The notes under the pieces: model-generated
Told to the model about the DNA's origin: nothing
The model's input: the letters and a program-made list of their open reading frames with translations, nothing else
The model's database searches: none
Shown here: positions 1 to 64,000 of the stretch, in pieces
Layout of the letters: every line of letters begins with the position of its first letter
Position numbering within the stretch: the first letter of the stretch is position 1
Origin: Helicobacter sp. 16-1353
Lineage (GTDB): Bacteria; Campylobacterota; Campylobacteria; Campylobacterales; Helicobacteraceae
Assembly: GCF_003288815.1 (NCBI RefSeq)
Contig: NZ_NHYM01000010.1
Coordinates: 1 to 64,000 of the forward strand
Direction: 5' to 3'
Length of the DNA: 64,000 nucleotides
Program-made: the position numbers and the translations under genes

Positions 1-289
1 TGGAGTTTATCAAAAAAAAAAAAAACAATGTCAAGGGGGATTTTATTCTTTATGTTGTGGGTTAGAGTGGCGTATAGGTGCATTTTAGGGGACTTGCAAT
101 CCCCATAAATCCTATATAAACCTAAATATTGAGCTTATCAAAAAGCCAAAAGAATGCATAGAATATGTCGTATTCCACGAGTTGGCTCATTTGCTATATC
201 CAAATCATTCTAAGGAATTTTATAATTATCTCTCGCTGTATATGCCAGATTGGGAGAAGCGAAAGGCGACTTTAGAAATGACGGATTAG
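1..289 (+). pseudogene. Decayed YgjP-like (DUF45) metallopeptidase, 3' part
   Basis: Only the C-terminal half reads cleanly: from position 92 one frame gives GTCNPHKSYINLN, then the zinc-binding motif HELAHLLYPNHSKEF and a tail ending at TAG 287-289. This pattern (GxC, HELAH, second His, WxxR) is that of YgjP/WLM-type metallopeptidases. Upstream the frame is closed by TAG at 86-88. Removing one G from the G4 run at 88-91 joins it to the frame reading VRVAYRCILG, and an A14 run lies at 12-25. The 5' end is outside the window. I read it as a frameshifted or degenerate gene; a sequencing error at the homopolymers is the alternative. Confidence 0.55.
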
Positions 290-542
290 GGCAGATTTTA
301 GCAATGGTGAATTTAGATTTTAAATTATTAATTTTTAGAGATATATTATTTATGTCCCATTAAGCGGATTAGATGGCGGAGATTCTCAATATGGGCTATT
401 CTTAGAATCTAAGCTAAAATTTAGTTTATAGGCGTTATAGAATATTATTACAGCAAATCTAACTAATTGCAAAAATTTTTCTTTTATAGTAGAATCCATA
501 TCTTATATTTTTGGCTATATTTAGCTTAATTTGGAGTGATTA

Positions 543-914
543 ATGAGTAGTATCTTGCTAATAACACAGATAATATTAGCTTTAGTTTTAACTATTTCGG
601 TTCTTTTGCAAAAGAGTTCTAGCATAGGTTTGGGTGTGTATAGCGGAAGCAATGAATCGCTTTTTGGTGCAAAAGGTCCAGCTGGATTTATGGCTAAATT
701 TACTATGGCAATTGGTTTGATATTTATTATTAATACAATAGCTTTAGGATATTTTTACACAACACAAACAAGTAAATCTATAATGGATAACACAAAGATA
801 GAATCTAAGATTCCAGAATCCCCACCTGCAAATCCTTTGGAATCTAGTCCTTTAACTTCGCCTAGTTCGCCATTTGAAGCACCAGCAGCACCATTATTGC
901 CAAAAAGTAATTAA
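543..914 (+). CDS. secG: Preprotein translocase subunit SecG
   Basis: SecG is the small membrane subunit that assists SecYE in protein export across the inner membrane. The 123-residue product has the family layout: a hydrophobic N-terminal helix (about residues 4-22), the conserved cytoplasmic segment LLQKSSSIGLG and FGAKGPAGF, and a second helix (about 48-70). A Pro/Ser-rich tail of about 50 residues follows, as in other Campylobacterota SecG proteins. A TAGAAT -10-like hexamer lies at 490-495. The gene heads a run with frr (17-bp gap) and pyrE (3-bp gap), so the three are probably co-transcribed. Confidence 0.93.
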   Translation: MSSILLITQIILALVLTISVLLQKSSSIGLGVYSGSNESLFGAKGPAGFMAKFTMAIGLIFIINTIALGYFYTTQTSKSIMDNTKIESKIPESPPANPLESSPLTSPSSPFEAPAAPLLPKSN

Positions 915-931
915 TATTATAGGAAATTTAG

Positions 932-1489
932 ATGTTAAATGAGATTTATAATAATACTAAATCAAATATGCAAAAAGTGCTAGATTCACTAAGAAGGGAT
1001 TTTGGGACACTTCGAAGTGGCAAGGTTTCCACGATGATTTTGGATAATATTAGGGTGGATTATTATGGCACACCAACACCATTAAATCAAATCGGCTCAG
1101 TTATCGCAAAGGACGCCACGACAATAATCGTAACGCCGTGGGAAAAGACCTTGCTAAAGGATATTGAAAGAGCAATTGCAGAGGCAAATATCGGGGTAAA
1201 TCCAAATAGCGATAGCGATAGTGTAAAGCTATTTTTCCCGCCTATGACGAAAGAACAGCGAGTGGCAATCGCAAAAGAAGCTAAAGCTATGGGTGAGAAG
1301 TCTAAAATTGCTTTAAGAAATATTCGACAAGATTCTAATAATACCATCAAAAAAATAGAAAAAGAAAAGTCAATCACAGAGGACGAAAGCCGAGTAGCTC
1401 ACGATGAAATACAAAAATATACTGATGATTTTGTAAAAAAAGTCGATGAAATGGTAAAAAACAAAGAAGAAGATATTTTAAAAGTATAG
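932..1489 (+). CDS. frr: Ribosome recycling factor
   Basis: RRF works with EF-G to split post-termination ribosomes in the cytoplasm. The product is 185 residues, the normal family length, and is full length from start to stop. Family landmarks are visible: [20 protein letters not shown] near residues 27-46, PLNQIGSV, and a charged helical C-terminal half containing [21 protein letters not shown]. It sits between secG and pyrE with very short spacers, consistent with one transcript. Confidence 0.97.
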
Positions 1490-1492
1490 AAA

Positions 1493-2101
1493 ATGGATAT
1501 TAAAAAATATTATCTTGACGCAAATGCACTTTTAGAGGGGCATTTTTTATTAAGCAGTGGAAATCACTCAAATTATTATTTGCAATCCGCAAAAGTCCTT
1601 GAGAATCCAAAAATAGCCGAGATTCTAGCACAGGAATTAGCAAATGCAATAATAAAATATAATATAAAAGTAGATTGTGTTTGTTCCCCTGCACTTGGCG
1701 GAATCCTCGCTGGATATGAGTTAGCTAGAGCACTTGGAGTTAGATTTATTTTTACAGAACGAGTTAATGGCGTGATGAATCTTAGACGCGGGTTTAATAT
1801 AAATATAGATGAAAAAATTATAATCTGCGAGGATATAATCACCACAGGCGGAAGTGCTTTAGAATCTGCTAAATGTGTAGAAAGTTTTGGTGCTAAAATA
1901 GTCGCTTTTGCCGCTCTTGCAAATAGAGGATTCTGCAAAAGAGTAGATTCCAATATTACATCTAAGATAGAATGCAAACTTCCTAATAATATCCCATTTT
2001 TTGCATTAGAGGATTTTATATTTGAGATGTTTAGTCCAAGTGAATGCCCTATTTGCAAAAGCGGTAGTATTGCCATAAAGCCCGGCAGTCGTGGTAATTA
2101 A
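1493..2101 (+). CDS. pyrE: Orotate phosphoribosyltransferase
   Basis: PyrE makes orotidine 5'-phosphate from orotate and PRPP in de novo pyrimidine synthesis. The 202-residue protein carries the type I phosphoribosyltransferase PRPP loop [13 protein letters not shown] at about residues 113-125 and [14 protein letters not shown] near the N-terminus. The C-terminal segment [20 protein letters not shown] holds a CPxC pair, as in the longer orotate PRTase subgroup. The start lies 3 bp after the frr stop. Confidence 0.95.
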
Positions 2102-2109
2102 ATCAATCA

Positions 2110-2601
2110 ATGAAGCAAAAAAAGCAAACAAGCCTTCAAAAACTAACTAATAAAAATAAGCCAAATACACAAATAAAGCAAAATATTTTCCAACAAATAT
2201 TATTTATAGATAAATTCAAAGCATTTTTAACAGATATTTTTATGATTTATATGCCAATTTTATATATTGCAACTTATTTTATTTTAGGCTCAAAAGAGGC
2301 ATTTCAACAAAGTCAAATTACACTTTTTATCTGCTTTTTTCTATATGCTATTATTTTGTCTATATTATTTGCCACAAAGTCGCAAACACTGGGCTATATG
2401 TATGCAGAAATCATATTATTAAAAGATGATGATAGAAAAGTAGGATTTTTTCTAGCATTATTTAGATTTATATTATTTTGCTTTAGTATGAGTCTTGTAT
2501 TTGGATTTTTTGTGCCATTTATGAGAAAAGATAGAAAAACATTTCACGATTTTATTTGTAAAACTAAGGTTTTAAAACATAAGAGGATTCCAGTAAAATA
2601 A
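2110..2601 (+). CDS. RDD-family membrane protein
   Basis: The 163-residue protein has a basic, Lys/Gln-rich N-terminus of about 30 residues and then the RDD pattern. An FLTDIFMIYMPILYIATYF helix is followed by a second helix (about 75-95), the TLGYMYAEI segment, and a third helix with FLALFRFILFCFSMSLVFGF. Substrates of RDD proteins are mostly unknown. In this lineage RDD genes commonly follow pyrE, which supports the call but gives no function. An 8-bp spacer from pyrE suggests the same operon. Confidence 0.8.
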   Translation: MKQKKQTSLQKLTNKNKPNTQIKQNIFQQILFIDKFKAFLTDIFMIYMPILYIATYFILGSKEAFQQSQITLFICFFLYAIILSILFATKSQTLGYMYAEIILLKDDDRKVGFFLALFRFILFCFSMSLVFGFFVPFMRKDRKTFHDFICKTKVLKHKRIPVK

Positions 2602-2704
2602 TAAAATTGCCATTTATGTTGTAGAATCTTATAAAATTATTATGTTTAAACTAAAATTTAAAATAAAATAATGTAGAATCTCAAGCATAATTTATTTTTA
2701 TAAG

Positions 2705-2824
2705 ATGCTTATGGTAGATATAAAAATGGCGAAAGAAATAATGGCAAAGGAGTTAATGATGCAGGAGGAAAGTATATGGCGAGAGGAAAATATAATGGCA
2801 GGAGGAAAGTATAATGGAAGGTAG
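2705..2824 (+). other. Repeated RBS/ATG leader upstream of atpB, with overlapping short ORF
   Basis: The 110 bases before atpB contain imperfect repeats of GGAGGAAAGTATATGG, so that ribosome-site-plus-ATG modules occur at 2776, 2795 and 2814; only the last opens atpB. An open frame runs from ATG 2705 (also ATG 2726) to TAG 2822-2824, 39 residues rich in Glu, Lys and Met, and overlaps the atpB start in another frame. A second mini-frame from 2776 stops at TAA 2812-2814, sharing its last base with the atpB ATG. This looks like a translational coupling leader, but coding of the short frames is unproven. Confidence 0.35.
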
Positions 2825-3491
2825 GCTTTTTACATTTGCAGGTTTAATTAATTCAAATCACGATTTCATCATAGGTTTTTATACTGTTTTAGTCGCTATC
2901 TTAGTGCTTTTATTTGCAAAATTAGCTACTAGGAATCTTGAGGTTGTGCCAAGTGGATTACAAAATATTGCTGAGGCATTTTTGGGTGGCATTATATTTT
3001 TTGCAAAGGACGCAATAGGCGAAAAACTAGCTAGAAAATATATACCACTTACCGCCACAATCGCACTTATAGTATTTGTATCAAATATCATAGGGATAAT
3101 TCCGGGATTTGAAGCACCTAGTTCAAGTTGGAGTTTTACTTTGGTATTAGCTCTAATTGTATTTGTGTATTATCATTTCGAGGGCATAAGAGAACATGGA
3201 TTTATCCATTATTTTGGACATTTTATGGGTCCAATAAAATGGCTTGCTCCTTTAATGTTTCCTGTTGAGATAATATCCCATTTCTCAAGGGTTGTGTCAT
3301 TATCATTTAGGCTTTTTGGAAATATTAAAGGTGATGATATTTTCCTACTTGTGATGCTTATGTTAGCTCCTTGGGTTGCACCTTTGCCGGCATTTGCAAT
3401 ACTTACATTTATGGCTTGTTTGCAAGCATTTATTTTTATGATTCTAACCTATGTCTATTTGGCTGGAGCTTTGCTATTAGATGAGGAATAG
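2814..3491 (+). CDS. atpB: F0F1 ATP synthase subunit a
   Basis: Subunit a forms the proton half-channels next to the c-ring in the membrane. The 225-residue product matches the size of Helicobacter AtpB. It contains the strongly conserved fourth-helix region [14 protein letters not shown], with the essential Arg, and the C-terminal [21 protein letters not shown] with its conserved Gln. About five or six membrane helices are visible. As usual in this phylum it stands apart from the atp operon for F1. The start is chosen from the GGAGGAAA site ending 5 bases upstream. Confidence 0.96.
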
Positions 3492-3804
3492 TATAAGGAA
3501 AAGACGATACAAACCAAAAAGTGTATTAAACTCAAATAAGGTTTTTTTATATAATTTTGCTTTTATAAGCGTTATTGTAGAGATTCTAATCGGTGCGGTT
3601 TTGGGTATTGCATTATGTTGCGGATTTGTAATATCCTTTATTGTTTTCAAAGGTAATTTATTGCTTTCTGTTGGGATATTTTGCGTTATTTTGATTATAG
3701 CTGTGTTTTTAGTATTACTATTTAGATATATTTTTTTATCCGTTTTACTTAAAACAAAAGAAATAGAGATTTTGGAGAAAATACTCATAAAATCTACAAA
3801 ATAA
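3481..3804 (+). CDS. Small two-helix membrane protein downstream of atpB
   Basis: The 107-residue protein has a basic N-terminus (residues 1-20, seven Arg/Lys), two long hydrophobic segments (about 26-54 and 60-85) and a charged C-terminal stretch. It overlaps the end of atpB by 11 bases, so it is probably translated together with it. I do not recognise a family. Size, topology and position invite comparison with AtpI/AtpZ-like assembly helpers, but no signature motif is visible and that idea is only a guess. Confidence 0.65.
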
Positions 3805-3806
3805 AT

Positions 3807-4352
3807 ATGAGTAATAATATAGATAAATTTTTAATCACCAATCCATCGTTTTATACAAATATTGATAGAAATATTGCGTATGCAATGGAATCTGGCGTTA
3901 GTAAGATTTATTTAAGAGATATAGGATTGAGTGAGAATCTACTTATTGATTTTTTAGAATCTTGTAAAAAATACAATATTTTATTGTTTATTAACTATAT
4001 TGTTAAATTTTTATCTTACAATATTAACGGCATTCATCTAAAAGGTGGCGAATTACATTTAGTAGATAAAATACCTGCTAATTTATTTATTTCATATAGT
4101 GCACATAGCTTAGATGATGTAATAAACGCCTATAATTCGAATGTGGATTTTATTTTTTTAAGTCCGATATTGTTTGTTAAAGGTAAAATGCCCCCACTTG
4201 GTATAGAATATATTAATAAAATACCAGATATTTATAAACATAAAATCTATGCTCTAGGTGGAATAAACAGCACTAATATTGAAGATTTCTATAACTTAGG
4301 AATTAAAGGTGTAGCTGGAATAAGAATGTTTTTAAAGGATAGCAATGTTTAG
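3807..4352 (+). CDS. Thiamine-phosphate synthase / TenI-like protein
   Basis: The 181-residue product resembles the ThiE/TenI TIM-barrel family. HLKGGELHL corresponds to the IHLGQ strand, SYSAHSLDDV to the conserved S-H-S/D-E/D loop, DFIFLSPILFVKGKMPPLG to the phosphate region, and YALGGINSTNIEDFYNLGIKGVAG to the C-terminal GGI phosphate-binding motif. The protein is about 20-30 residues shorter than typical ThiE, so activity cannot be assumed. thiG lies 3 kb downstream. The start is 2 bp after the previous stop; the end overlaps the next gene by 8 bp. Confidence 0.7.
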   Translation: MSNNIDKFLITNPSFYTNIDRNIAYAMESGVSKIYLRDIGLSENLLIDFLESCKKYNILLFINYIVKFLSYNINGIHLKGGELHLVDKIPANLFISYSAHSLDDVINAYNSNVDFIFLSPILFVKGKMPPLGIEYINKIPDIYKHKIYALGGINSTNIEDFYNLGIKGVAGIRMFLKDSNV

Positions 4353-5151
4353 AAAAATTATATTAAGTTTAGTTTTTTTTGTTATTACTTTAAATGCCGA
4401 GTTTATTGGTGAGGCTGGGTATGGATATAATTATTATCGATATACTGAGCCGGGATTAATGAAAATACAAGGCAATCTACAAAGTGTATTTACCAAGCTT
4501 GGCTATTTGGGCGATGAAATAGGATTAGAATTAATCTACTCACAAACATTTGCACCAAAAACAAAATATTTTGGTTCAACAATGTCTGGAATCCCAGTCA
4601 ATGCTATCCCCTCAAAAGATAATTTCTGGAATCTTGATTTTAGATTTGGAAGAAGAATGAATATGCTTGGAAGCAATTACGATGGTTTAGCATATATTGG
4701 GGTTGGTTATAGATATTTAAAAAATAATGTTCAAAATGAGGGCGGATATACAAGAGAGCAAATATATTACTATATTCCTGTAGGATTCTATGCCATTGAT
4801 GGAATGGGTGCTGATGGACTATCTGCAAGATATGGTGCGGAATTTCGATATATGTTTTTAGGGACGAATAAGACTCATATAGGCGAAGCTATACCTTCGA
4901 TAAATCCTAGTGTTTTAACATTCACCCAAAAAAATAATTTTGGATTAAAGGTTTATATTGGATTTGAGTATGAAATAGCCCAATCATTTAAGATATTTAC
5001 ACAAGCTACGGCAGATTATTGGTATGTAAAAGATTCTAATACACAGAGTGTTACTTATATAAATAACACTTCTACATTGTATCAAGGATATTTTGTAGAG
5101 CCAAATAATAATACCATTCAATTGGGAATAGAAGTTGGCATAGGGCTTTAA
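4345..5151 (+). CDS. Outer-membrane beta-barrel protein
   Basis: The 268-residue product starts with a signal peptide (MFRKIILSLVFFVITLNA, cleavage near residue 18). The mature part alternates polar and aromatic residues with many Gly and Tyr, for example YNYYRY, GVGYRYL, YYYIPVGFYA and FGLKVYIGFEYEI, and ends in IQLGIEVGIGL. This is the appearance of an outer-membrane barrel similar in size to small Helicobacter OMPs. No ligand can be assigned. The gene overlaps the preceding ThiE-like gene by 8 bases and is followed 11 bp later by zupT. Confidence 0.7.
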   Translation: MFRKIILSLVFFVITLNAEFIGEAGYGYNYYRYTEPGLMKIQGNLQSVFTKLGYLGDEIGLELIYSQTFAPKTKYFGSTMSGIPVNAIPSKDNFWNLDFRFGRRMNMLGSNYDGLAYIGVGYRYLKNNVQNEGGYTREQIYYYIPVGFYAIDGMGADGLSARYGAEFRYMFLGTNKTHIGEAIPSINPSVLTFTQKNNFGLKVYIGFEYEIAQSFKIFTQATADYWYVKDSNTQSVTYINNTSTLYQGYFVEPNNNTIQLGIEVGIGL

Positions 5152-5162
5152 GTGGAATCCAT

Positions 5163-5990
5163 ATGGAAATAACAGTATTTTTACAAGCATTTGGTTTAAC
5201 ATTACTTGCTGGACTTAGCACTGCACTTGGGGCATTTTTAGCTTTTTTTAAAACAAAAGATGAAACGAGAATCCTAGCTTTTGGGCTTGGGTTTAGTGGT
5301 GGAGTGATGATATATCTTAGCTTTGTGGAGATTCTGCCAAAATCAATAGAATATTTTGAAAGAGCAAATGAAAATATTAATGCAAATACATTTGGCGTAT
5401 TATTCTTTTTCGTGGGAATGTTAATAGCTCTCATTATAGATTTTTTTATTCCAAAAGATGTGAATCCTCACGAGTTAAAAACGCAAGATGAAGTGCATTG
5501 TGAGCTTATAGATAAAAATAAATATATAGCTTCACATAAGCATATACATAGAACAGCTGTATTTACGGCAATTGCTATTACTATCCATAATTTTCCTGAG
5601 GGATTTGCCACATTTGTATCGGCATTGGATAATTTTGCATTTGGGCTATCTATCGCAATCGCCGTAGCAATCCATAATATCCCAGAGGGTTTAGCTGTAT
5701 CACTTCCCATATATCACGCCACTGGAAATAAAAAACAAGCTCTAAAACTTACCTTTTTATCTGGTTTAGCAGAGCCTATTGGTGCGGTGGTGGGATATTT
5801 TATACTAGCACCAATTCTTGGTGATTATACATTAGCTGTTGGTTTTAGTTTGATTGCTGGAATTATGGTATTTATATCCATTGATAGCTTATTGCCAAAT
5901 TCTAAATTAAGCACAAAAGGACATGAATCTGTCATAGGAGTGCTTTTTGGAATGGGGATAATGGCATTAAGCCTAATATTATTAGCTTAA
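5163..5990 (+). CDS. zupT: ZIP-family zinc/divalent metal transporter
   Basis: A 275-residue inner-membrane importer of the ZIP family. The metal-binding helix motifs are intact: HNFPEGFATF with His at about 142 and HNIPEGLAVSLP with His at about 171. There are about eight hydrophobic segments and a cytosolic loop (about 100-130) containing several His residues (HELKTQDEVH, SHKHIH) that may bind metal. It follows the outer-membrane protein gene and precedes nnr by 10 bp. Substrate specificity within divalent metals cannot be read from the sequence. Confidence 0.92.
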   Translation: MEITVFLQAFGLTLLAGLSTALGAFLAFFKTKDETRILAFGLGFSGGVMIYLSFVEILPKSIEYFERANENINANTFGVLFFFVGMLIALIIDFFIPKDVNPHELKTQDEVHCELIDKNKYIASHKHIHRTAVFTAIAITIHNFPEGFATFVSALDNFAFGLSIAIAVAIHNIPEGLAVSLPIYHATGNKKQALKLTFLSGLAEPIGAVVGYFILAPILGDYTLAVGFSLIAGIMVFISIDSLLPNSKLSTKGHESVIGVLFGMGIMALSLILLA

Positions 5991-6000
5991 GGGGGACTTT

Positions 6001-7380
6001 ATGAAAAATGTTTATTCTAATATTGGAATCTTAGATGAAAATGCGATAAATCAATTTGACTTAAGTAATGAGATTTTAATAGAAAATGCGGCAAATGGCT
6101 TAGAAAAAGCAATAGATAGATATGCAATAGAAAATTCTATGATAATTATTGTTGTAGGCACAGGTAATAATGGAGCTGATGGCTTGACTCTTGCTAGGCG
6201 ATTAATTGGGAAATATAATATAAAAATATATATGCCAAATGAGCCAAAAAGTGAGCTTTCTAAAAAAGAGTTAGAACGATTAAAAAAACTTAATGCGGTA
6301 TTTATAGATAAATTATTTTGTTGCGATATTGTGGTGGATTGCCTATTTGGTAGTGGCTTTAGGGGTAGTTTAGATGATGAGAAAAAAGAAATTATTGCCA
6401 CTATGAATAAGATTGCAAGAATCAATATTGCCTGTGATATTCCAAGTGGAATCTCTAGCAATGGCGAGATAGATTCTATCGCCTTTGATGCAGATGTTAC
6501 TATTAGTATGGGTGCTTTAAAACTTGCATATTTTAGCGATAGAGCAAAAGATTATATAGGTGAAATAATAGAAGTAAATCTTGGAATCTCTAAAGAAAAA
6601 TATGAGCAAGATTCTATATATAAACTACTTACAAAAGATGATTTGAAATTACCAAAAAGATTAATACAAAATAGTCATAAGGGGAATTTTGGGCATTGTT
6701 GTGTTATTGCTGGTGAGAAAGAGGGTGCTTGTATATTGAGTGCTTTAAGTGCATTTGCTTTTGGTAGCGGTTTGGTTAGTATTATAGGCGATGTAAAAAA
6801 TATCCCATATCATATTATGAATACACATTCACTGCCTAAAAATTGTAATGCTATAGCTTTTGGAATGGGACTTGGAAATAGGATTGATAAATATAATTTT
6901 GATTTTCTAGGAAAGATTCCAAGTGTTATTGATGCAGATATGTTTTATAATACTGATTTGAAAGATATTTTAGATAAGGGTAATATTGTTTTAACTCCGC
7001 ATTTGAAAGAGTTTTCATCACTTTTGAAATTGCTTGGATTGGGCGAGTTTAATAGTGAATACATAGCAAAAAATAGAATTGATTTAGCATTAAAATTTAG
7101 CGATAAATACCCGCATATAGTGCTAGTTGTAAAAGGTGCAAATAGCATTATCGCTTATGATGGCAAAATTTATATCAATACATTAGGCTTAAGCAATCTA
7201 TCAAAGGGCGGAAGTGGCGATATTTTAAGTGGAATGATTGCTTCGCTATTAAGTCAAGATTATTCACTACTTGATGCTAGTATTAGTGCTTCATTGGCAC
7301 ATTCTATCGCTTCACAAAATATTAAAACGAGTTATGGACTAGAGCCATTAGATTTAGTAGAAGAAATTAAAAAATTATAA
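6001..7380 (+). CDS. nnr: Bifunctional NAD(P)HX epimerase / ADP-dependent dehydratase
   Basis: This enzyme repairs hydrated NAD(P)H. The 459-residue protein has an N-terminal YjeF epimerase domain (about 1-200: [38 protein letters not shown]). A C-terminal ribokinase-like dehydratase domain (about 215-459) carries [34 protein letters not shown] and the nucleotide-binding [14 protein letters not shown] near residue 402. Both halves look intact. It lies 10 bp after zupT and 10 bp before thiG, in the same direction. Confidence 0.93.
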
Positions 7381-7390
7381 AGGAAAAATT

Positions 7391-8167
7391 ATGGATAAAT
7401 TAAGAATTGGTGGAATCGAGTTTAGCTCAAGGCTAATTGTCGGCAGTGGGAAATACAAGGACTTTGCCACAACTAGAGATGCGACTTTAGCAAGTGGGGC
7501 GGAGATGATAACAGTTGCCGTTAGGCGCGTAAATATCACGGATAAGAATAGCGAAAATTTATTAGATTATTTCAAAGACACGCAAGTGAAATTCTTGCCA
7601 AATTCCGCTGGGTGCGTTACTAGCGAGGAGGCAATAGGGCTTTTTCGCCTAGTTAGGGAGGCTACAGGGATTAAAACTATTAAGCTAGAAATTATCGGCG
7701 ATACGCAAAAGACGCTCTACCCAGATGTTATTGAAACTCTCAAAGCGTGTGAGATTCTCGCAAAAGAGGGCTTTATTGTGTTTGCGTATTCTAATGATGA
7801 CCCGATTATGGCAAAAAAGCTGGAGAATGCGGGGGCTGGGGCGATTATGCCGCTTGCTTCGCCCATTGGTAGCGGACTTGGAATCCAAAATCGCTACAAC
7901 ATTACCTTTATCAAGGACGCCGTAAATGTGCCTGTAATCGTTGATGCGGGCGTGGGCTGTGCGAGTGATGCAAGTATCGCAATGGAGCTTGGGGCGGACG
8001 CTGTGCTTACGAACTCCGCGATTGCTTTGGCGAAAAATCCAGTTCTTATGGCAGAAGCTATGAAAAATGCAGTTATTGCTGGGAGATTGAGCTATTTAGC
8101 TGGGCGGATTCCCAAAAAGCCCTATGCGAGTGCCTCCTCGCCAATCGATGGGCTAGTGCAATTGTAA
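7391..8167 (+). CDS. thiG: Thiazole synthase
   Basis: ThiG condenses deoxyxylulose phosphate, dehydroglycine and ThiS-thiocarboxylate to the thiamine thiazole. The 258-residue TIM-barrel protein shows [24 protein letters not shown], the KLEIIGD strand bearing the Schiff-base Lys, [26 protein letters not shown] and [15 protein letters not shown], all normal for the family. Visibly more G and C (runs such as gcgggggctggggcg) than in flanking genes suggests different codon use, perhaps from high expression. thiS, thiF and thiH are not adjacent. Confidence 0.96.
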
Positions 8168-8265
8168 TCAATAAAGCTATACTAAGTGTTTATAAAAATC
8201 CACAATAAAGTATTTTGCTAATGGATTATAGTAATTGTAAAAATTAATATCTTAAATTTTCGATT

Positions 8266-10425
8266 ATGGTTAATAAAATGTCAAATAAAAAAGAAATAGT
8301 AGTTGTTTTAGTCGGTCAACCAAATGTCGGCAAAACCTTTTTAATTAATAAAATTAGTGGTTCAAATTTTCATGTAGGTAATTTTACAGGCGTTACCATA
8401 GAGAAAGCAGAATCTACTTTAGAATATAGAGATTATCATATAAAGATTATAGACCTTCCGGGAACTTACTCTATAAATAAATATTCCCAAGAGGAGAAAA
8501 TTACCACAAATTTTTTATTAAATGAGCAATACGATATTATTTTAAATGTCGCAGATTCCACAAATTTAGAGCGGAATCTATTCTTAAGCACACAATTAAT
8601 GTCGCTTAATAGAAAAATGCTCATTGCCTTAAATATGGCTGATGAAGCTAGGAATGAGGGAATTAGTATAGATGATAAACAATTATCTAATATTCTTGGT
8701 GTTGAGGCATTATTAATATCTGCTAAAAGTGGCGAAAATATCAATACTTTGCTAGATAAAATAGTTAATATTTACGAAAAGCCATTTTGTCCGTCAAAAC
8801 GCGTTTATGCAGATTTTATTGAAAATGAGATAGAGAAGCTAACAAATATCATTGTGGATAAAAATATATCTTTAAATAATCCTAGACATTTAGCCATCAA
8901 TCTATTATCTCAAGATGAAAAAACATATGAGGAAATACACGCAAAGCCCTTTTGGGTGGAGTTAAATCCATCTTTACAAGAGAGTATTAAGAATCTTTAT
9001 TTATTTAGCCAAGAAAAGAATCTAAAAGCAATATTTCTAAATGATGATTATGCTTATGCAAGAGGTGCTTATAAGGAAGTTTGTAGAACAAAATCAATAA
9101 CCAAAAATGATACTACAAGCAAGGTTGATTTAATACTATTAAATAAATATATAGGGATTCCAATATTTTTATTTTTTATGTGGCTTTTATTTAACCTAAC
9201 TTTTACCATAGGTTCTTATCCACAAGGTTGGATTGAGGAGTTATTTGCTTGGTTGGGTAATATTACAAAAGAAAGCATACAAAGCGAGGCGTTGGCGTCA
9301 TTAGTTGCCGATGGGATAATAGGAGGTGTTGGGACGGTTTTATCTTTTCTACCGCTTATTCTTATTTTATTTTTAGGCATTATTTTATTAGAAAGCACTG
9401 GCTATATGGCAAGAGTGTCATTTTTACTAGATGGATTTTTTCATAGATTTGGCTTACATGGAAAGAGTTTTATTCCCTTAGTTAGCGGATTTGGTTGCTC
9501 TATACCAGCATATATGAGCACTAGAGTATTAAAAAATCATACTGATAAAATGATTACAATGTTTATTATTGGATTTATGAGTTGTAGTGCGAGATTACCC
9601 GTTTATACACTTTTTGTTGGAGCATTTTTTAGCGAGAGAAATGCAGGAGATGTGCTTTTTGCTATTTATATTTTAGGTGCTATTGTGGGACTTATATTAG
9701 CAAAGATTTTAAAATTGACCGCATTTAAGGGCGTTGATGAACCATTTGTAATGGAAATGCCAAAATATAGGATTCCATCACTTGGCTTAGTTTGTCGCTC
9801 TGTTTGGAATAAAGCGTATTTTTATATTAAAAAAGCTGGGACATTTATATTTATCGCTTCTGTTTTGATTTGGTTTGCGACGCAATATCCTAAGAATGAA
9901 TCAATAGCAGAATATTATAATGTGAAAATAGCTGAATTATCCACACAATTGCAATCTACAAATATTATGGAATCCAGCACAAACGATGAGATTCCACAAG
10001 AAATATTAGATTTAGAAAATGAAAAGCAATCCAAGCTATTAGAAAATAGCTATATGGGAATAATCGGCGAGTTTATACAGCCGGTATTTGCACCGCTTGG
10101 CTTTGATTGGCGATTATCAATATCACTTGTAACGGGGATTGCAGCAAAAGAGGTTGTAGTTTCCACAATGGGAGTTTTATACTCATTGGGGGAAACTAAT
10201 GAAGAATCTCAAAGCCTAAGAGAGATTATCAAAAAAGAAATAAGCCTCCCAGTTGCTGTAAGCTTTATATTATTTGTGATGTTTTATCTGCCTTGTTTTG
10301 CTGCAACTGTTGTTTTTACAAAAGAAGCTGGAAAACCAATTTATGGATTATATTTATTTTTATTTACTACTTTTGTGGCATATCTAATCGCATTTATTGG
10401 GCATACCTTATTATTATTTATATGA
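8266..10425 (+). CDS. feoB: Ferrous iron transport protein B
   Basis: FeoB is the main Fe(II) importer of the inner membrane. The 719-residue product has an N-terminal G domain with GQPNVGKTF (G1), FTGVTIEK (G2), DLPGTYS (G3) and LNMADEA (G4). The membrane core carries SFLPLILILFLGIILLEST and the two conserved gate repeats GFGCSIPAYMSTR and GIAAKEVVVSTMGVLYSL. There is no feoA alongside. ATG codons at 8266 and 8278 are both possible starts; the protein is otherwise full length. A 98-bp AT-rich spacer separates it from thiG and probably holds its promoter. Confidence 0.96.
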   Translation: MVNKMSNKKEIVVVLVGQPNVGKTFLINKISGSNFHVGNFTGVTIEKAESTLEYRDYHIKIIDLPGTYSINKYSQEEKITTNFLLNEQYDIILNVADSTNLERNLFLSTQLMSLNRKMLIALNMADEARNEGISIDDKQLSNILGVEALLISAKSGENINTLLDKIVNIYEKPFCPSKRVYADFIENEIEKLTNIIVDKNISLNNPRHLAINLLSQDEKTYEEIHAKPFWVELNPSLQESIKNLYLFSQEKNLKAIFLNDDYAYARGAYKEVCRTKSITKNDTTSKVDLILLNKYIGIPIFLFFMWLLFNLTFTIGSYPQGWIEELFAWLGNITKESIQSEALASLVADGIIGGVGTVLSFLPLILILFLGIILLESTGYMARVSFLLDGFFHRFGLHGKSFIPLVSGFGCSIPAYMSTRVLKNHTDKMITMFIIGFMSCSARLPVYTLFVGAFFSERNAGDVLFAIYILGAIVGLILAKILKLTAFKGVDEPFVMEMPKYRIPSLGLVCRSVWNKAYFYIKKAGTFIFIASVLIWFATQYPKNESIAEYYNVKIAELSTQLQSTNIMESSTNDEIPQEILDLENEKQSKLLENSYMGIIGEFIQPVFAPLGFDWRLSISLVTGIAAKEVVVSTMGVLYSLGETNEESQSLREIIKKEISLPVAVSFILFVMFYLPCFAATVVFTKEAGKPIYGLYLFLFTTFVAYLIAFIGHTLLLFI

Positions 10426-11139
10426 TAAACGATTCTATTATTTGTGATTCTTGCATTCCTAGAATCTAATATATTTTAAATGCAAAACCTTATGATTTTA
10501 AGATAGCTATTAAATATTTTTCTAAAGATAATACTACTTTTTATTAGCTTGTTTTCATAAAAAGACAAAGGGTTTAAATAATAAATAGCTTTGCTATCGC
10601 TTGGGTTTGTGTAAGAAACTCTGTTTGCTTTGTTAGTAGAATCTACGCTAAATCTCATTTTAAGCTTTGCTTTGGACGGAATCTTTTTAGGAGAAAAATA
10701 TAAGTTTTTGCTTTATTTGATTTTCAAGTAAAGTTTAAAAATTTAGCATTTGATTTTAGGAACTTTAGGGAAACTTAGAATCTTAAAAGCCACTTAATAA
10801 CACAAAGTGGCAAGGAGTGTTAATATCATACAAATAATTAGTAATAAGTTAGATTAGAAAATCACTTATATAAAATAACCAAATAAACTAGATTCTAGAA
10901 TCTGCGTATTTGGGTGATTTGGGATTTTATGGATTCTACGCTTGAAGTGGAATCTTTTAGTTTCTAGTTCTTTTGAAAATCCATCACAGGATTTATTTAT
11001 AATTTTTATTAGATTCTCATTAGATTCTTTTAGTTTGGAATCTAGATTTTATTTAGGGATTCCAAATTTTCTTTAGATTGTAAATCTAATTTTTTATTTA
11101 AAGATTCTAGAATCTAGCTATAAAATAGATTTCGTTTTA
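10426..11139. other. Gene-free stretch rich in GATTC/GAATC words
   Basis: No supported gene was found between feoB and the tRNA promoter. An open minus-strand frame at 10476-10658 (60 codons) has no recognisable domain and no clear ribosome site. The striking content is the pentamer GATTC or its complement: 15 occurrences between 10441 and 11160 (for example tagattctagaatctg near 10889). This is several times more than base composition would give. Confidence 0.6.
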
Positions 11140-11169
11140 TTGACAATAAAGACTTATTTTTAATATAAT
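11140..11169 (+). promoter_or_regulatory. Sigma-70 promoter of the tRNA cluster
   Basis: A perfect -35 hexamer TTGACA (11140-11145) and a perfect -10 hexamer TATAAT (11164-11169) are separated by 18 bases. The predicted start near 11176 lies about 60 bases before tRNA-Pro. A consensus -35 is uncommon in this phylum and fits strong, constitutive expression of stable RNA. Confidence 0.8.
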
Positions 11170-11237
11170 CAACATTTTTAAAAAAGTTTCTATTTACTCT
11201 TTCAATACGATGTTTTAGCTTTATCACTAGCTTTTTT

Positions 11238-11315
11238 CGGGGCGTAGCGCAGTCTGGTTAGCGCATCTGGTTTGGGACCAGAGGGCCGAAGGTTCGAATC
11301 CTTTCGCCCCGACCA
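11238..11315 (+). tRNA. tRNA-Pro (anticodon TGG)
   Basis: The sequence folds as a 78-base tRNA: acceptor CGGGGCG pairs with CGCCCCG, the anticodon loop TTTGGGA holds TGG, the T loop has GGTTCGAATCC, and CCA is encoded. It is first of four tRNAs transcribed together. Confidence 0.97.
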
Positions 11316-11318
11316 TGT

Positions 11319-11396
11319 GGTGAGTGTAGTTCAGTTGGTTAGAGCACCAGATTGTGGCTCTGGGGGTCGTGGGTTCGAATCCCATCACTCACCCCA
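11319..11396 (+). tRNA. tRNA-His (anticodon GTG)
   Basis: The anticodon loop TTGTGGC contains GTG. Acceptor GTGAGTG pairs with CACTCAC. The extra G(-1) at 11319 faces C73 at 11393, the hallmark of bacterial tRNA-His, and CCA follows. Only 3 bases separate it from tRNA-Pro, so processing from a common precursor is required. Confidence 0.97.
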
Positions 11397-11402
11397 TATT
11401 TT

Positions 11403-11479
11403 GCGTTCGTAGCTCAACTGGATAGAGCATCAGACTTCGGATCTGAGGGTTGGGGGTTCGATTCCCTTCGAGCGTACCA
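11403..11479 (+). tRNA. tRNA-Arg (anticodon TCG)
   Basis: The anticodon loop CTTCGGA contains TCG (reads CGN). Acceptor GCGTTCG pairs with CGAGCGT, including G-U wobbles at the first and fourth pairs. The T arm is GGGGGTTCGATTCCC, and CCA is encoded. It lies 6 bases after tRNA-His. Confidence 0.95.
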
Positions 11480-11512
11480 TAATTGGAATTGTATTTAAGC
11501 TTATCGTATTTT

Positions 11513-11589
11513 GCGTTCGTAGCTCAGCTGGATAGAGCAACAGCCTTCTAAGCCGTAGGTCGCAGGTTCGAGTCCTGCCGAGCGTACCA
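11513..11589 (+). tRNA. tRNA-Arg (anticodon TCT)
   Basis: The anticodon loop CTTCTAA contains TCT (reads AGA/AGG). Its acceptor is identical to that of the preceding tRNA-Arg, and CCA is encoded. The anticodon stem reads ACAGC against GCCGT, which leaves one A-C mismatch in the middle of the stem. Confidence 0.94.
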
Positions 11590-11861
11590 TCTGCTATATT
11601 AATACCCATTTATCAAATCTAAAAATATTAAGATAAGATTTAGTCTTTTTTCGCAAGTTTTATTAAGTAGAGTTTAAAAAATTTTAAATAAAATTGTGAA
11701 ATTAAAATCTTAAAAAAGGCGGAATGTGGAATCTAAAATAGGCAAAATAAACATTGTAGAATTTGCTTTGGATTCTAGCTTTTTTGCAGATTCTAGCCAA
11801 TTTTACAACTCTATTATATTCGCAGATTCTAATCTATTTATAGATTCGCTACATTATCCTG

Positions 11862-11876
11862 CCCCCCCCCTATTAT
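11862..11876 (+). promoter_or_regulatory. C9 tract abutting a -10-like TATTAT upstream of the accessory operon
   Basis: In the 418-base gene-free interval 11590-12007, a run of nine C (11862-11870) is followed immediately by TATTATAG (TATTAT 11871-11876), resembling a -10 element about 130 bases upstream of the coding start at 12008. If this is the promoter, C-tract length would set the spacing to upstream contacts. No clear -35 is visible. The rest of the interval is AT-rich with several GATTC words. Confidence 0.4.
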
Positions 11877-12007
11877 AGCAATCTAAGCACATTTTATAAG
11901 CTACATTTAATCTCGCTTTTACCTATTTTTATGCCAATTTTTCGCGGCATTTTTCATGCATTATTCCTACCCCAAACACCCACAAATCAACACAAAGGAT
12001 ACGACCA

Positions 12008-13594
12008 ATGATTAAAATCATTAGAAATATATTTATTACAAGTGCTACTTTTGTATCACTTTTGATATTACTAATTGTAGCTTTTTGGACTTTTGGAAGC
12101 ACTCTTAATATCGCTCTTATTTGCGGAGCTTGTGGGATTATCACAACTATTTTTTATAGCTATTATTTATATAACACTACTCTTATTTTGCAAAATGCCA
12201 CTAAAAAATATATAGAGAAAATAAGCCAAGATTTGGAAAATAATTTGCAAACTTTAAGCGAAAATCTAAACGCAAAAATAGACCAAAACGCTAAAAATCT
12301 AAATGAAAAACTAGATTCTAATCTCAAGGAATTAAGTGCTAATTTAGATTTAAAAACTAGCGAAATAAATGAAAATCTAGAATCTGCCACAAAAAATATA
12401 AGCGAAAATATCGCTAAAAATAAAGCGGAATTAGATAAGAATTTAGAGGCAAAAACTAAAAATCTAAATGAAAAACTAGATTCTAGCTTTAAAGATTTAA
12501 GTGCGAATCTAGAATCAAAAACAAAAGATTTACGCAAAGATTTAAGCCAAAATCATAAGGAATTGAGTGAAAATCTAAATAAGCAATCCAAAGAAATCCG
12601 CCAAGAAATTACTGAAAAAATCGATGAAACGCAAGAAAAACTAGAAAATAAAATAGAAAAAATCGACGATAAGCTAGATTCTAATATCAAAGAATTAACT
12701 GCGAATTTGGATTCTAAAACCAAGGATTTAAGGGAAAATCTAGAATCCGCCACAAAAGATTTAAACGAAAAACTCGACTTGCAATCTAAAGAGGCAAGAG
12801 AAAATTTGGAATCCCTAAATAAAAACATAGATTCCAAGCTCAAAGAATCTAATGAAAATGTTTTAAAAATTGTAAATGACCTATTTGAGGGACTTTCAAA
12901 AGAAATGCTAGAGAAGCTAAAAGATTCCGCTTCAAGCGTGGAATCTCTAAAAGCCCAAATCACCCAAGATTCGCAGAATCTAGATTCCAAAATCACCAAA
13001 GATTTACAAAAATTAGAATCCAAAATCGCCCAAAATACGGAGAATCTAGATTCCCTAAAAGCTCAAATCGCCCACGATTTAGCTCTAAATATGGAATCCT
13101 TAAAAGCGATTTTAAGCCAACAAAAAAGCCAAGATTCAAATGAAAATTTAAGCGAATCTTTAAATAAAAATTTCAAAGAGATGAATCTAAAGATAGAGCA
13201 ACTCGCATTAAATTTAAGAATGCTTGGGCGGAGCAGAAAGTCTCCAGCAGATTCTATAGATTCCGCGGAATCTACAAAATTCGCAGATTCCGCCACAGAA
13301 AATGAGCCAGAAAACGAGCTAGAAAAAGCACTCTCTCCAAATGAAAAAATTGAGAATAAATTTGACAAAAATAACAATCTAATATCAAGTCAAAAATTTA
13401 AAAACAATCACAAAATATATGAGGCGTTTTATAAAAATGGGCGGATTTTTAAGACGCAGAGCTTCGATGAAAAGGGCAAGCTTGCCCTAGAATTAGAGCT
13501 AAGCCCAAGCGGACAAATCAAGCAAAGAAAGGAGATTATAGAGGGAAAAGAGCGGATTATAAAATTTGATGAGAATGGAAACAAACTAAATTAA
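12008..13594 (+). CDS. Membrane-anchored 11-residue-repeat rod protein with MORN/YwqK-like tail
   Basis: The 528-residue product has two N-terminal membrane helices (about 5-29 and 33-58), then a long charged helical region. From about residue 98 to 273 it is built of sixteen consecutive 11-residue units such as LNEKLDSNLKE, LSANLDLKTSE, INENLESATKN and LDKNLEAKTKN. Less regular coiled coil follows to about 405, then an acidic linker. The last 80 residues (KIYEAFYKNGRIFKTQSFDEKGKL and similar) look like MORN-variant/YwqK repeats. Function is unknown; the topology suggests a cytoplasmic rod tethered to the membrane. It leads a four-gene operon, with 12 bp to the next start. Confidence 0.75.
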   Translation: MIKIIRNIFITSATFVSLLILLIVAFWTFGSTLNIALICGACGIITTIFYSYYLYNTTLILQNATKKYIEKISQDLENNLQTLSENLNAKIDQNAKNLNEKLDSNLKELSANLDLKTSEINENLESATKNISENIAKNKAELDKNLEAKTKNLNEKLDSSFKDLSANLESKTKDLRKDLSQNHKELSENLNKQSKEIRQEITEKIDETQEKLENKIEKIDDKLDSNIKELTANLDSKTKDLRENLESATKDLNEKLDLQSKEARENLESLNKNIDSKLKESNENVLKIVNDLFEGLSKEMLEKLKDSASSVESLKAQITQDSQNLDSKITKDLQKLESKIAQNTENLDSLKAQIAHDLALNMESLKAILSQQKSQDSNENLSESLNKNFKEMNLKIEQLALNLRMLGRSRKSPADSIDSAESTKFADSATENEPENELEKALSPNEKIENKFDKNNNLISSQKFKNNHKIYEAFYKNGRIFKTQSFDEKGKLALELELSPSGQIKQRKEIIEGKERIIKFDENGNKLN

Positions 13595-13606
13595 AAAGGA
13601 GAAAAA

Positions 13607-14012
13607 ATGTTTTTAAATGCGTTAAATCGAAGTGAGAGCGAGAACTTTTTAGAGCTAGCAGAGTTAGCAATGGAGGCGGATAGGGTCTTTGATGAGAGCG
13701 AAAAAGGAGATTATTAAAAATTTCCGCTTGGAGATGGGGCTAAATGACTATAAAGAAAAGCTAAAAAGCTATGAAACTATCATCGCCGAGCTAAAAAATA
13801 GCCAAAAATCGATCCTAAAAGCAATCCTAATCGAGGTCGCTGGCGTCCTAGATGCAAATGGCAAAATCTGCGATGATGAAAAAGCGTGGTTTGTCAAGCT
13901 ATGCGATGACTTGGGATTTAGGGAGTTTGAGGCAAATAGGATAATGCGAATAGTCCAAGATATAAACGATGTGCTAGAAGAGGCATATGTATTTATAAAC
14001 TCTAAGAGATAA
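13607..14012 (+). CDS. TerB-like protein with apparent +1 frameshift
   Basis: The region encodes a TerB-type all-helical domain in two frames. Frame one starts at ATG 13607 behind AAAAGGAG and reads FLELAELAMEADRVFDESEK, then stops at TAA 13715-13717. The second frame (TTG 13689 or ATG 13692 to 14012) continues with EIIKNFRLEMGL and a second TerB-like repeat, LIEVAGVLDANGKICDDEK. Removing one A from the A5 run at 13701-13705 fuses them into a complete protein of about 134 residues. TerB domains in other bacteria carry acidic residues thought to bind metal and recur in stress and DNA-processing systems. The break may be a sequencing error, slippage or a real inactivation. Confidence 0.6.
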
Positions 14013-14023
14013 GGGGGGAAAAT

Positions 14024-15037
14024 ATGGGATTTTGCGGAAAATTATGGGCTGGAGTAAAAAGTGTGGCAAAGGGCGTGGCTGAAACTACTGTAGCGGCAGT
14101 AGAAAAAGCCGGCGAAATTATATGCGATGTAGCTACCATTGGAGTTGTGGCTACGACGATTAAGACGACAATCGAGGCTGTTGAATACACGCGTGATAAG
14201 GTTAGCGGAATGTATGCCACATTTAGCGACAAAAAGACCTTTGATGAGGCAGATAGGCTCTATAACGAGATGAAAGATAAATACGAAACTGCCAAAGAGC
14301 AGTATAAAAGCGATTTTACGAAATATTCCCAAGCCATAGCAACGCACATAGAGACTATAAATAATGCCAAAAATCTAATCAAATTCGAGCTTTTTGCGGA
14401 GTTTGCAGATAAGATGAAGCGGATTCAAGGTGTGGATATAGATAAAAAATTCCCATTAGAGAAATTTATCCCAGAAATAAAAGAGTTTGAAAAAGTGCGA
14501 AGCACGAAAGAGCTATATCTAATCGATTTTAATAATGAGGCTTTTAAAAGCCATTGTATGGCGATTTTCACGCTTGGATTTTGGAGTAGAAAAAAGGCGA
14601 AAGAAACGCTTCATAAAGTCCAAGAGGAGAGCAAAAAAGTCGAGCTAGAGATTGCAAAAATGAGAATAGAAACCAAGAGAATAAGCCTAATTGAAAAATC
14701 GCTTAGTAATATCGCACATTATTTTAGCGAACTCGTGGTTTTATATAGGATTTTATTGCTTAGATTGGGTAGCTCACTTGGCTTCCTAGAAGTGCGATTT
14801 TACAACGCAAAACTTTTAAGGCTCTCAAGGCAAGATTCCGCTCTAAACTTGCATAATCTCCCATTAATGCAACAACAAGAGATAGAAGCGATTATGACCT
14901 TAAGTAGCATTTTACGCGATATGGTAGAGAAAGAAATCACACAAAAAGCGATTGAAAACATAGATGAGATAGTAGAAATCAAGGGCAATTTAGAAAAAGG
15001 CAAGAATCTATTTAAAGAGCACTTTGAAGCCGCATAA
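14024..15037 (+). CDS. Helical protein of unknown function in the TerB/HNH operon
   Basis: The 337-residue product begins with a weakly hydrophobic, Ala/Val/Thr-rich segment (about 6-60) containing repeats of VAxxT type. Long charged helices follow (about 75-130 and 200-235), with a moderately hydrophobic stretch between them (CMAIFTLGFW) and a C-terminal helical part. I recognise no catalytic motif or named family. The ribosome site (AAGGGGGG) is 11 bp after the TerB-like gene, and the HNH gene starts 21 bp downstream, so it is surely co-expressed. A membrane-interacting or scaffold role is an inference only. Confidence 0.65.
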   Translation: MGFCGKLWAGVKSVAKGVAETTVAAVEKAGEIICDVATIGVVATTIKTTIEAVEYTRDKVSGMYATFSDKKTFDEADRLYNEMKDKYETAKEQYKSDFTKYSQAIATHIETINNAKNLIKFELFAEFADKMKRIQGVDIDKKFPLEKFIPEIKEFEKVRSTKELYLIDFNNEAFKSHCMAIFTLGFWSRKKAKETLHKVQEESKKVELEIAKMRIETKRISLIEKSLSNIAHYFSELVVLYRILLLRLGSSLGFLEVRFYNAKLLRLSRQDSALNLHNLPLMQQQEIEAIMTLSSILRDMVEKEITQKAIENIDEIVEIKGNLEKGKNLFKEHFEAA

Positions 15038-15058
15038 TGCAAAAATAAAAGGAAAAAT

Positions 15059-17002
15059 ATGCAGAATCTAACACAAGAAAATATAAATAAATCTAGCGAA
15101 TTTATGGAATCTGGCAAATCCAGCACGGCACTAGAATCTATAGAATCCGCAGAATCTGGCAAATATGCAGAATCTGTGGAACCCGGTAAATCTATAGAAT
15201 CTATAGAATCTGCCACGCCAAACGCCCAAGAATCTAATATAGAATCTAATCAAGAATCTAATATCGATAAAATGATACGAGAGGCTAAAGAAGCCCAAGA
15301 AAAGCGACTAAAGCAAATAGATGACATCTCAAAAATGTCTCCGTTAGATATGCCGATGGCGTTAGAGCAACTCGAGCTTTACGATATGATTGAATCCCAA
15401 GCCATTATCGATGAGGTTTATAAGCACTTTGCCACCAATGAGGATATGATAGATAGTCTGCTTAAGCCTATTGGCTGTAAGGTGCTTAATGGCGTGTTTG
15501 AGGCATTTTCATGGGGTAGAGCCTTACGAAAAAGGGGGATAACACCAGAGCGACTAATCAATGAATGTGGGGGGGGGTTCAGCTATGAAAATGGAGCAAG
15601 TAATATTAACTACAACGACCCATATATGGAAAATAAGAATGAACGCTCACTAGCGACTAAAAATGAGTTTTTAAGCGAGGAATATGATAGTAGCAAATAC
15701 CACGATTCTAGCAAAATAAGCGATTATAAGGAGAATAATACAAGCCCAGATGGCACAATTATAGATGAATATACGGGCAAAAAAATCGCTAGAGAGGATA
15801 CCGACACAGACCATATTATCTCAAAAAGTGCATTTCACAAAGAAGTCGTTGGAAATACGCTTATGGGAGATGAGCTAAAGAAAAATGTGGCTTTAACGGA
15901 TAGTGATGTTAAAAAAGCTATTAATGTGGGGGCAAATTACGCCGATACTGATAAATCGCTAAATCGTGCAAAAGGGGATAAAAGCGTCGATGAATTTGTA
16001 AAACATATGAAAGAGAAAGGCACACCGCTAGATAAAAAAACTGAAGCCACTATGCGAAAAAAGGAAGGAGAAGCCAAAGAAGCTATCCAAACTGAGGCAA
16101 ATAAGGCGATTATAAAGAATCTAACTTCCTTTGATGCGACAAGTCGCCAAATGTATATGAATATCTCAAGTGCCGCTGCAACCCAAGCTGGGAATCAAGC
16201 AGTGGGAGCTATAGTGATGTTTATCACTCCGCCACTTTATTACGAGCTATCCCAAGTAATCACCGATAAAGGGGAGAAAATGACATTTGAGGAGCGATTT
16301 AATAGGCTTAAGGATTATTACATCAATAACGCCACTAAATTCACGCTTGGCACTGCGACTGATTTCTTAAAAAATGTCGTATCAATGTTCGCTGAAATCG
16401 TAATCAACGCATTTCTTGGCATTTATAAAATAATATTTAAAATCATCAAAGAGGGCATAAAGATATTGATTGACGCCTTTAAGCTTATCTTTGGCAAAGA
16501 TTCCGCGAAAATGAGCCCAGAAGAGAAAGGCGATGCGATACTAAAGCTAATCGGTGCGGCTGTAGCTGGGTTGGCTGGGATAGGGATTGAGGCACTTTTA
16601 AATTATGTGGGTATAGGAGAGCCTTTGTCAATTGTGCTGGCTACGATATTTTCTGGGATTCTTAGCGTGGTTTTAATGGTCGCATTGGATAAAATGGACT
16701 TATTTAGCCTAAAATCTCAAAAGCGAAAAGAGGCGATTGAGAAGATTTTCGACGAGCGGATAGCACAGATTAGAGAAACAAAAGAGGCTTTAGATGAAAA
16801 GGTTTTGAAAGCCCTAGTAGAGCAGAAAAAGAAATTTGATGGCTTAATGGGTGATATCGCGGAATCGCTTAAAACTGATAATATGGCTTCGCTAAACACC
16901 AAACTCTACGAAATGGCAGACTTTATGGGCGTAAAAACCGAGTGGAGCAACACGAGAGAGTGCATGGAACGCATTCAAACTGGGGGCAGAATCAAGCTAT
17001 AA
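15059..17002 (+). CDS. Large HNH-motif protein with C-terminal membrane segments, phase-variable G9
   Basis: The 647-residue product has four parts. A Ser/Glu-rich tripeptide-repeat N-terminus (about 1-65: LES, IES, AES) is followed by a helical domain (75-168). A nuclease-like motif YTGKKIARE with DTDHIISKSAFHK near residue 250 resembles the DH of HNH endonucleases. A hydrophobic C-terminal half (about 375-545) holds several likely membrane helices, and a coiled tail ends the protein. A run of nine G (15569-15577, residues 170-172, GGG) lies just before the nuclease-like part, so slippage would truncate the protein there; the present length is in frame. The membrane half suggests an effector or toxin-like protein rather than an ordinary restriction enzyme. 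Function is unproven. Confidence 0.65.
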   Translation: MQNLTQENINKSSEFMESGKSSTALESIESAESGKYAESVEPGKSIESIESATPNAQESNIESNQESNIDKMIREAKEAQEKRLKQIDDISKMSPLDMPMALEQLELYDMIESQAIIDEVYKHFATNEDMIDSLLKPIGCKVLNGVFEAFSWGRALRKRGITPERLINECGGGFSYENGASNINYNDPYMENKNERSLATKNEFLSEEYDSSKYHDSSKISDYKENNTSPDGTIIDEYTGKKIAREDTDTDHIISKSAFHKEVVGNTLMGDELKKNVALTDSDVKKAINVGANYADTDKSLNRAKGDKSVDEFVKHMKEKGTPLDKKTEATMRKKEGEAKEAIQTEANKAIIKNLTSFDATSRQMYMNISSAAATQAGNQAVGAIVMFITPPLYYELSQVITDKGEKMTFEERFNRLKDYYINNATKFTLGTATDFLKNVVSMFAEIVINAFLGIYKIIFKIIKEGIKILIDAFKLIFGKDSAKMSPEEKGDAILKLIGAAVAGLAGIGIEALLNYVGIGEPLSIVLATIFSGILSVVLMVALDKMDLFSLKSQKRKEAIEKIFDERIAQIRETKEALDEKVLKALVEQKKKFDGLMGDIAESLKTDNMASLNTKLYEMADFMGVKTEWSNTRECMERIQTGGRIKL

Positions 17003-17160
17003 AATACATTTTAAACAATCAAAATCTTAGTTTTATTTTAAGATTCTCAAGAATCTTAAAATATGCTTCCCAAATTCATCACCCTTTAATTTCTAATCTA
17101 TGAGCAAAGTAAGTAGTAATAAAGCAGTTTAAATAAAATTCATATTTTTTTAATGCTATT

Positions 17161-17166
17161 TATAAT
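17161..17166 (+). promoter_or_regulatory. -10 box of prs
   Basis: TATAAT directly followed by ATG at 17167. Because transcription would begin about 7 bases downstream of the box, the ATG at 17167 cannot be the translation start, which supports the start of prs at 17215. Confidence 0.65.
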
Positions 17167-17214
17167 ATGCTTTCAAATTCTTTATCAATAAAATATCAAA
17201 AGTGGAGTTGGCAA

Positions 17215-18144
17215 ATGAGGTCATTTAAAATTTTCACAGGAACTGCACATCCAAGTTTTACAAAGGAATTGGCAAGGTATTTAGATGTTATTATATCAAA
17301 TGCTGTTGTAAATCGCTTTAGCGATGGAGAGATAAATGTAAAAATAAGCGAAAGTGTTAGAGGTAAAGATATTTATATAGTTCAACCTACTTGTATTCCC
17401 ACGAATGATAATCTAATGGAGCTTTTAATTATGGTAGATGCTTTCAAGCGAAGTAGTGCATCTGATATTAATGCCGTTATTCCATATTTTGGTTATGCTA
17501 GACAGGATAGAAAAGCAGCGCCTAGGGTTCCCATCACTGCTAAATTAGTAGCAAATCTTATGCAAAGTGCGGGAGTGAATCGTGTTATTACGATGGATTT
17601 ACACGCAGGGCAGATTCAGGGCTTTTTTGATATTCCTGTGGATAATCTCTATGGCTCTATTGTTTTTTATGATTATATTAAATCCAAAAATCTTATAAAT
17701 CCAATCATTGCTTCGCCTGATATAGGCGGTGTTGCACGAGCTAGGCATTTTGCAGAACAGCTTAGATTGGAGCTTGTTATTGTTGATAAAAAAAGAGCAA
17801 GGGCAAATGAAAGTGAAGTTATGAATATTATTGGCGATGTAAAAGGTAAAAGCGTTATTTTGGTTGATGATATTGTTGATACTGCTGGAACAATGGTAAA
17901 AGCTGCTGAGGTTTTAAAGAAAAATGGTGCTATTAGTGTTATGGCACTTGGTTCTCACGCTGTATTTAGTGGAAATGCATTGGAGAAAATCGAAAATAGT
18001 GTGCTAGATGAAGTTGTAGTAACAAACTCCATTCCATTTAAAAATACTAGCAAAAAAGTCAAGATTCTTAGTGTAGCTCCACTATTTGCAGAGGTAATCC
18101 GCAGAATCTCCCATAATGAGAGTGTAAATTCCTTATTTTTATAA
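17215..18144 (+). CDS. prs: Ribose-phosphate pyrophosphokinase
   Basis: Prs makes PRPP from ribose 5-phosphate and ATP, feeding nucleotide, histidine and tryptophan synthesis. From the start chosen here the protein is 309 residues, normal for class I enzymes. It shows FSDGEINVKI, PYFGYARQDRK, TMDLHAGQIQGFFDIPVDNL and the PRPP loop ILVDDIVDTAGTM near residue 217. The open frame extends 48 bases further upstream to an ATG at 17167. I prefer 17215 because a GGAG site precedes it and a -10 box abuts the earlier ATG. Confidence 0.95.
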   Translation: MRSFKIFTGTAHPSFTKELARYLDVIISNAVVNRFSDGEINVKISESVRGKDIYIVQPTCIPTNDNLMELLIMVDAFKRSSASDINAVIPYFGYARQDRKAAPRVPITAKLVANLMQSAGVNRVITMDLHAGQIQGFFDIPVDNLYGSIVFYDYIKSKNLINPIIASPDIGGVARARHFAEQLRLELVIVDKKRARANESEVMNIIGDVKGKSVILVDDIVDTAGTMVKAAEVLKKNGAISVMALGSHAVFSGNALEKIENSVLDEVVVTNSIPFKNTSKKVKILSVAPLFAEVIRRISHNESVNSLFL

Positions 18145-18243
18145 TAATTTAGCTTTATGGCTAAAAAGGTCTTTATTTGTTTTTTTAATTTTTTTTGTTA
18201 CTATTTCAACTTTTAATCTTAATAAAGAATGGTGGTGATATAG

Positions 18244-18456
18244 ATGCCCGGAATTAAAATAAGAGAGAATGAGAGTTTTGATGAAGCTTATAGAAGGTTT
18301 AAGAAACAAGCTGATAGAAATCTTGTAGTTACCGAAAGTAGAGCTAGGAGATTTTTTGAATCGCAAACTGAAAAGCGTAAAAAGCAAAAGATTAATGCCA
18401 AAAAGAAAATGTTAAAACGACTATATGTTTTAAGGCGATACGAATCTAGATTATAA
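18244..18456 (+). CDS. rpsU: 30S ribosomal protein S21
   Basis: A 70-residue, strongly basic protein of normal S21 length, starting [20 protein letters not shown] and continuing with [18 protein letters not shown]21 acts at the 16S 3' end during initiation. It opens the block rpsU-fabG-acpP-fabF-accA, whose order is the same as in H. pylori. Confidence 0.96.
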
Positions 18457-18472
18457 AATTTAAGGTATTTTT

Positions 18473-19216
18473 ATGAAATTTAGCGGTAAAAATGTTTTAG
18501 TTACAGGTGCAAGTAAAGGTATTGGAGCAGATATAGCTAGAATCTTGGGAAGCTATAACCTAAAAGTATGGATTAATTATAGAAATAATCAAGATTCAGC
18601 ACTTCGTGTAAAAGAATATATAGAAAATAATGGCGGAAGTGCTAGTATTATAGCTTTTGATGTAACGAAAGAAAATGAGATTATTGATGCTTTCAAAGCT
18701 ATTGTAGATTGTGATGGGGGATTAGATTACCTCGTTAATAATGCTGGAATCACAAATGATAAATTAGCCCTTAGAATGAAGAGTGAAGATTTTATGAATG
18801 TAATACAAAGTAATCTACTTTCTACTTTTATTGGCTGTAGAGAGGCATTAAAAATTATGTCTAAAAATAAATTTGGCAGTATTGTTAATATATCATCAAT
18901 AGTTGGAGAAAGAGGAAATACCGGACAAACGAATTATGCCGCTTCAAAAGGTGGAATAATCGCTATGAGTAAATCTTTTGCCTATGAAGGTGCACCAAGA
19001 AATATTAGATTTAATGTTATTACTCCGGGTTTTGTAGATACAGAAATGACATCTAGTTTGAAAGATGAAATAAAAGATATGTATATTAAAAATATACCAT
19101 TGGGTCGTTTGGCAAGTGGTGTCGAGATTGCTAATGCGGTAGCATTTTTGCTTAGCGATAGTGCTAGTTACATTACAGGTGAGGTGTTAAGGGTTAATGG
19201 CGGATTGTATATGTAA
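18473..19216 (+). CDS. fabG: 3-oxoacyl-[acyl-carrier-protein] reductase
   Basis: FabG reduces beta-ketoacyl-ACP with NADPH in type II fatty-acid elongation. The 247-residue short-chain dehydrogenase has the nucleotide motif TGASKGIGADIA near residue 12, NNAGIT, the catalytic SSIVGERGNTGQTNYAASKGG (Ser, Tyr, Lys) and the C-terminal YITGEVLRVNGGLYM. It starts 16 bp after rpsU and sits upstream of acpP and fabF in the fatty-acid cluster. Confidence 0.96.
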   Translation: MKFSGKNVLVTGASKGIGADIARILGSYNLKVWINYRNNQDSALRVKEYIENNGGSASIIAFDVTKENEIIDAFKAIVDCDGGLDYLVNNAGITNDKLALRMKSEDFMNVIQSNLLSTFIGCREALKIMSKNKFGSIVNISSIVGERGNTGQTNYAASKGGIIAMSKSFAYEGAPRNIRFNVITPGFVDTEMTSSLKDEIKDMYIKNIPLGRLASGVEIANAVAFLLSDSASYITGEVLRVNGGLYM

Positions 19217-19277
19217 TTTATATTATTTTTGCTACAATTGTTTTTTTATTTATATTACAAGTTTATAAGGAGTTATT

Positions 19278-19511
19278 ATGGCAGTATTTGATGAGGTAAA
19301 ATCAGTTATTGTTGAGCAGTTGAGTGTGAATGAGAGTGAAATAAAGTTAGAATCAAGATTTGTTGATGATTTAGGTGCAGATTCTCTTGATGTTGTTGAA
19401 TTGGTTATGGCGTTAGAAGAAAAGTTTGAGATTGAGATTCCAGATGAGGAAGCTGAAAAAATAGCAACAGTAAAAGATGTTGTAGATTATATAGAAAAAA
19501 ATAAAAAATAA
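19278..19511 (+). CDS. acpP: Acyl carrier protein
   Basis: A 77-residue acidic protein with the phosphopantetheine site [16 protein letters not shown], the modified Ser being residue 36. It carries growing acyl chains for FabG and FabF. A well placed AAGGAG precedes the ATG. Confidence 0.98.
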
Positions 19512-19566
19512 ATTTTTTAAATATCTATCTTAAATATATACTTTTAGGAATACTTTAGGAGACAAA

Positions 19567-20793
19567 ATGCAAAGGGTTGTTGTTACTGGTATAGGAATGA
19601 TAAATTCCTTAGGATTAACTAAAGAAAGTTCTTTTAAGGCTATTGTTGATGGTAAATGCGGTATTAAGAATATTACTTCTTTTGATACCGAAAATATGCC
19701 TATCAAGATAGCTGGAGAAATCATCGATTTTAATCCTGCTAGTGTTATGGATGCTAGGGAAGTGAAAAAAGCAGACAGGTTTATACAATTAGCCCTGCAG
19801 TCTTCAAAAGAGGCTATGGAAGATTCTGGTTTGATTAACAATAAAGAGCTTGATTTTAATAGATTTGGTATTAGTTCAGGTTCTGGTATTGGCGGATTGG
19901 GTAATATAGAGAAAAATTCCATAGCTTGTTTTGAAAAAGGTCCAAGAAGGATTAATCCTTTTTTTATTCCCTCATCATTAGTAAATATGTTAAGTGGTTT
20001 TGTTTCAATAGAATATAATTTAAAAGGTCCAAATTTATCAAGTGTAACTGCTTGTGCCGCTGGAGCTCACGCTATTATTGAGGCATATAAAACTATAGTT
20101 TTAGGTGGTGCGGATATAATGCTTGCAATTGGTGCAGAATCTGCAATTTGTCCTGTTGGTATTGGTGGGTTTGCCGCAATGAAAGCATTAAGCAGTAGAA
20201 ATGACGACCCACAAACCGCAAGCAGACCATTTGACAATAGTAGAGATGGGTTTGTTATGGGAGAAGGCTCTGCTACGCTTGTATTAGAATCTTATGATAA
20301 CGCAAAAGCAAGAGGTGCTAATATTTATGCAGAGATTGTTGGCTATGGGGAAAGTGGAGATGCATATCATATAACTACACCATCACCAAATGGAGAAGGT
20401 GCGTTTCGTGCTATGAAATTAGCAGTATCAATGGCAAATAGCAAGATAGATTATATTAATGCTCACGGAACAAGCACGAAATATAATGATTTATATGAAA
20501 CCATTGCAATTAAAAATGTTTTTGGTGGCAAAGATAATGTTCCGCCCGTTAGTTCAACTAAAGGGCAGATTGGGCATTGCTTAGGAGCGGCAGGTGCTAT
20601 AGAAGCAGCCATCTCCATCTTATCAATGAAATATTCTATCTTACCTCCTACTATTAATCAATTCACAAGAGACCCTGAATGCGATTTGGACTATATTCCA
20701 AATACAGCAAGAGATGCAAAAATTAATTGCGTTATGAGTAATTCATTTGGTTTTGGTGGCACAAATGGCGTTTTAATTTTTAAGAAAATATAA
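19567..20793 (+). CDS. fabF: 3-oxoacyl-ACP synthase II
   Basis: FabF condenses malonyl-ACP with acyl-ACP and controls chain elongation. The 408-residue thiolase-fold protein carries the active-site Cys in [10 protein letters not shown] (residue 163) and the two catalytic His in [11 protein letters not shown] and [11 protein letters not shown]. It ends in [14 protein letters not shown]. Its stop overlaps the accA start by one base (TAATG), a sign of translational coupling. Confidence 0.97.
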
Positions 20794-21734
20794 TGCTAAC
20801 CTATCTAGATTTTGAAAAAAAATTAAAAAATATTCAAGATGATATTGAATCCGCAGTGATTCGAGGGGATATTCACGCACAAAATATTCTCTCAAAAGAA
20901 TTAGAAGATGAGGTTAAGGTATTATATTCCAACCTCACAGATTATCAAAAATTACAATTAGCTCGTCATCCCGATAGACCATATTCAATGGATTATATAG
21001 AGATTTTTTTGACAGATTCCTATGAAATACACGGAGATAGGCATTTTAAAGATGATTTAGCAATAGTTTGTTTTATTGGTAAAATTCAAGGTCAAACAAC
21101 TATGGTAATCGCTGAGGAAAAGGGTAGGGGAACAAAAAATAAGATTATAAGAAATTTTGGTATGCCGAATCCTGAGGGTTATCGTAAAGCACTTAGAGTA
21201 GCCAAAATCGCAGAAAAATTTAATATCCCCATTCTAATGCTTGTAGATACTGCTGGAGCGTATCCGGGCATTGGTGCAGAACAACGAGGACAAAGTGAAG
21301 CAATAGCAAGGAATCTATTAGAATTTAGCTCATTAAAAGTGCCAACTGTAGCAGTTGTAATAGGTGAAGGCGGAAGTGGCGGGGCATTAGCTATTAGCGT
21401 TGCTGATAGACTTGCTATGATGGAGTATTCTATATTTAGCGTTATTTCTCCCGAAGGTTGCTCGGCGATATTGTGGAACGACCCCCTAAAGGTTGAAAAT
21501 GCGACAAAATCGCTTAAAGTCATACCAGAGTATTTATATCAAGCAAAATTAATCGATGCAATAATAAAAGAGCCTATCGTCGGTGCTCATCGCGATAAAG
21601 TAGGTGCTGCAGATGCTATTGCTGAGTATTTTTTAACATCGCTAAAAGAAATTAGAAGCGATAAAAATTTTCTTGCTAATAGATATAATAAAATAATGTC
21701 TTATGGGGTTTTCTCTGAATCTCCAATAGTATAA
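20793..21734 (+). CDS. accA: Acetyl-CoA carboxylase carboxyltransferase subunit alpha
   Basis: AccA and AccD transfer carboxyl from biotin to acetyl-CoA, the first committed step of fatty-acid synthesis. The 313-residue protein shows the family segments [67 protein letters not shown] and [10 protein letters not shown]. Length is normal. It overlaps fabF by one base and is followed 8 bp later by yejA. Confidence 0.97.
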
Positions 21735-21742
21735 GTTATAGT

Positions 21743-23515
21743 ATGATTGTAAGAATTGTATTGTTACTTTTTATTTTTAATCCTTTCCTTATTGCTAAAA
21801 ATTATATTTCTATCGATGGTAGTATTAAATACGAGAATCTAACTCATTTTGATTATGTCAATCCAAATGCTCCTAAGGGTGGGATTTTAAGGGCGTATGC
21901 ACTTGGCACTTTTGATTCATTTAATCAATTTGTAGTGAAAGGCACAAAAGCCGAAGGTTTGGAATTAATCTATGACACACTAACAATCCAAAGCAAAGAT
22001 GAGCCATTTAGTGAATATGGTCTTGTAGCTTGTAAGATTGAGACTTGTAATAATTGTGTGATTTTTACTATTAACCCAAAGGCAAGATTCAATGATGGTG
22101 AGCCGATTAAACCAAGTGATGTAAAATTTAGTTTTGATATTCTAATGAAATATGGCAATCCTCTAATAAAACAATATTATATTGATGTAGAAGATGTTCA
22201 AATACTAAATGATAGACAAATTAAGTTTATTTTTAGTAATAGCGATAATCGTGAATTGCCCCTGATTTTAGGACAATTAAGCATACTTCCAGAGCATTTT
22301 TATAAAGATAAAGAGTTTGAATCTAATCCCCTTTTGATACCACTAGGTAGCGGACCTTATAGAATTAAAGATTTTGAGGTTGGTAGAAAAATCACATATG
22401 AACGAATTAAGGATTATTGGGCTATAAATCACCCAACAAGAATAGGTCAATTTAACTTTGATGAAGTTTCCTATGAATATTACAAAGATGATAATGTCGC
22501 CCTAGAAGCCTTTAAAAGTAAGGCGTATGATTATAGATTAGAATCTAGTGCTAAGGTTTGGGCGGTTGGATATGATGGAAAGGGAAAGAAAAGTGGAGAA
22601 TTAAAACAAGTAGCTTTTAAAAACTCACTTCCTAGCGGTATGCAGGGATTTTTTATGAATACCAAACGCGATATATTTAGTGATATTCGCGTTCGTGAAG
22701 CATTATTTTATGCATTTGATTTTAGCTGGAGTAATAAGAATCTTTTTTTTAATCAATATAAGCGAACAAAAAGTTTTTTTGATAATTCTATTTTTGCCTC
22801 AAGTGGTTTGCCAAGCGGATTGGAATTAGATATTTTAAAAAAACTAAATGTAGATAGTAAGATTCTAGATTCTGTATTTTATATACCTGAATTCAATAAT
22901 ACGCAAGAAAAAAGAATAGCGTTATTAAAAGCTCAAGATTTACTAAAACAAGCTGGTTGGAAATCATTTAATAATAAACTATATAAGGATAACAAACCTT
23001 TTAAATTTGAGATTCTATTAGTTTCAAAAGCAATGGAACGCGTGGCTTTGCCATTTACTGAGAATCTTAAGATTCTAGGGATTGATGCTAGTATTCGCTT
23101 GATTGATGTTGGAAGCTATATTAATAGACTTAATCATTTTGATTATGATATGATTGTAGCTGTTATCCCACAATCGCTGTTTCCGGGCAATGAACAGAGA
23201 TATTTTTGGAGTTCTCAAAGTGCAAATACAAATGGTAGTAGAAATTATGCAAGAATAGAATCTAAAGATATAGATTTTTTAGTTGATAATATCATTAATG
23301 CTAAAGATAAAATGACACAAATCGCTTATACTAGAGCTTTAGATAGAATCCTACTTTGGGGATATTATGTAATTCCACATTTTTATTCCAATAGTTTTCG
23401 CGTAGCTTTTTGGGATAAATTTGAATATCCAGCTATATCCCCATTATATGATTTTGATATTTTTACTTGGTGGGTAAAGGAAAAAGAAAATAAGGAAATA
23501 GAACATCACCAATGA
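21743..23515 (+). CDS. yejA: Oligopeptide-type ABC transporter substrate-binding protein (YejA-like)
   Basis: The 590-residue protein begins with a signal peptide (residues 1-18) and has the SBP family 5 layout: [47 protein letters not shown] and [14 protein letters not shown]. The NPNAPKGG and TFDSFN wording is typical of YejA of the microcin C/peptide importers. It would deliver peptides in the periplasm to YejBEF. It lies 8 bp after accA and overlaps yejB by 4 bases, so it may share the fatty-acid transcript. Confidence 0.88.
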
Positions 23516-24552
23516 GAGAATATATTCTTAAGCGTATATTGCTTCTTATTCCTACTATTTTTGGAATAATGTGTATAAATTTCGCGATAATCCAACTCTC
23601 TCCGGGCGGTCCTGTGGAGTTAATGATTGCTAAATATAGCACATTATCCACACAAGAATCGTTCCAAAATAATGACCAATATCGTGGCAAACAAGGCTTA
23701 AGTGAAGATTTAATAAAAGAGATTGAGCAATTATATGGATTTGATAAGCCTATTTTGGAGAGATTTTTTATAATGATAAAAAATTATATTTCCTTTGATT
23801 TTGGCGAAAGTTTTTATAGAAAAAGCAAGGTTATTGATATTATTAAAGAAAAACTACCTGTTTCCATTTCACTTGGAATCTTTAGCACTTTATTGATATA
23901 TCTTATTTCTATTCCGCTTGGCATTAGAAAAGCGGTAAAAAATGGCTCAAAATTCGATATGCTCTCAAGTGCTTTTATTATCCTTGCGTATTCTATACCA
24001 GCATTTTTATTAGCTATTTTATTTATTATTTTGTTTTGTGGTGGGAATTATCTTGATATTTTTCCATTAAAAGGTATAGTAAGTGATGATTTCCATTCTC
24101 TAACATTAGGGGGAAAAATATTAGATTATCTTTGGCATATTACATTGCCTGTTTTTTGTATAACAATTGGCGGATTTGCCACATTGACTTTATTGGTTAA
24201 AAATTCATTCTTAGATGAAATTAATAAGCAATATGTATTAATCGCCAAAACAAAAGGTTTAAGTGAAAATGGGATTCTATATGGACATATTTTTAGAAAC
24301 GCAATGTTAATCGTCATAGCGTCATTTCCTAGTGCTTTTTTGGCTATGTTTTTTACAGGCTCTCTTATGATTGAGATTATATTTAGTCTTGATGGATTAG
24401 GTCTTTTAGGGTATGAATCTATTGTCAATAGAGATTACCCAATCGTTTTTGCATCACTTTATATTTTTACACTTTTAGGGCTTATTATGGGTATTATTAG
24501 TGATTTAACATATGCTTTGATAGACCCAAGAATAGATTTTGAGAAGAGATAA
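23512..24552 (+). CDS. yejB: ABC transporter permease YejB
   Basis: A 346-residue inner-membrane permease. The N-terminal [20 protein letters not shown] is characteristic of YejB/DppB proteins. At least five further hydrophobic segments and the EAA-type loop near 24240-24300 ([22 protein letters not shown]) are visible. It pairs with YejE to form the channel. The start overlaps the yejA stop (ATGA), and the yejE start follows after 2 bp. Confidence 0.92.
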
Positions 24553-24554
24553 TC

Positions 24555-25559
24555 GTGCGTAATTTTTGGTATAGATTTAAAAGTAAAAAATTATCTTATT
24601 TTTCGTTGATTCTTTTCATCATCATTTTTATTATAAGTATGTTTGCAGAATTTATCGCAAATGATAAACCGCTTTTTGTTTATAAGGATTCTAAGGCTTA
24701 TTTTCCTATTTTTCATAATTATGCCGAAGTGGAATTTGGCGGGGAATTTGAAAATTATACAGATTATAAAGACCCGTATTTTAAGGAGCTTACAAAGGAT
24801 TCTATCGTTATTTGGGCTCTAATTCCATATAGTTATAATACTATTATTTATGATTTGCCATCTCCACCACCAACTCCACCTAGTGCTAAAAATTATTTAG
24901 GCACAGATGATAAGGGCAGGGATTTACTTGCACGATTGATTTATGGTGTTAGAATCTCGCTTATATTTGGTATTGTTTTAAGTGTGTTAAGTAGTGTTAT
25001 AGGTGTTTGTATAGGGGCTATACAAGGATATTATGGCGGTAAAATTGATATATTTTCTCAGCGATTTGTTGAGATTTGGACTTCTGTGCCAATCTTATTT
25101 TTATTAATTATTATATCAAGCTTTATTACCCCGACTTTTTGGAGAATCTTGGGTTTTGTTTTATTGTTTTCGTGGATGAGTTTGGTTGGGCTTGTTAGAG
25201 CTGAGTTTCTAAGAACTAGAAATTTTGATTATATAAAAGCATCAAAAGCACTCGGGGTGTCTAATTTTGGTATTATTTTTAAACATATCTTACCAAATGC
25301 CTTAATATCGATTACTACATATTTTCCATTTATTGTGGCAGGTTCTATTGCAACCCTAACCTCACTTGATTTTTTAGGTTTTGGAATGCCACCATCTTAT
25401 GCCTCACTTGGGGAGATATTAAATCAAGGTAAAGATAATATCAATTCCCCTCATATCGGTATTGTGGGATTTGTGGCAGTTAGCTTGATTCTATCGTTGC
25501 TTGTTTTTATTGGCGAAGGCGTTCGAGATAGCCTTGATAGCAGAAAATATAATGGATAG
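24555..25559 (+). CDS. yejE: ABC transporter permease YejE
   Basis: A 334-residue permease beginning at a GTG codon (MRNFWYRFKSKKLSYFSL). It has one N-terminal helix, a long periplasmic loop ending in NYLGTDDKGRDLLARLIYG (typical of DppC/YejE), then five helices with the EAA loop KASKALGVSNFGIIFKHILPNA. It partners YejB. The last 8 bases overlap the start chosen for yejF. Confidence 0.92.
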   Translation: MRNFWYRFKSKKLSYFSLILFIIIFIISMFAEFIANDKPLFVYKDSKAYFPIFHNYAEVEFGGEFENYTDYKDPYFKELTKDSIVIWALIPYSYNTIIYDLPSPPPTPPSAKNYLGTDDKGRDLLARLIYGVRISLIFGIVLSVLSSVIGVCIGAIQGYYGGKIDIFSQRFVEIWTSVPILFLLIIISSFITPTFWRILGFVLLFSWMSLVGLVRAEFLRTRNFDYIKASKALGVSNFGIIFKHILPNALISITTYFPFIVAGSIATLTSLDFLGFGMPPSYASLGEILNQGKDNINSPHIGIVGFVAVSLILSLLVFIGEGVRDSLDSRKYNG

Positions 25560-27108
25560 CCAAATGGATATACTAAAAGTTAATAATTTTGGTTTTTGTT
25601 ATCGTAATATTTTTACACTTAATAATATACATTTCACTATTAAAAAAGGCGAAATTTTTGGCATTATCGGCGAGAGTGGAAGCGGAAAAACCTTATTTAG
25701 TCATAGTGTATTAAGATTATTTAATGATAATGAGATTAGTAATATTAATGGTAGTATAGAATTTTGTGGTAAGAATATATTGAAATTAAGCCAAAAGGAA
25801 ATGCGAAATTTGCGTGGAAAAGAAATATCATATATTCCACAAGAGCCACTTTCTGCGTTAAATCCTTTGCACACGATAAAAAAACAAATTATAGAAATGA
25901 TAAAAATCCATAATAAGAATCTAGATTCCCAAACTATCAATAATCGTTTTTTGGAGTTATTAAATCTTGTAGGTTTGGATTCTACATTTGCTTTAAAATT
26001 CCCGCACGAACTTAGCGGAGGGCAAAGACAGAGAGTTTTGATTGCCATTGCATTAGCAAATAATCCCAAGATTATAATCGCAGATGAGCCTATAACCGCA
26101 CTTGATGCGAATCTCCAAATACAAATTTTAGATTTGCTTAAATCATTAAAAGAAAGGCTAAATATTTCTATTATTTTAATTACACATAATGTAAATATAG
26201 TATCTAAATATGCCCAAAATATCATTGTTTTAAAAGGTGGAAGTATTGTTGAGAGTGGCGATATATCGATTTTGTCGAATCCTAAAAGCGATTATCTTAA
26301 AAATCTCATATCATCGCTACATATTCCAAAAACACATCTTAAAATCGCAGATTCTATTCTTTTATCAGTGGAAAATCTAAGCGTAAAACATCTATCTAAA
26401 AAACATATGTTTGGTAAAAATGAATATAAGCAAATCTTAAATAATATCAATTTTACATTACACAAAGGCTCGATTTTGGGCGTAGTAGGGGAGAGTGGAA
26501 GCGGAAAAAGCACATTAGCACTTTCATTGATTAAACTTTTAGATTATAGCGGGGATATTAGCTTTGAGGGTAGAAACTATAAAGATATTGTGGATTTTAG
26601 GCATTTTAGAAAACATATCCAAATCGTATTTCAAGACCCTTTTTCATCGCTAAATCCGCGTCATAGAATACGAGATATAATCAAAGAGGGTTTAGAAGTC
26701 CATTATAAAGGCAAAGATTCTAGCCACTTAATCATAGATTTTTTAAAATGTGTAGGTTTGGATTCTACATTTGCACACAGATTCCCACACGAACTTAGCG
26801 GAGGGCAAAGACAGAGAGTATCTATTGCAAGGGCACTTATCTTAAATCCAGAACTTTTGATTTTAGATGAACCAACTAGTGCTTTAGATAAAATCACCCA
26901 AAAACAGATTTTAGAATTATTGCTAGATTTGCAAATAAAATTTAATTTAACATATATTTTTATTACACATGATTTGTATGTTGTTCGTTCAATTTGCGAT
27001 AAAGTGCTTATTTTAAAAGATGGAAATATCAAAGAATATGGTGATATTGAGATTCTAGAAAATCCACAGAATCCTTATACAAAAACATTAATAGAATCTA
27101 TTTTATGA
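25552..27108 (+). CDS. yejF: ABC transporter ATP-binding protein YejF (two nucleotide-binding domains)
   Basis: A 518-residue ATPase with two complete ABC domains in one chain. Walker A GESGSGKT is near residue 40 and GESGSGKS near 313; the signatures LSGGQRQRV are near 151 and 415. Walker B motifs are IIADEPITALD and LILDEPTSALD, each followed by a switch His (ITH). The fused arrangement is diagnostic of YejF. ATG 25552 is chosen because it overlaps the yejE end; the frame is open back to 25501, and ATG 25564 is also possible. Confidence 0.92.
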   Translation: MDSQMDILKVNNFGFCYRNIFTLNNIHFTIKKGEIFGIIGESGSGKTLFSHSVLRLFNDNEISNINGSIEFCGKNILKLSQKEMRNLRGKEISYIPQEPLSALNPLHTIKKQIIEMIKIHNKNLDSQTINNRFLELLNLVGLDSTFALKFPHELSGGQRQRVLIAIALANNPKIIIADEPITALDANLQIQILDLLKSLKERLNISIILITHNVNIVSKYAQNIIVLKGGSIVESGDISILSNPKSDYLKNLISSLHIPKTHLKIADSILLSVENLSVKHLSKKHMFGKNEYKQILNNINFTLHKGSILGVVGESGSGKSTLALSLIKLLDYSGDISFEGRNYKDIVDFRHFRKHIQIVFQDPFSSLNPRHRIRDIIKEGLEVHYKGKDSSHLIIDFLKCVGLDSTFAHRFPHELSGGQRQRVSIARALILNPELLILDEPTSALDKITQKQILELLLDLQIKFNLTYIFITHDLYVVRSICDKVLILKDGNIKEYGDIEILENPQNPYTKTLIESIL

Positions 27109-27581
27109 AAAAAATTATTATTTTTATATTATTGTTTAATCTTGCATTTGGCGGAGAGGGTAAGTTCCTACTTAATAGCTACTATAATCCAAATCGTTTG
27201 GTTTTTAGATTAGCAAAAAGTTCATTTGAATGTTCGCTTTTAGGCGTTGCCGTGCCATTTTATGGGAGGGATAATCAATGCATAGTGGAATCTTTTAAGA
27301 AAATGAGCCATCAATCTATTGGTTATTTTCAAAATAATCTTAATTTGGAGCAACTATATAGTGTTAGGATAGAAAATGGATTTTGCATTCTTAGTTATGG
27401 GAATACTAATTTCAACGAAAAAATCATTAAAGATGGCTATGGTGTGGTAAATAAAAATGGAATCTTGGATATGGAGTTTTTGAATCGATTATTATATTTG
27501 CAAGATTTGGCTATAAAAAATAGAAATGGTTTATGGAATAGTTTTTATAATGAAATGGATTGTTTTAAGAATTCCTATTAA
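27105..27581 (+). CDS. Exported SNase-like protein
   Basis: The 158-residue product has a signal peptide (about 1-16) and a remote staphylococcal-nuclease-like pattern: CSLLGVAVP, YGRDNQC, and near the end IKDGYGVVN and LQDLAIKNRNGLWNSF, which resembles the conserved A-GLW ending of SNase domains. The usual catalytic Arg/Glu set is not clearly present, so it may not be a nuclease. It overlaps yejF by 4 bases and would be produced with the Yej transporter. Confidence 0.55.
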   Translation: MKKIIIFILLFNLAFGGEGKFLLNSYYNPNRLVFRLAKSSFECSLLGVAVPFYGRDNQCIVESFKKMSHQSIGYFQNNLNLEQLYSVRIENGFCILSYGNTNFNEKIIKDGYGVVNKNGILDMEFLNRLLYLQDLAIKNRNGLWNSFYNEMDCFKNSY

Positions 27582-27590
27582 TTAAATTTA

Positions 27591-27619
27591 TTGACATAAA
27601 GTAAGCTAAATTGTAGAAT
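27591..27619 (+). promoter_or_regulatory. Sigma-70 promoter of cbf2
   Basis: TTGACA (27591-27596) and TAGAAT (27614-27619) are separated by exactly 17 bases. The predicted start is about 35 bases before the GTG at 27660. This is one of the few full consensus -35 elements in the window. Confidence 0.7.
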
Positions 27620-27659
27620 CTAAGCTTATATATTTAAAATACCTTGCAGGAGAAAAATA

Positions 27660-28472
27660 GTGAAAAAATTTTTAATAAGTTTAGGCTTAGCTAGCGTTTT
27701 AATGACTGGTGCTTATGCAAAAGTCTATGCGACAGTTGATGGAGAAGATATTACTGATAAAGATATGTTGTTTTTAAGACAAGCGATGCCTAATGTTGAT
27801 TTTGATACCCTTCCAAAAGAAATGAAAGATAAAGCTGTAGAGCAGGCAATCGAGCGAAAATTACTAACAAAAGAAGCGAAAAAAGAAAAACTTGAAAATA
27901 CAAAGGAATATAAAGAAGCCTTAGAGGATTTTAAAGATACTTTATTGCTTGAATTATGGATGAGAAAACAAATAGATAATATAAAAATTAGCGATATCGA
28001 GATTAGGAAATTTTATAATGAAAATAAAGATAAATTTATTGTTCCTGAAACTGCTAGTGCTAGACATATTTTAGTGGAAACCCAAAAAGAGGCTCAAGAT
28101 ATTATAAATGAGCTAAATAAAGTAAAACCTAGTGATGCTGAAAAGAAATTTATTGAATTAGCAAAATCTAAATCAAAAGACCCAAGTGCTGCTAATGGTG
28201 GAGAATTACCAGCTTTTACAAAAGAACAAATGGTTCCAAGCTTTTCAAATGCAGCATTTGCACTAAAACCAAATACATATACAAAAACACCAGTAAAAAC
28301 TGATTTTGGCTATCATGTGATATTTTTGGAATCCAAAAAACCACAGGGTGTTAGTAGCTATGATGAGATAAAACCTAGAATAGAGCAAGAATTACAACTA
28401 ATGAAATTTAGAGAAGTTGTATCACAAAAAGCACAAGATTTACGCAAAAAGGCAAAAGTAGTCGTTAAATAA
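27660..28472 (+). CDS. Periplasmic parvulin-type peptidyl-prolyl isomerase (Cbf2/Peb4-like)
   Basis: The 270-residue protein has a signal peptide (MKKFLISLGLASVLMTGAYA), a SurA-like helical N-terminal part (about 25-130) and a parvulin domain: ASARHILVETQKEAQDI, KDPSAANGGELPAF, VPSFSNAAFAL and KTDFGYHVIFLE. It folds or escorts outer-membrane and exported proteins. The order PPIase-fba-efp is the same as in H. pylori (HP0175-HP0177). The start is GTG behind GCAGGAG, with no competing ATG. Confidence 0.9.
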   Translation: MKKFLISLGLASVLMTGAYAKVYATVDGEDITDKDMLFLRQAMPNVDFDTLPKEMKDKAVEQAIERKLLTKEAKKEKLENTKEYKEALEDFKDTLLLELWMRKQIDNIKISDIEIRKFYNENKDKFIVPETASARHILVETQKEAQDIINELNKVKPSDAEKKFIELAKSKSKDPSAANGGELPAFTKEQMVPSFSNAAFALKPNTYTKTPVKTDFGYHVIFLESKKPQGVSSYDEIKPRIEQELQLMKFREVVSQKAQDLRKKAKVVVK

Positions 28473-28488
28473 AGTTAAGGAAATAATT

Positions 28489-29412
28489 ATGCTAGTTTCT
28501 GGCAATGAAATATTACAAAAAGCACATAAGGAATATTACGGCGTTGGGGCTTTTAACTTCGTAAATTACGAAATGCTAAGCTCGATTTTTGAAGCGGCAA
28601 ATGAGGCAAATGCACCGATTATAGTTCAAGCAAGTGAAGGGGCTATAAAATATCTTGGAATCGATATGGCTGTAGGAATGGTAAAGATTCTATCTAAGAA
28701 ATATCCACATATTCCAGTTGCGTTGCATTTAGATCACGGGACTACTTTTGAATCTTGTAAAAATGCGGTGGAGGCGGGATTTACCTCTGTGATGATTGAT
28801 GCTTCTCATCACCCATTTGATGAAAATTTAGAGCTAACCTCTAAGGTTGTCGAAATGGCACATAAGCACGGAGTGAGCGTAGAAGCGGAGCTTGGGCGAT
28901 TGATGGGGATTGAGGATAATATTAGCGTGAGCGAAAAAGACGCCGTGCTAATCAATCCAAAGGAAGCAGAAATATTCGTCAAAGAAAGCAAGGTGGATTC
29001 CCTAGCTCCAGCCATTGGCACGAGCCACGGGGCTTTTAAATTCAAAGGAGAGCCGAAGCTTGATTTTGAGCGATTGCAAGAAGTAAAAAGATTGACAAAT
29101 ATTCCGCTAGTTTTGCACGGGGCAAGTGCGATTCCAGAATATGTAAAGGAAGCGTTTCTATCCACTGGAGGCGATTTGAAAGGCTCAAAAGGTGTGCCTT
29201 TTGAATTTTTACAAGAATCCATAAAAGGTGGGATAAATAAGGTAAATACGGATACAGATTTGCGGATAGCCTTTATCGCGGAAGTGCGAAAAGTCGCAAA
29301 TAACGACAATACGCAATTTGATTTAAGAAAATTCTTTACCCCGGGTAAAGAGGCGTTAAGAAAATTAATAATTGAGCGGATTAAGATTCTAGGGAGCGAT
29401 GGGAAAATCTAA
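28489..29412 (+). CDS. fba: Class II fructose-bisphosphate aldolase
   Basis: Fba cleaves or forms fructose 1,6-bisphosphate; with pgi, gapA and pgk it completes much of the glycolytic/gluconeogenic set in this window. The 307-residue protein has the zinc ligands in VALHLDHGTTFE and VLHGASAIP, the SVMIDASHHPFDEN segment, the EAELGRLMGIED acid residue and the potassium/phosphate loop GTSHGAFKF. All motifs look normal. GC content is visibly higher than in neighbours. Confidence 0.97.
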   Translation: MLVSGNEILQKAHKEYYGVGAFNFVNYEMLSSIFEAANEANAPIIVQASEGAIKYLGIDMAVGMVKILSKKYPHIPVALHLDHGTTFESCKNAVEAGFTSVMIDASHHPFDENLELTSKVVEMAHKHGVSVEAELGRLMGIEDNISVSEKDAVLINPKEAEIFVKESKVDSLAPAIGTSHGAFKFKGEPKLDFERLQEVKRLTNIPLVLHGASAIPEYVKEAFLSTGGDLKGSKGVPFEFLQESIKGGINKVNTDTDLRIAFIAEVRKVANNDNTQFDLRKFFTPGKEALRKLIIERIKILGSDGKI

Positions 29413-29939
29413 GATTCTTGGCGAAGAATCCTTAAAAAGCGTTTTTATCCATTTAAAATGTGAGGCTATCGCCTCACGGAATCTTTAAAAATTACTAAAG
29501 TAATGTTTCATAAAATTCTTAGTTCTGTGCGAAGCACAGCCCTTAAGAAGCGTCATCGGGGGTTGGCAAGGAAACGAGGCTAAAGCTTCATTTTCCAAGA
29601 AGCTACGCTTTGGGGGAGATTGCAATAGGTGTGGGGAGTGAATTTCGCTTTTGCTAGAAACTGCGTTTTGCCTTTGGCAAATCATCAGCCCCTTGTCCCC
29701 CTTACTAAACAGGACGCTTAAAAAAATAAAATATGGTTCTATGGAAAAGTGGCTTTGTAAGGGCTTTGCCTTTATATAAGAAACTTTATTTTTGGCAAAT
29801 TCATCGCTTTAAACTCTTGTCCCCCATTGAATCAAATTGCGAGGACTAGCAGAATCTAAATAGATTTCAGATTCACAAAAACACTTAAATTTAAAAATTA
29901 ATTTTATAAAATTTCATCAAACTACAACAAAGGAAAAAA
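29413..29939. other. Gene-free spacer between fba and efp
   Basis: No credible gene is seen in these 527 bases. The DNA is unusually GC-rich for this genome and contains short imperfect inverted stretches such as aggctatcgcctcac near 29462. It also has fragments resembling other spacers of the window (gcgaagcacag, agaagcgtcat). It may be a decayed gene or spacer repeat; no frame gives a recognisable protein. The efp promoter presumably lies in the last 100 AT-rich bases. Confidence 0.5.
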
Positions 29940-30503
29940 ATGGCAATAGGAATGAGTGAATTAAAAAAAGGTCTAAAAATCGAAATCGACGGCACACCTT
30001 ATAGAATCGTAGAATATCAACATGTAAAGCCCGGAAAAGGTCCAGCATTCGTCAGGGCAAAAATCAAGTCGTTTTTAGATGGCAAGGTGATTGAAAAGAC
30101 TTTCCACGCTGGAGATAAGTGTAAAGAGCCAAATATTGAAGAAAAAACTATGCAGTATTTATATCACGACGGCGATTCTTTCCAATTTATGGATAGTGCC
30201 ACATACGAGCAAATCGCCCTAAGCGAGGCACAAGTAGGCGATGTGGCGAAGTGGCTAAAAGAGGGTAATTCCGTATCTATTTTATTTCATAATAATAAGG
30301 CGATTTCAGTTGATGTCCCTCAAGCAGTCGAGCTTCTAATCACGCAAACTGCCCCAAACTTCAAGGGCGATACATCTTCGGGCTCTAAAAAACCAGCCAC
30401 ATTAGAAACTGGTGCAGTCGTGCAAGTGCCTTTTCATGTGCTAGAGGGCGAAACGATAAAGGTAAACACCGAAACTGGCGAGTATTTGGAGAAAGTGAAA
30501 TAA
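29940..30503 (+). CDS. efp: Elongation factor P
   Basis: EF-P relieves ribosome stalling at polyproline stretches. The 187-residue, three-domain protein has the tip loop [17 protein letters not shown] with the modifiable Lys at about residue 33. The C-terminal segment [13 protein letters not shown] is normal. No modification enzyme gene is adjacent. A clear terminator follows at 30619. Confidence 0.97.
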
Positions 30504-30618
30504 TATTTACTTTTAAAGAAGTTTCTTATAATCACAATGATGTTTGCCAAAGTGCGAGATAGAATCTAGATTTTATTTATTTTAATATTATATAAGTTGG
30601 TGTTTATAAGGATTCTAT

Positions 30619-30641
30619 AAAAAAGGGATTAACCCTTTTTT
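30619..30641 (+). terminator. Rho-independent terminator downstream of efp
   Basis: AAAAAAGGG (30619-30627), loop ATTAA, then CCCTTTTTT (30633-30641). This is a perfect 9-bp stem with its own U-run, 115 bases after the efp stop. The symmetrical A/T ends let it work in either direction. Confidence 0.75.
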
Positions 30642-30650
30642 ATTAGAGAT

Positions 30651-30785
30651 TTAGAATCTAACTGCCCCTATTATGGCAAGTGGGATTATTCTATTAGAAT
30701 CATTTGGATTGAAGAATCTCCAAGATTATTACATAAAATAGTATTAGTTCCACTAGAAGCAAAAGAATTGATAGTGGAATCCTAA
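30651..30785 (-). pseudogene. Decayed 3' end of a pilin gene (copy A)
   Basis: Read on the minus strand this DNA gives SSGTNTILCNNLG, then after a one-base shift NPNDSNRIIPLAIIGAVRF and a stop. The intact neighbour ends TGTFCDNL ... SGSNRIIPLATTGAVKF. The Cys, the SNRIIPLA core and the stop are kept, but the frame is broken and everything upstream is missing. It is the same kind of remnant as at 35554-35680, sharing SFASS and ILCN, so both belong to one duplicated module. Confidence 0.75.
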
Positions 30786-30942
30786 TATTAGATTAATATC
30801 TAAAGCTTAAGATTTACTCCGTAGGCTGAGATTCCTATAATCAAAACTACTTTATCTAGAATCTCCAAATATATTTCAATATAAACTTTAATTTTAAAGA
30901 AAAGTTAGAATCTTTTAAGATATTTAAGCATTATTTGAAGTT

Positions 30943-30970
30943 TATATTAAGGGATTAAGCCCTTAATATA
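30943..30970 (-). terminator. Stem-loop terminator after pilin 1
   Basis: A perfect 11-bp inverted repeat, TATATTAAGGG (30943-30953) and CCCTTAATATA (30960-30970), with a six-base loop. It lies 8 bases beyond the stop codon of the minus-strand pilin gene. The equivalent hairpin occurs after pilin 3. Confidence 0.65.
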
Positions 30971-30977
30971 ATAAGAT

Positions 30978-31532
30978 TTAGAATTTAACTGCCCCTGTTG
31001 TGGCAAGTGGGATTATTCTATTAGAACCACTAGGATAGGAATTTTTTAGATTATCACAGAATGTTCCTGTATTTTGTCCACCAAAATGTCCCGGATTAAA
31101 GATAAGATTACCATTTCCATCTATTCCCAAAGCCATTCCACAACCACCTGTAACATTAGCAGTTGGAGAAGTCGAAGAAGCAAAGTTATTTCGCACATTT
31201 CCTATTGGCTGCACTCCTCTAGTCGCACTTACACTTGGTAGTGGGTTTCCGCCTACTCCCCATCTACTTCTATCTAATCCACCTGTATCAATAATCCACT
31301 CTCCCCACGAAGCATATCCATCTGGAGCAGCAGAAGCTGTTGGGTCAAGATTCTCAGCGAAAACCCTAGCTGGGATTGCTTTTAGAGTGGAAGCAATATC
31401 ACTTCTAGCCATTGCAACTTGTGCATCGGTTCTAGTGGTTACAAATCTAGGAACAGCAACAGCCGCTAAAACTCCTAGTATAACAATAACGAAAACTAAT
31501 TCAATCATAGAGAAACCACTTCTTGTATTCAT
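30978..31532 (-). CDS. Prepilin-like protein 1 (type IV pilin/type II pseudopilin)
   Basis: The 184-residue product has a short leader ending in Gly (residue 6), then FSMIELVFVIVILGVLAA, the prepilin cleavage/N-methylation motif with Glu5 and the hydrophobic spine. It should be processed by a PilD-type peptidase and assembled in a pilus-like fibre. A conserved segment (VTTRTDAQVAMARSDI, ARVFAENLDPT, WGEWIIDTGGLDR) leads into a variable Gly/Asn-rich region with two Cys (GGCG, TFCDN). The constant end is YPSGSNRIIPLATTGAVKF. Three paralogues are in the window. No assembly ATPase or peptidase gene is nearby. Confidence 0.85.
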   Translation of the reverse strand: MNTRSGFSMIELVFVIVILGVLAAVAVPRFVTTRTDAQVAMARSDIASTLKAIPARVFAENLDPTASAAPDGYASWGEWIIDTGGLDRSRWGVGGNPLPSVSATRGVQPIGNVRNNFASSTSPTANVTGGCGMALGIDGNGNLIFNPGHFGGQNTGTFCDNLKNSYPSGSNRIIPLATTGAVKF

Positions 31533-31607
31533 AATATCTCCTTTATATATACAATTTTTATCAAATTAGATATGTGAATATGCAAATTTATTTGATAAAG
31601 TAAACGA

Positions 31608-31628
31608 ATTATAAACTTTTTTTTTTTT
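31608..31628 (-). promoter_or_regulatory. Promoter of pilin 1 with A12 tract
   Basis: On the minus strand a run of twelve A (complement of T12 at 31617-31628) is followed by GTT and a perfect TATAAT (31608-31613), about 75 bases upstream of the pilin start. The same arrangement, with the same tract length, stands before pilin 3. A tract here sits in the spacer or -35 area, so slippage could tune expression. Confidence 0.65.
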
Positions 31629-31656
31629 AATTTTTACTTAAAGATAATTCTTTTGT

Positions 31657-31700
31657 AAAATCAGGTGGGAGGATTACTGCTCCCTTGAATCCTGATTTTT
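31657..31700. terminator. Large bidirectional stem-loop
   Basis: AAAATCAGG (31657-31665) pairs with CCTGATTTT (31691-31699), and inside it GGGAG pairs with CTCCC. The structure ends in T-runs on both strands. It lies about 240 bases beyond the end of pilin 2 on the minus strand and could end that transcript. Confidence 0.5.
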
Positions 31701-31726
31701 GCACACTCAAGGGGCGAGAAGCGTTA

Positions 31727-31894
31727 GCTGTAAAACGAGCAAAGCGAAGTTTCCTAATATTAGAATCTATTTTAATATTTAAAAACCTCTAAAGCAATTT
31801 TTAAAACTTTTGGAGAGTTTTTAAGGAAGCGTTAGCATTAAATTGCGGTGCTTAGGAAAGCATAGCTTCTAATAAGCAAAGCGAAGTTCCTAAT
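31727..31894. repeat. Two copies of a short intergenic repeat (GCAAAGCGAAGTT core)
   Basis: GTAAAACGAGCAAAGCGAAG (core of 31727-31757) and AATAAGCAAAGCGAAGTTCC (31871-31890) share the core GCAAAGCGAAGTT. Related copies lie at 54241-54268, 54016-54042 (inverted, diverged) and 61120-61140 (inverted). All are intergenic. The 400-base spacer containing them, 31533-31936, has no gene. Confidence 0.55.
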
Positions 31895-31936
31895 CTTATA
31901 TTTATTACTTAAATTAATTTTTAAATATGTTAATGA

Positions 31937-32440
31937 TTAAAATTTAACCTCATCTGTTGACTCAAGTGGTATTGTTCTATTGCTTCCGCTTGGATAGGAA
32001 TCTTTCAAATCCGCACAAAATACACTTTTTTGCTCCTCATTATCTTGTATTTGATTTGGGTCGAATGTCAAATCTCCTGTAGTTGTGTCAAGCTGGATAA
32101 TTGGACCACAAAAATTAGTGCGATTACCATCTATGATAGTATCTCCCAAAGGTCCAAGTGTGTTATCTCTAGCTTCCCATCTACTTCTATCTAATCCGCC
32201 AGTGTCCATCATCCATTCACCCCAATTTGAGAATCCATCTGGAGCAGATTCTGTTGGGTCAAGATTCTCAGCGAAAACCCTAGCTTCAATTGCTTCTAAA
32301 AGATTTGAAATATCATTTCTAGCCATTGCCACTTCTGCATCTATCCTATTTGTCGCAAATCTAGGTATGGCTACTGATGCTAACACACCAATAATCACTA
32401 TAACGAAAACTAATTCAAGCATTGTCCAAGCTTTTTTCAT
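31937..32440 (-). CDS. Prepilin-like protein 2 (divergent paralogue)
   Basis: The 167-residue product keeps the prepilin motif but with Ala in place of the usual residues before the cut (KKAWTMLELVFVIVIIGVLAS). Its conserved middle (ARVFAENLDPTESAPDG, WGEWMMDTGGLDRSRW) and the two Cys (NFCG, VFCAD) match the paralogues. The C-terminus reads YPSGSNRTIPLESTDEVKF instead of the shared ATTGAVKF. It is the most diverged of the four and lacks the A12 promoter module. If the missing Gly at -1 is real, peptidase processing may be poor; Trp-Thr occupies the usual cut site. Confidence 0.8.
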   Translation of the reverse strand: MKKAWTMLELVFVIVIIGVLASVAIPRFATNRIDAEVAMARNDISNLLEAIEARVFAENLDPTESAPDGFSNWGEWMMDTGGLDRSRWEARDNTLGPLGDTIIDGNRTNFCGPIIQLDTTTGDLTFDPNQIQDNEEQKSVFCADLKDSYPSGSNRTIPLESTDEVKF

Positions 32441-32456
32441 TTATATCTCCTTGCAT

Positions 32457-33281
32457 TTATTTTATTCTCATATTTTTTAGCATTATTTTATCGCTATTCC
32501 CAACCCTTAGGCTATCGCTTATCTTTGATATTGCTTTATTGTGCGTCCATTTATCAAGTGAGCGATTTTTAAAAAGTGGCATTGTTTTATCGCTAAATTT
32601 AATATAGCAAGTGCTAATAAGCCACGCTAAAGCCATTTTCACATAATATCCATCGTGCCTAATTGTGGGGGCTAACTCTAGGATTCTAGTAATATATTTG
32701 TCATTTACAAAATGGCTATTTAACGCCACAAGGGCGAATCGCACCTCAAATTCAGCGTTTTTATGCAATAATTTAAGGATAAAATCAAATGCATTATTTT
32801 GCTTTGCAAGATTTTTAAGCCCCATACTAAACACATCACAAATCGCCCAATTATCGATATATGGCATAAATTTAATAATATAAGATTCAATCTCACTTTT
32901 ACTTACTAGAATCTTATTTTTTGGAATCTCATTTTGCAGAATCTCGTTTTGTGGAATCTTAGCTTTTAGAATCTTGCCTCCCAAAGTCGCATTTGGCGGA
33001 ATCTCACTTGCTGGACTTGGCAAAATCTCATCATTTTTTACTGCTAGATTCCCAATAATCATTCCATAAATCATAATTTCCTCAAAGTTCCCAACAAGCG
33101 GATTTTGCAAGTATCTTAAAATATCATTTTTATAATGTTTGCAGAATCTCTTTGCAATATCTCGTAGCATTGGAATCTTAACACCCATAATCTTATATTT
33201 TGTGGGCGTTAATCTCGTGCTAAATTCCGCATATTTAGAATCCTTGTGTTTTTCTAGCTCACATTTTATGAAATTATTCAA
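32457..33281 (-). CDS. DNA alkylation repair (AlkD-like HEAT-repeat) protein with repeat insertion
   Basis: The 274-residue protein resembles AlkD-like proteins, which excise alkylated bases with a stack of HEAT-like helices. Family segments are KIMGVKIPMLRDIAKRF, FEEIMIYGMIIGNLA, YIDNWAICDVFSMGLKNL, FEVRFALVALNSHFVN, DGYYVKMALAWLISTCYIKF and LDKWTHNKAISKISDSLR. Between about residues 87 and 130 it carries an insertion of five-residue units (KIPQNEILQNEIPKNKIL) encoded by a 15-bp tandem repeat. It starts about 15 bp after msrP on the same strand. Confidence 0.8.
   Translation of the reverse strand: MNNFIKCELEKHKDSKYAEFSTRLTPTKYKIMGVKIPMLRDIAKRFCKHYKNDILRYLQNPLVGNFEEIMIYGMIIGNLAVKNDEILPSPASEIPPNATLGGKILKAKIPQNEILQNEIPKNKILVSKSEIESYIIKFMPYIDNWAICDVFSMGLKNLAKQNNAFDFILKLLHKNAEFEVRFALVALNSHFVNDKYITRILELAPTIRHDGYYVKMALAWLISTCYIKFSDKTMPLFKNRSLDKWTHNKAISKISDSLRVGNSDKIMLKNMRIK
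32909..32983. repeat. 15-bp GAATC minisatellite inside the AlkD-like gene
   Basis: GAATCT begins at 32909, 32924, 32939, 32954 and 32969, exactly 15 bases apart, with T-rich filler between. On the coding (minus) strand each unit gives a pentapeptide ending in Glu/Lys-Ile. The period is a multiple of three, so unit gain or loss would preserve the frame. Confidence 0.85.
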
Positions 33282-33297
33282 TTTTATACCTTAAAGA

Positions 33298-34230
33298 TTA
33301 GAAGTTTTTGACTAAATCCATTCTAGAATACATACTTGCAACCTCATTTTCGTATCCATTAAACATCAAGGTTGGGACTTTTTTAAAATTAAAAAAGCCA
33401 CCTCCTATAAATCTCTCTTCTCTTTGACTCCATCTTGGGTGGCTTACATTTGGATTTACATTAGCATAGAATCCATATTCTTCACTTTGTAATTGCATCC
33501 AAGTTGAAGTTGGCATTTTTTCTACTAATTTTATTTCAACGATACTTTTAATACTTTTAAAACCATATTTCCAAGGGACAATTAATCGTAAAGGTGCTCC
33601 ATTTTGATTTGGTAAATCTTTGCCATACATTCCAGTTGCAATTAAAGTTAGCGGATGCATTGCCTCATCAATCCGTAAACCCTCAATATATGGATATTTT
33701 ATAAATCCGCCTATATACGAATTTCTCTGTCCTATCATTTCATCTGGGGCGTATTTTGTTTTAAATTGCACAAATTTTGCATTACCTTTTATTTTTACTT
33801 TATTTAATAATTTATTTAACTCAAATCCATTCCAAGGGATATTCATACTCCATGCCTCAACACATCTAAAACGATAAGCCCTTTGTATAATAGGAATATC
33901 TCTTAAAATATCATCAATGCTTAGTGTTATTTCTTTTGCTACTTCGCCTGTAATTTTTATCTCCCAAGGGCGAGTTTTTAGCGTATGTGCGTTTTTATAG
34001 GGGTCGCTTTTATCCAATCCAAATTCATAAAAATTATTATAACTTTTGGCTTTATTTTCTGGGGTTATTGTTTTTAGGCTATATTTTTCATTTGCTTTAA
34101 GTGCATTTGGAGCTATAGCAATAGCAGTAGATATACCAAATAATTTTAATATTTTTCTGCGATTAATATAGTTTTCTTCACTTGTTATATCTATCTTATC
34201 TACATCAAACTTATTTTTATTTATAAGCAT
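33298..34230 (-). CDS. msrP: Protein-methionine-sulfoxide reductase catalytic subunit
   Basis: MsrP (YedY) is a periplasmic molybdopterin enzyme that repairs oxidised methionines in envelope proteins. The 310-residue product has a twin-arginine signal (NRRKILKLFGIS, about residues 23-34), the Mo-ligand Cys in YRFRCVEAWSMNIPW at about 123, and GFIKYPYIEGLRIDEAM, APLRLIVPWKYGFKSIKSI and NPNVSHPRWSQ, all typical. The frame is open 45 bases further upstream, but AAGGACAATT directly precedes ATG 34230, so I start there. The heme partner msrQ is not adjacent. Confidence 0.92.
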   Translation of the reverse strand: MLINKNKFDVDKIDITSEENYINRRKILKLFGISTAIAIAPNALKANEKYSLKTITPENKAKSYNNFYEFGLDKSDPYKNAHTLKTRPWEIKITGEVAKEITLSIDDILRDIPIIQRAYRFRCVEAWSMNIPWNGFELNKLLNKVKIKGNAKFVQFKTKYAPDEMIGQRNSYIGGFIKYPYIEGLRIDEAMHPLTLIATGMYGKDLPNQNGAPLRLIVPWKYGFKSIKSIVEIKLVEKMPTSTWMQLQSEEYGFYANVNPNVSHPRWSQREERFIGGGFFNFKKVPTLMFNGYENEVASMYSRMDLVKNF

Positions 34231-34362
34231 AATTGTCCTTTTAATAATAATTTTTATAATCAAAGCATATATCATAAAAATTAAGATTCTATTAATTGTT
34301 GGGAATAATTATATGGTAGATTTTTGTATAATTGCAATAAATATAAATAAAAGGCGATTAAG

Positions 34363-35448
34363 TTGGATTCTTATGAATATGGCGAATTATTAAAAAACCT
34401 ACAAGTCAAATGCCAAAATATCGCACAAATAATCAAAGTTGATACACTAAAACAAGAGCTTGATGAGATTTTAAAACTAGAGAATGAGCCTAGTTTTTGG
34501 AATGATAATAAAAAAGTAGCAGAAATTGGAAAACAAAAAAGTAAGATTACTAGAATACTTAATATCTACCAAAACGTATTAGATTCCATAAATGACGCTA
34601 GTGAACTTTATAATTTAGCTTTGAGTGAAGAAGATAATGAGATGTTGGATAATCTTTTTAGCGAGGCTTTGGAATTAGAGCGGGATATTAAAAAAATAGA
34701 AATTGAGGTAATGCTTAGCGGTGAGAATGACAATACAAATGCTATTGTTACTATACAACCCGGAGCAGGTGGAACAGAATCTCAAGATTGGGGAAGTATA
34801 CTATATCGAATGTATCTTAGATGGTGTGAAAGAAAGGGTTTTAAGGTGGAATTGCTAGATTATCAAGATGGCGAGGAAGCTGGGATTAAAGGTGTGGCAT
34901 TTATCATCAAAGGTGAGAATGCCTATGGATACGCAAAGGTTGAAAGTGGGGTTCATAGATTGGTTAGAATCTCGCCATTTGATGCAAATGCCAAACGACA
35001 CACGAGCTTTGCAAGCGTTCAAGTAAGCCCCGAAGTGAATGATGATATTGATATAGTGATTGATGAAAAAGATATTAGGATTGATACATATCGTTCAAGT
35101 GGAGCGGGGGGACAGCATGTAAATAAAACAGAATCTGCCATTAGAATCACACATTTACCAAGTGGCATTGTAGTCCAATGTCAAAATGACCGCTCCCAGC
35201 ATAAAAATAAAGCCACAGCTTTTAAAATGCTAAAATCAAAACTCTATGATTTAGAGCTTAAAAAACAAAATAATATAGTTGATGAAAAAAGTGAAATTGG
35301 CTGGGGACATCAAATACGAAGCTATGTTTTAGCTCCATATCAACAAGTTAAAGATTTGCGGAGTAATATTGCATATAGCAATGTAGATGCAATTTTAGAT
35401 GGTGATATTGATAGCATTATAGAAGGTGTTTTAATCTCAGGCAAATAA
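34363..35448 (+). CDS. prfB: Peptide chain release factor 2
   Basis: RF2 ends translation at UAA and UGA. The 361-residue protein shows the codon-recognition SPF motif ([13 protein letters not shown], near residue 205) and the catalytic GGQ in [20 protein letters not shown] near residue 248. Translation starts at TTG 34363 behind AAGGCG; no ATG lies upstream in frame. The frame is continuous through the region where many bacteria have an internal UGA and programmed shift, so autoregulation by frameshifting is absent. Confidence 0.94.
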
Positions 35449-35553
35449 TATTTTATTTAATTTATCTAATGAGATTCTAAAAAATGATAAAAGTTAAAGG
35501 AGGGGGGGGCTTAAAGCCATTATAATAACATTGTGTAAGAAAGTGAAATTTCT
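35449..35553. other. Spacer with G8 tract after prfB
   Basis: The spacer contains eight G at 35502-35509. A 24-codon open frame (ATG 35484) spans the tract behind a weak ribosome site; I see no reason to call it a gene. The tract lies just outside the duplicated pilin module. Confidence 0.4.
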
Positions 35554-35680
35554 CTAAAATTTCACATCACCTATTGTAGCACGAGGGGTTATTCTATTTG
35601 AATCACTTGGATTTAAGAATCTCATTACATAAAATAGCATTAGTTTTACTAGAAGCAAAAGAATTGATAGTAGAATCCTA
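35554..35680 (-). pseudogene. Decayed 3' end of a pilin gene (copy B)
   Basis: The minus strand reads SFASSKTNAILCN and, after a frame change, NPSDSNRITPRATIGDVKF and TAG. The counterpart at 30651-30785 reads SFASSGTNTILCN and NPNDSNRIIPLAIIGAVRF, with the frame broken at the same place. About 200 bases of non-coding DNA between remnant and intact gene are also shared by both loci (for example GAAGCAAAAGAATTGATAGT). It therefore arose by duplication of remnant plus pilin together. Confidence 0.75.
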
Positions 35681-35882
35681 AAATTAGATTAATATCTAAA
35701 ACTAAATTTTTAATATTTATTTAATAATTTTATAAGATTTTTCCCATAAGCTAAGATTCCCACAATCAAAATCATTTAAGATTCTAGCCATCTTTATCTA
35801 GAATCTCTAAATGTATTTCAATAAACTATCGTTTTAAAGAAAAACTAGAATCTTTTAAGATATTTAAGAATTATTTGAAGTT

Positions 35883-35910
35883 TATATTAAGGGACTAATC
35901 CCTTAATATA
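35883..35910 (-). terminator. Stem-loop terminator after pilin 3
   Basis: TATATTAAGGG (35883-35893) and CCCTTAATATA form a perfect stem with a six-base loop, 8 bases beyond the pilin stop, equivalent to the hairpin at 30943. Confidence 0.65.
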
Positions 35911-35917
35911 AGAATCT

Positions 35918-36460
35918 CTAAAATTTCACAGCACCTGTTGTAGCAAGTGGGATTATTCTATTGCTTCCGCTTGGATAGGAAAGATTTAATTGCTTGCAGA
36001 ATGTCCCGCCACTTCCGCCTCCACCTGTTACACCACTCATTTGATTTGGGTCGAATATTAGATTACCTGTGCTTGTGTCTAATTGAATAATTGTCCCGCA
36101 GTTTCCTTTTGAGTGTGTTCCACTGCCTGTTGTTTTTACATTGCCAATAGGAGCAATTCCCGGTTTTCCGCTTGTTCCGCTGGTTTGTGCCATCCATCTA
36201 GCTCTATCCAATCCGCCCGTATCAATCATCCACTCTCCCCAAGATAAAAATCCTGTTGGAGTAGAAGTTGTTGGGTCAAGATTCTCAGCGAAAACCCTAG
36301 CTGGGATTGCTTTTAGAGTAGTGGCTATATCGCTTCTAGCCATAGCTACTTGTGCATCTGTTCTGGTGGTTACAAATCTAGGAATGGCAACTGCGGCTAA
36401 AACTCCTAAAATAACAATAACAAAAACTAATTCAATCATAGAGAAAGCTTCTCTTTTCAT
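35918..36460 (-). CDS. Prepilin-like protein 3
   Basis: The 180-residue product has the leader MKREA, then FSMIELVFVIVILGVLAA, with Ala rather than Gly at the expected -1 position. The conserved block (TTRTDAQVAMARSDIATTLK, ARVFAENLDPT, WGEWMIDTGGLDRARW) is almost identical to pilins 1 and 4. The variable part (SGTSGKPGIAP, GVTGGGGSGG) differs strongly, and the two Cys (GNCG, TFCKQ) and the YPSGSNRIIPLATTGAVKF end are constant. Its promoter, terminator and downstream remnant match those of pilin 1 over about 1 kb. Confidence 0.85.
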   Translation of the reverse strand: MKREAFSMIELVFVIVILGVLAAVAIPRFVTTRTDAQVAMARSDIATTLKAIPARVFAENLDPTTSTPTGFLSWGEWMIDTGGLDRARWMAQTSGTSGKPGIAPIGNVKTTGSGTHSKGNCGTIIQLDTSTGNLIFDPNQMSGVTGGGGSGGTFCKQLNLSYPSGSNRIIPLATTGAVKF

Positions 36461-36517
36461 ACTTAAACCTTAATATTTAATTCTTTATGATTCTTTATGG
36501 AATCTTAAAGTAAACGA

Positions 36518-36538
36518 ATTATAAACTTTTTTTTTTTT
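36518..36538 (-). promoter_or_regulatory. Promoter of pilin 3 with A12 tract
   Basis: The same layout as at pilin 1: twelve A on the minus strand (T12 at 36527-36538), then TATAAT (36518-36523), about 58 bases before the start. The flanking words TAAAGTAAACGAATTATAAA (plus strand) are identical at both loci. Confidence 0.65.
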
Positions 36539-36570
36539 AATTTTCACTTAAAGGTAGTATTGTTGATTGG

Positions 36571-37863
36571 CTATTTAGATTTTTTAAATTTTGTTATTAA
36601 TATTTTTTTACCAAGCTCTACGCCGGGCTGGTCATATGCGTTTATATCTAGTATTTTTCCTACACAAGATGTTAGTATTTCATAATACATAATCAATGCC
36701 CCGATACTTTTTTCATTTAGTTTTTTAATCTCAATGTGGTCGGTTGGGATACCTTCTTTTTGTATGACTTCCATTGTTGATATTTGCTGTTGTTGCAAAA
36801 GTAGGGCGAAAGATTCACCATTTACGAAATTACAAGAATCTAGAAATTTTAATCTAATATTTGGAATCTTGGGATTTATATAACTTTTTTGCTCTAAACT
36901 TAAAAATGTTATTGTTTTATCCATAACGCCTTGCACTATTAATTGTAAAAAAGAATGTTGGTCTATACTTCCAATAAGAGCGATAGGTGTGAGACCTGTT
37001 TTTTTGCCGAAACTATTTAGTTTGCCTAAGCTCTCCCCCCAAAGTTGCACATACCAAGCATTGAAATCCTTAAAAACACTAGAATATGAAAATAATATAT
37101 TAATGTGAAATTTTTCGCGATTATTACTAAGAAATATTGCTTTTCTTAATAAATGTTCCTCTTTTCGCTGAAAAAATCTTGTAGAAAATTTTCTAGCTCC
37201 TAGAAGTAGATTTTCTACATCATATCCAAGTATCATCAATGGCAGAATCCCAATTGTGCTTAAAACCGAATATCTACCACCGATATTTTTATTAATTGTT
37301 AATGTAGCTATATGTTTTAGATTGCCAAATTTATGCAATGGAGAATTTATATCTGTTATAAAACATAAATGCTGTTTATTTTTATCATTTTTTAATAAAT
37401 CATATCGCTTAAGCACATATTTCATTAATGATAATGTTTCAATAGTTGTTCCAGATTTTGATATAACGATAAAAAGTGAATTATTTAACCTTACCTTTTT
37501 TAATGATTTTTCTATTTTTATAGGGTCTGTATGCTCTAAAAATTTTAGATTAATATTCTTTCTATAAGGCAAATGTGAAAGCATCGTATCAATAGCTTTT
37601 AGTCCAAGTGAGCTTCCACCAATTCCTATGATGATTAGATTATCTATATTTTGTGTTAGATGTATATTTTCCCTTATATATTTTTTAGAATCTAATATGG
37701 CTTTTTTTTCATATGGTAAATTGTGGAATCCGCTAATTTTAGAATCTCGTTCTTCACATATTGCTTTAAAAAGTGTTTCTAATGCTTCTTTATTGATACT
37801 ATTTTCAGGCAATACAATTTTACTAGATGAAGATTTTGTGAAATATTCTTTAAATTTTAACAT
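36571..37863 (-). CDS. pgi: Glucose-6-phosphate isomerase
   Basis: Pgi interconverts glucose 6-phosphate and fructose 6-phosphate. The 430-residue protein belongs to the shorter subgroup (classical enzymes have about 550). It shows IIIGIGGSSLGLKAID, FIVISKSGTTIETL, NKNIGGRYSVLSTIG, WGESLGKLNSFGKKTG and ITSCVGKILDINAYDQPGVELGKK-type segments, with the catalytic residues in place. Its start lies directly beside the gapA stop, so gapA and pgi form one transcript. Confidence 0.92.
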   Translation of the reverse strand: MLKFKEYFTKSSSSKIVLPENSINKEALETLFKAICEERDSKISGFHNLPYEKKAILDSKKYIRENIHLTQNIDNLIIIGIGGSSLGLKAIDTMLSHLPYRKNINLKFLEHTDPIKIEKSLKKVRLNNSLFIVISKSGTTIETLSLMKYVLKRYDLLKNDKNKQHLCFITDINSPLHKFGNLKHIATLTINKNIGGRYSVLSTIGILPLMILGYDVENLLLGARKFSTRFFQRKEEHLLRKAIFLSNNREKFHINILFSYSSVFKDFNAWYVQLWGESLGKLNSFGKKTGLTPIALIGSIDQHSFLQLIVQGVMDKTITFLSLEQKSYINPKIPNIRLKFLDSCNFVNGESFALLLQQQQISTMEVIQKEGIPTDHIEIKKLNEKSIGALIMYYEILTSCVGKILDINAYDQPGVELGKKILITKFKKSK

Positions 37864-38868
37864 TTAATTATTCAATACATACATACTAAGGTCTATTAAT
37901 CTATGACTATATCCAACCTCATTATCATACCAAGCTAAAACCTTAATATTTGTATCATCAACTACTATGGTTTTATCTGGGATAAGAATAGCACTATATG
38001 TTGACCCAATGAAATCACTAGAAACCCTTTTTTCTAAATCATTTAGAATAATGCCTTTCATATAGCTATTTTCTGCTTCTAAAAATGCTTGATTTATGGA
38101 TTCTATAGTTACTTTTTTACTTAATTTTGCACTTAAATCAACAAGACTTACATCAGGGGTTGGGACACGAATAGCAACACCATTTAATTTTCCATTTAAC
38201 TCAGGTATGACTAATCCTATTGATTTTGCTGCTCCTGTGCTAGTTGGTATGATATTTATTGCTGCGGCTCTAGCTCTCCTTATATCCTTATGTTTTACAT
38301 CTAAGATATTTTGGTCATTTGTGTAGCTATGTATGGTAGTCATAAGCCCAGATTCTACTCCAAATTCTTTATGTAAAACCTTTATTATAGGTGCTAAACA
38401 ATTTGTTGTGCAAGATGCATTTGATACGATATTTTCACCTTTATAAGAGCTATGATTCACACCATAAACATACATTGGCACATTATCAGCAGGAGCAGAG
38501 ATTACAACTTTTTTAATATTATCTCTTAAATGCACTTTTGATGATTCAAATGAATTGAATTTCCCTGTGCATTCGATAACGCAAGTTGCACCATATTTTG
38601 AAAAATCTAATTCTCTTGCATCTCTATTGCTTAGAATTTTTATATGCTTACTATTGCCAATAGAGATAGTTTCTTCGTCGATTTTTTTGACATCAAAGCT
38701 ACCATCAATACTATTATAATTTTTATGCACAGAATCATATTTTAATAAATGCACTAAAGTATCAATACTAGCAGTTGTATTGATAGCAGCTAGTTCCACA
38801 TCATTTCTTTGTCCTATGAGTCTAGCAGTGCAAAGTCCAATTCTACCTGTTCCATTGATTGCTAACAT
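37864..38868 (-). CDS. gapA: Glyceraldehyde-3-phosphate dehydrogenase
   Basis: The 334-residue enzyme has the NAD-binding INGTGRIGLCTARL start, the active-site Cys in VSNASCTTNCLAP (residue 153), the HSYTNDQ loop, INIIPTSTGAAKSIGLVIPEL and the C-terminal WYDNEVGYSHRL. It carries out the NAD-linked oxidation step of glycolysis or its reverse. It is the first gene of the minus-strand gapA-pgi pair; its promoter should lie in the 237-base divergent spacer shared with hup. Confidence 0.96.
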   Translation of the reverse strand: MLAINGTGRIGLCTARLIGQRNDVELAAINTTASIDTLVHLLKYDSVHKNYNSIDGSFDVKKIDEETISIGNSKHIKILSNRDARELDFSKYGATCVIECTGKFNSFESSKVHLRDNIKKVVISAPADNVPMYVYGVNHSSYKGENIVSNASCTTNCLAPIIKVLHKEFGVESGLMTTIHSYTNDQNILDVKHKDIRRARAAAINIIPTSTGAAKSIGLVIPELNGKLNGVAIRVPTPDVSLVDLSAKLSKKVTIESINQAFLEAENSYMKGIILNDLEKRVSSDFIGSTYSAILIPDKTIVVDDTNIKVLAWYDNEVGYSHRLIDLSMYVLNN

Positions 38869-39035
38869 TATTATTCCCCTTACTTAAGATTTGTTTAAGC
38901 TAGATTCTAAAAATATAATAATATATGAAACTAGCTTAATAAAATATTTTGCTTAAATTAGATTAATATTTGTTAAATTTAGGGGTTTTTCTTTGAATTT
39001 TATTGTAAATATGTCGAAATTTAGGCATAAAAGTA

Positions 39036-39063
39036 TTGTAAATTCTTAAAATAATACTATAAT
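39036..39063 (+). promoter_or_regulatory. Promoter of hup
   Basis: TATAAT at 39058-39063 with TTGTAA at 39036-39041, 16 bases apart, about 43 bases before the GTG start. The surrounding DNA is strongly A/T-phased. Confidence 0.6.
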
Positions 39064-39105
39064 TGCGTCGTTCATATAAAACTAAATCTAAATAAGGAGA
39101 TGATT

Positions 39106-39402
39106 GTGAACAAAGCTGAATTTATAGAAGAAGTCAAAAAAGTTGGTGGTTATGAAACCAAAAAAGAGGCTGAAAGAGCAATTAGTGCGTTTTCTGATGC
39201 GGTTAGAAAAGTTTTAGTTAAAAAAGATACTGTTGAGCTAGTTGGTTTTGGTAAATTCGAAACTGCAGTTCAAAAAGCAAAAACTGGAAAAGTTCCGGGA
39301 AGTAACAAAACTTACAAAACTGCTGATAAAATGGTTCCTAAATTTAAACCGGGCAAAGCATTGAAAGATGAAGTTGCTAAAATGAAAGTTAGCAAAAAAT
39401 AG
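39106..39402 (+). CDS. hup: HU-family nucleoid protein
   Basis: HU bends and compacts DNA as a dimer. The protein has 98 residues from the GTG at 39106 and reads NKAEFIEEVKKVGGYETKKE, with GFGKFETAVQKAKTGKVPGS forming the DNA-binding arm. An ATG at 39100 is in frame, but it touches the AAGGAG site (39094-39099) and would leave no spacing, so GTG is preferred. A terminator follows at once. Confidence 0.93.
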   Translation: MNKAEFIEEVKKVGGYETKKEAERAISAFSDAVRKVLVKKDTVELVGFGKFETAVQKAKTGKVPGSNKTYKTADKMVPKFKPGKALKDEVAKMKVSKK

Positions 39403-39430
39403 TTTTTACTAGACTTTGCAATTATTTTTT

Positions 39431-39473
39431 AAACCTCAAATTAAGTTCAAAAAGCTTATTTTGAGGTTTTTTT
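39431..39473 (+). terminator. Rho-independent terminator after hup
   Basis: AAACCTCAAA (39431-39440) pairs with TTTGAGGTTT (39460-39469) across a 19-base loop, followed by a T-run to 39473. It separates hup from the tRNA that begins 5 bases later. Confidence 0.75.
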
Positions 39474-39477
39474 ATTT

Positions 39478-39554
39478 GTCCCTATAGCTCAGCAGGATAG
39501 AGCATACGATTCCTAATCGTAAGGTCATTGGTTCGAATCCAATTGGGGACGCCA
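39478..39554 (+). tRNA. tRNA-Arg (anticodon CCT)
   Basis: Acceptor GTCCCTA pairs with TGGGGAC (one U-G), the loop TTCCTAA contains CCT (reads AGG), the T arm is TTGGTTCGAATCCAA, and CCA is encoded at 39552-39554. It is the third Arg tRNA in the window. Confidence 0.96.
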
Positions 39555-39677
39555 CTACTAATCTTTCATAATCTTATAAAATTATTTTCAAACCTTAATC
39601 TTTAAATATTTATTAATGCTTATTAATGCCTAGAAAATGTTAAAATACAAGCTTATATTTATTGCTAGGAGTTTTAT

Positions 39678-40466
39678 ATGAGGCTTGTTGATGATTTTAA
39701 AAAAAATGGGGATTTTTTATTTCGATATAGGAGTTATTTACCATTAATATTAGTGCCATTTCTTATACTTACTTTATTTACTTTTGGCTCTCCACTCTAC
39801 CACATAAATATCAATATGGGGGGGGGTAGATTGATTACTTATGATGTGGGTTATAATAATGCATTGATAATTATTTCTTTAATTGTTGGGCTTTTAGGGC
39901 AGGGGATTAGAATCTTAGTTGCTGGATTTGCTCCTAAAGATACAAGTGGGAGAAATACAAAGGAGCAGAAAGCCGCACAATTAAATACAAAAGGACTTTA
40001 TTCAATATGCAGGAATCCTCTCTATCTTGGGAATTTTTTGATGATGCTTAGTCCAGTTATTTTGGTTGGAAATTGGCTTTTTATATTGAGTTTTATTCTA
40101 GCATTTTGGCTTTATTATGAGCGAATTATTTATAGTGAAGAATCCTTTTTGAGTGAAAAATTTGGAGATTCTTATATAGAGTGGTGCAAATCTACTCCTT
40201 GTTTTATACCATCTTTTAAGAATTACCAAAAATCCACTATGGAATTCTCTTTTAAATCAATGATTAAGAGAGAATATCACTCATTATTTGGTTTGGCTTC
40301 ATCGCTGTTTGTCGTGCATTATTTAATTATTATTATCTTATTTCAATTTGATGTGCTTATACCTAGTTATATATTAAGTGCATTTTTTATAATTTGCTTG
40401 ATTATTTATTTAATTTGTTTGTTTTTGAGTAAAAAGACAAATGTCCTATTTGTTAGTAATAGATAA
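39678..40466 (+). CDS. ICMT/PEMT-like membrane methyltransferase, phase-variable G9
   Basis: The 262-residue integral membrane protein has about six hydrophobic segments. Its C-terminal catalytic-type region LYSICRNPLYLGNFL, FWLYYERIIYSEE and KFGDSYIEWCKSTPCFIP is the pattern of isoprenylcysteine carboxyl / phospholipid methyltransferases (RNPxYxG, Y-E-R...EE). The substrate is unknown; a lipid or envelope component is likely. Nine G (39818-39826) encode MGGG in the loop after the first helix, and any change not divisible by three would truncate the protein; the present length is in frame. A ribosome site (taggag) precedes the ATG. Confidence 0.75.
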   Translation: MRLVDDFKKNGDFLFRYRSYLPLILVPFLILTLFTFGSPLYHININMGGGRLITYDVGYNNALIIISLIVGLLGQGIRILVAGFAPKDTSGRNTKEQKAAQLNTKGLYSICRNPLYLGNFLMMLSPVILVGNWLFILSFILAFWLYYERIIYSEESFLSEKFGDSYIEWCKSTPCFIPSFKNYQKSTMEFSFKSMIKREYHSLFGLASSLFVVHYLIIIILFQFDVLIPSYILSAFFIICLIIYLICLFLSKKTNVLFVSNR

Positions 40467-40530
40467 TTTCAAAGATTTTAAGTAAAAAATAGTAGAATTT
40501 ACAATTTTAAGATTATTTTTAAGGGGGCTA

Positions 40531-41739
40531 ATGATGTCAAAAAGTATAGAATTTATGAAAAATGTTAAATGTTTAAGAGATGTTGATATTAGAGATAAAA
40601 GAATTTTAATTAGAGTAGATTTTAATGTCCCAATGGATGCGGATTTTAATATTTCGGACGATACGAGAATGCGAGAGGCGATACCAACTATAAATTATTG
40701 CATTGATAATGGTGCAAAGCATATCATTTTAGTTAGTCATTTGGGGCGTCCAAAGGGAAAAGACCCAAAATATTCACTAAAGCATATTATAAAGCGTTTA
40801 GAGCGATTGCTAGATAAATCTGTGGTTTTCACCGAGCGGATTGATAGTGTGCCTAGCATTATTGCGACCCTAGAGACAAAATCTGTAATTCTATTAGAAA
40901 ATATCCGCTACTATGAGGGCGAGGAGAAAAATGATGATTTTCTATCCAAGCAATTAGCCGACATTTGCGATATTTTCATAAATGATGCATTTGGGACAAG
41001 CCATAGAAAGCATTCATCAACTTATGGAATCGCTAAATTTGCCAAAGAAAAGGTCGCTGGATTGCTCTTAAAAAAAGAAATAGATTCCTTTGCAAAAGCA
41101 TTAGCAAATCCAATTAAGCCCGTGCTTTTAATCGTGGGTGGCTCTAAGGTAAGCTCAAAACTTGCACTACTCGATAATATCCTTGATGTGGTGGATAAAA
41201 TCATCATCGGTGGAGCGATGAGTAATACTTTCTTAAAAGCAGTTGGTTATGATACGCAGAAATCGTTCATAGAAGAGCATTTATTAGAAGAAGCTAGGAG
41301 AATCTTACGCCACGCAAAAGAAAAAAATGTAAAGATATATTTACCTGTTGATGTGGTTTCCACAGATAATATAAAAGAGCATAAAAATATCAAAATCACT
41401 CCAAGCCAAGATATTCCAGAGGATTATATGGCAGTTGATGTTGGACCTGCTAGTATTAAGCTTTTTGGTGAAGTTATTCGTGATAGTCAAACGATAATTT
41501 GGAATGGACCAATTGGAATCTATGAAATTGGGCAGTTTTCTAGAGGAACTTTTAATATTGCACATTATATCGCTGATACATACGCATTTAGTTTAATCGG
41601 TGGGGGCGATACGGCAGATGCGGTGGATAAGGCTGGAGAGATTGATAATATGAGCTTTATTTCTACTGGCGGTGGTGCGTCGTTGGAATTATTAGAAGGT
41701 AAGATTCTAAGTGCGTTTGAGGTTTTAGATAAAAAATAG
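40531..41739 (+). CDS. pgk: Phosphoglycerate kinase
   Basis: Pgk transfers phosphate between 1,3-bisphosphoglycerate and ADP. The 402-residue protein has RILIRVDFNVPMD, LVSHLGRPKG, LLENIRYYEGEEKND, NDAFGTSHRKHSSTYGIA, LLIVGGSKVSSK, IIGGAMSNTFLKA and IGGGDTADAV, the complete set for the two-lobed enzyme. ATG 40531 or the adjacent 40534 could be used (AAGGGGG upstream); an ATG at 40555 also fits. Unlike in H. pylori it is not next to gapA. Confidence 0.96.
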   Translation: MMSKSIEFMKNVKCLRDVDIRDKRILIRVDFNVPMDADFNISDDTRMREAIPTINYCIDNGAKHIILVSHLGRPKGKDPKYSLKHIIKRLERLLDKSVVFTERIDSVPSIIATLETKSVILLENIRYYEGEEKNDDFLSKQLADICDIFINDAFGTSHRKHSSTYGIAKFAKEKVAGLLLKKEIDSFAKALANPIKPVLLIVGGSKVSSKLALLDNILDVVDKIIIGGAMSNTFLKAVGYDTQKSFIEEHLLEEARRILRHAKEKNVKIYLPVDVVSTDNIKEHKNIKITPSQDIPEDYMAVDVGPASIKLFGEVIRDSQTIIWNGPIGIYEIGQFSRGTFNIAHYIADTYAFSLIGGGDTADAVDKAGEIDNMSFISTGGGASLELLEGKILSAFEVLDKK

Positions 41740-41748
41740 GTTAAATAG

Positions 41749-42699
41749 ATGATAAATATATTTGTAAAGCAAAACTCTCTTGTAAGAAAAGAAATTTATA
41801 AGGATAATGATGATATTTCTATCAAATCTATTCTTTGGCTTGATTTGCTTAATCCCACAATCGCTGAAATATCTTATATTTCTCAAACCTATGATATAGA
41901 GATTCCCACCAAAGAAGAGCGAGAAGAAATTGAGAGTAGTGCGAGATATTGGGAAGATAAGGATTCTATTACGATAAATACTCATTTTTTGATTAAACTT
42001 GGTGAGGAAAGTCTAAAAGATGAAACTATTACATTTTTATTACATAAGAATATATTATTTACCATTAGATATAGTGAATTTAAGATTTTTGATGAGATAG
42101 AGAAACGAGTTCTAGCAAGTCCAAGAAATTTTGAAGATGGATTTGATTTGATTTCTAAGATTTTTGAAGTTCGGGTTGAAAAAGATGCCGATATGATTGA
42201 GAATTTTGCTAGAGATATTCGCTCACTTCGAAAGGGCGTATTTGAGAATATTTATGATTATGATGAGGTTTTGGGTGGGTTGTCGAATCTCCAAGAGATA
42301 AATACAAGGCTTAGGGATTCTCTATTTGATAAAAGACGAGCTCTCACGGCACTTTTAAATAGCAATAAAGTCGATTTTGATGTAAAAACTAATATTACAA
42401 TTATTGTTAAGGATTTAAACTCATTGATTGATTTTTGCGTGGCGAATATGAATGCTTTGGATAATATCCACGCACTTTTTGCTTCGCAAATCAATATCGA
42501 ACAAAATAAAACAATAAAGATTTTCACAGTTGTTACAGTGGCTATGATGCCTCCTACGCTAATTGGCACGATTTATGGTATGAATTTTACACATATGCCG
42601 GAATTAGATTTTACATATAGTTATCCCATTGTTTTATTGGTTATGATTATTTCGACTATTATTCCTATATTGTATTTTAAGAAAAAAGGTTGGTTGTAA
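41749..42699 (+). CDS. corA: CorA-type magnesium/cobalt channel
   Basis: The 316-residue protein has a long cytoplasmic alpha/beta and helical funnel domain. Two C-terminal membrane helices follow, with the selectivity motif [11 protein letters not shown] just after the first, and a basic end (YFKKKGWL). It conducts Mg2+ (possibly Co2+/Ni2+) as a pentamer. The ATG lies 9 bases after the pgk stop. Confidence 0.95.
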
Positions 42700-42728
42700 T
42701 TTTTTTGATATTTGAGGAGATTTAGAAT

Positions 42729-43481
42729 ATGGATATTATTGCTTCTTTAACAGATTTTAGTTGGCTTAGCTCCCCTAATGCTTGGGCATCGCTTATTACT
42801 CTTACCTTATTGGAGATTGTGCTTGGGATTGATAATATTATTTTTATTGCAATCTTAGTTACAAGGCTTCCAGTATCTCAAAGAGATAGAGCTAGGGTTT
42901 TGGGATTAGGTTTTGCGATGATAACTAGAATCTTATTGCTTATCTCCATTTTTTGGATTATGAAGCTCGTAGAGCCACTTTTTAGCATTTTTGGAATGGA
43001 GTTTTCGGGTAAAGATTTGATTTTAATTGGTGGTGGATTATTTCTAATATGGAAAAGCACACACGAGATTCACTCTCAAATGAATGATGAAAACGATGAA
43101 GATAGTATGCTAAAAAAGGTTGGTAAAGTTGGATTTTTTGGCATATTAATACAAATTGCTATTTTAGATATTGTGTTTTCATTAGATTCTGTGATAACTG
43201 CAGTGGGAATGGCAGAACATTTATTGATTATGATTTTAGCTGTGATTATCGCAGTATTGATTATGATGTTTGCTTCTAAATATATCGCAAGATTTGTTGA
43301 TGAGAATCCTACTATAAAGATTTTGGCATTGGCATTTTTGATACTTGTTGGCGTTACGCTTATCGCTGAGGGCTTGGATTTTCATATATCAAAAGGATAT
43401 ATTTATTTTGCTATGGCATTTTCTCTAGGTGTGGAATCCATAAATATATATATTAGTAAGAAAAACAGAAAACAAAAATAG
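42729..43481 (+). CDS. TerC-family membrane protein
   Basis: The 250-residue integral membrane protein has the TerC signature: LTLLEIVLGIDNIIFIAIL in the first helix, LILIGGGLFLIWKSTHEIH in the third, and DIVFSLDSVITAVGM in the fourth, each with the conserved acidic pair, plus DFHISKGYIYFAMAFS. Seven or so helices are visible. TerC relatives are linked to metal (manganese) export or metalation. It lies 29 bp after corA and may share its transcript. Whether it relates to the TerB-like gene at 13607 is unknown. Confidence 0.88.
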   Translation: MDIIASLTDFSWLSSPNAWASLITLTLLEIVLGIDNIIFIAILVTRLPVSQRDRARVLGLGFAMITRILLLISIFWIMKLVEPLFSIFGMEFSGKDLILIGGGLFLIWKSTHEIHSQMNDENDEDSMLKKVGKVGFFGILIQIAILDIVFSLDSVITAVGMAEHLLIMILAVIIAVLIMMFASKYIARFVDENPTIKILALAFLILVGVTLIAEGLDFHISKGYIYFAMAFSLGVESINIYISKKNRKQK

Positions 43482-43560
43482 TTGTTAATAATAATGCTTA
43501 TTTTTTAATAAAATATGTAGTAGAATTTTAGCTTAATTTTGATTTTATAAAGGGAATAAT

Positions 43561-44667
43561 ATGCAAAGAAGAAAATTTATTAAATTCGCAAGTATTGGGA
43601 GTATAGCAGCAGCTGGGCTTATAGCTGGTTGCAAAAATGATAAAACTAATGAGCATTCTAATACAAATGCAGTTTCTACCAAAAAAGCCACAATAAAAAT
43701 AAAATTAGCTATGACTTGGTCAATCACAATGCCAATTTTAGCTGATACGGTGAAACATTATAAAGAAATAGTAGAAACAATAAGCAATGGAGCAATTGAA
43801 ATTGAGATTTTCCCAGCGGGTAAATTAGTTCCAGCTCTGGGCGTATTTGATGCGGTGAGTGCGGGACAAATTGATGCTTATCATTCTGCACCTTATTATT
43901 GGGAAGGAAAAAATTCAGCTTTTAATATGTTTTCTGGGATTCCCTTTGGAATGATAGATTCCGAGATGAATGCGTGGTATATGTTTGGCGATGGAATGGA
44001 CTTGTGGCGAGAAGTCGCAGCGAAATATAATCTCTATCCAATGTTAGGCGGTGCTACAAGCATACAAATGGCTGGTTGGTATAAGAAAGAGATGAACTCT
44101 GTGAGCGATTTTAATGGGCTTCAAATTAGAATGGTTGGTGTTGCTGCGGCAGTTTTAAGAAAGCTTGGTGCGGCTACTAAGATAACTCCGGGTGCTGAAA
44201 TAGTCCCTGCATTGGAAAGAGGTAATTTGGATGCTGCTGAGTGGGTTTCTCCTGCATTTGATAAAGATTTGGGAATCCATAAGGTTGCAAAATATTATTA
44301 TACGCCTTGGCAAGAAGCGGGTTCAATCACAGAATTTGTTTTCAATAAAGCAAAATTTGAGAGTTATCCAAAAGAAGTTCGTGATATTTTAGAATTTGCA
44401 AGTATAGAATCTCATACTTTTATGACATCTTTAGGGCAGTATAAAAATGCAAAAGCATTAGAGGATTTAATAAAAGAAGGAACAATAGTAAAAACATTTT
44501 CAAATGATATTATAGCTGCTTTCAAAAAAGCGTTAAAAGAAGTTTTAGATGAAGAAAGTAGCAAAAATAAGGATTTTGAGAAAGTTTTAAAAAGTTATCA
44601 AAACTCACAAAAAGAACAAGCAAAATGGACAGATTCTAGCCTAAAGGCATATTTAGATATACGATGA
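43561..44667 (+). CDS. TRAP-type substrate-binding lipoprotein
   Basis: The 368-residue product begins with a twin-arginine-like MQRRKFIKFAS and a lipobox LIAGC (Cys 24). The DctP/TakP fold follows: LAMTWSITMPILADT, VETISNGAIEIEIFPAGKLVPALGVFDAVSAGQIDAYHSAPYYW in separate conserved blocks, the Arg of GLQIRMVG, and LERGNLDAAEWV. It would bind a carboxylate, probably an oxo-acid, in the periplasm. TRAP membrane subunits (DctQM) are not in the window, so it is an orphan here. It overlaps the next gene by 4 bases (ATGA). Confidence 0.85.
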   Translation: MQRRKFIKFASIGSIAAAGLIAGCKNDKTNEHSNTNAVSTKKATIKIKLAMTWSITMPILADTVKHYKEIVETISNGAIEIEIFPAGKLVPALGVFDAVSAGQIDAYHSAPYYWEGKNSAFNMFSGIPFGMIDSEMNAWYMFGDGMDLWREVAAKYNLYPMLGGATSIQMAGWYKKEMNSVSDFNGLQIRMVGVAAAVLRKLGAATKITPGAEIVPALERGNLDAAEWVSPAFDKDLGIHKVAKYYYTPWQEAGSITEFVFNKAKFESYPKEVRDILEFASIESHTFMTSLGQYKNAKALEDLIKEGTIVKTFSNDIIAAFKKALKEVLDEESSKNKDFEKVLKSYQNSQKEQAKWTDSSLKAYLDIR

Positions 44668-45575
44668 ATATAGTCTTTGGTCCCATTATATCAAGAAGAT
44701 TTGGAATCTCGCTTGGAGTGGATTTATCACCTTATAAAAAGCAATGCAATTTTGATTGTGTTTATTGTGAATTATCCTATGCTAGGCGAGTTTCAAGCTT
44801 TGAGCAGATTCTACCATTAAGCGATTTACTTAAAGCCACAAAAGATGCATTAAACATTCACAAAAATATCAACTACCTAACTATCACTGCAAATGGTGAG
44901 CCTACACTCTATCCATATTTAGAGGAATTTATAAACGAAATTAAGCCATTTATCCCAAAAAATGCAAAAAGCCTTATTCTAAGTAATGGTTCGCTTTTTG
45001 GAGAATCTAAGATTCAGCGAGCATTAGGGCATTTTGATGTGGTAAAATTTAGTTTAGATTCTGGGGAATCTAAGAGTTTTAAGAAAGTAGACCGCCCACT
45101 TAAGAATCTAAGCTTAGAATCTATTAAAAAAGGCATAGAAAGCTATGCGAAGATTCGCCAAAATATGCTTATTTGCGAGGTTTTAATCGTAAAAGATATA
45201 AATGATAATGAATATTCCATACTTCCATTAGTTGAGTTTTTAAAAGAAATAAAGGTAGATAGAATCGACCTAAGCACGATTGATAGACCGCCGGCATATA
45301 ATGTCAAAGCATTATCTTATATGCAATTGCAAGAGATTAGTAAGCTATTCAAAGGCTTATTTGTAAGTCTCCCACAAAGAAAGCAAATGGATAATATGGA
45401 ATTACTTAGTTTATCTAAAGATGAGATTTTAGATTTACTTAAAAAGCGTCCAATTGATATAAAAGAAATATATAATATACTCGATGAAAGCAGTGTGGCA
45501 CTAGTGAAAGAGATGTTAGGAGAGAAAAAAATTAGTATAAAAACTATGGGCTTAATTGATTTTTATACACTTTAA
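44664..45575 (+). CDS. Radical SAM protein
   Basis: The 303-residue protein has the cluster-binding motif CNFDCVYC at residues 28-35 after VFGPIISRRFGISLGVDLSP, then TITANGEPTLYPYLEE and KFSLDSG, typical of the radical SAM family COG0731. The C-terminal 60 residues (LLKKRPIDIKEI, SVALVKEMLGEKKISIKT) look like a small winged-helix part. The reaction is unknown. Translational coupling to the TRAP binding protein is probably incidental operon packing. Confidence 0.85.
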   Translation: MNIVFGPIISRRFGISLGVDLSPYKKQCNFDCVYCELSYARRVSSFEQILPLSDLLKATKDALNIHKNINYLTITANGEPTLYPYLEEFINEIKPFIPKNAKSLILSNGSLFGESKIQRALGHFDVVKFSLDSGESKSFKKVDRPLKNLSLESIKKGIESYAKIRQNMLICEVLIVKDINDNEYSILPLVEFLKEIKVDRIDLSTIDRPPAYNVKALSYMQLQEISKLFKGLFVSLPQRKQMDNMELLSLSKDEILDLLKKRPIDIKEIYNILDESSVALVKEMLGEKKISIKTMGLIDFYTL

Positions 45576-45612
45576 ATTATAATTCATAAAACTTTTTATA
45601 AAGGGATTTAAG

Positions 45613-46269
45613 ATGGGTTTATTTGACAAAATATTTGGTAAGAAAGAAGAAGAGATAGTAGAGCCTAAGAAAAAATATGAAGGTAATTTTTTCAATATTT
45701 CTAGGTCTGGCAGTGTAGATGATGTAAGATTGGCTATTAAAGAAGGTGCGAATATTTTTGATAAAAATGACGAGTGGTGCACCCCCTTGATGTTTGCTGC
45801 GGAAGAAAATAACGACCCAGAAGTAATAAAAGAAATATTAAAAGCTGGGGCGATTTTAGAGTTTAAAACGAAAGGTGGAGCAACTCCGCTAATGGGGGCA
45901 GCACAGAAAAACCCAAATCCAGAAGTTTTACAAGCTCTAATAGACGCAGGAGCAGATGTAAATAAGGTAAATGATATAGGATTTACGCCACTTATTTATG
46001 CTGCGACTTTTAATAATAACCCAGAATTTATAAGAAGATTGGTTAAAGCTGGTGCAGATATTAACTATGCGAATAAATTAGGATATTCTGCTTTTATCTA
46101 TGCTGCATTGAATAATAAAAATGTGGAGATTTTGAAAACTTTGCTTGAGTTAGGTGCTAATCCAAATCAAAGAGATGTAAATGGATTACGAGCTATCGAG
46201 CATTTAGAAAAAGAAGCAAATTATAAAGATAATGAGATTTATAAATTTATTCATTCATTGTATTCGTAA
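45613..46269 (+). CDS. Ankyrin-repeat protein
   Basis: The 218-residue protein has a short basic/acidic head (FDKIFGKKEEEIVEPKKK) and four to five ankyrin repeats of about 33-36 residues, for example TPLMFAAEENNDPEVIKEIL, TPLMGAAQKNPNPEVLQALI, TPLIYAATFNNNPEFIRRLV and SAFIYAALNNKNVEILKTLL. No signal peptide is visible, so it is probably a cytoplasmic protein-binding module. The partner is unknown. Confidence 0.88.
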   Translation: MGLFDKIFGKKEEEIVEPKKKYEGNFFNISRSGSVDDVRLAIKEGANIFDKNDEWCTPLMFAAEENNDPEVIKEILKAGAILEFKTKGGATPLMGAAQKNPNPEVLQALIDAGADVNKVNDIGFTPLIYAATFNNNPEFIRRLVKAGADINYANKLGYSAFIYAALNNKNVEILKTLLELGANPNQRDVNGLRAIEHLEKEANYKDNEIYKFIHSLYS

Positions 46270-46344
46270 GCCCTGAATAACTATAAAATAACGAGATTAA
46301 ATATTGACTTTAATTTCGTTTTGAATTATAATTTTACTTTTTAT

Positions 46345-46419
46345 TCCGGATTAGCTCAGCGGTAGAGTAGGTGGCTGTTAACCACTTGGTCGTAGGTTCG
46401 AATCCTACATCCGGAGCCA
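46345..46419 (+). tRNA. tRNA-Asn (anticodon GTT)
   Basis: Acceptor TCCGGAT pairs with ATCCGGA, the loop CTGTTAA contains GTT, the T arm is GTAGGTTCGAATCCTAC, and CCA is encoded. It is 75 bases long. Confidence 0.97.
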
Positions 46420-46451
46420 CTACATTATTTGCGGAGCCACTACATTATTTG
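46412..46451 (+). repeat. 20-bp tandem duplication of the tRNA-Asn 3' end
   Basis: CGGAGCCACTACATTATTTG occurs at 46412-46431 and again at 46432-46451, then continues TGGAG. The unit starts inside the acceptor strand of the tRNA. A tRNA-end duplication resembles an old att site, but no integrase or foreign genes follow. Confidence 0.8.
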
Positions 46452-46566
46452 TGGAGTTATTCGCAGATTTATTTCACTTTATTTTAGATTCTAATATTTT
46501 GCTACATTTTTCTACTAGATTCCACATAATTAAAATACTAATAATTCTACTTATATTTTGTTTGGT

Positions 46567-46572
46567 TATAAT
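46567..46572 (+). promoter_or_regulatory. -10 box of asd
   Basis: TATAAT in the context ttggTTATAATAATAC, 32 bases before the ATG at 46604. The DNA upstream is T-rich; no -35 consensus is seen. Confidence 0.5.
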
Positions 46573-46603
46573 AATACTTTTAAAATGATTTATGGGATTT
46601 ACA

Positions 46604-47629
46604 ATGAAAGAATTTATAGTTGCTATTGTTGGTGCTAGCGGTGCTGTTGGCGAAGAGATTATTAGTATTTTAGAAGAGCAGAATTTTCCTATCAAAAAGC
46701 TTATTCCATTAGCTAGTAAAAGAAGTGTAGGTAAGGAAATAATATTTAAAGGAGATAGGATTCCTATACAGGAAACTACTCATACAATATTTAAAGATGA
46801 AAATATAGAAATTGCATTTTTTTCTGCAGGTGGTAGTGTAAGTAGTGAGTTTGTTCCTAGTGCTACAGATTCTGGGGCTTTAGTGATTGATAATACAAGT
46901 CATTTTAGAATGCATGAAAATGTCCCACTTGTCGTTCCTGAAGTAAATCCAGATGATATAAAACTATGGAAAAATAGCGGAATAATAGCAAATCCAAATT
47001 GCTCTACCATACAAATGGTTCAAGTTCTCTCTCCTTTGCATAAACAATTTAATATAAAAAGAGTTGATGTAAGCACTTATCAAGCAGTTAGTGGTGCAGG
47101 GAAAAAAGGAATGGAATCGCTTATAAACGAAACAAAAGATTTTATAAATGGAGATGAAAAAGCAAAGATTGGTGTATTCCCGCATAAAATCGCATTTAAT
47201 CTTATCCCGCAAATTGATATTTTTTTAGATAATAGCTATACAAAAGAAGAAATGAAAATGATAAAAGAGACATCTAAGATTATGCATTCTAATTTTGAGA
47301 TAAGTGCCACTTGCGTTCGTGTGCCTGTCCTTAGAAGTCATAGTGAAGCCATTAGTATAAGATTTGATAAAAAAGTTTCCCCAAATGAGATTCGGGAAGT
47401 TCTAAATAATGCAGAAAACATCATAGTTATTGATGATATAAATCATAGCAAATATCCTATGCCCTCACTTGCGACAATGAGCGATAATACTTTTGTAGGC
47501 AGAATAAGAAGTGATTATTTTGATAAGAATACTATTCATCTTTTTTGTGTGGCTGACCAAATTCGAGTAGGGGCTGCGACAAATGCAGTTCGCATAGCTA
47601 AAAAGTGGCTAGATATAGGACTAAAATAA
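46604..47629 (+). CDS. asd: Aspartate-semialdehyde dehydrogenase
   Basis: Asd makes aspartate semialdehyde for lysine/diaminopimelate, threonine and methionine. The 341-residue protein has VAIVGASGAVGEEI, FFSAGGSVS, DNTSHFRMHENVPLVVPEVN, the active-site Cys in NPNCSTIQMV, the Gln motif YQAVSGAGKKGME, and RVPVLRSHSEAIS. The frame is open 12 bases upstream (ATG 46592), but homologous proteins start at about MKEFIVAIVG, so 46604 is preferred. Confidence 0.95.
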   Translation: MKEFIVAIVGASGAVGEEIISILEEQNFPIKKLIPLASKRSVGKEIIFKGDRIPIQETTHTIFKDENIEIAFFSAGGSVSSEFVPSATDSGALVIDNTSHFRMHENVPLVVPEVNPDDIKLWKNSGIIANPNCSTIQMVQVLSPLHKQFNIKRVDVSTYQAVSGAGKKGMESLINETKDFINGDEKAKIGVFPHKIAFNLIPQIDIFLDNSYTKEEMKMIKETSKIMHSNFEISATCVRVPVLRSHSEAISIRFDKKVSPNEIREVLNNAENIIVIDDINHSKYPMPSLATMSDNTFVGRIRSDYFDKNTIHLFCVADQIRVGAATNAVRIAKKWLDIGLK

Positions 47630-47740
47630 TTTTTGTTATTAATTCGTTAATTAAAATTTATTCTTTATTTACTTTATATTAACATTGTATTATTATTTAA
47701 AAATTGCCGATTATAAGGTATTATTTTAATATAAATTATG

Positions 47741-47757
47741 CTAGACTACTAGTCTAG
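47741..47757. promoter_or_regulatory. Perfect inverted repeat upstream of the fadL-like gene
   Basis: CTAGACT-act-AGTCTAG is a 7-3-7 palindrome 44 bases before the TTG start. It has no T-run and is too short for a terminator, so an operator site is plausible. No matching copy was noticed elsewhere in the window. Confidence 0.4.
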
Positions 47758-47800
47758 TAATTTTATTTATAATTTGGATTAAATATTTAAGGATGGAGTT

Positions 47801-50116
47801 TTGATATTAAGTTTTAATAATCAAAAAGTTAAGATTCTAGTCTTATTTTTGTTTTTTTTATCTTTAAATACTTTAAAAGCATCTGGATTTAAGATAAATG
47901 AGCAAAGCTTAAAATCTATAGCCTTAAGTTCAGCTTATGTTGCGGCGGCTTATGGGGCAGATTCTAGCTATTTCAATCCTGCAAATATGGGCTTTTTAGA
48001 TGGAGTTAGAGAGGATAGACACGATTTAGAAATCGCCCTAACGGCAATCTATATCCCCGGCTTTAAGTTTAGCACAGATACCACTAAAAAAAGTTTGGGT
48101 GATGGCTCGATAAATTGGGGTTTAACTTCAGAAACTACTATGCATGTTCCGCTAAATGATACGATTATGAATCTTGCCACTGCTGTTGGTGTAAATCTAA
48201 ATTCCTTAAAAGACCCGATAATAATGGAGCACGGAGGCACAGGCAATACAAACCAACACGGGACTTTAGGCTATGTGCAAGAGGGTGCGGTAGTGCCGGG
48301 CTCTGCTGATACGACCATTTTCCCTGTGCCAAAGATTTTTTATAAAAGCAAAAGTTTTCTAAATGCTGGAGGCGGTGGATTTAATGTCGGTGTAGCATTT
48401 ACAGCTCCCAGCGGACTTGCAATGACTTGGAATGGCGAGGCAGGGGCATTCCTAAAAGATGTTATGATTGCTATGGTAGAGCTTTCTCCGGCGATTAGCT
48501 ATCAATTCCGTGAAATTATTGGTATTGGTATAAGCCCTAGAATCCTTTATGGAATGGGAAATTTTAATAATACCGTGTATGTGCCATTAAATGGAAATGT
48601 TTTGACGAACTTACAAGGCTATGATGAGATTCCAGAAGATATGATTCCAGCAGCTATGCAGGAGTTAATTTATGCAGTGAATACAACTACCGGACTTGCG
48701 GGGTTTGCAGGGCTTTTTGTAGGTGGCGGGGCACACTACAATAATACCTTGCGTTATCAAATGCCGACTTTATTTTCCCCTGAAGCGTGGTTTGGTATGC
48801 CTTCGGTTGATTATTTAGGCGACCCTCACAATGTAAAAGCGTATAATGCAAAAGTAGCAGAGGTAAATGCCACAATTAAGGCAAATTGGAGTCATTATCA
48901 AAATGAATGGGAAAAAGGAAATTTAGACTGGCGGTATAATGATAAAACTTGCGTTTCTCAAACTGCAATCTGCTTACCAACGGGATTTAATCCTGTGCCA
49001 AATCAATCCTATACGACCAAAATCCCTAATGGAGAGCATTCAAGCTATCAAGCATATAAATTCGTAAATGGTGTAAATTACTGCATACAGAATGGCTACT
49101 CAACTAGCTGGGGTTATGGCTGTCAACATTTAGGTGATACTATGGCTAAGGCAAAGCGATTAGGGGCGTATGTAAACTGCTACACAGGGACATTCTACGA
49201 TTTTAATGGCAATTTACAAACTAGTAATCCCGGACCTTGCTCCTACCCATCGCCCACTGAAACAGACGCCGATGGTGCTCCAAGGGGTTATCTTCCGCTA
49301 ATGGACGCTAAGCAACTAGCCGAAGCCTTTGGAATGGGGAATATGGATATTTCTACGGCTTTACGCGGTTCTACGAAAGTCGACCAAAAAAGTAATGGCA
49401 CGGATTTAGCTTTTGGCTATAGAGCAGGAGTTACAGTTCGTCCATTGAATTTTAAAAATTATTCGCTTACCATTAGCGGGGTTTTTGACTCTCCTGTTAA
49501 ATTTAACTTTAAAGGAAAGCTCGATGCCACGACTTACATTGGTGGTAGTATTGGCGATATAAATATGAAAGCTGACTTAAATCTACTAACTCAGCTCCCT
49601 GCACAGCTTAAGATTGGTATAGCACAGAGATTCTATCGTCTTACCTTAGAGCTTGTGTATGAGCGTATTTGGTGGGCAGAGGGCAAGAAGTTTGATTTTG
49701 CTTTTTCGAATCCTACATTTACCGCACTTGACCCAACTAGTATAATCGCATCTTTTTCAAAAGAACAGATAGAAAGTATGATGAATCTAGCGAATTATGA
49801 TGCTGTTGCTATGGGGAATGGCTGGAAGAATACTAATGCATATAGAGTTGGTGTGAGTTATAGATTTGATGGAGGGACTGTTATAATGGCTAGTGCCGCA
49901 TATGATGAAAGCCCCGTCCCACAAGACCAAATTGGCATACCAGATAGCACGGCATATGTATTTGGCGGGGGTATTAATATTCCTATTACGAAAAATCTAA
50001 GTTTAGGTGCTTCAGCTACAATATATTTAAAAGATGGCTCAAAAAGCATCTATCAATCCCAAGATGGAATGGGAAAACTTATACTTGCTAATGTTTCAAT
50101 GGGGTATTCTTGGTAA
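47801..50116 (+). CDS. FadL/OmpP1-family outer-membrane transport protein with large Cys-rich insertion
   Basis: The 771-residue product begins at TTG (AAGGATGGAG upstream), has a signal peptide (about 1-28) and then the FadL N-terminal plug pattern GFKINEQSLKSIALSSAYVAAAYGADSSYFNPANMGFL. The C-terminal half has barrel strands such as FGYRAGVTVRPLNF, YRVGVSYRFDGGTVIMASAAYDESPVP and LSLGASATIYL, ending in an aromatic (GYSW). FadL proteins take up long-chain fatty acids or hydrophobic compounds and have about 420-460 residues. Here some 300 extra residues include a segment (about 383-483) with six Cys, probably an exposed disulfide-stabilised loop. Confidence 0.82.
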   Translation: MILSFNNQKVKILVLFLFFLSLNTLKASGFKINEQSLKSIALSSAYVAAAYGADSSYFNPANMGFLDGVREDRHDLEIALTAIYIPGFKFSTDTTKKSLGDGSINWGLTSETTMHVPLNDTIMNLATAVGVNLNSLKDPIIMEHGGTGNTNQHGTLGYVQEGAVVPGSADTTIFPVPKIFYKSKSFLNAGGGGFNVGVAFTAPSGLAMTWNGEAGAFLKDVMIAMVELSPAISYQFREIIGIGISPRILYGMGNFNNTVYVPLNGNVLTNLQGYDEIPEDMIPAAMQELIYAVNTTTGLAGFAGLFVGGGAHYNNTLRYQMPTLFSPEAWFGMPSVDYLGDPHNVKAYNAKVAEVNATIKANWSHYQNEWEKGNLDWRYNDKTCVSQTAICLPTGFNPVPNQSYTTKIPNGEHSSYQAYKFVNGVNYCIQNGYSTSWGYGCQHLGDTMAKAKRLGAYVNCYTGTFYDFNGNLQTSNPGPCSYPSPTETDADGAPRGYLPLMDAKQLAEAFGMGNMDISTALRGSTKVDQKSNGTDLAFGYRAGVTVRPLNFKNYSLTISGVFDSPVKFNFKGKLDATTYIGGSIGDINMKADLNLLTQLPAQLKIGIAQRFYRLTLELVYERIWWAEGKKFDFAFSNPTFTALDPTSIIASFSKEQIESMMNLANYDAVAMGNGWKNTNAYRVGVSYRFDGGTVIMASAAYDESPVPQDQIGIPDSTAYVFGGGINIPITKNLSLGASATIYLKDGSKSIYQSQDGMGKLILANVSMGYSW

Positions 50117-50208
50117 GGAATTAAAGCCTAAAGGGAATTAAATCGCATAGTTTCCATCTAGCTATGGTAGTTGTGTAATCTATAAATTTTGTATGCAATT
50201 TTTAGATA

Positions 50209-51228
50209 TTATTTTATTGCTTTATAGATATATCTTACAAATTCATAGATTCCTAGTTTTTTCAATAATGGCTCGATTATATCTCTTTTATAGGAATAAT
50301 ATGCTTTATAGAGATTTTTTTGGATTCTGGAATCTAGCTCTAGATTCTCCACCATTTGCGGACAAAAATCATCTACCAACTTTTGATTCTGCCATATTTC
50401 ATCAACCCCACAATGCTCTCCCCTCCCATCAAATCCACGATTAACTGAAAGCGATTTAATTGGATAGAGCGTAAATTGATAGGGTTTATTATTTAGTTGA
50501 TTTTTAAACATATTGTAGCAATTCATAACATCGCCATATTTTTTGTTTTTTTCTAGCATATCCTTTAGAATTGGTAGCATATGCTTTGAGATACTATTAA
50601 AAGCCTTTATTTGTTTTTTATCGCTTAAAAATTCCGCTAGTCCGGGCAAATTATAATCAATTGATTCATATCTATCTTTCCACATCGCAGAGCCCCACGG
50701 AGAATACATCTTTCCTAAATACACATCGTAGGGATAATTCTTAGGAATGATTGGCTTGTAGTGCGTGTGAGATGCGATTGAAAATATTCGTTTATCATTT
50801 TGATAGAAATCCAATGCTAGATTCATATATTCTAAGAATCTATTTGATAGTAAAATATCATCTTCAAAAACGATGATTTTATTATGCTTTGTAAATATAT
50901 ATTGTATCGCATCACTAACGGAATCAAAACTCCCCTTATTTTTCTCCCAAAAGATTCCCTCCACTTTTTTAAATCCACTAATATTTTTTATAAATGTGCG
51001 GATTTGCTCTATTGTGGCTTTGTGGGATTCATCATAGGCGTAATCCGAAACTATATATAGATGTGTATGTTGGCTTAAACAATTATTTTTAAGCGAAATA
51101 ATGGCATTTTGCAAGGAATCTAATCTATCATATACTGTGATTAATACGGGAGAGAGATTCTCTAGATTGGCTATATTTGCATTATAAAAGCTAGAATCTT
51201 CTAGATTATTTTGTATCGCTTTTTTCAT
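50209..51228 (-). CDS. Glycosyltransferase (GT2/GNT-I-like)
   Basis: The 339-residue protein has NLSPVLITVYDRLDSLQNAI at the N-terminus. The acidic metal/nucleotide-sugar motif IIVFEDDILLSNRF is near residue 120. YSPWGSAMWKDRYE and SLSVNRGFDGRGEHCG follow further on, resembling glycosyltransferases that act on surface glycans (LOS, capsule or glycoprotein). Donor and acceptor are unknown. ATG 51228 is used; a TTG two codons upstream is possible. Its start overlaps the end of the GHKL remnant. Confidence 0.8.
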   Translation of the reverse strand: MKKAIQNNLEDSSFYNANIANLENLSPVLITVYDRLDSLQNAIISLKNNCLSQHTHLYIVSDYAYDESHKATIEQIRTFIKNISGFKKVEGIFWEKNKGSFDSVSDAIQYIFTKHNKIIVFEDDILLSNRFLEYMNLALDFYQNDKRIFSIASHTHYKPIIPKNYPYDVYLGKMYSPWGSAMWKDRYESIDYNLPGLAEFLSDKKQIKAFNSISKHMLPILKDMLEKNKKYGDVMNCYNMFKNQLNNKPYQFTLYPIKSLSVNRGFDGRGEHCGVDEIWQNQKLVDDFCPQMVENLELDSRIQKNLYKAYYSYKRDIIEPLLKKLGIYEFVRYIYKAIK

Positions 51229-51230
51229 AC

Positions 51231-51617
51231 TCAAGCGACTTTTAGGAGATTTGGAAAGGTTTTAGATTCTAGAAAATTTGCTTTATATATTTGTGGTGGA
51301 GAAAAGAATTGGCTGTAATGGGTTTTATGAAGCTTTGCAAGAGTGGTTTGATTGGAGGTGGAATCTAGATTCGAAATAGAATCTAGACAATAGACAAATA
51401 CTAAATATCCGTGTTCCCCCCCCCCTATATTTATAAAGCTATTTTCGCATTTGCCCTTAATTACCTTATTTGCGAACTTGTCATTATATGCATCGTAGGA
51501 ATTTTGTATTATTTCCCTTATGATTTTTGCTGGGTCTCTATCATTTGTATTTGCGGTAGAGCCGTCCTTAAAGCCCTCTTGTCCTCCGCCCCTTTTCTCA
51601 AAAACTAGCCTATTCAC
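51231..51617 (-). pseudogene. Truncated GHKL-type ATPase N-terminus with G10 tract
   Basis: From GTG 51617 (AAGGGGAA upstream, TATAAT at 51652-51657 on the same strand) the frame reads NRLVFEKRGGGQEGFKDG and AKIIREIIQNSYDAYNDKF, the N-box of GHKL ATPases (E-x-x-x-N-x-x-D-A). After about 70 residues a run of ten G (C10 at 51416-51425) leads into GATTC-rich sequence with no ATPase similarity. The other two frames after the tract also end soon (about 34 codons, or within 8). The gene seems to have lost its remainder. The frame is open further upstream to 51725, but promoter and RBS favour 51617. Confidence 0.5.
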
Positions 51618-51908
51618 ACATTCCCCTTTTTGATATTTATAAAATTTCGCAATTATAGCAAAAGCCCAAATATTTATCGCTTTAGATTCCAATGTTAGAT
51701 TCTTGACTTTGCAAATTCCTCCCAAATCTTCCCAAAATCAAAAAATACAAGTTTTTTGCCAAATGAAAATCAAAAATGCAACTTATAGAAACATACTAAA
51801 TATTTTATAAAGCAAGATAGTAAGATAGCTTTTAAAGATAATTCCTAGAGTATATAATTTTATTATCTTTTATAAAAATAAAAGAAATTTACAACATAAA
51901 GGATAATT

Positions 51909-52274
51909 ATGAAAACCATAACCAAAGAATCTACGCTAAAGAGATTCAAGAAATTCATTACATTTAGGAGTAAATTCTCTTTATTTCTAACTGTAGTAAT
52001 ACTGCTTTGCTATTATGCTTTTATCCTTAGTGTTGGGCTTTTCCCCGATGTTTTGGGATATAGGATAGGACCTAGTAGTGTAACTCTTGGGATTGCTTTG
52101 GGGCTACTTTTGATATTCATTTGCATAAGCATTACAGGGCTTTACACATTTGTGGCAAATAAATATTTCGATAGAGACCAAAGGGAGATTTTAGAGGAGA
52201 TGGAGGATTGCGGAATCCTAAAAAATGGAGTTTTGCAAGATGACAAAATCCAAGATGCAATCCAAAAAGATTAA
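51909..52274 (+). CDS. DUF485 membrane protein (YjcH-like)
   Basis: The 121-residue protein has two membrane helices (about 24-47 and 60-84) and a charged C-terminal tail. FRSKFSLFLTVVILLCYYAFIL and the position just before an ActP-type symporter (11-bp gap) identify it as the DUF485/YjcH partner commonly encoded with acetate permease. Its exact role in transport is not established. Confidence 0.85.
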   Translation: MKTITKESTLKRFKKFITFRSKFSLFLTVVILLCYYAFILSVGLFPDVLGYRIGPSSVTLGIALGLLLIFICISITGLYTFVANKYFDRDQREILEEMEDCGILKNGVLQDDKIQDAIQKD

Positions 52275-52285
52275 GGAGGGGATGA

Positions 52286-53935
52286 ATGAAAAAAATATTT
52301 TTATTATTATTGCTTGGGTGTAGCCTTGCATTTGGAGCGGCACTCGATGTAGGCGGTGCGGAAAAAGCTCCTTTAAATGTCATTGCTATTGTTATGTTTT
52401 TGATTTTTGTGGGATTTACGCTATTTATTACATATTATTCAAGCCACAAGGTCAAAACTTCAAGCGGATTCTACACTGCTGGGGGTAATATCACAGGAAT
52501 GCAAAATGGAATGGCAATCGCTGGGGACTTTATGAGTGCAGCTAGCTTTTTGGGGATTACTGCGTTAGTGTTTTCAAATGGCTTTGATGGGCTTTTGTAT
52601 TCCATTGGGTTCTTGGCTGGGTGGCCAGTTATATTATTTTTGATAGCGGAGAAATTTCGTAATCTAGGAAAATTCACCTTTGCAGATATTACCGCTTATA
52701 GGTTGAATGCAAAGCCTATTAGGATTCTATCTGCCATTAGTGGATTAAGTGTTATTGTCTTTTATCTAATCGCCCAAATGGTGGGAGCCGGACAGCTTAT
52801 CGAAGTGCTTTTTGGTCTACCTTACACAGTTGCGGTTATCTTGGTTGGAATCCTAATGATTTGCTATGTAACCTTTGGTGGAATGCACGCTACAACTTGG
52901 GTGCAAATCATAAAGGCGATTTTATTGCTTCTTGGGGCGACTTTTATGGCGTTTATGATTTTGTATCTAACAAAATTTGATTTGACTTATTATTTTAATC
53001 AAGCAATCGCCCATCACCCAAAAGAAGCTGCGATTATGCAACCGGGCGGATTTGTAAAAGATACAGTTTCGGCAGTATCGCTTGGACTTGCTTTGATGTT
53101 TGGGACAGCTGGATTGCCACATATTTTAATGCGATTTTTCACCGTCAAAGACGCAAAAGAGGCACGAAAATCGGTATTTTACGCCACTGGATTCATAGGA
53201 TATTTTTATATCTTAACTTTTATCATCGGCTTTGGTGCAATCGTGCTTTTACTTGGGAATCCAGAGTTTGTAAACCCTGATGGCACTTTAAAAGGCGGAA
53301 GCAATATGGTTGCAATCGTCCTAGCAGAGGCAATCGGCGGGGATTATTTTCTAGGATTTATATCTGCTGTGGCATTTGCTACGATTTTAGCTGTTGTAGC
53401 AGGTCTTGCGGTCTCTGGAGCTGGGGCAATAAGCCACGATTTATTTGTAAATGTCTGCAAAGATGGCGTATGCGACCAAAAGCTAGAAATGAAAGTTACA
53501 AAAGCCGCAACAATCGGCATAGGAATCTTTGCTATTTTACTTGGAATTGTATTTGAAGAGCAGAATGTGGCTTTCACCGTGGGCTTAGCCTTTGCAATCG
53601 CTGCAAGTGTGAATTTCCCAATACTTTTACTTTGCATTTATTGGAAAAATCTAACCACACGAGGTGCGGTTATCGGTGGAACAGTCGGGCTTATAGTCGT
53701 GCTTGTAATGGTGATTTTAAGTCCTAGCATTTGGGTTAAGAGCTTTGGTTTTGAAGCGGCGATTTTCCCATATGACCACCCTGCGATTTTTGCAATGCCA
53801 CTCACTTTTGTTTTGATTTGGCTATTTTCAATCACTGATAATAGTAAGAGGGCAGAAATCGATAAAAGCGGATTTGCCGCACAGGATTTTAGAGCACAAA
53901 GTGGAATCGGTGCAAGTAGTGCAGTCGAGCATTGA
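52286..53935 (+). CDS. actP: Cation/acetate symporter
   Basis: The 549-residue sodium:solute symporter has a signal-like first helix and about 13 hydrophobic segments. Family landmarks are [50 protein letters not shown] and [17 protein letters not shown], the ActP/acetate subgroup wording. It imports acetate and related short acids with a cation. GC is slightly higher than in neighbours. The gene forms a pair with the DUF485 gene upstream. Confidence 0.93.
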
Positions 53936-54505
53936 TTTACTTCGCAAACAGGCTTAGCTCCCCTTTAGGGGACTTTGCCTCTGGAGATTTGGGGGAGGGT
54001 GAAGTGTAGCTTCGTGTAAAACTTTGCTCCGCTCGTTTTATCTCCGCCTAAAAATCAAGAAGCTAAGGTATGATTTCGCAGTCTGGCAAAACTAGACTTT
54101 ACGACGAAGAGTTTTACTCCCTAGTCTTACGAGCTACCCACCAAAGGTAGAGAGAGACGAAACTAAGTTTCACCGGCAATAGTGGAGTAGTTAGTTTTGA
54201 AATAAGGGCGTTACCCTTTGTCCCCTAAAGTGTAGCTTATTGCAAAACAAGCAAAGCGAAGTTTTCTGCCCAAATCTATGAATTTTAAATTTTTTACTTC
54301 GTGGAATGGTAGTTTTATTTCTTACAATGAGGCTTTGCCCTTTTAAAACAAACTTTTCCAGCCAAATCTACCCACTAGAAAGCTAGAGAAATAGCACTAG
54401 AAAAGTCGCTTGATTATTCAAAATTTATTTTCTTCCCATTCGTTATTTTCAAAAATCACATTTAAGAATCTTGTATAATGTTGCATTTTATTAAAAAGGA
54501 TAAAA
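53936..54505. other. Gene-free spacer with hairpins and intergenic repeats
   Basis: No open frame of interest was found in 570 bases. A CCCCTTTAGGGG hairpin (about 53960-53971) lies close after actP and may help end its transcript. Copies of the GCAAAGCGAAGTTTTC repeat occur at 54241-54268 and, inverted and diverged, at 54016-54042. The region is richer in G and C than most spacers and may be decayed coding DNA. Confidence 0.5.
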
Positions 54506-55405
54506 ATGAATATGATAAATATCGCTTGTGGAGCTAGAATCCACGATAAATGGGAGAATATCGACTTTAGCCCCATAGATAAAAGAGTGAAAAAAGTAAA
54601 TCTACTAGGCAAATTACCATATAAAGATTCTAGCTTTGATGTGGCGTATTCTAGCCACTTTTTCGAGCATTTGGATAAAAAAGTCGCTCCAAAGCTACTA
54701 GGAGAAATCAAGCGGATTTTAAAGCCCAATGGAATCCTAAGGATAGTCGTCCCAGACCTAGAAAACATAGCAAGGGAATATATAAAAATACTAGATTCTA
54801 TTACGGATTCTGGCAATTTAGATTCTAATAAGTCGCTAGATTCTATAAAATCTCCGGATTATAAGAATCCAGATTCCGCCAAATCGCCAGAATCCCACAA
54901 TGTCGCATATAAACACGAATGGATTGTAGCTGAGATGTTAGACCAACTAGCAAGGACGCAAATGGGGGGGGGGTTGCTAGAAATATTTAATAAAGTTAAA
55001 GGAAATAATGACCTAAAATATGCTAGATATATAAAATTACGAGTTGGGGATAATGTTTTAGAAAATCCCGCAAAAACGCCTAAGATTCCCATAAAAAATA
55101 AAATCACGCTAGATAAACTTGCTAATAAGATTCTTAATGTTTACTTAAAATTTGTGCGATTTCTAATCCCAAAAAGTCTGCGAGATGAAGTCTTTATAAA
55201 CACGAGCATTGGGGAGCGACATAAATATATGTATGATAGATATTCGCTAAGTAGGCTTTTGGAATCGTGCGGGTTTAGGGAAATTAGAATTTTATCTTAT
55301 AATACAAGCGAGATTTTAGATTTTAACTCATATTTGCTTGATATGAATGCTGATAACTCCCCATATAAGGGGATTTCATCGCTTTATATCGAATGCAAAA
55401 AATAA
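54506..55405 (+). CDS. SAM-dependent methyltransferase, phase-variable G10 (ON)
   Basis: The 299-residue product is a class I methyltransferase of the COG4627-like type: MINIACGARIHDKWENIDFSP (SAM-binding start), LPYKDSSFDVAYSSHFFEHLDK, EIKRILKPNGILRIVVPDLE and, near the end, YDRYSLSRLLESCGFREI. A Ser/Asp/Lys-rich linker (about 97-130) is encoded by GATTC-rich DNA. Ten G (54964-54973) encode MGGG in the centre; at this length the frame is open. Context with a glycosyltransferase and a second methyltransferase suggests glycan or flagellin modification. The acceptor is unknown. Confidence 0.78.
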   Translation: MNMINIACGARIHDKWENIDFSPIDKRVKKVNLLGKLPYKDSSFDVAYSSHFFEHLDKKVAPKLLGEIKRILKPNGILRIVVPDLENIAREYIKILDSITDSGNLDSNKSLDSIKSPDYKNPDSAKSPESHNVAYKHEWIVAEMLDQLARTQMGGGLLEIFNKVKGNNDLKYARYIKLRVGDNVLENPAKTPKIPIKNKITLDKLANKILNVYLKFVRFLIPKSLRDEVFINTSIGERHKYMYDRYSLSRLLESCGFREIRILSYNTSEILDFNSYLLDMNADNSPYKGISSLYIECKK

Positions 55406-55422
55406 CAATAAAAAGGAAAAAA

Positions 55423-56573
55423 ATGAAATGCATACTATGTAAAAGCCCACAATTAAGGCAAATTGAAAGGGTAAATAAAGACAAATTAAGCTTTTTATAC
55501 AAAAAGGCTTTTGGGGGTGATGTATCAAAAATATTGTTAGAAAATCTTATTTTTTGGCATTGTGAGAGCTGTGATTTGCGATTTTTTAGCTTGGAAAATG
55601 GGGAAATTCCTAGTGGGGATAACGACTTTTATAACGCCCTAAATAAAATCGAGTGGTATTATATGAGCGAAAAAAATGAATATCATTTCGCCAAAAATTT
55701 CATAAATGATAGCACAAAAGTTTTGGAAGTGGGCTGTGGAAAGGCGGCTTTTAGGGAGTTTCTACCACAAGGGGCAAGGGAAAAATATATTGGGTTGGAG
55801 TTTAGCTCTGATGCCAAAGAAATGGCTGCAAAAAATAATATAAATATCCAAAATATCGCCATTGAGGATTTTGCAAAATCGCATAAAGGGGAGTTTGATG
55901 TGGCTTGTAGCTTCCAAGTGTTAGAGCATGTGAGTAATCCAAATGAGTTTATAAAGGCTCAAATTGAGTGCTTAAGAAATGCTGAAAATATAAGCAGGGA
56001 AAGTGCTATAAATGGGGGGGGGGGAATCGTAAATTAGCCAAATCTAGCCCAAATTTAGATGATTTTCAAAACACTCAAGATTCTATAAATTCCCAAAATT
56101 CTACAGATTCTATAAACTGCACAGATTCTAAAGATTCCACGCACTGTAACGATTCCAAAATTTATAAAGATTCTATGGATTCCGCAAACCACGAAGATTC
56201 CAGAAATTCTAAAGATTCCAAAAAACTACTAATTATAGCTATTCCAAGCCAAGATAGCTTTCTAAAAGATTGTGTAAATGGAATCCTAAATATGCCACCA
56301 CATCATATCTCTCGTTTTAGCGATAAAACCCTAGAAAATATCGCTAGGATTTTTGATATAAAATTAACCCAAATCTACCACGAGAGTGTGCAAAACGAGC
56401 ATATAGACTTTTATAAATCCACAATTTGGGCGAAAATCTTTTTAAAGCCCATTTTGGTTGATTTAGGATTAAGGCGAAAGATAATAAATCGACTTGGAAT
56501 GCTAGGCAAAAAATTTATAAAGATTCCACCAAATGCTTACGGACACACGGTTGTAGCGGTGTATGAAATCTAA
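55423..56573 (+). pseudogene. Second SAM-dependent methyltransferase, switched OFF by G11
   Basis: From ATG 55423 (AAAAGGAAA upstream) the frame reads a Cys-pair module (CILCKSPQ ... CESCDLRFF) and a methyltransferase core (TKVLEVGCGKAAFREF, DVACSFQVLEHVSNPNEF). It reaches eleven G at 56014-56024 and stops at TAG 56035-56037. The missing C-terminal half is open in another frame up to 56573 (LLIIAIPSQDSFLKDCVNG, LNMPPHHISRFSDKTLENIA). Adding one G or removing two restores a protein of about 383 residues. The joint is a tripeptide (x-D-S) linker. This is probably a reversible OFF state rather than a dead gene. Confidence 0.78.
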
Positions 56574-56682
56574 AATTATTTATCGTAAGGAGTAAATATC
56601 CTCTTTACGATAGATTAAAATCAATTTTAGAAAATCCCTTTTTGCCTATTTCAATAGATTCTAGAATCCTATAAATTCTTAA

Positions 56683-57042
56683 CTATTTCTTAAAAATAAT
56701 CACATCATAAGAATTTCGCTTTACAGTAACGCTATTTTTCTTATTATTTTGTTTGTCGATTGAATATTGTAATTCCTCCACCAAAGAATCCAACTCATCT
56801 AATTTATCCTTAAGACGCAAGATAATATCAACGCCAGCTAGATTTACACCTAAATCACGGGTGAGTCTAAGTATGGTTTTAATCTTATCAATATCTTTTT
56901 GTGAATACAATCGCATTTTTCCATCGGTTCTGCCGGGCTCAATAAGCCCTTCTTTTTCATATTGTCGTAATGTTTGAGGGTGGATTGATAGAATCTTTGC
57001 TACTACACTTATCAAAAAAACTGGTTCTTCATAACTATGCAT
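56683..57042 (-). CDS. hspR: MerR-family heat-shock repressor HspR
   Basis: HspR represses chaperone operons until heat stress. The 119-residue protein has the MerR DNA-binding start EPVFLISVVAKILSIHPQTLRQYEKEGLIEPGRTDGKMRLYSQKDID, with the winged helix in place, then a coiled stretch (LRLKDKLDELDSLVEELQYS) and a basic tail. It sits 10 bp after cbpA, the arrangement known in H. pylori. It probably controls its own operon. Confidence 0.93.
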   Translation of the reverse strand: MHSYEEPVFLISVVAKILSIHPQTLRQYEKEGLIEPGRTDGKMRLYSQKDIDKIKTILRLTRDLGVNLAGVDIILRLKDKLDELDSLVEELQYSIDKQNNKKNSVTVKRNSYDVIIFKK

Positions 57043-57052
57043 TTTTCTCTCC

Positions 57053-57919
57053 CTAATCTGGTAATTTTTCTTTCATTAATTGGGCTAATTGAGAATCTAT
57101 TTTATCACAAGGCGGTAAAATAATATTAGCAATTAAGTATAAATCCCCAATTTTAGCTGTTTTGCGGTCTTTTATACCATGTTCTTTTAAACGAAATTTT
57201 TGATTATTCTTTGTGTTTTTTGGAATAGTCAAACTCACTTCTTTATATGGTGTTTTTACTTTGATTTTACCGCCGAAAAGTGCGATTTTCAAAGGTATGT
57301 CAATATTTTTATACAAATGACCATCTCTCATTTCATATTCGCTTGATGGTGCGATATTAACCCTTAATAGCAAATCCCCAGTTCTATTTTGGGATTTTTT
57401 ACCTTTATTTTTTATACGCAAGGTTTCGTTATTTTTGATTCCAGCTGGAATCTTAATATCAAATGTTTTATAGTGGTAACTCCCGCCAAGTAGGGCAGAT
57501 TCAAATGGTATAGTTATATTTTCTCTTATATCTAAATCCATCTCTTCAAATCCGCTAAATCCGGAAAATCCGCTAAATCCAGAAAAACTGCCACTATTGC
57601 TAAAGCCACTTTTACCAAATCCGCCACCAAAAATGGAAGCTAAAATATCATCTAAATTTACATTTTGATTACTTCGTGTAAAATCACTAAAGTTTTGTCC
57701 ACCAAACATACTATCGCCGAATTGGTCATATTGTGCTCGTTTTTGTTCATCACTTAGGATTTCATATGCTGCATTTATCTCTTTGAATTTTTCCTCAGCA
57801 CCTTTTTCCTTATTAATATCCGGGTGATATTTCCTAGCAAGTCTCCTATAAGCTTTCTTGATTTCATCACTAGAAGCATTTTGAGATATACCTAAAGTAT
57901 CGTATAAGCTTTTATTCAT
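57053..57919 (-). CDS. cbpA: Curved-DNA-binding / DnaJ-class co-chaperone CbpA
   Basis: The 288-residue protein has an N-terminal J domain with the HPD triad at residues 32-34 ([11 protein letters not shown]). A Gly/Phe/Ser-rich linker (about 85-125, repeats of GFSGFSG) and a C-terminal DnaJ substrate domain ([36 protein letters not shown]) follow. There is no zinc-finger part, which distinguishes it from DnaJ. It acts with DnaK in the cytoplasm. It is the first gene of the cbpA-hspR transcript. Confidence 0.92.
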
Positions 57920-57965
57920 AATATTTCCTTAAATATAATAATGTTTAAATTAAATATTTAGCATA

Positions 57966-58003
57966 ATTATATCATAAAAGTTTAGTCATCAAACTAAACT
58001 TTT
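57966..58003 (-). promoter_or_regulatory. cbpA-hspR promoter with overlapping inverted repeat
   Basis: On the minus strand a TATAAT (57966-57971) is preceded by an inverted repeat AAAGTTTAG-N8-CTAAACTTT (57977-57985 and 57994-58002), which covers the -35 region. Position and symmetry fit an operator for a dimeric repressor such as HspR. The sequence differs from the HAIR-type consensus, so identity is inferred. A bidirectional terminator is less likely because the flanking genes diverge. Confidence 0.5.
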
Positions 58004-58068
58004 TATTTTCAATGATAGATTTTAAACTTATATGATTTTAGATAGAATCAACAAATTAAATTATTTAT

Positions 58069-58518
58069 TTGAGAGTAAAAATGCTATTAAAAGATATATT
58101 GGATTATGGGATTCTGGGATTTTTGATATTTTTAAGTGTGGTTGTTTTGAGCTTGATTTTAGAGAGAATCTATACATTTAAAAAGATTGATTTTTTAAGT
58201 TATGTTGATAGAAAATCACTTGAGATTGATTTAACCAAGAATCTAACGCTAATCGCCACAATCGGTTCAAATGCCCCGTATGTCGGGCTTTTAGGAACGG
58301 TTGGGGGGATTATGCTTACATTTATTGAGATTGGTCAAAATGATATGGTAAATACACAGGCTATTATGACTGGATTAGCTTTAGCGTTGAAAGCGACAGC
58401 TCTTGGGCTTGTTGTGGCAATTCCTGCGATTGTTGCATATAATCTATTGCTTAGAAAAAGTGAGGTTTTGCTTTTAAAATGGGATGTTGCACACGAAATT
58501 AATGATTTTAGTATATAG
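58069..58518 (+). CDS. exbB: ExbB-type proton channel subunit
   Basis: The 149-residue protein has three membrane helices. The channel region TIGSNAPYVGLLGTVGGIMLTF and ATALGLVVAIPAIVAYN is the MotA/TolQ/ExbB signature. It is the short form common in Campylobacterota and, with ExbD, would couple proton flow to outer-membrane transport. TonB is not in the window. It leads the operon exbB-exbD-small protein-ZorA-like gene. Confidence 0.9.
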   Translation: MRVKMLLKDILDYGILGFLIFLSVVVLSLILERIYTFKKIDFLSYVDRKSLEIDLTKNLTLIATIGSNAPYVGLLGTVGGIMLTFIEIGQNDMVNTQAIMTGLALALKATALGLVVAIPAIVAYNLLLRKSEVLLLKWDVAHEINDFSI

Positions 58519-58534
58519 ATTTAAGTGAGAGAAA

Positions 58535-58930
58535 ATGAAAAAAATAGATTCTCTAAATCTCGTTCCATTTATCGATATTGTGCTAGTTCTACTCGTGATT
58601 GTGCTAACTACAGCTTCTTTTATATCACAAAATCGCATTGATATAGATATTCCAAAGGTTGATAATGCACAAAGTGCCTCTACAAGCCTAAATAAAGATG
58701 ATAGAATAATCACAATAAAAAAAGATGGAGAGTTTTACTTCGATGATAAAAAAGTTAATTTAGAAGAGTTGGAGTTGTTTATCTCGAGACTTCCAAAAGA
58801 TTCTAGTATTGTTATAAATGGTGATAAGGAAAGTAATTTTGATAGTTTTATTGCAGTTATGAATCTACTTCAAAAGTTGGATTACCAAAATCTATATGTT
58901 TTGGTTGATGAAAAAAATCAAGAAAAATAA
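58535..58930 (+). CDS. exbD: ExbD-type subunit
   Basis: The 131-residue protein has one N-terminal membrane helix, LVPFIDIVLVLLVIVLTTAS, with the proton-carrying Asp at residue 14. A periplasmic domain ends in VMNLLQKLDYQNLYVLVDEK. Size and layout are those of ExbD/TolR. It is the partner of ExbB, 16 bp after it. Confidence 0.9.
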   Translation: MKKIDSLNLVPFIDIVLVLLVIVLTTASFISQNRIDIDIPKVDNAQSASTSLNKDDRIITIKKDGEFYFDDKKVNLEELELFISRLPKDSSIVINGDKESNFDSFIAVMNLLQKLDYQNLYVLVDEKNQEK

Positions 58931-58945
58931 AGATAGGGAGGAATT

Positions 58946-59119
58946 ATGTTTGCACAAAACTATACATTAGAGTTGATATTTTCAGCCATTATTACTATGG
59001 CAGTTATATTGATTGCTATTCGTATTTATTTGAATATCATCAATAAACCTTCTGGGATAACAAAACCTGATTGGATGAGTGATAGCGATTTTGAGGATAA
59101 ATTTGGCAAAAGAAAATAA
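58946..59119 (+). CDS. Small single-helix membrane protein between exbD and the ZorA-like gene
   Basis: A 57-residue frame follows a strong GGGAGG site. It reads a helix (LIFSAIITMAVILIAIRIYL, about residues 11-30) followed by a hydrophilic tail NKPSGITKPDWMSDSDFEDK. It lies 15 bp after exbD and 24 bp before the next gene, so it is a genuine operon member by spacing. No family is recognised. It may be an accessory subunit of one of the two stator-like complexes. Confidence 0.7.
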   Translation: MFAQNYTLELIFSAIITMAVILIAIRIYLNIINKPSGITKPDWMSDSDFEDKFGKRK

Positions 59120-59143
59120 TAGATATTTTATAAGGGCTTAGAT

Positions 59144-61033
59144 ATGGTAATTAATATAATTTTTACGGTATTCATGATAATCCTAGCAATTATTGATATA
59201 AGAACCACAAAAACAGCAAATCATAGAGATTTTAAATCCATCATAATGACTTTTGGGGTTTTGGGAACTTTTATCGGTGTTTTTATAGGGCTTTTGGGAT
59301 TTGATATAAATAATATCGAAACTTCTGTCCCACATCTTTTAGATGGGCTAAAAATCGCATTTTACACTTCTATCGCTGGAATGAGCATAGCTATTATCAT
59401 TAGTATATATCAGCGTTCAATTGGCTTTAAAATAGATAATAAAGATAATCTAGATTTTATCACCATACAAAGCAAGAAATTTGATAAATTAGATGAGTTA
59501 TCAAATATTTCTAATATAAATAAGGAATCTAAAAATATCTTATTGGAATTAAAAGAAATATTTAATAAATCATTTGATATTAATGAAAAAATATATTCTC
59601 AAATGGTTGATTCCAATGACAATATTAAAATACTTATAGAATCTAATAATATCTTAAACAACACATCAAAAGACATAGTAAAGCAAATCGAGAATCTAAA
59701 TACATCTTTTACAAAAGAGATTCAGAATCTTTCAAATGATTTAAGCAATGTTTTAAATAACACATCAAAAGACATAGTAAAACAAATCGAGAATCTAAAT
59801 ACATCTTTTACAAAAGAGATTGAAAAGCTTTCAAATGATTTTAGTGCCGATGTTATCTGCTCTATCAATAATCTTTCAACTGAATTTACAAATACGATTA
59901 ATCTACATTTTAGTGAGAATTTTAAGCGATTTAATAAAGCTGTGGATAATCTTTTAGAATGGCAAAAAGAGCAGAAGAAAAATATATTAGATTCCAATGA
60001 CATTCTAACCCAATCATCTAAATCGCTCCAAACAATAGATAAGGTTATTCATAATATTATGGAGCGAGATGAAAAAACAATAGAGCTTTATAAAGAAGTT
60101 ACATCTATAATGAAAGATTATAAAACACAAAATCTCATCTTAGATGAAAAACTACAATCTATGCGTGATTTAGGCAATGGTGCATTGCAATCTTTAAAAT
60201 TTATGAATACATTTTTTAATGACTTAAATCATCATCTTAAATCAACAAATGAAACCCTAATAACAAACACAAAAGCCACTATTGATAATGTATTTATTGC
60301 AACGATTAAGGATTTTGAATCTATCAATAAAAATGTGATAAATAATATGAAAGATAGAGATGAATCGCTACTTAAATCCATAGAATCTTCTGTAAAAATA
60401 GTGCAGAATCTAGCTAATTCAATGATTGAAGGAAATAAGATTCTCTCTCAAAACTACCAAAAGCTAAATAAAGATTTAGAATTAAATGTCAAGGCTATTA
60501 GCCAAAATACAAGTGAAATGATAAGCAATATAAACAAAGAGGGCATAAAACATCTTAAAAATACAACGAAATTATATTTTAATGATATTTCTAACACACA
60601 ACATAAAATCTTAAATAATATGTCAAATCAAATCAGTAAAAATCAAGAAATGTTAGATTCTACGCTCTTAAATCTTATTAATAAATATCTAGAATCTTTA
60701 GAGCAGATAACAATCTCAAGTATAAAAGCATCAAAAGATATAAATCTCTCCAATATAGAGGATATTAAATATCTAAATAATGAGATTACAAGCTATATAA
60801 AAGACAATGTATCATCACTAAATAAATCCAATTTAGAGTTATTAAATATACTAGAGCTTTTAAATAAACAGATTGAGGATTCTAATAATACAAGTAAAAT
60901 AATGCAAACTAGGGCAAAAGATTCGATAAAAAATATAGAGGATTCTTTGCAACAAGTAAGTGATGGTTTTAAAAATGATTATGAGTGGTTTTTACGCAGG
61001 ATTCGAGATATTATCGGGCAGAGATTAAATTAA
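59144..61033 (+). CDS. ZorA-like MotA/ExbB-family protein with very long helical tail
   Basis: The 629-residue protein has a first helix (about 2-18). A MotA/TolQ/ExbB-type channel pair follows: SIIMTFGVLGTFIGVFIGLLGFD (about 29-51) and LLDGLKIAFYTSIAGMSIAIIISIY (about 64-88). The remaining 540 residues are charged, Asn/Lys/Ser-rich helix. This is the design of ZorA, the stator-like subunit of Zorya anti-phage systems, with a cytoplasmic tail. No ZorB (peptidoglycan-binding) or ZorC/D/E gene is adjacent; the small ExbD upstream is the only possible partner. Residues about 170-235 contain a 33-residue tandem repeat. It may be a defence subunit or a different motor-like complex. Confidence 0.6.
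   Translation: MVINIIFTVFMIILAIIDIRTTKTANHRDFKSIIMTFGVLGTFIGVFIGLLGFDINNIETSVPHLLDGLKIAFYTSIAGMSIAIIISIYQRSIGFKIDNKDNLDFITIQSKKFDKLDELSNISNINKESKNILLELKEIFNKSFDINEKIYSQMVDSNDNIKILIESNNILNNTSKDIVKQIENLNTSFTKEIQNLSNDLSNVLNNTSKDIVKQIENLNTSFTKEIEKLSNDFSADVICSINNLSTEFTNTINLHFSENFKRFNKAVDNLLEWQKEQKKNILDSNDILTQSSKSLQTIDKVIHNIMERDEKTIELYKEVTSIMKDYKTQNLILDEKLQSMRDLGNGALQSLKFMNTFFNDLNHHLKSTNETLITNTKATIDNVFIATIKDFESINKNVINNMKDRDESLLKSIESSVKIVQNLANSMIEGNKILSQNYQKLNKDLELNVKAISQNTSEMISNINKEGIKHLKNTTKLYFNDISNTQHKILNNMSNQISKNQEMLDSTLLNLINKYLESLEQITISSIKASKDINLSNIEDIKYLNNEITSYIKDNVSSLNKSNLELLNILELLNKQIEDSNNTSKIMQTRAKDSIKNIEDSLQQVSDGFKNDYEWFLRRIRDIIGQRLN
59660..59857 (+). repeat. 99-bp tandem duplication within the ZorA-like tail
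   Basis: The DNA beginning AACACATCAAAAGACATAGT at 59660 recurs at 59759 with few changes over roughly the first 70 bases. The repeat unit is 33 residues (NNTSKDIVKQIENLNTSFTK and on), three times eleven, consistent with a helical rod lengthened by duplication. Confidence 0.8.
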
Positions 61034-61119
61034 ATTTTAATAAATTGTTGTTTAAAATCTATAAATATCATTTTTTGGGATAAAATCATAAAATATCTTA
61101 TGGGAAATTTATTTTATGA

Positions 61120-61140
61120 GAAAACTTCGCTTCGTTTTGC
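61120..61140 (-). repeat. Intergenic repeat copy before rarA
   Basis: The complement reads GCAAAACGAAGCGAAGTTTT, matching the core of the repeats at 31727, 31871 and 54241. It lies 38 bases upstream of rarA. Confidence 0.5.
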
Positions 61141-61177
61141 AAGAAAAATTAATAGCGATTAATATTCAGGGGAGCTT

Positions 61178-62344
61178 ATGTTTGCAATTGATTTTAGACC
61201 TAAAAATTTAAGCGAATTTGTCGGGCAGAAGCACCTTGTGGGTGAAAATGCCCCCATTGCAAATATGATAAAAAATAATTCCCTAATCCATATGTTTTTT
61301 TACGGACCGCCCGGAAGTGGGAAAACGACCTTAGCTAGGATAATTGCCAAGGAACTCGCATTAGATTTTATGGAGTTTAACGCCACTTCATTTAAAGCAG
61401 AATCTTTGCGTAAGGTTGTTTCACAAGATTCCCTAATTAAGCCAATTATTTTTATCGATGAGATTCACCGCCTAAACAAAGCCCAGCAGGAGATTCTGCT
61501 CCCTATAATGGAGAATTTTTGGGCGATAATTTTGGGGGCTTCGACTTATAATCCATATTCCGCCCTAACCAATGCCATTCGCTCTCGTTCGCTTATTTTT
61601 GAGTTTAAGGCGTTAAGTTCGCGTGATTTGGGGGAGATTCTAGATTCTATAGCTTTAAAAAATGAGCTTGTTTTAAATGCAGAATCTAGGGAGTATATCA
61701 TTAATACTAGTGGCGGAGACTGCCGAGCTATGCTTAATTTACTAGATATTGCAAAGAGTGATTTGAGTTTAAATAATCTAAAAGCAATCCGCCCGATTTC
61801 GATGAATGAGGGCGTAAGCGAGGATTCCACGCATTATGATTTGATTTCTGCACTCATTAAAAGCATTCGTGGGAGCGATGAGAATGCGAGTATCTACTAC
61901 CTTGCAAGGCTTATTAAGGCTGGGGAAAATCCGGAGTTTATCGCAAGGAGGCTTGTGATTTTGGCTAGTGAAGATATTGGCAATGCCAATCCAAATGCCC
62001 TAAATATCGCCACAAACACGATGTTAGCAGTCTCTAAAATCGGCTATCCAGAATCTAGGATAATTCTTTCTCAATGCGTCCTTTATCTAGCGAGTTCCCC
62101 AAAGTCAAATACCGCTTATAAGGCGATAGATGGGGCGTTGGAGTATATCGAAAATAATAAGCTAGAGATTCCACCCCATATTAAAAACTTCAATAAAAAC
62201 TACAAATATCCCCATGATTTCGGTGGCTGGGTAAAGCAACAATATCTCCCAAGAGATTTGAAATTCGTCGAGTGGAGCGATATTGGCTTTGAAAAAACAC
62301 TCCAAGAATGGCTTCAAAAAATTAAAAAAACATTTCACAAATAA
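61178..62344 (+). CDS. rarA: Replication-associated recombination protein A (RarA/MgsA)
   Basis: RarA is an AAA+ ATPase acting at stalled replication forks. The 388-residue protein has FRPKNLSEFVGQKHLVG, Walker A FYGPPGSGKTTLA at about 41-53, Walker B IFIDEIHRLNKAQQE near 91, ILGASTYNPYSALTNAIRSRS (sensor and Arg finger) and a C-terminal tetramerisation part ending in KFVEWSDIGFEKTLQEW. A related helicase-like gene accompanies cbpA-hspR in H. pylori; here the exbB operon lies between. Confidence 0.94.
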   Translation: MFAIDFRPKNLSEFVGQKHLVGENAPIANMIKNNSLIHMFFYGPPGSGKTTLARIIAKELALDFMEFNATSFKAESLRKVVSQDSLIKPIIFIDEIHRLNKAQQEILLPIMENFWAIILGASTYNPYSALTNAIRSRSLIFEFKALSSRDLGEILDSIALKNELVLNAESREYIINTSGGDCRAMLNLLDIAKSDLSLNNLKAIRPISMNEGVSEDSTHYDLISALIKSIRGSDENASIYYLARLIKAGENPEFIARRLVILASEDIGNANPNALNIATNTMLAVSKIGYPESRIILSQCVLYLASSPKSNTAYKAIDGALEYIENNKLEIPPHIKNFNKNYKYPHDFGGWVKQQYLPRDLKFVEWSDIGFEKTLQEWLQKIKKTFHK

Positions 62345-62412
62345 TACACACTCTCTTATTAATATTTCGTTTATAAATCATTAATGATTTAATGGTTTAT
62401 AGATTTTAACAA

Positions 62413-62429
62413 GTTTGCAAAATGCAAAC
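62413..62429 (+). promoter_or_regulatory. Short hairpin just upstream of pilin 4
   Basis: GTTTGC-aaaat-GCAAAC forms a 6-bp stem ending close to the AAGGAG ribosome site. It could influence translation or mRNA stability. The other pilin genes do not have it. Confidence 0.35.
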
Positions 62430-62441
62430 GAAGGAGAAACA

Positions 62442-62948
62442 ATGACAAGTAAGAGGATAGATAGAAACGGCTTTTCGATGATTGAATTGGTGTTTGTTAT
62501 CGTTATCTTGGGCGTTCTAGCGGCAGTTGCTGTGCCTAGATTTGTAACAACTAGGACAGATGCACAAGTGGCAATGCTACGAAGTGATATTGCTTCCACG
62601 TTAAAAGCAATTCCAGCTAGGGTTTTCGCTGAGAATCTAGACCCAACTGCAAGCACAGCAGATGGATTTAGCGATTGGGGTGAGTGGATGATTGATACTG
62701 GTGGGTTAGATAGAGGCAGATGGGAATCCACCGGCACTTCAATCCAACCCATCGTCCCAGCAAGTGGAAGCACTGCAAAAGTAGAATGCGGTAGTTTGAT
62801 AAATCTAGATGTAACTAGTGGTAATCTAACATTCGACCCAACCCTTATCACAGGAACTCAAACGCTTTGCACCAGCCTAAGAGATTCCTATCCAAGTGAT
62901 TCAAATAGGGTTATACCACTTGCCACAACTGGAGCAGTTCAGTTTTAA
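62442..62948 (+). CDS. Prepilin-like protein 4
   Basis: The 168-residue product starts at ATG 62442 behind AAGGAGAAAC; an in-frame ATG at 62415 lies before the ribosome site. Leader MTSKRIDRNG ends with Gly, followed by FSMIELVFVIVILGVLAA. The block to TGGLDRGRW is nearly identical to pilins 1 and 3, including the DNA over ARVFAENLDPTAS. The centre is variable (STGTSIQPIVPASGSTAKVE), the Cys pair (VECG, TLCTS) is kept, and the end is YPSDSNRVIPLATTGAVQF. It lies 26 kb from the other three, in the opposite orientation. Confidence 0.86.
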   Translation: MTSKRIDRNGFSMIELVFVIVILGVLAAVAVPRFVTTRTDAQVAMLRSDIASTLKAIPARVFAENLDPTASTADGFSDWGEWMIDTGGLDRGRWESTGTSIQPIVPASGSTAKVECGSLINLDVTSGNLTFDPTLITGTQTLCTSLRDSYPSDSNRVIPLATTGAVQF

Positions 62949-63038
62949 TTGTGAGATTCCATATTTCTTTATTCTTTATTCTGTATAACATTTTTAAGAT
63001 ATTTTGGCTTTAAAAGCTAGAATATCTTAAATCTAATA

Positions 63039-63941
63039 TTACCTTATTTTATTGTTTTGATAGTTTGTCAAAAACTCTTCTAGATTAAATTTTTTTCTAT
63101 GATTTTGTGTGAAAATATGTATCATAATATCGCCCAAATCAGCGATAATCCAATCTCCATTATCCTCATCTGTAGCATAAAATATCTCGCCTTGTGGCTT
63201 TAACTCATTTTTTAATGTATCCAACAATGCAAAGCTATGTTTATCAGCTAAGCTTGTTGCAATAATGACATATTGTGTTATATAGTTACTTTTTGTAAGG
63301 TCAAAAAATGCTATGTCTTCGGCTTTTTTACTATCTAACAAATGGACGATAAAATCCACTCTATCTTTAATTTTCAAATATTTTACCTCATTTTGAATTT
63401 GCGATTTTATAGAATCTAAAAGATAAGATTCTATCTTAGAATCTATAAAATTTCCACATAAATACCCTCTAATATCACTTGATTTACAAGGCTCTTTTAT
63501 CTCAAGATATACTGCATTTTTCTTTATCGTATCAAATGAAATATTATCTCTTTTTGCGATTATAAAATCCACTTCTTTTTTAATTAATTCTATTTTATGC
63601 CATTTTGGTAAATCCTTTACAATATCCGCACCGATAACTAAAAAAATCCTATTTGGATTATAGATTTTTTTAAAATATAGAATAGAATCTATAGTGTAAT
63701 TTGGCTTATTCTGCTCTATCTCGTAGTTTGAGACAATAATTTTTGGAAAATCTTTTGTTAATATTCTTAGCCATTCAAAGCGATTTTGTGCAGAAAATAG
63801 GGTTTGCTTTTTTAGTGGATTTAAAAATGCAGGTAAAACAATAATTAAATCTAAGAAATCCATTGTTGATAGATGTTTAATAATCTCAAAATGTCCTTTA
63901 TGTGGCGGGTCAAATGAGCCACCAAAAATTGCGATATTGAT
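63039..63941 (-). CDS. nadD: NadD-RsfS fusion: nicotinate-nucleotide adenylyltransferase / ribosomal silencing factor
   Basis: The N-terminal part (about 1-195) is NadD: IAIFGGSFDPPHKGHFEIIKH with the HxGH nucleotidyltransferase signature, IFLVIGADIVKDLPKW, and the SSDIRGYLCGN end. It makes deamido-NAD. From about residue 200 the same chain reads RsfS: LLDSKKAEDIAFFDLTKS, ATSLADKHSFALLDTL and NGDWIIADLGDIMIHIF, the factor that blocks subunit joining on L14. The conserved start has no ATG, GTG or TTG: in-frame codons after the preceding TAA (63951-63953) are GGA GAT TAT ATC AAT ATC. AAGGAG sits 5 bases before ATC 63939-63941, where homologues have ATG. The first usual start, ATG 63863, would omit the HxGH motif. 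Confidence 0.75.
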   Translation of the reverse strand: MNIAIFGGSFDPPHKGHFEIIKHLSTMDFLDLIIVLPAFLNPLKKQTLFSAQNRFEWLRILTKDFPKIIVSNYEIEQNKPNYTIDSILYFKKIYNPNRIFLVIGADIVKDLPKWHKIELIKKEVDFIIAKRDNISFDTIKKNAVYLEIKEPCKSSDIRGYLCGNFIDSKIESYLLDSIKSQIQNEVKYLKIKDRVDFIVHLLDSKKAEDIAFFDLTKSNYITQYVIIATSLADKHSFALLDTLKNELKPQGEIFYATDEDNGDWIIADLGDIMIHIFTQNHRKKFNLEEFLTNYQNNKIR

Positions 63942-63950
63942 ATAATCTCC

Positions 63951-64000
63951 TTATAGTTTTTGGATTAATAACATATATATAACTACGCCACCTAATATGC
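63951..64000 (-). CDS. C-terminal end of an upstream membrane protein (partial)
   Basis: The last 50 bases, on the minus strand, read ILGGVVIYMLLIQKL and a TAA stop that overlaps the ribosome site of nadD. The hydrophobic stretch suggests the last helix of a membrane protein. The rest lies outside the window, so the call is tentative. Confidence 0.35.
   Translation of the reverse strand, partial: ILGGVVIYMLLIQKL

Follow-up and report, generated by a model that had tools for sequence, protein, structure and literature searches.

The Zorya type II system builds an ion-driven ZorAB complex of 5:2 stoichiometry with a bundled tail, in which ZorB binds peptidoglycan; ZorAB recruits the DNA-nicking ZorE (PMC11890865). 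All components are required against T7, and ZorAB without ZorE gives no protection in E. coli; the type II references used here are the ZorAB of S. kujiense (PDB 8VVI) and the system of E. coli ATCC 8739 (PMC11890865). Zorya type I (ZorA1-ZorB1-ZorC-ZorD; PDB 8QYD and 8VVN) has a motor of the same 5:2 family with a long ZorA tail, and ExbB, TolQ and MotA belong to the same superfamily of ion-driven inner-membrane motors. A literature search of limited reach returned no report of Zorya-like genes of the kind described below in Helicobacter.

The zorA-like gene and its neighbours

The window (the whole stretch of DNA analysed, 64,000 nucleotides of Helicobacter sp. 16-1353) encodes a ZorA-like protein in a compact gene cluster. 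The reading frame, transmembrane segments, long helical tail, upstream exbB, exbD and 57-residue gene and downstream rarA described by the first-pass annotation are all present:

58069..58518, + strand: exbB (exbB2 equivalog, 157 bits), a conserved neighbour
58535..58930, + strand: exbD (ExbD_2/TolR family), a conserved neighbour
58946..59119, + strand: gene for a 57-residue single-TM protein with a conserved KPDW motif
59144..61033, + strand: zorA-like gene, 629 residues, frame intact (open-reading-frame list, PADLOC, AlphaFold2)
59654..59841, + strand: tandem duplication in the zorA tail, 99 bp in frame, 1.9 copies, 94% identical
61178..62344, + strand: rarA/mgsA, 144 bp after zorA

The intergenic gaps from exbB to zorA measure 15-24 bp, and promoter and terminator scans gave results near chance level. 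The start of exbB is listed as TTG, with an ATG 12 bases downstream. ExbD probably works with the adjoining ExbB, and rarA is a neighbour outside the zorA system. The 57-residue protein is judged by its conservation to be a real gene product; its gene occurs in 28 of the 121 genomes of the family, each of which also encodes ZorA, and is confined to genera g1, g3, g7 and g8.

The zorA product begins with three transmembrane helices (TM1 ~2-21, TM2 ~31-51, TM3 ~58-92), followed by a helical tail of ~530 residues; further landmarks are a conserved NFKxxNxAVxxLLxWQ region (~259-274) and a conserved tip, DYEWFLRRIRDIIGQR (the DYEWFLRRIREL tip). AlphaFold2 places helices at 2-21, 31-51 and 58-92 and predicts the rest to be nearly all helical at low confidence (mean pLDDT 66; pTM 0.24), a quality insufficient for a fold search. 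The kinship with ZorA proposed by the first-pass annotation is borne out far beyond chance by HMM comparison, in which the PADLOC ZorA2 model matches the window protein at 6.1e-33 and the ZorA family profile matches S. kujiense ZorA (chain 8VVI_F) at 5.9e-65, with an alignment that runs past the membrane part and through the NFKxLNxAV...WQ motif. Because of these two matches, and because Pfam MotA_ExbB stays below its cut-off (17.8 bits against 22.9), the protein is judged a homologue of type II ZorA and more than MotA-like; the long tail and a ZorB2-type partner likewise distinguish the protein from the ExbB/TolQ/MotA superfamily. The NCBIfam ZorA2 score of 67 bits is under that model's 700-bit cut-off, as is the score of the true Zorya II ZorA of genome G029 (116 bits). 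The family profiles match type I more weakly (8QYD ZorA 2.7e-17, ZorB 4.1e-12), and no ZorC or ZorD was recognised among the neighbours. Searches with PF15611 (ZorC) and DUF3348 (Zorya type III) gave no match, the controls being equally silent. On sequence grounds, the window protein is assigned to the type II branch of ZorA. A weak match to the ZorA2 profile (6e-5) at 12491-12859 of the window, within a 564-codon frame, probably marks another coiled-coil protein.

Tail length ranges between 503 and 1128 residues across the long-tailed core ZorAs of the Helicobacteraceae (603-1228 residues in all, in contrast to a median of 395 for the ZorE-linked ZorAs of the loci read), with a hydrophobic period of 3.65, close to 11/3. 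The 99-bp in-frame duplication, which adds 33 residues (3 x 11) and was not found in the congener G001, shows growth of the tail in the window copy. The tip is constant: the pattern Y[EQ][WI]F[LI], picked after viewing the alignment, fits all 37 core ZorAs and none of 23 ZorAs from ZorE-bearing loci, the terminal motif of which is related but looser.

A zorB gene on another contig

ZorB is absent locally from the window, as the first-pass annotation stated, but not from the genome, another contig of which carries the gene:

G000:C2:22876-23580, + strand: zorB

Its product is 73% identical to the zorA-adjacent ZorB of G001, and in most relatives a ZorB2-type gene immediately follows zorA. The protein matches PADLOC ZorB2 (4.1e-66) and also Pfam OmpA, the ZorB family profile matches 8VVI ZorB (1.9e-71), and its AlphaFold model is matched best in the PDB by the ZorB chains of 8VVI. 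D12, H142, S144 and R211 are invariant in the ZorB alignment and align to D21, H135, S137 and the SQRVEF arginine of S. kujiense; by this alignment, ZorB possesses the ion-path aspartate and peptidoglycan-binding residues that characterize ZorB2 of Zorya II. Searches of the genome with MotA_ExbB and OmpA set its other ExbB/MotA and OmpA genes apart from ZorB. The relocated zorB (locus G000:C2:20000-27000) adjoins genes for a DUF6996/DUF6997 protein with an N6_N4 DNA methylase and for an AAA_21 ATPase.

The first-pass annotation's idea of an ion-driven complex whose long tail lies in the cytoplasm is supported; its further proposal, that ZorA, ExbD and the 57-residue protein form a new minimal proton-driven complex, is scarcely credible. 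The tight cluster of the window suits that proposal, as does the order exbB-exbD-57aa-zorA in g1, g3, g7 and part of g8. This order breaks down in the H. bilis group, where ZorAB is kept away from exbBD; g5, g10 and g13 keep ZorAB without the 57-residue gene; and ExbD has its own ExbB. With a zorB in the genome, and directly after zorA in most relatives, the complex is not minimal.

Two congeners, G003 and G004, are 99% complete and have no ZorB. By ExbB, ExbD and the 57-residue protein, the window genome is no more distant from them than from G001, whereas the identity of its ZorA over TM2-TM3 is 39-41% to G003 and G004 versus 74% to G001. Both genomes have V for T42 and L for S76, two residues that do not vary in 37 other ZorAs, although ExbD still adjoins zorA; the pairing of ZorA with ExbD was rejected, both on this decay and on the presence of ZorB in the window genome. 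G003 and G004 retain the tail end of ZorA (56-58%) and a ZorE-like protein (62-65%). Because the channel residues have decayed while the tip and the ZorE-like protein have been kept, these two genomes suggest that the ZorA channel is maintained through its work with ZorB, and that the tail and the ZorE-like protein are of use without the motor.

A ZorE-like gene behind gmhA

The first trace of ZorE was a pair of weak matches in core genomes of different genera, both directly downstream of gmhA. The gmhA gene was therefore located across the family, and 42 of its neighbourhoods were read; 22 core genomes (g1, g3, g7, g8, g10 and g13) have a ZorE-like gene there, including the window genome:

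G000:C30:37186-37776, - strand: ZorE-like gene, 196 residues, directly downstream of gmhA, without an HNH nuclease

No ZorE-like gene lies at gmhA in the ZorA-less genomes read, in four g5 genomes or in G111. A profile search found the gene in 57 genomes, every one of them ZorA-positive, with the g5 and G111 copies at other sites; its G131 match and its second G029 match are true ZorEs. The gene is thus present in 57 of 60 ZorA genomes (the exceptions being G097 and G143 (incomplete) and G123) and in none of 61 ZorA-less genomes, an association with a Fisher p of 2e-31 across genomes that are phylogenetically non-independent.

P-x2-H-x3-C and C-x2-C are invariant among the ZorE-like proteins, as in the N-terminus of ZorE, and no HNH region is present in the 20+ members read, the copy of the window genome included. 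A profile from ten of them picks up true ZorEs beside ZorAB in other phyla (up to 4.6e-14), and hhalign aligns the family to residues 30-154 of G029 ZorE (2.8e-6). The protein of the window genome alone has no PADLOC match below 0.01 and no Pfam family match, and is tied to ZorE via its family; no ZorE model has a match in that genome at 1e-4, and no full-length ZorE was found there. These comparisons point to a protein that keeps the N-terminal zinc-type domain of ZorE, the nuclease part being absent. The first-pass annotation had regarded a complete ZorB/C/D set elsewhere in the genome as evidence against its proposal; this applies in part, with ZorB and the ZorE-like gene elsewhere and a ZorC search in which the controls were as silent as the genome.

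Several loci add variations. The ZorE-like genes of G111 (L206, 802-2249) and G125 (L208, 509-1964) come after genes for FliJ and for a protein with an MgtE_N-type match, possibly a flagellar-stator neighbourhood. Terasakiispira and Saccharospirillum (L145, L147, L150) have ZorA-ZorB followed by a protein of 164-188 residues resembling a short ZorE without HNH, which parallels the ZorE-like gene of the Helicobacteraceae but in linked form. The ZorE of Sulfurovum sp. FS08-3 (L132, 10737-11578) occupies two neighbouring open reading frames, possibly a broken or split gene. In the Thiotrichaceae (Parabeggiatoa, Thiomargarita and relatives; L104, L115, L127, L129, L153), ZorAB occurs without ZorE, mostly in swapped order, and the short ZorA tail ends in a domain (in L153, Pfam Lcl_C at 3.4e-21), making it a fusion of ZorA to another C-terminal module.

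Inheritance and proposed function

Among 121 Helicobacteraceae genomes, ZorA is encoded in 60, ZorB in 57 and the ZorE-like protein in 57, with near-complete overlap, and the presence of ZorA and ZorB follows genus boundaries; three genomes, G003, G004 and G143 (58% complete), have ZorA but no ZorB. The genes are carried by, among others, H. pullorum, H. cinaedi, H. bilis, H. rodentium, H. trogontum and H. equorum, which are enterohepatic species; the gastric group would lack these genes, as deduced from one genus without matches. The usual site is truB-csrA-ispE-smpB-exbB-exbD-(57aa)-zorA-zorB, with rpmH-rnpA-yidD-yidC downstream in g10 and g13 (gene names mostly assigned by reading translations); in the window genome, zorA, zorB and the ZorE-like gene are on three contigs (C1, C2 and C30). 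In the ZorB tree, the Helicobacteraceae proteins and that of a single Campylobacterales MAG form one clade (39 rows, 99/99); finer detail is limited by the midpoint rooting and by several long branches. No locus of this clade has an adjacent ZorE; ~25 of the other loci have one. The core genes appear to be vertically inherited, at mostly conserved chromosomal sites. Full-length ZorE is encoded in three of the 121 genomes. Two of these, G029 and G114, also have the long-tailed core pair, and therefore a complete Zorya II and the core pair coexist as separate systems; the complete Zorya II of G029 (L053, G029:C18, 3110-5957) consists of ZorE, ZorB and a short ZorA of 434 residues.

NG86 omega values of 0.06-0.18 (ZorA), 0.01-0.09 (ZorB) and 0.09-0.20 (ZorE-like gene) show purifying selection on all three genes, although high dS in several pairs leaves the values rough. 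This selection, together with frames intact across eight genera, the unvarying tip and retention of the ZorE-like protein even after loss of ZorB, makes it very improbable that the set is a functionless leftover of an ancestral Zorya II in decay, as loss of the nuclease everywhere and the fate of ZorB and the channel in G003 and G004 might indicate.

The set resembles Zorya II in its ZorA2/ZorB2 homology, its three-TM ZorA with a helical tail, its ZorB residues and the fact that its genome also encodes a protein derived from ZorE. Unlike Zorya II, its genes are scattered rather than forming a zorA-zorB-zorE operon, its ZorE-like protein has no HNH, its ZorA is longer with a tip motif of its own, and it is inherited vertically at conserved sites. 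Because the HNH nuclease and the operon are missing, the set is not counted as a Zorya II member; it is built from Zorya II parts and is probably alike in its working up to the last step. We favour, with a probability of roughly 55%, a dispersed, vertically inherited, nuclease-free derivative of Zorya II, the lineage-core function of which is to sense or transduce the state of the envelope rather than to act as a stand-alone phage weapon.

A dispersed but working phage defence, in which ZorAB senses injection and the ZorE-like protein acts without a nuclease or recruits one in trans, seems rather unlikely. Every homologue of known function is anti-phage (PMC11890865), the ion-path and peptidoglycan-binding residues are intact, and zorB of the window genome has a DNA methylase, a DUF6996/6997 protein and an AAA_21 gene for neighbours; set against these are inheritance that is vertical, genus-wide and at mostly fixed sites rather than in sporadic islands, the missing HNH nuclease, the additional complete Zorya II of G029 and G114, and the failure of ZorAB without ZorE to protect E. 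coli. The link to DNA or phage sensing raised by the first-pass annotation may or may not exist; the sole ZorE-related protein found in the window genome lacks an HNH nuclease.

In the favoured sensor or transducer, five ZorA and two ZorB would probably assemble in the inner membrane as a motor driven by ions, with ZorB supplying the presumed ion-path aspartate and peptidoglycan anchor. The ZorA tails would bundle into a long rod, the conserved tip of which may act on a cytoplasmic partner, most likely through contact with the unlinked ZorE-like protein encoded behind gmhA. Disturbance of the cell wall could then be passed down the ZorA tail to this partner with the DNA uncut, and a set that passes its signal without DNA cutting would therefore serve as a sensor or transducer of the envelope state. 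Such a role is probable, reasoning from what has been lost and kept: because the nuclease is gone and the rest is retained, envelope sensing relayed to a non-cutting partner is the likeliest function. Somewhat short of even odds, we place the more specific proposal that in several Helicobacteraceae genera a defence machine has become a core cellular device: scattered ZorA, ZorB and nuclease-free ZorE would amount to a lasting system of mechanical signalling from envelope to cytoplasm, which has contact between tail tip and ZorE-like protein as its output and can outlive its motor, as in the congeners without ZorB.

To our knowledge, Zorya motors have so far been described only from phage defence. 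That almost every member of several genera has both ZorA and the ZorE-like protein suggests that a weapon has been turned into a permanent envelope sensor; with the motor kept, the tail lengthened, the tip frozen and ZorE without its nuclease, sensing would be separated from killing. Annotation of ZorA and ZorB alone does not amount to defence. The lineage offers a natural test of the roles of the ZorA tail and the ZorE N-terminal domain, and it singles out the tip of the tail as the likely site of output.
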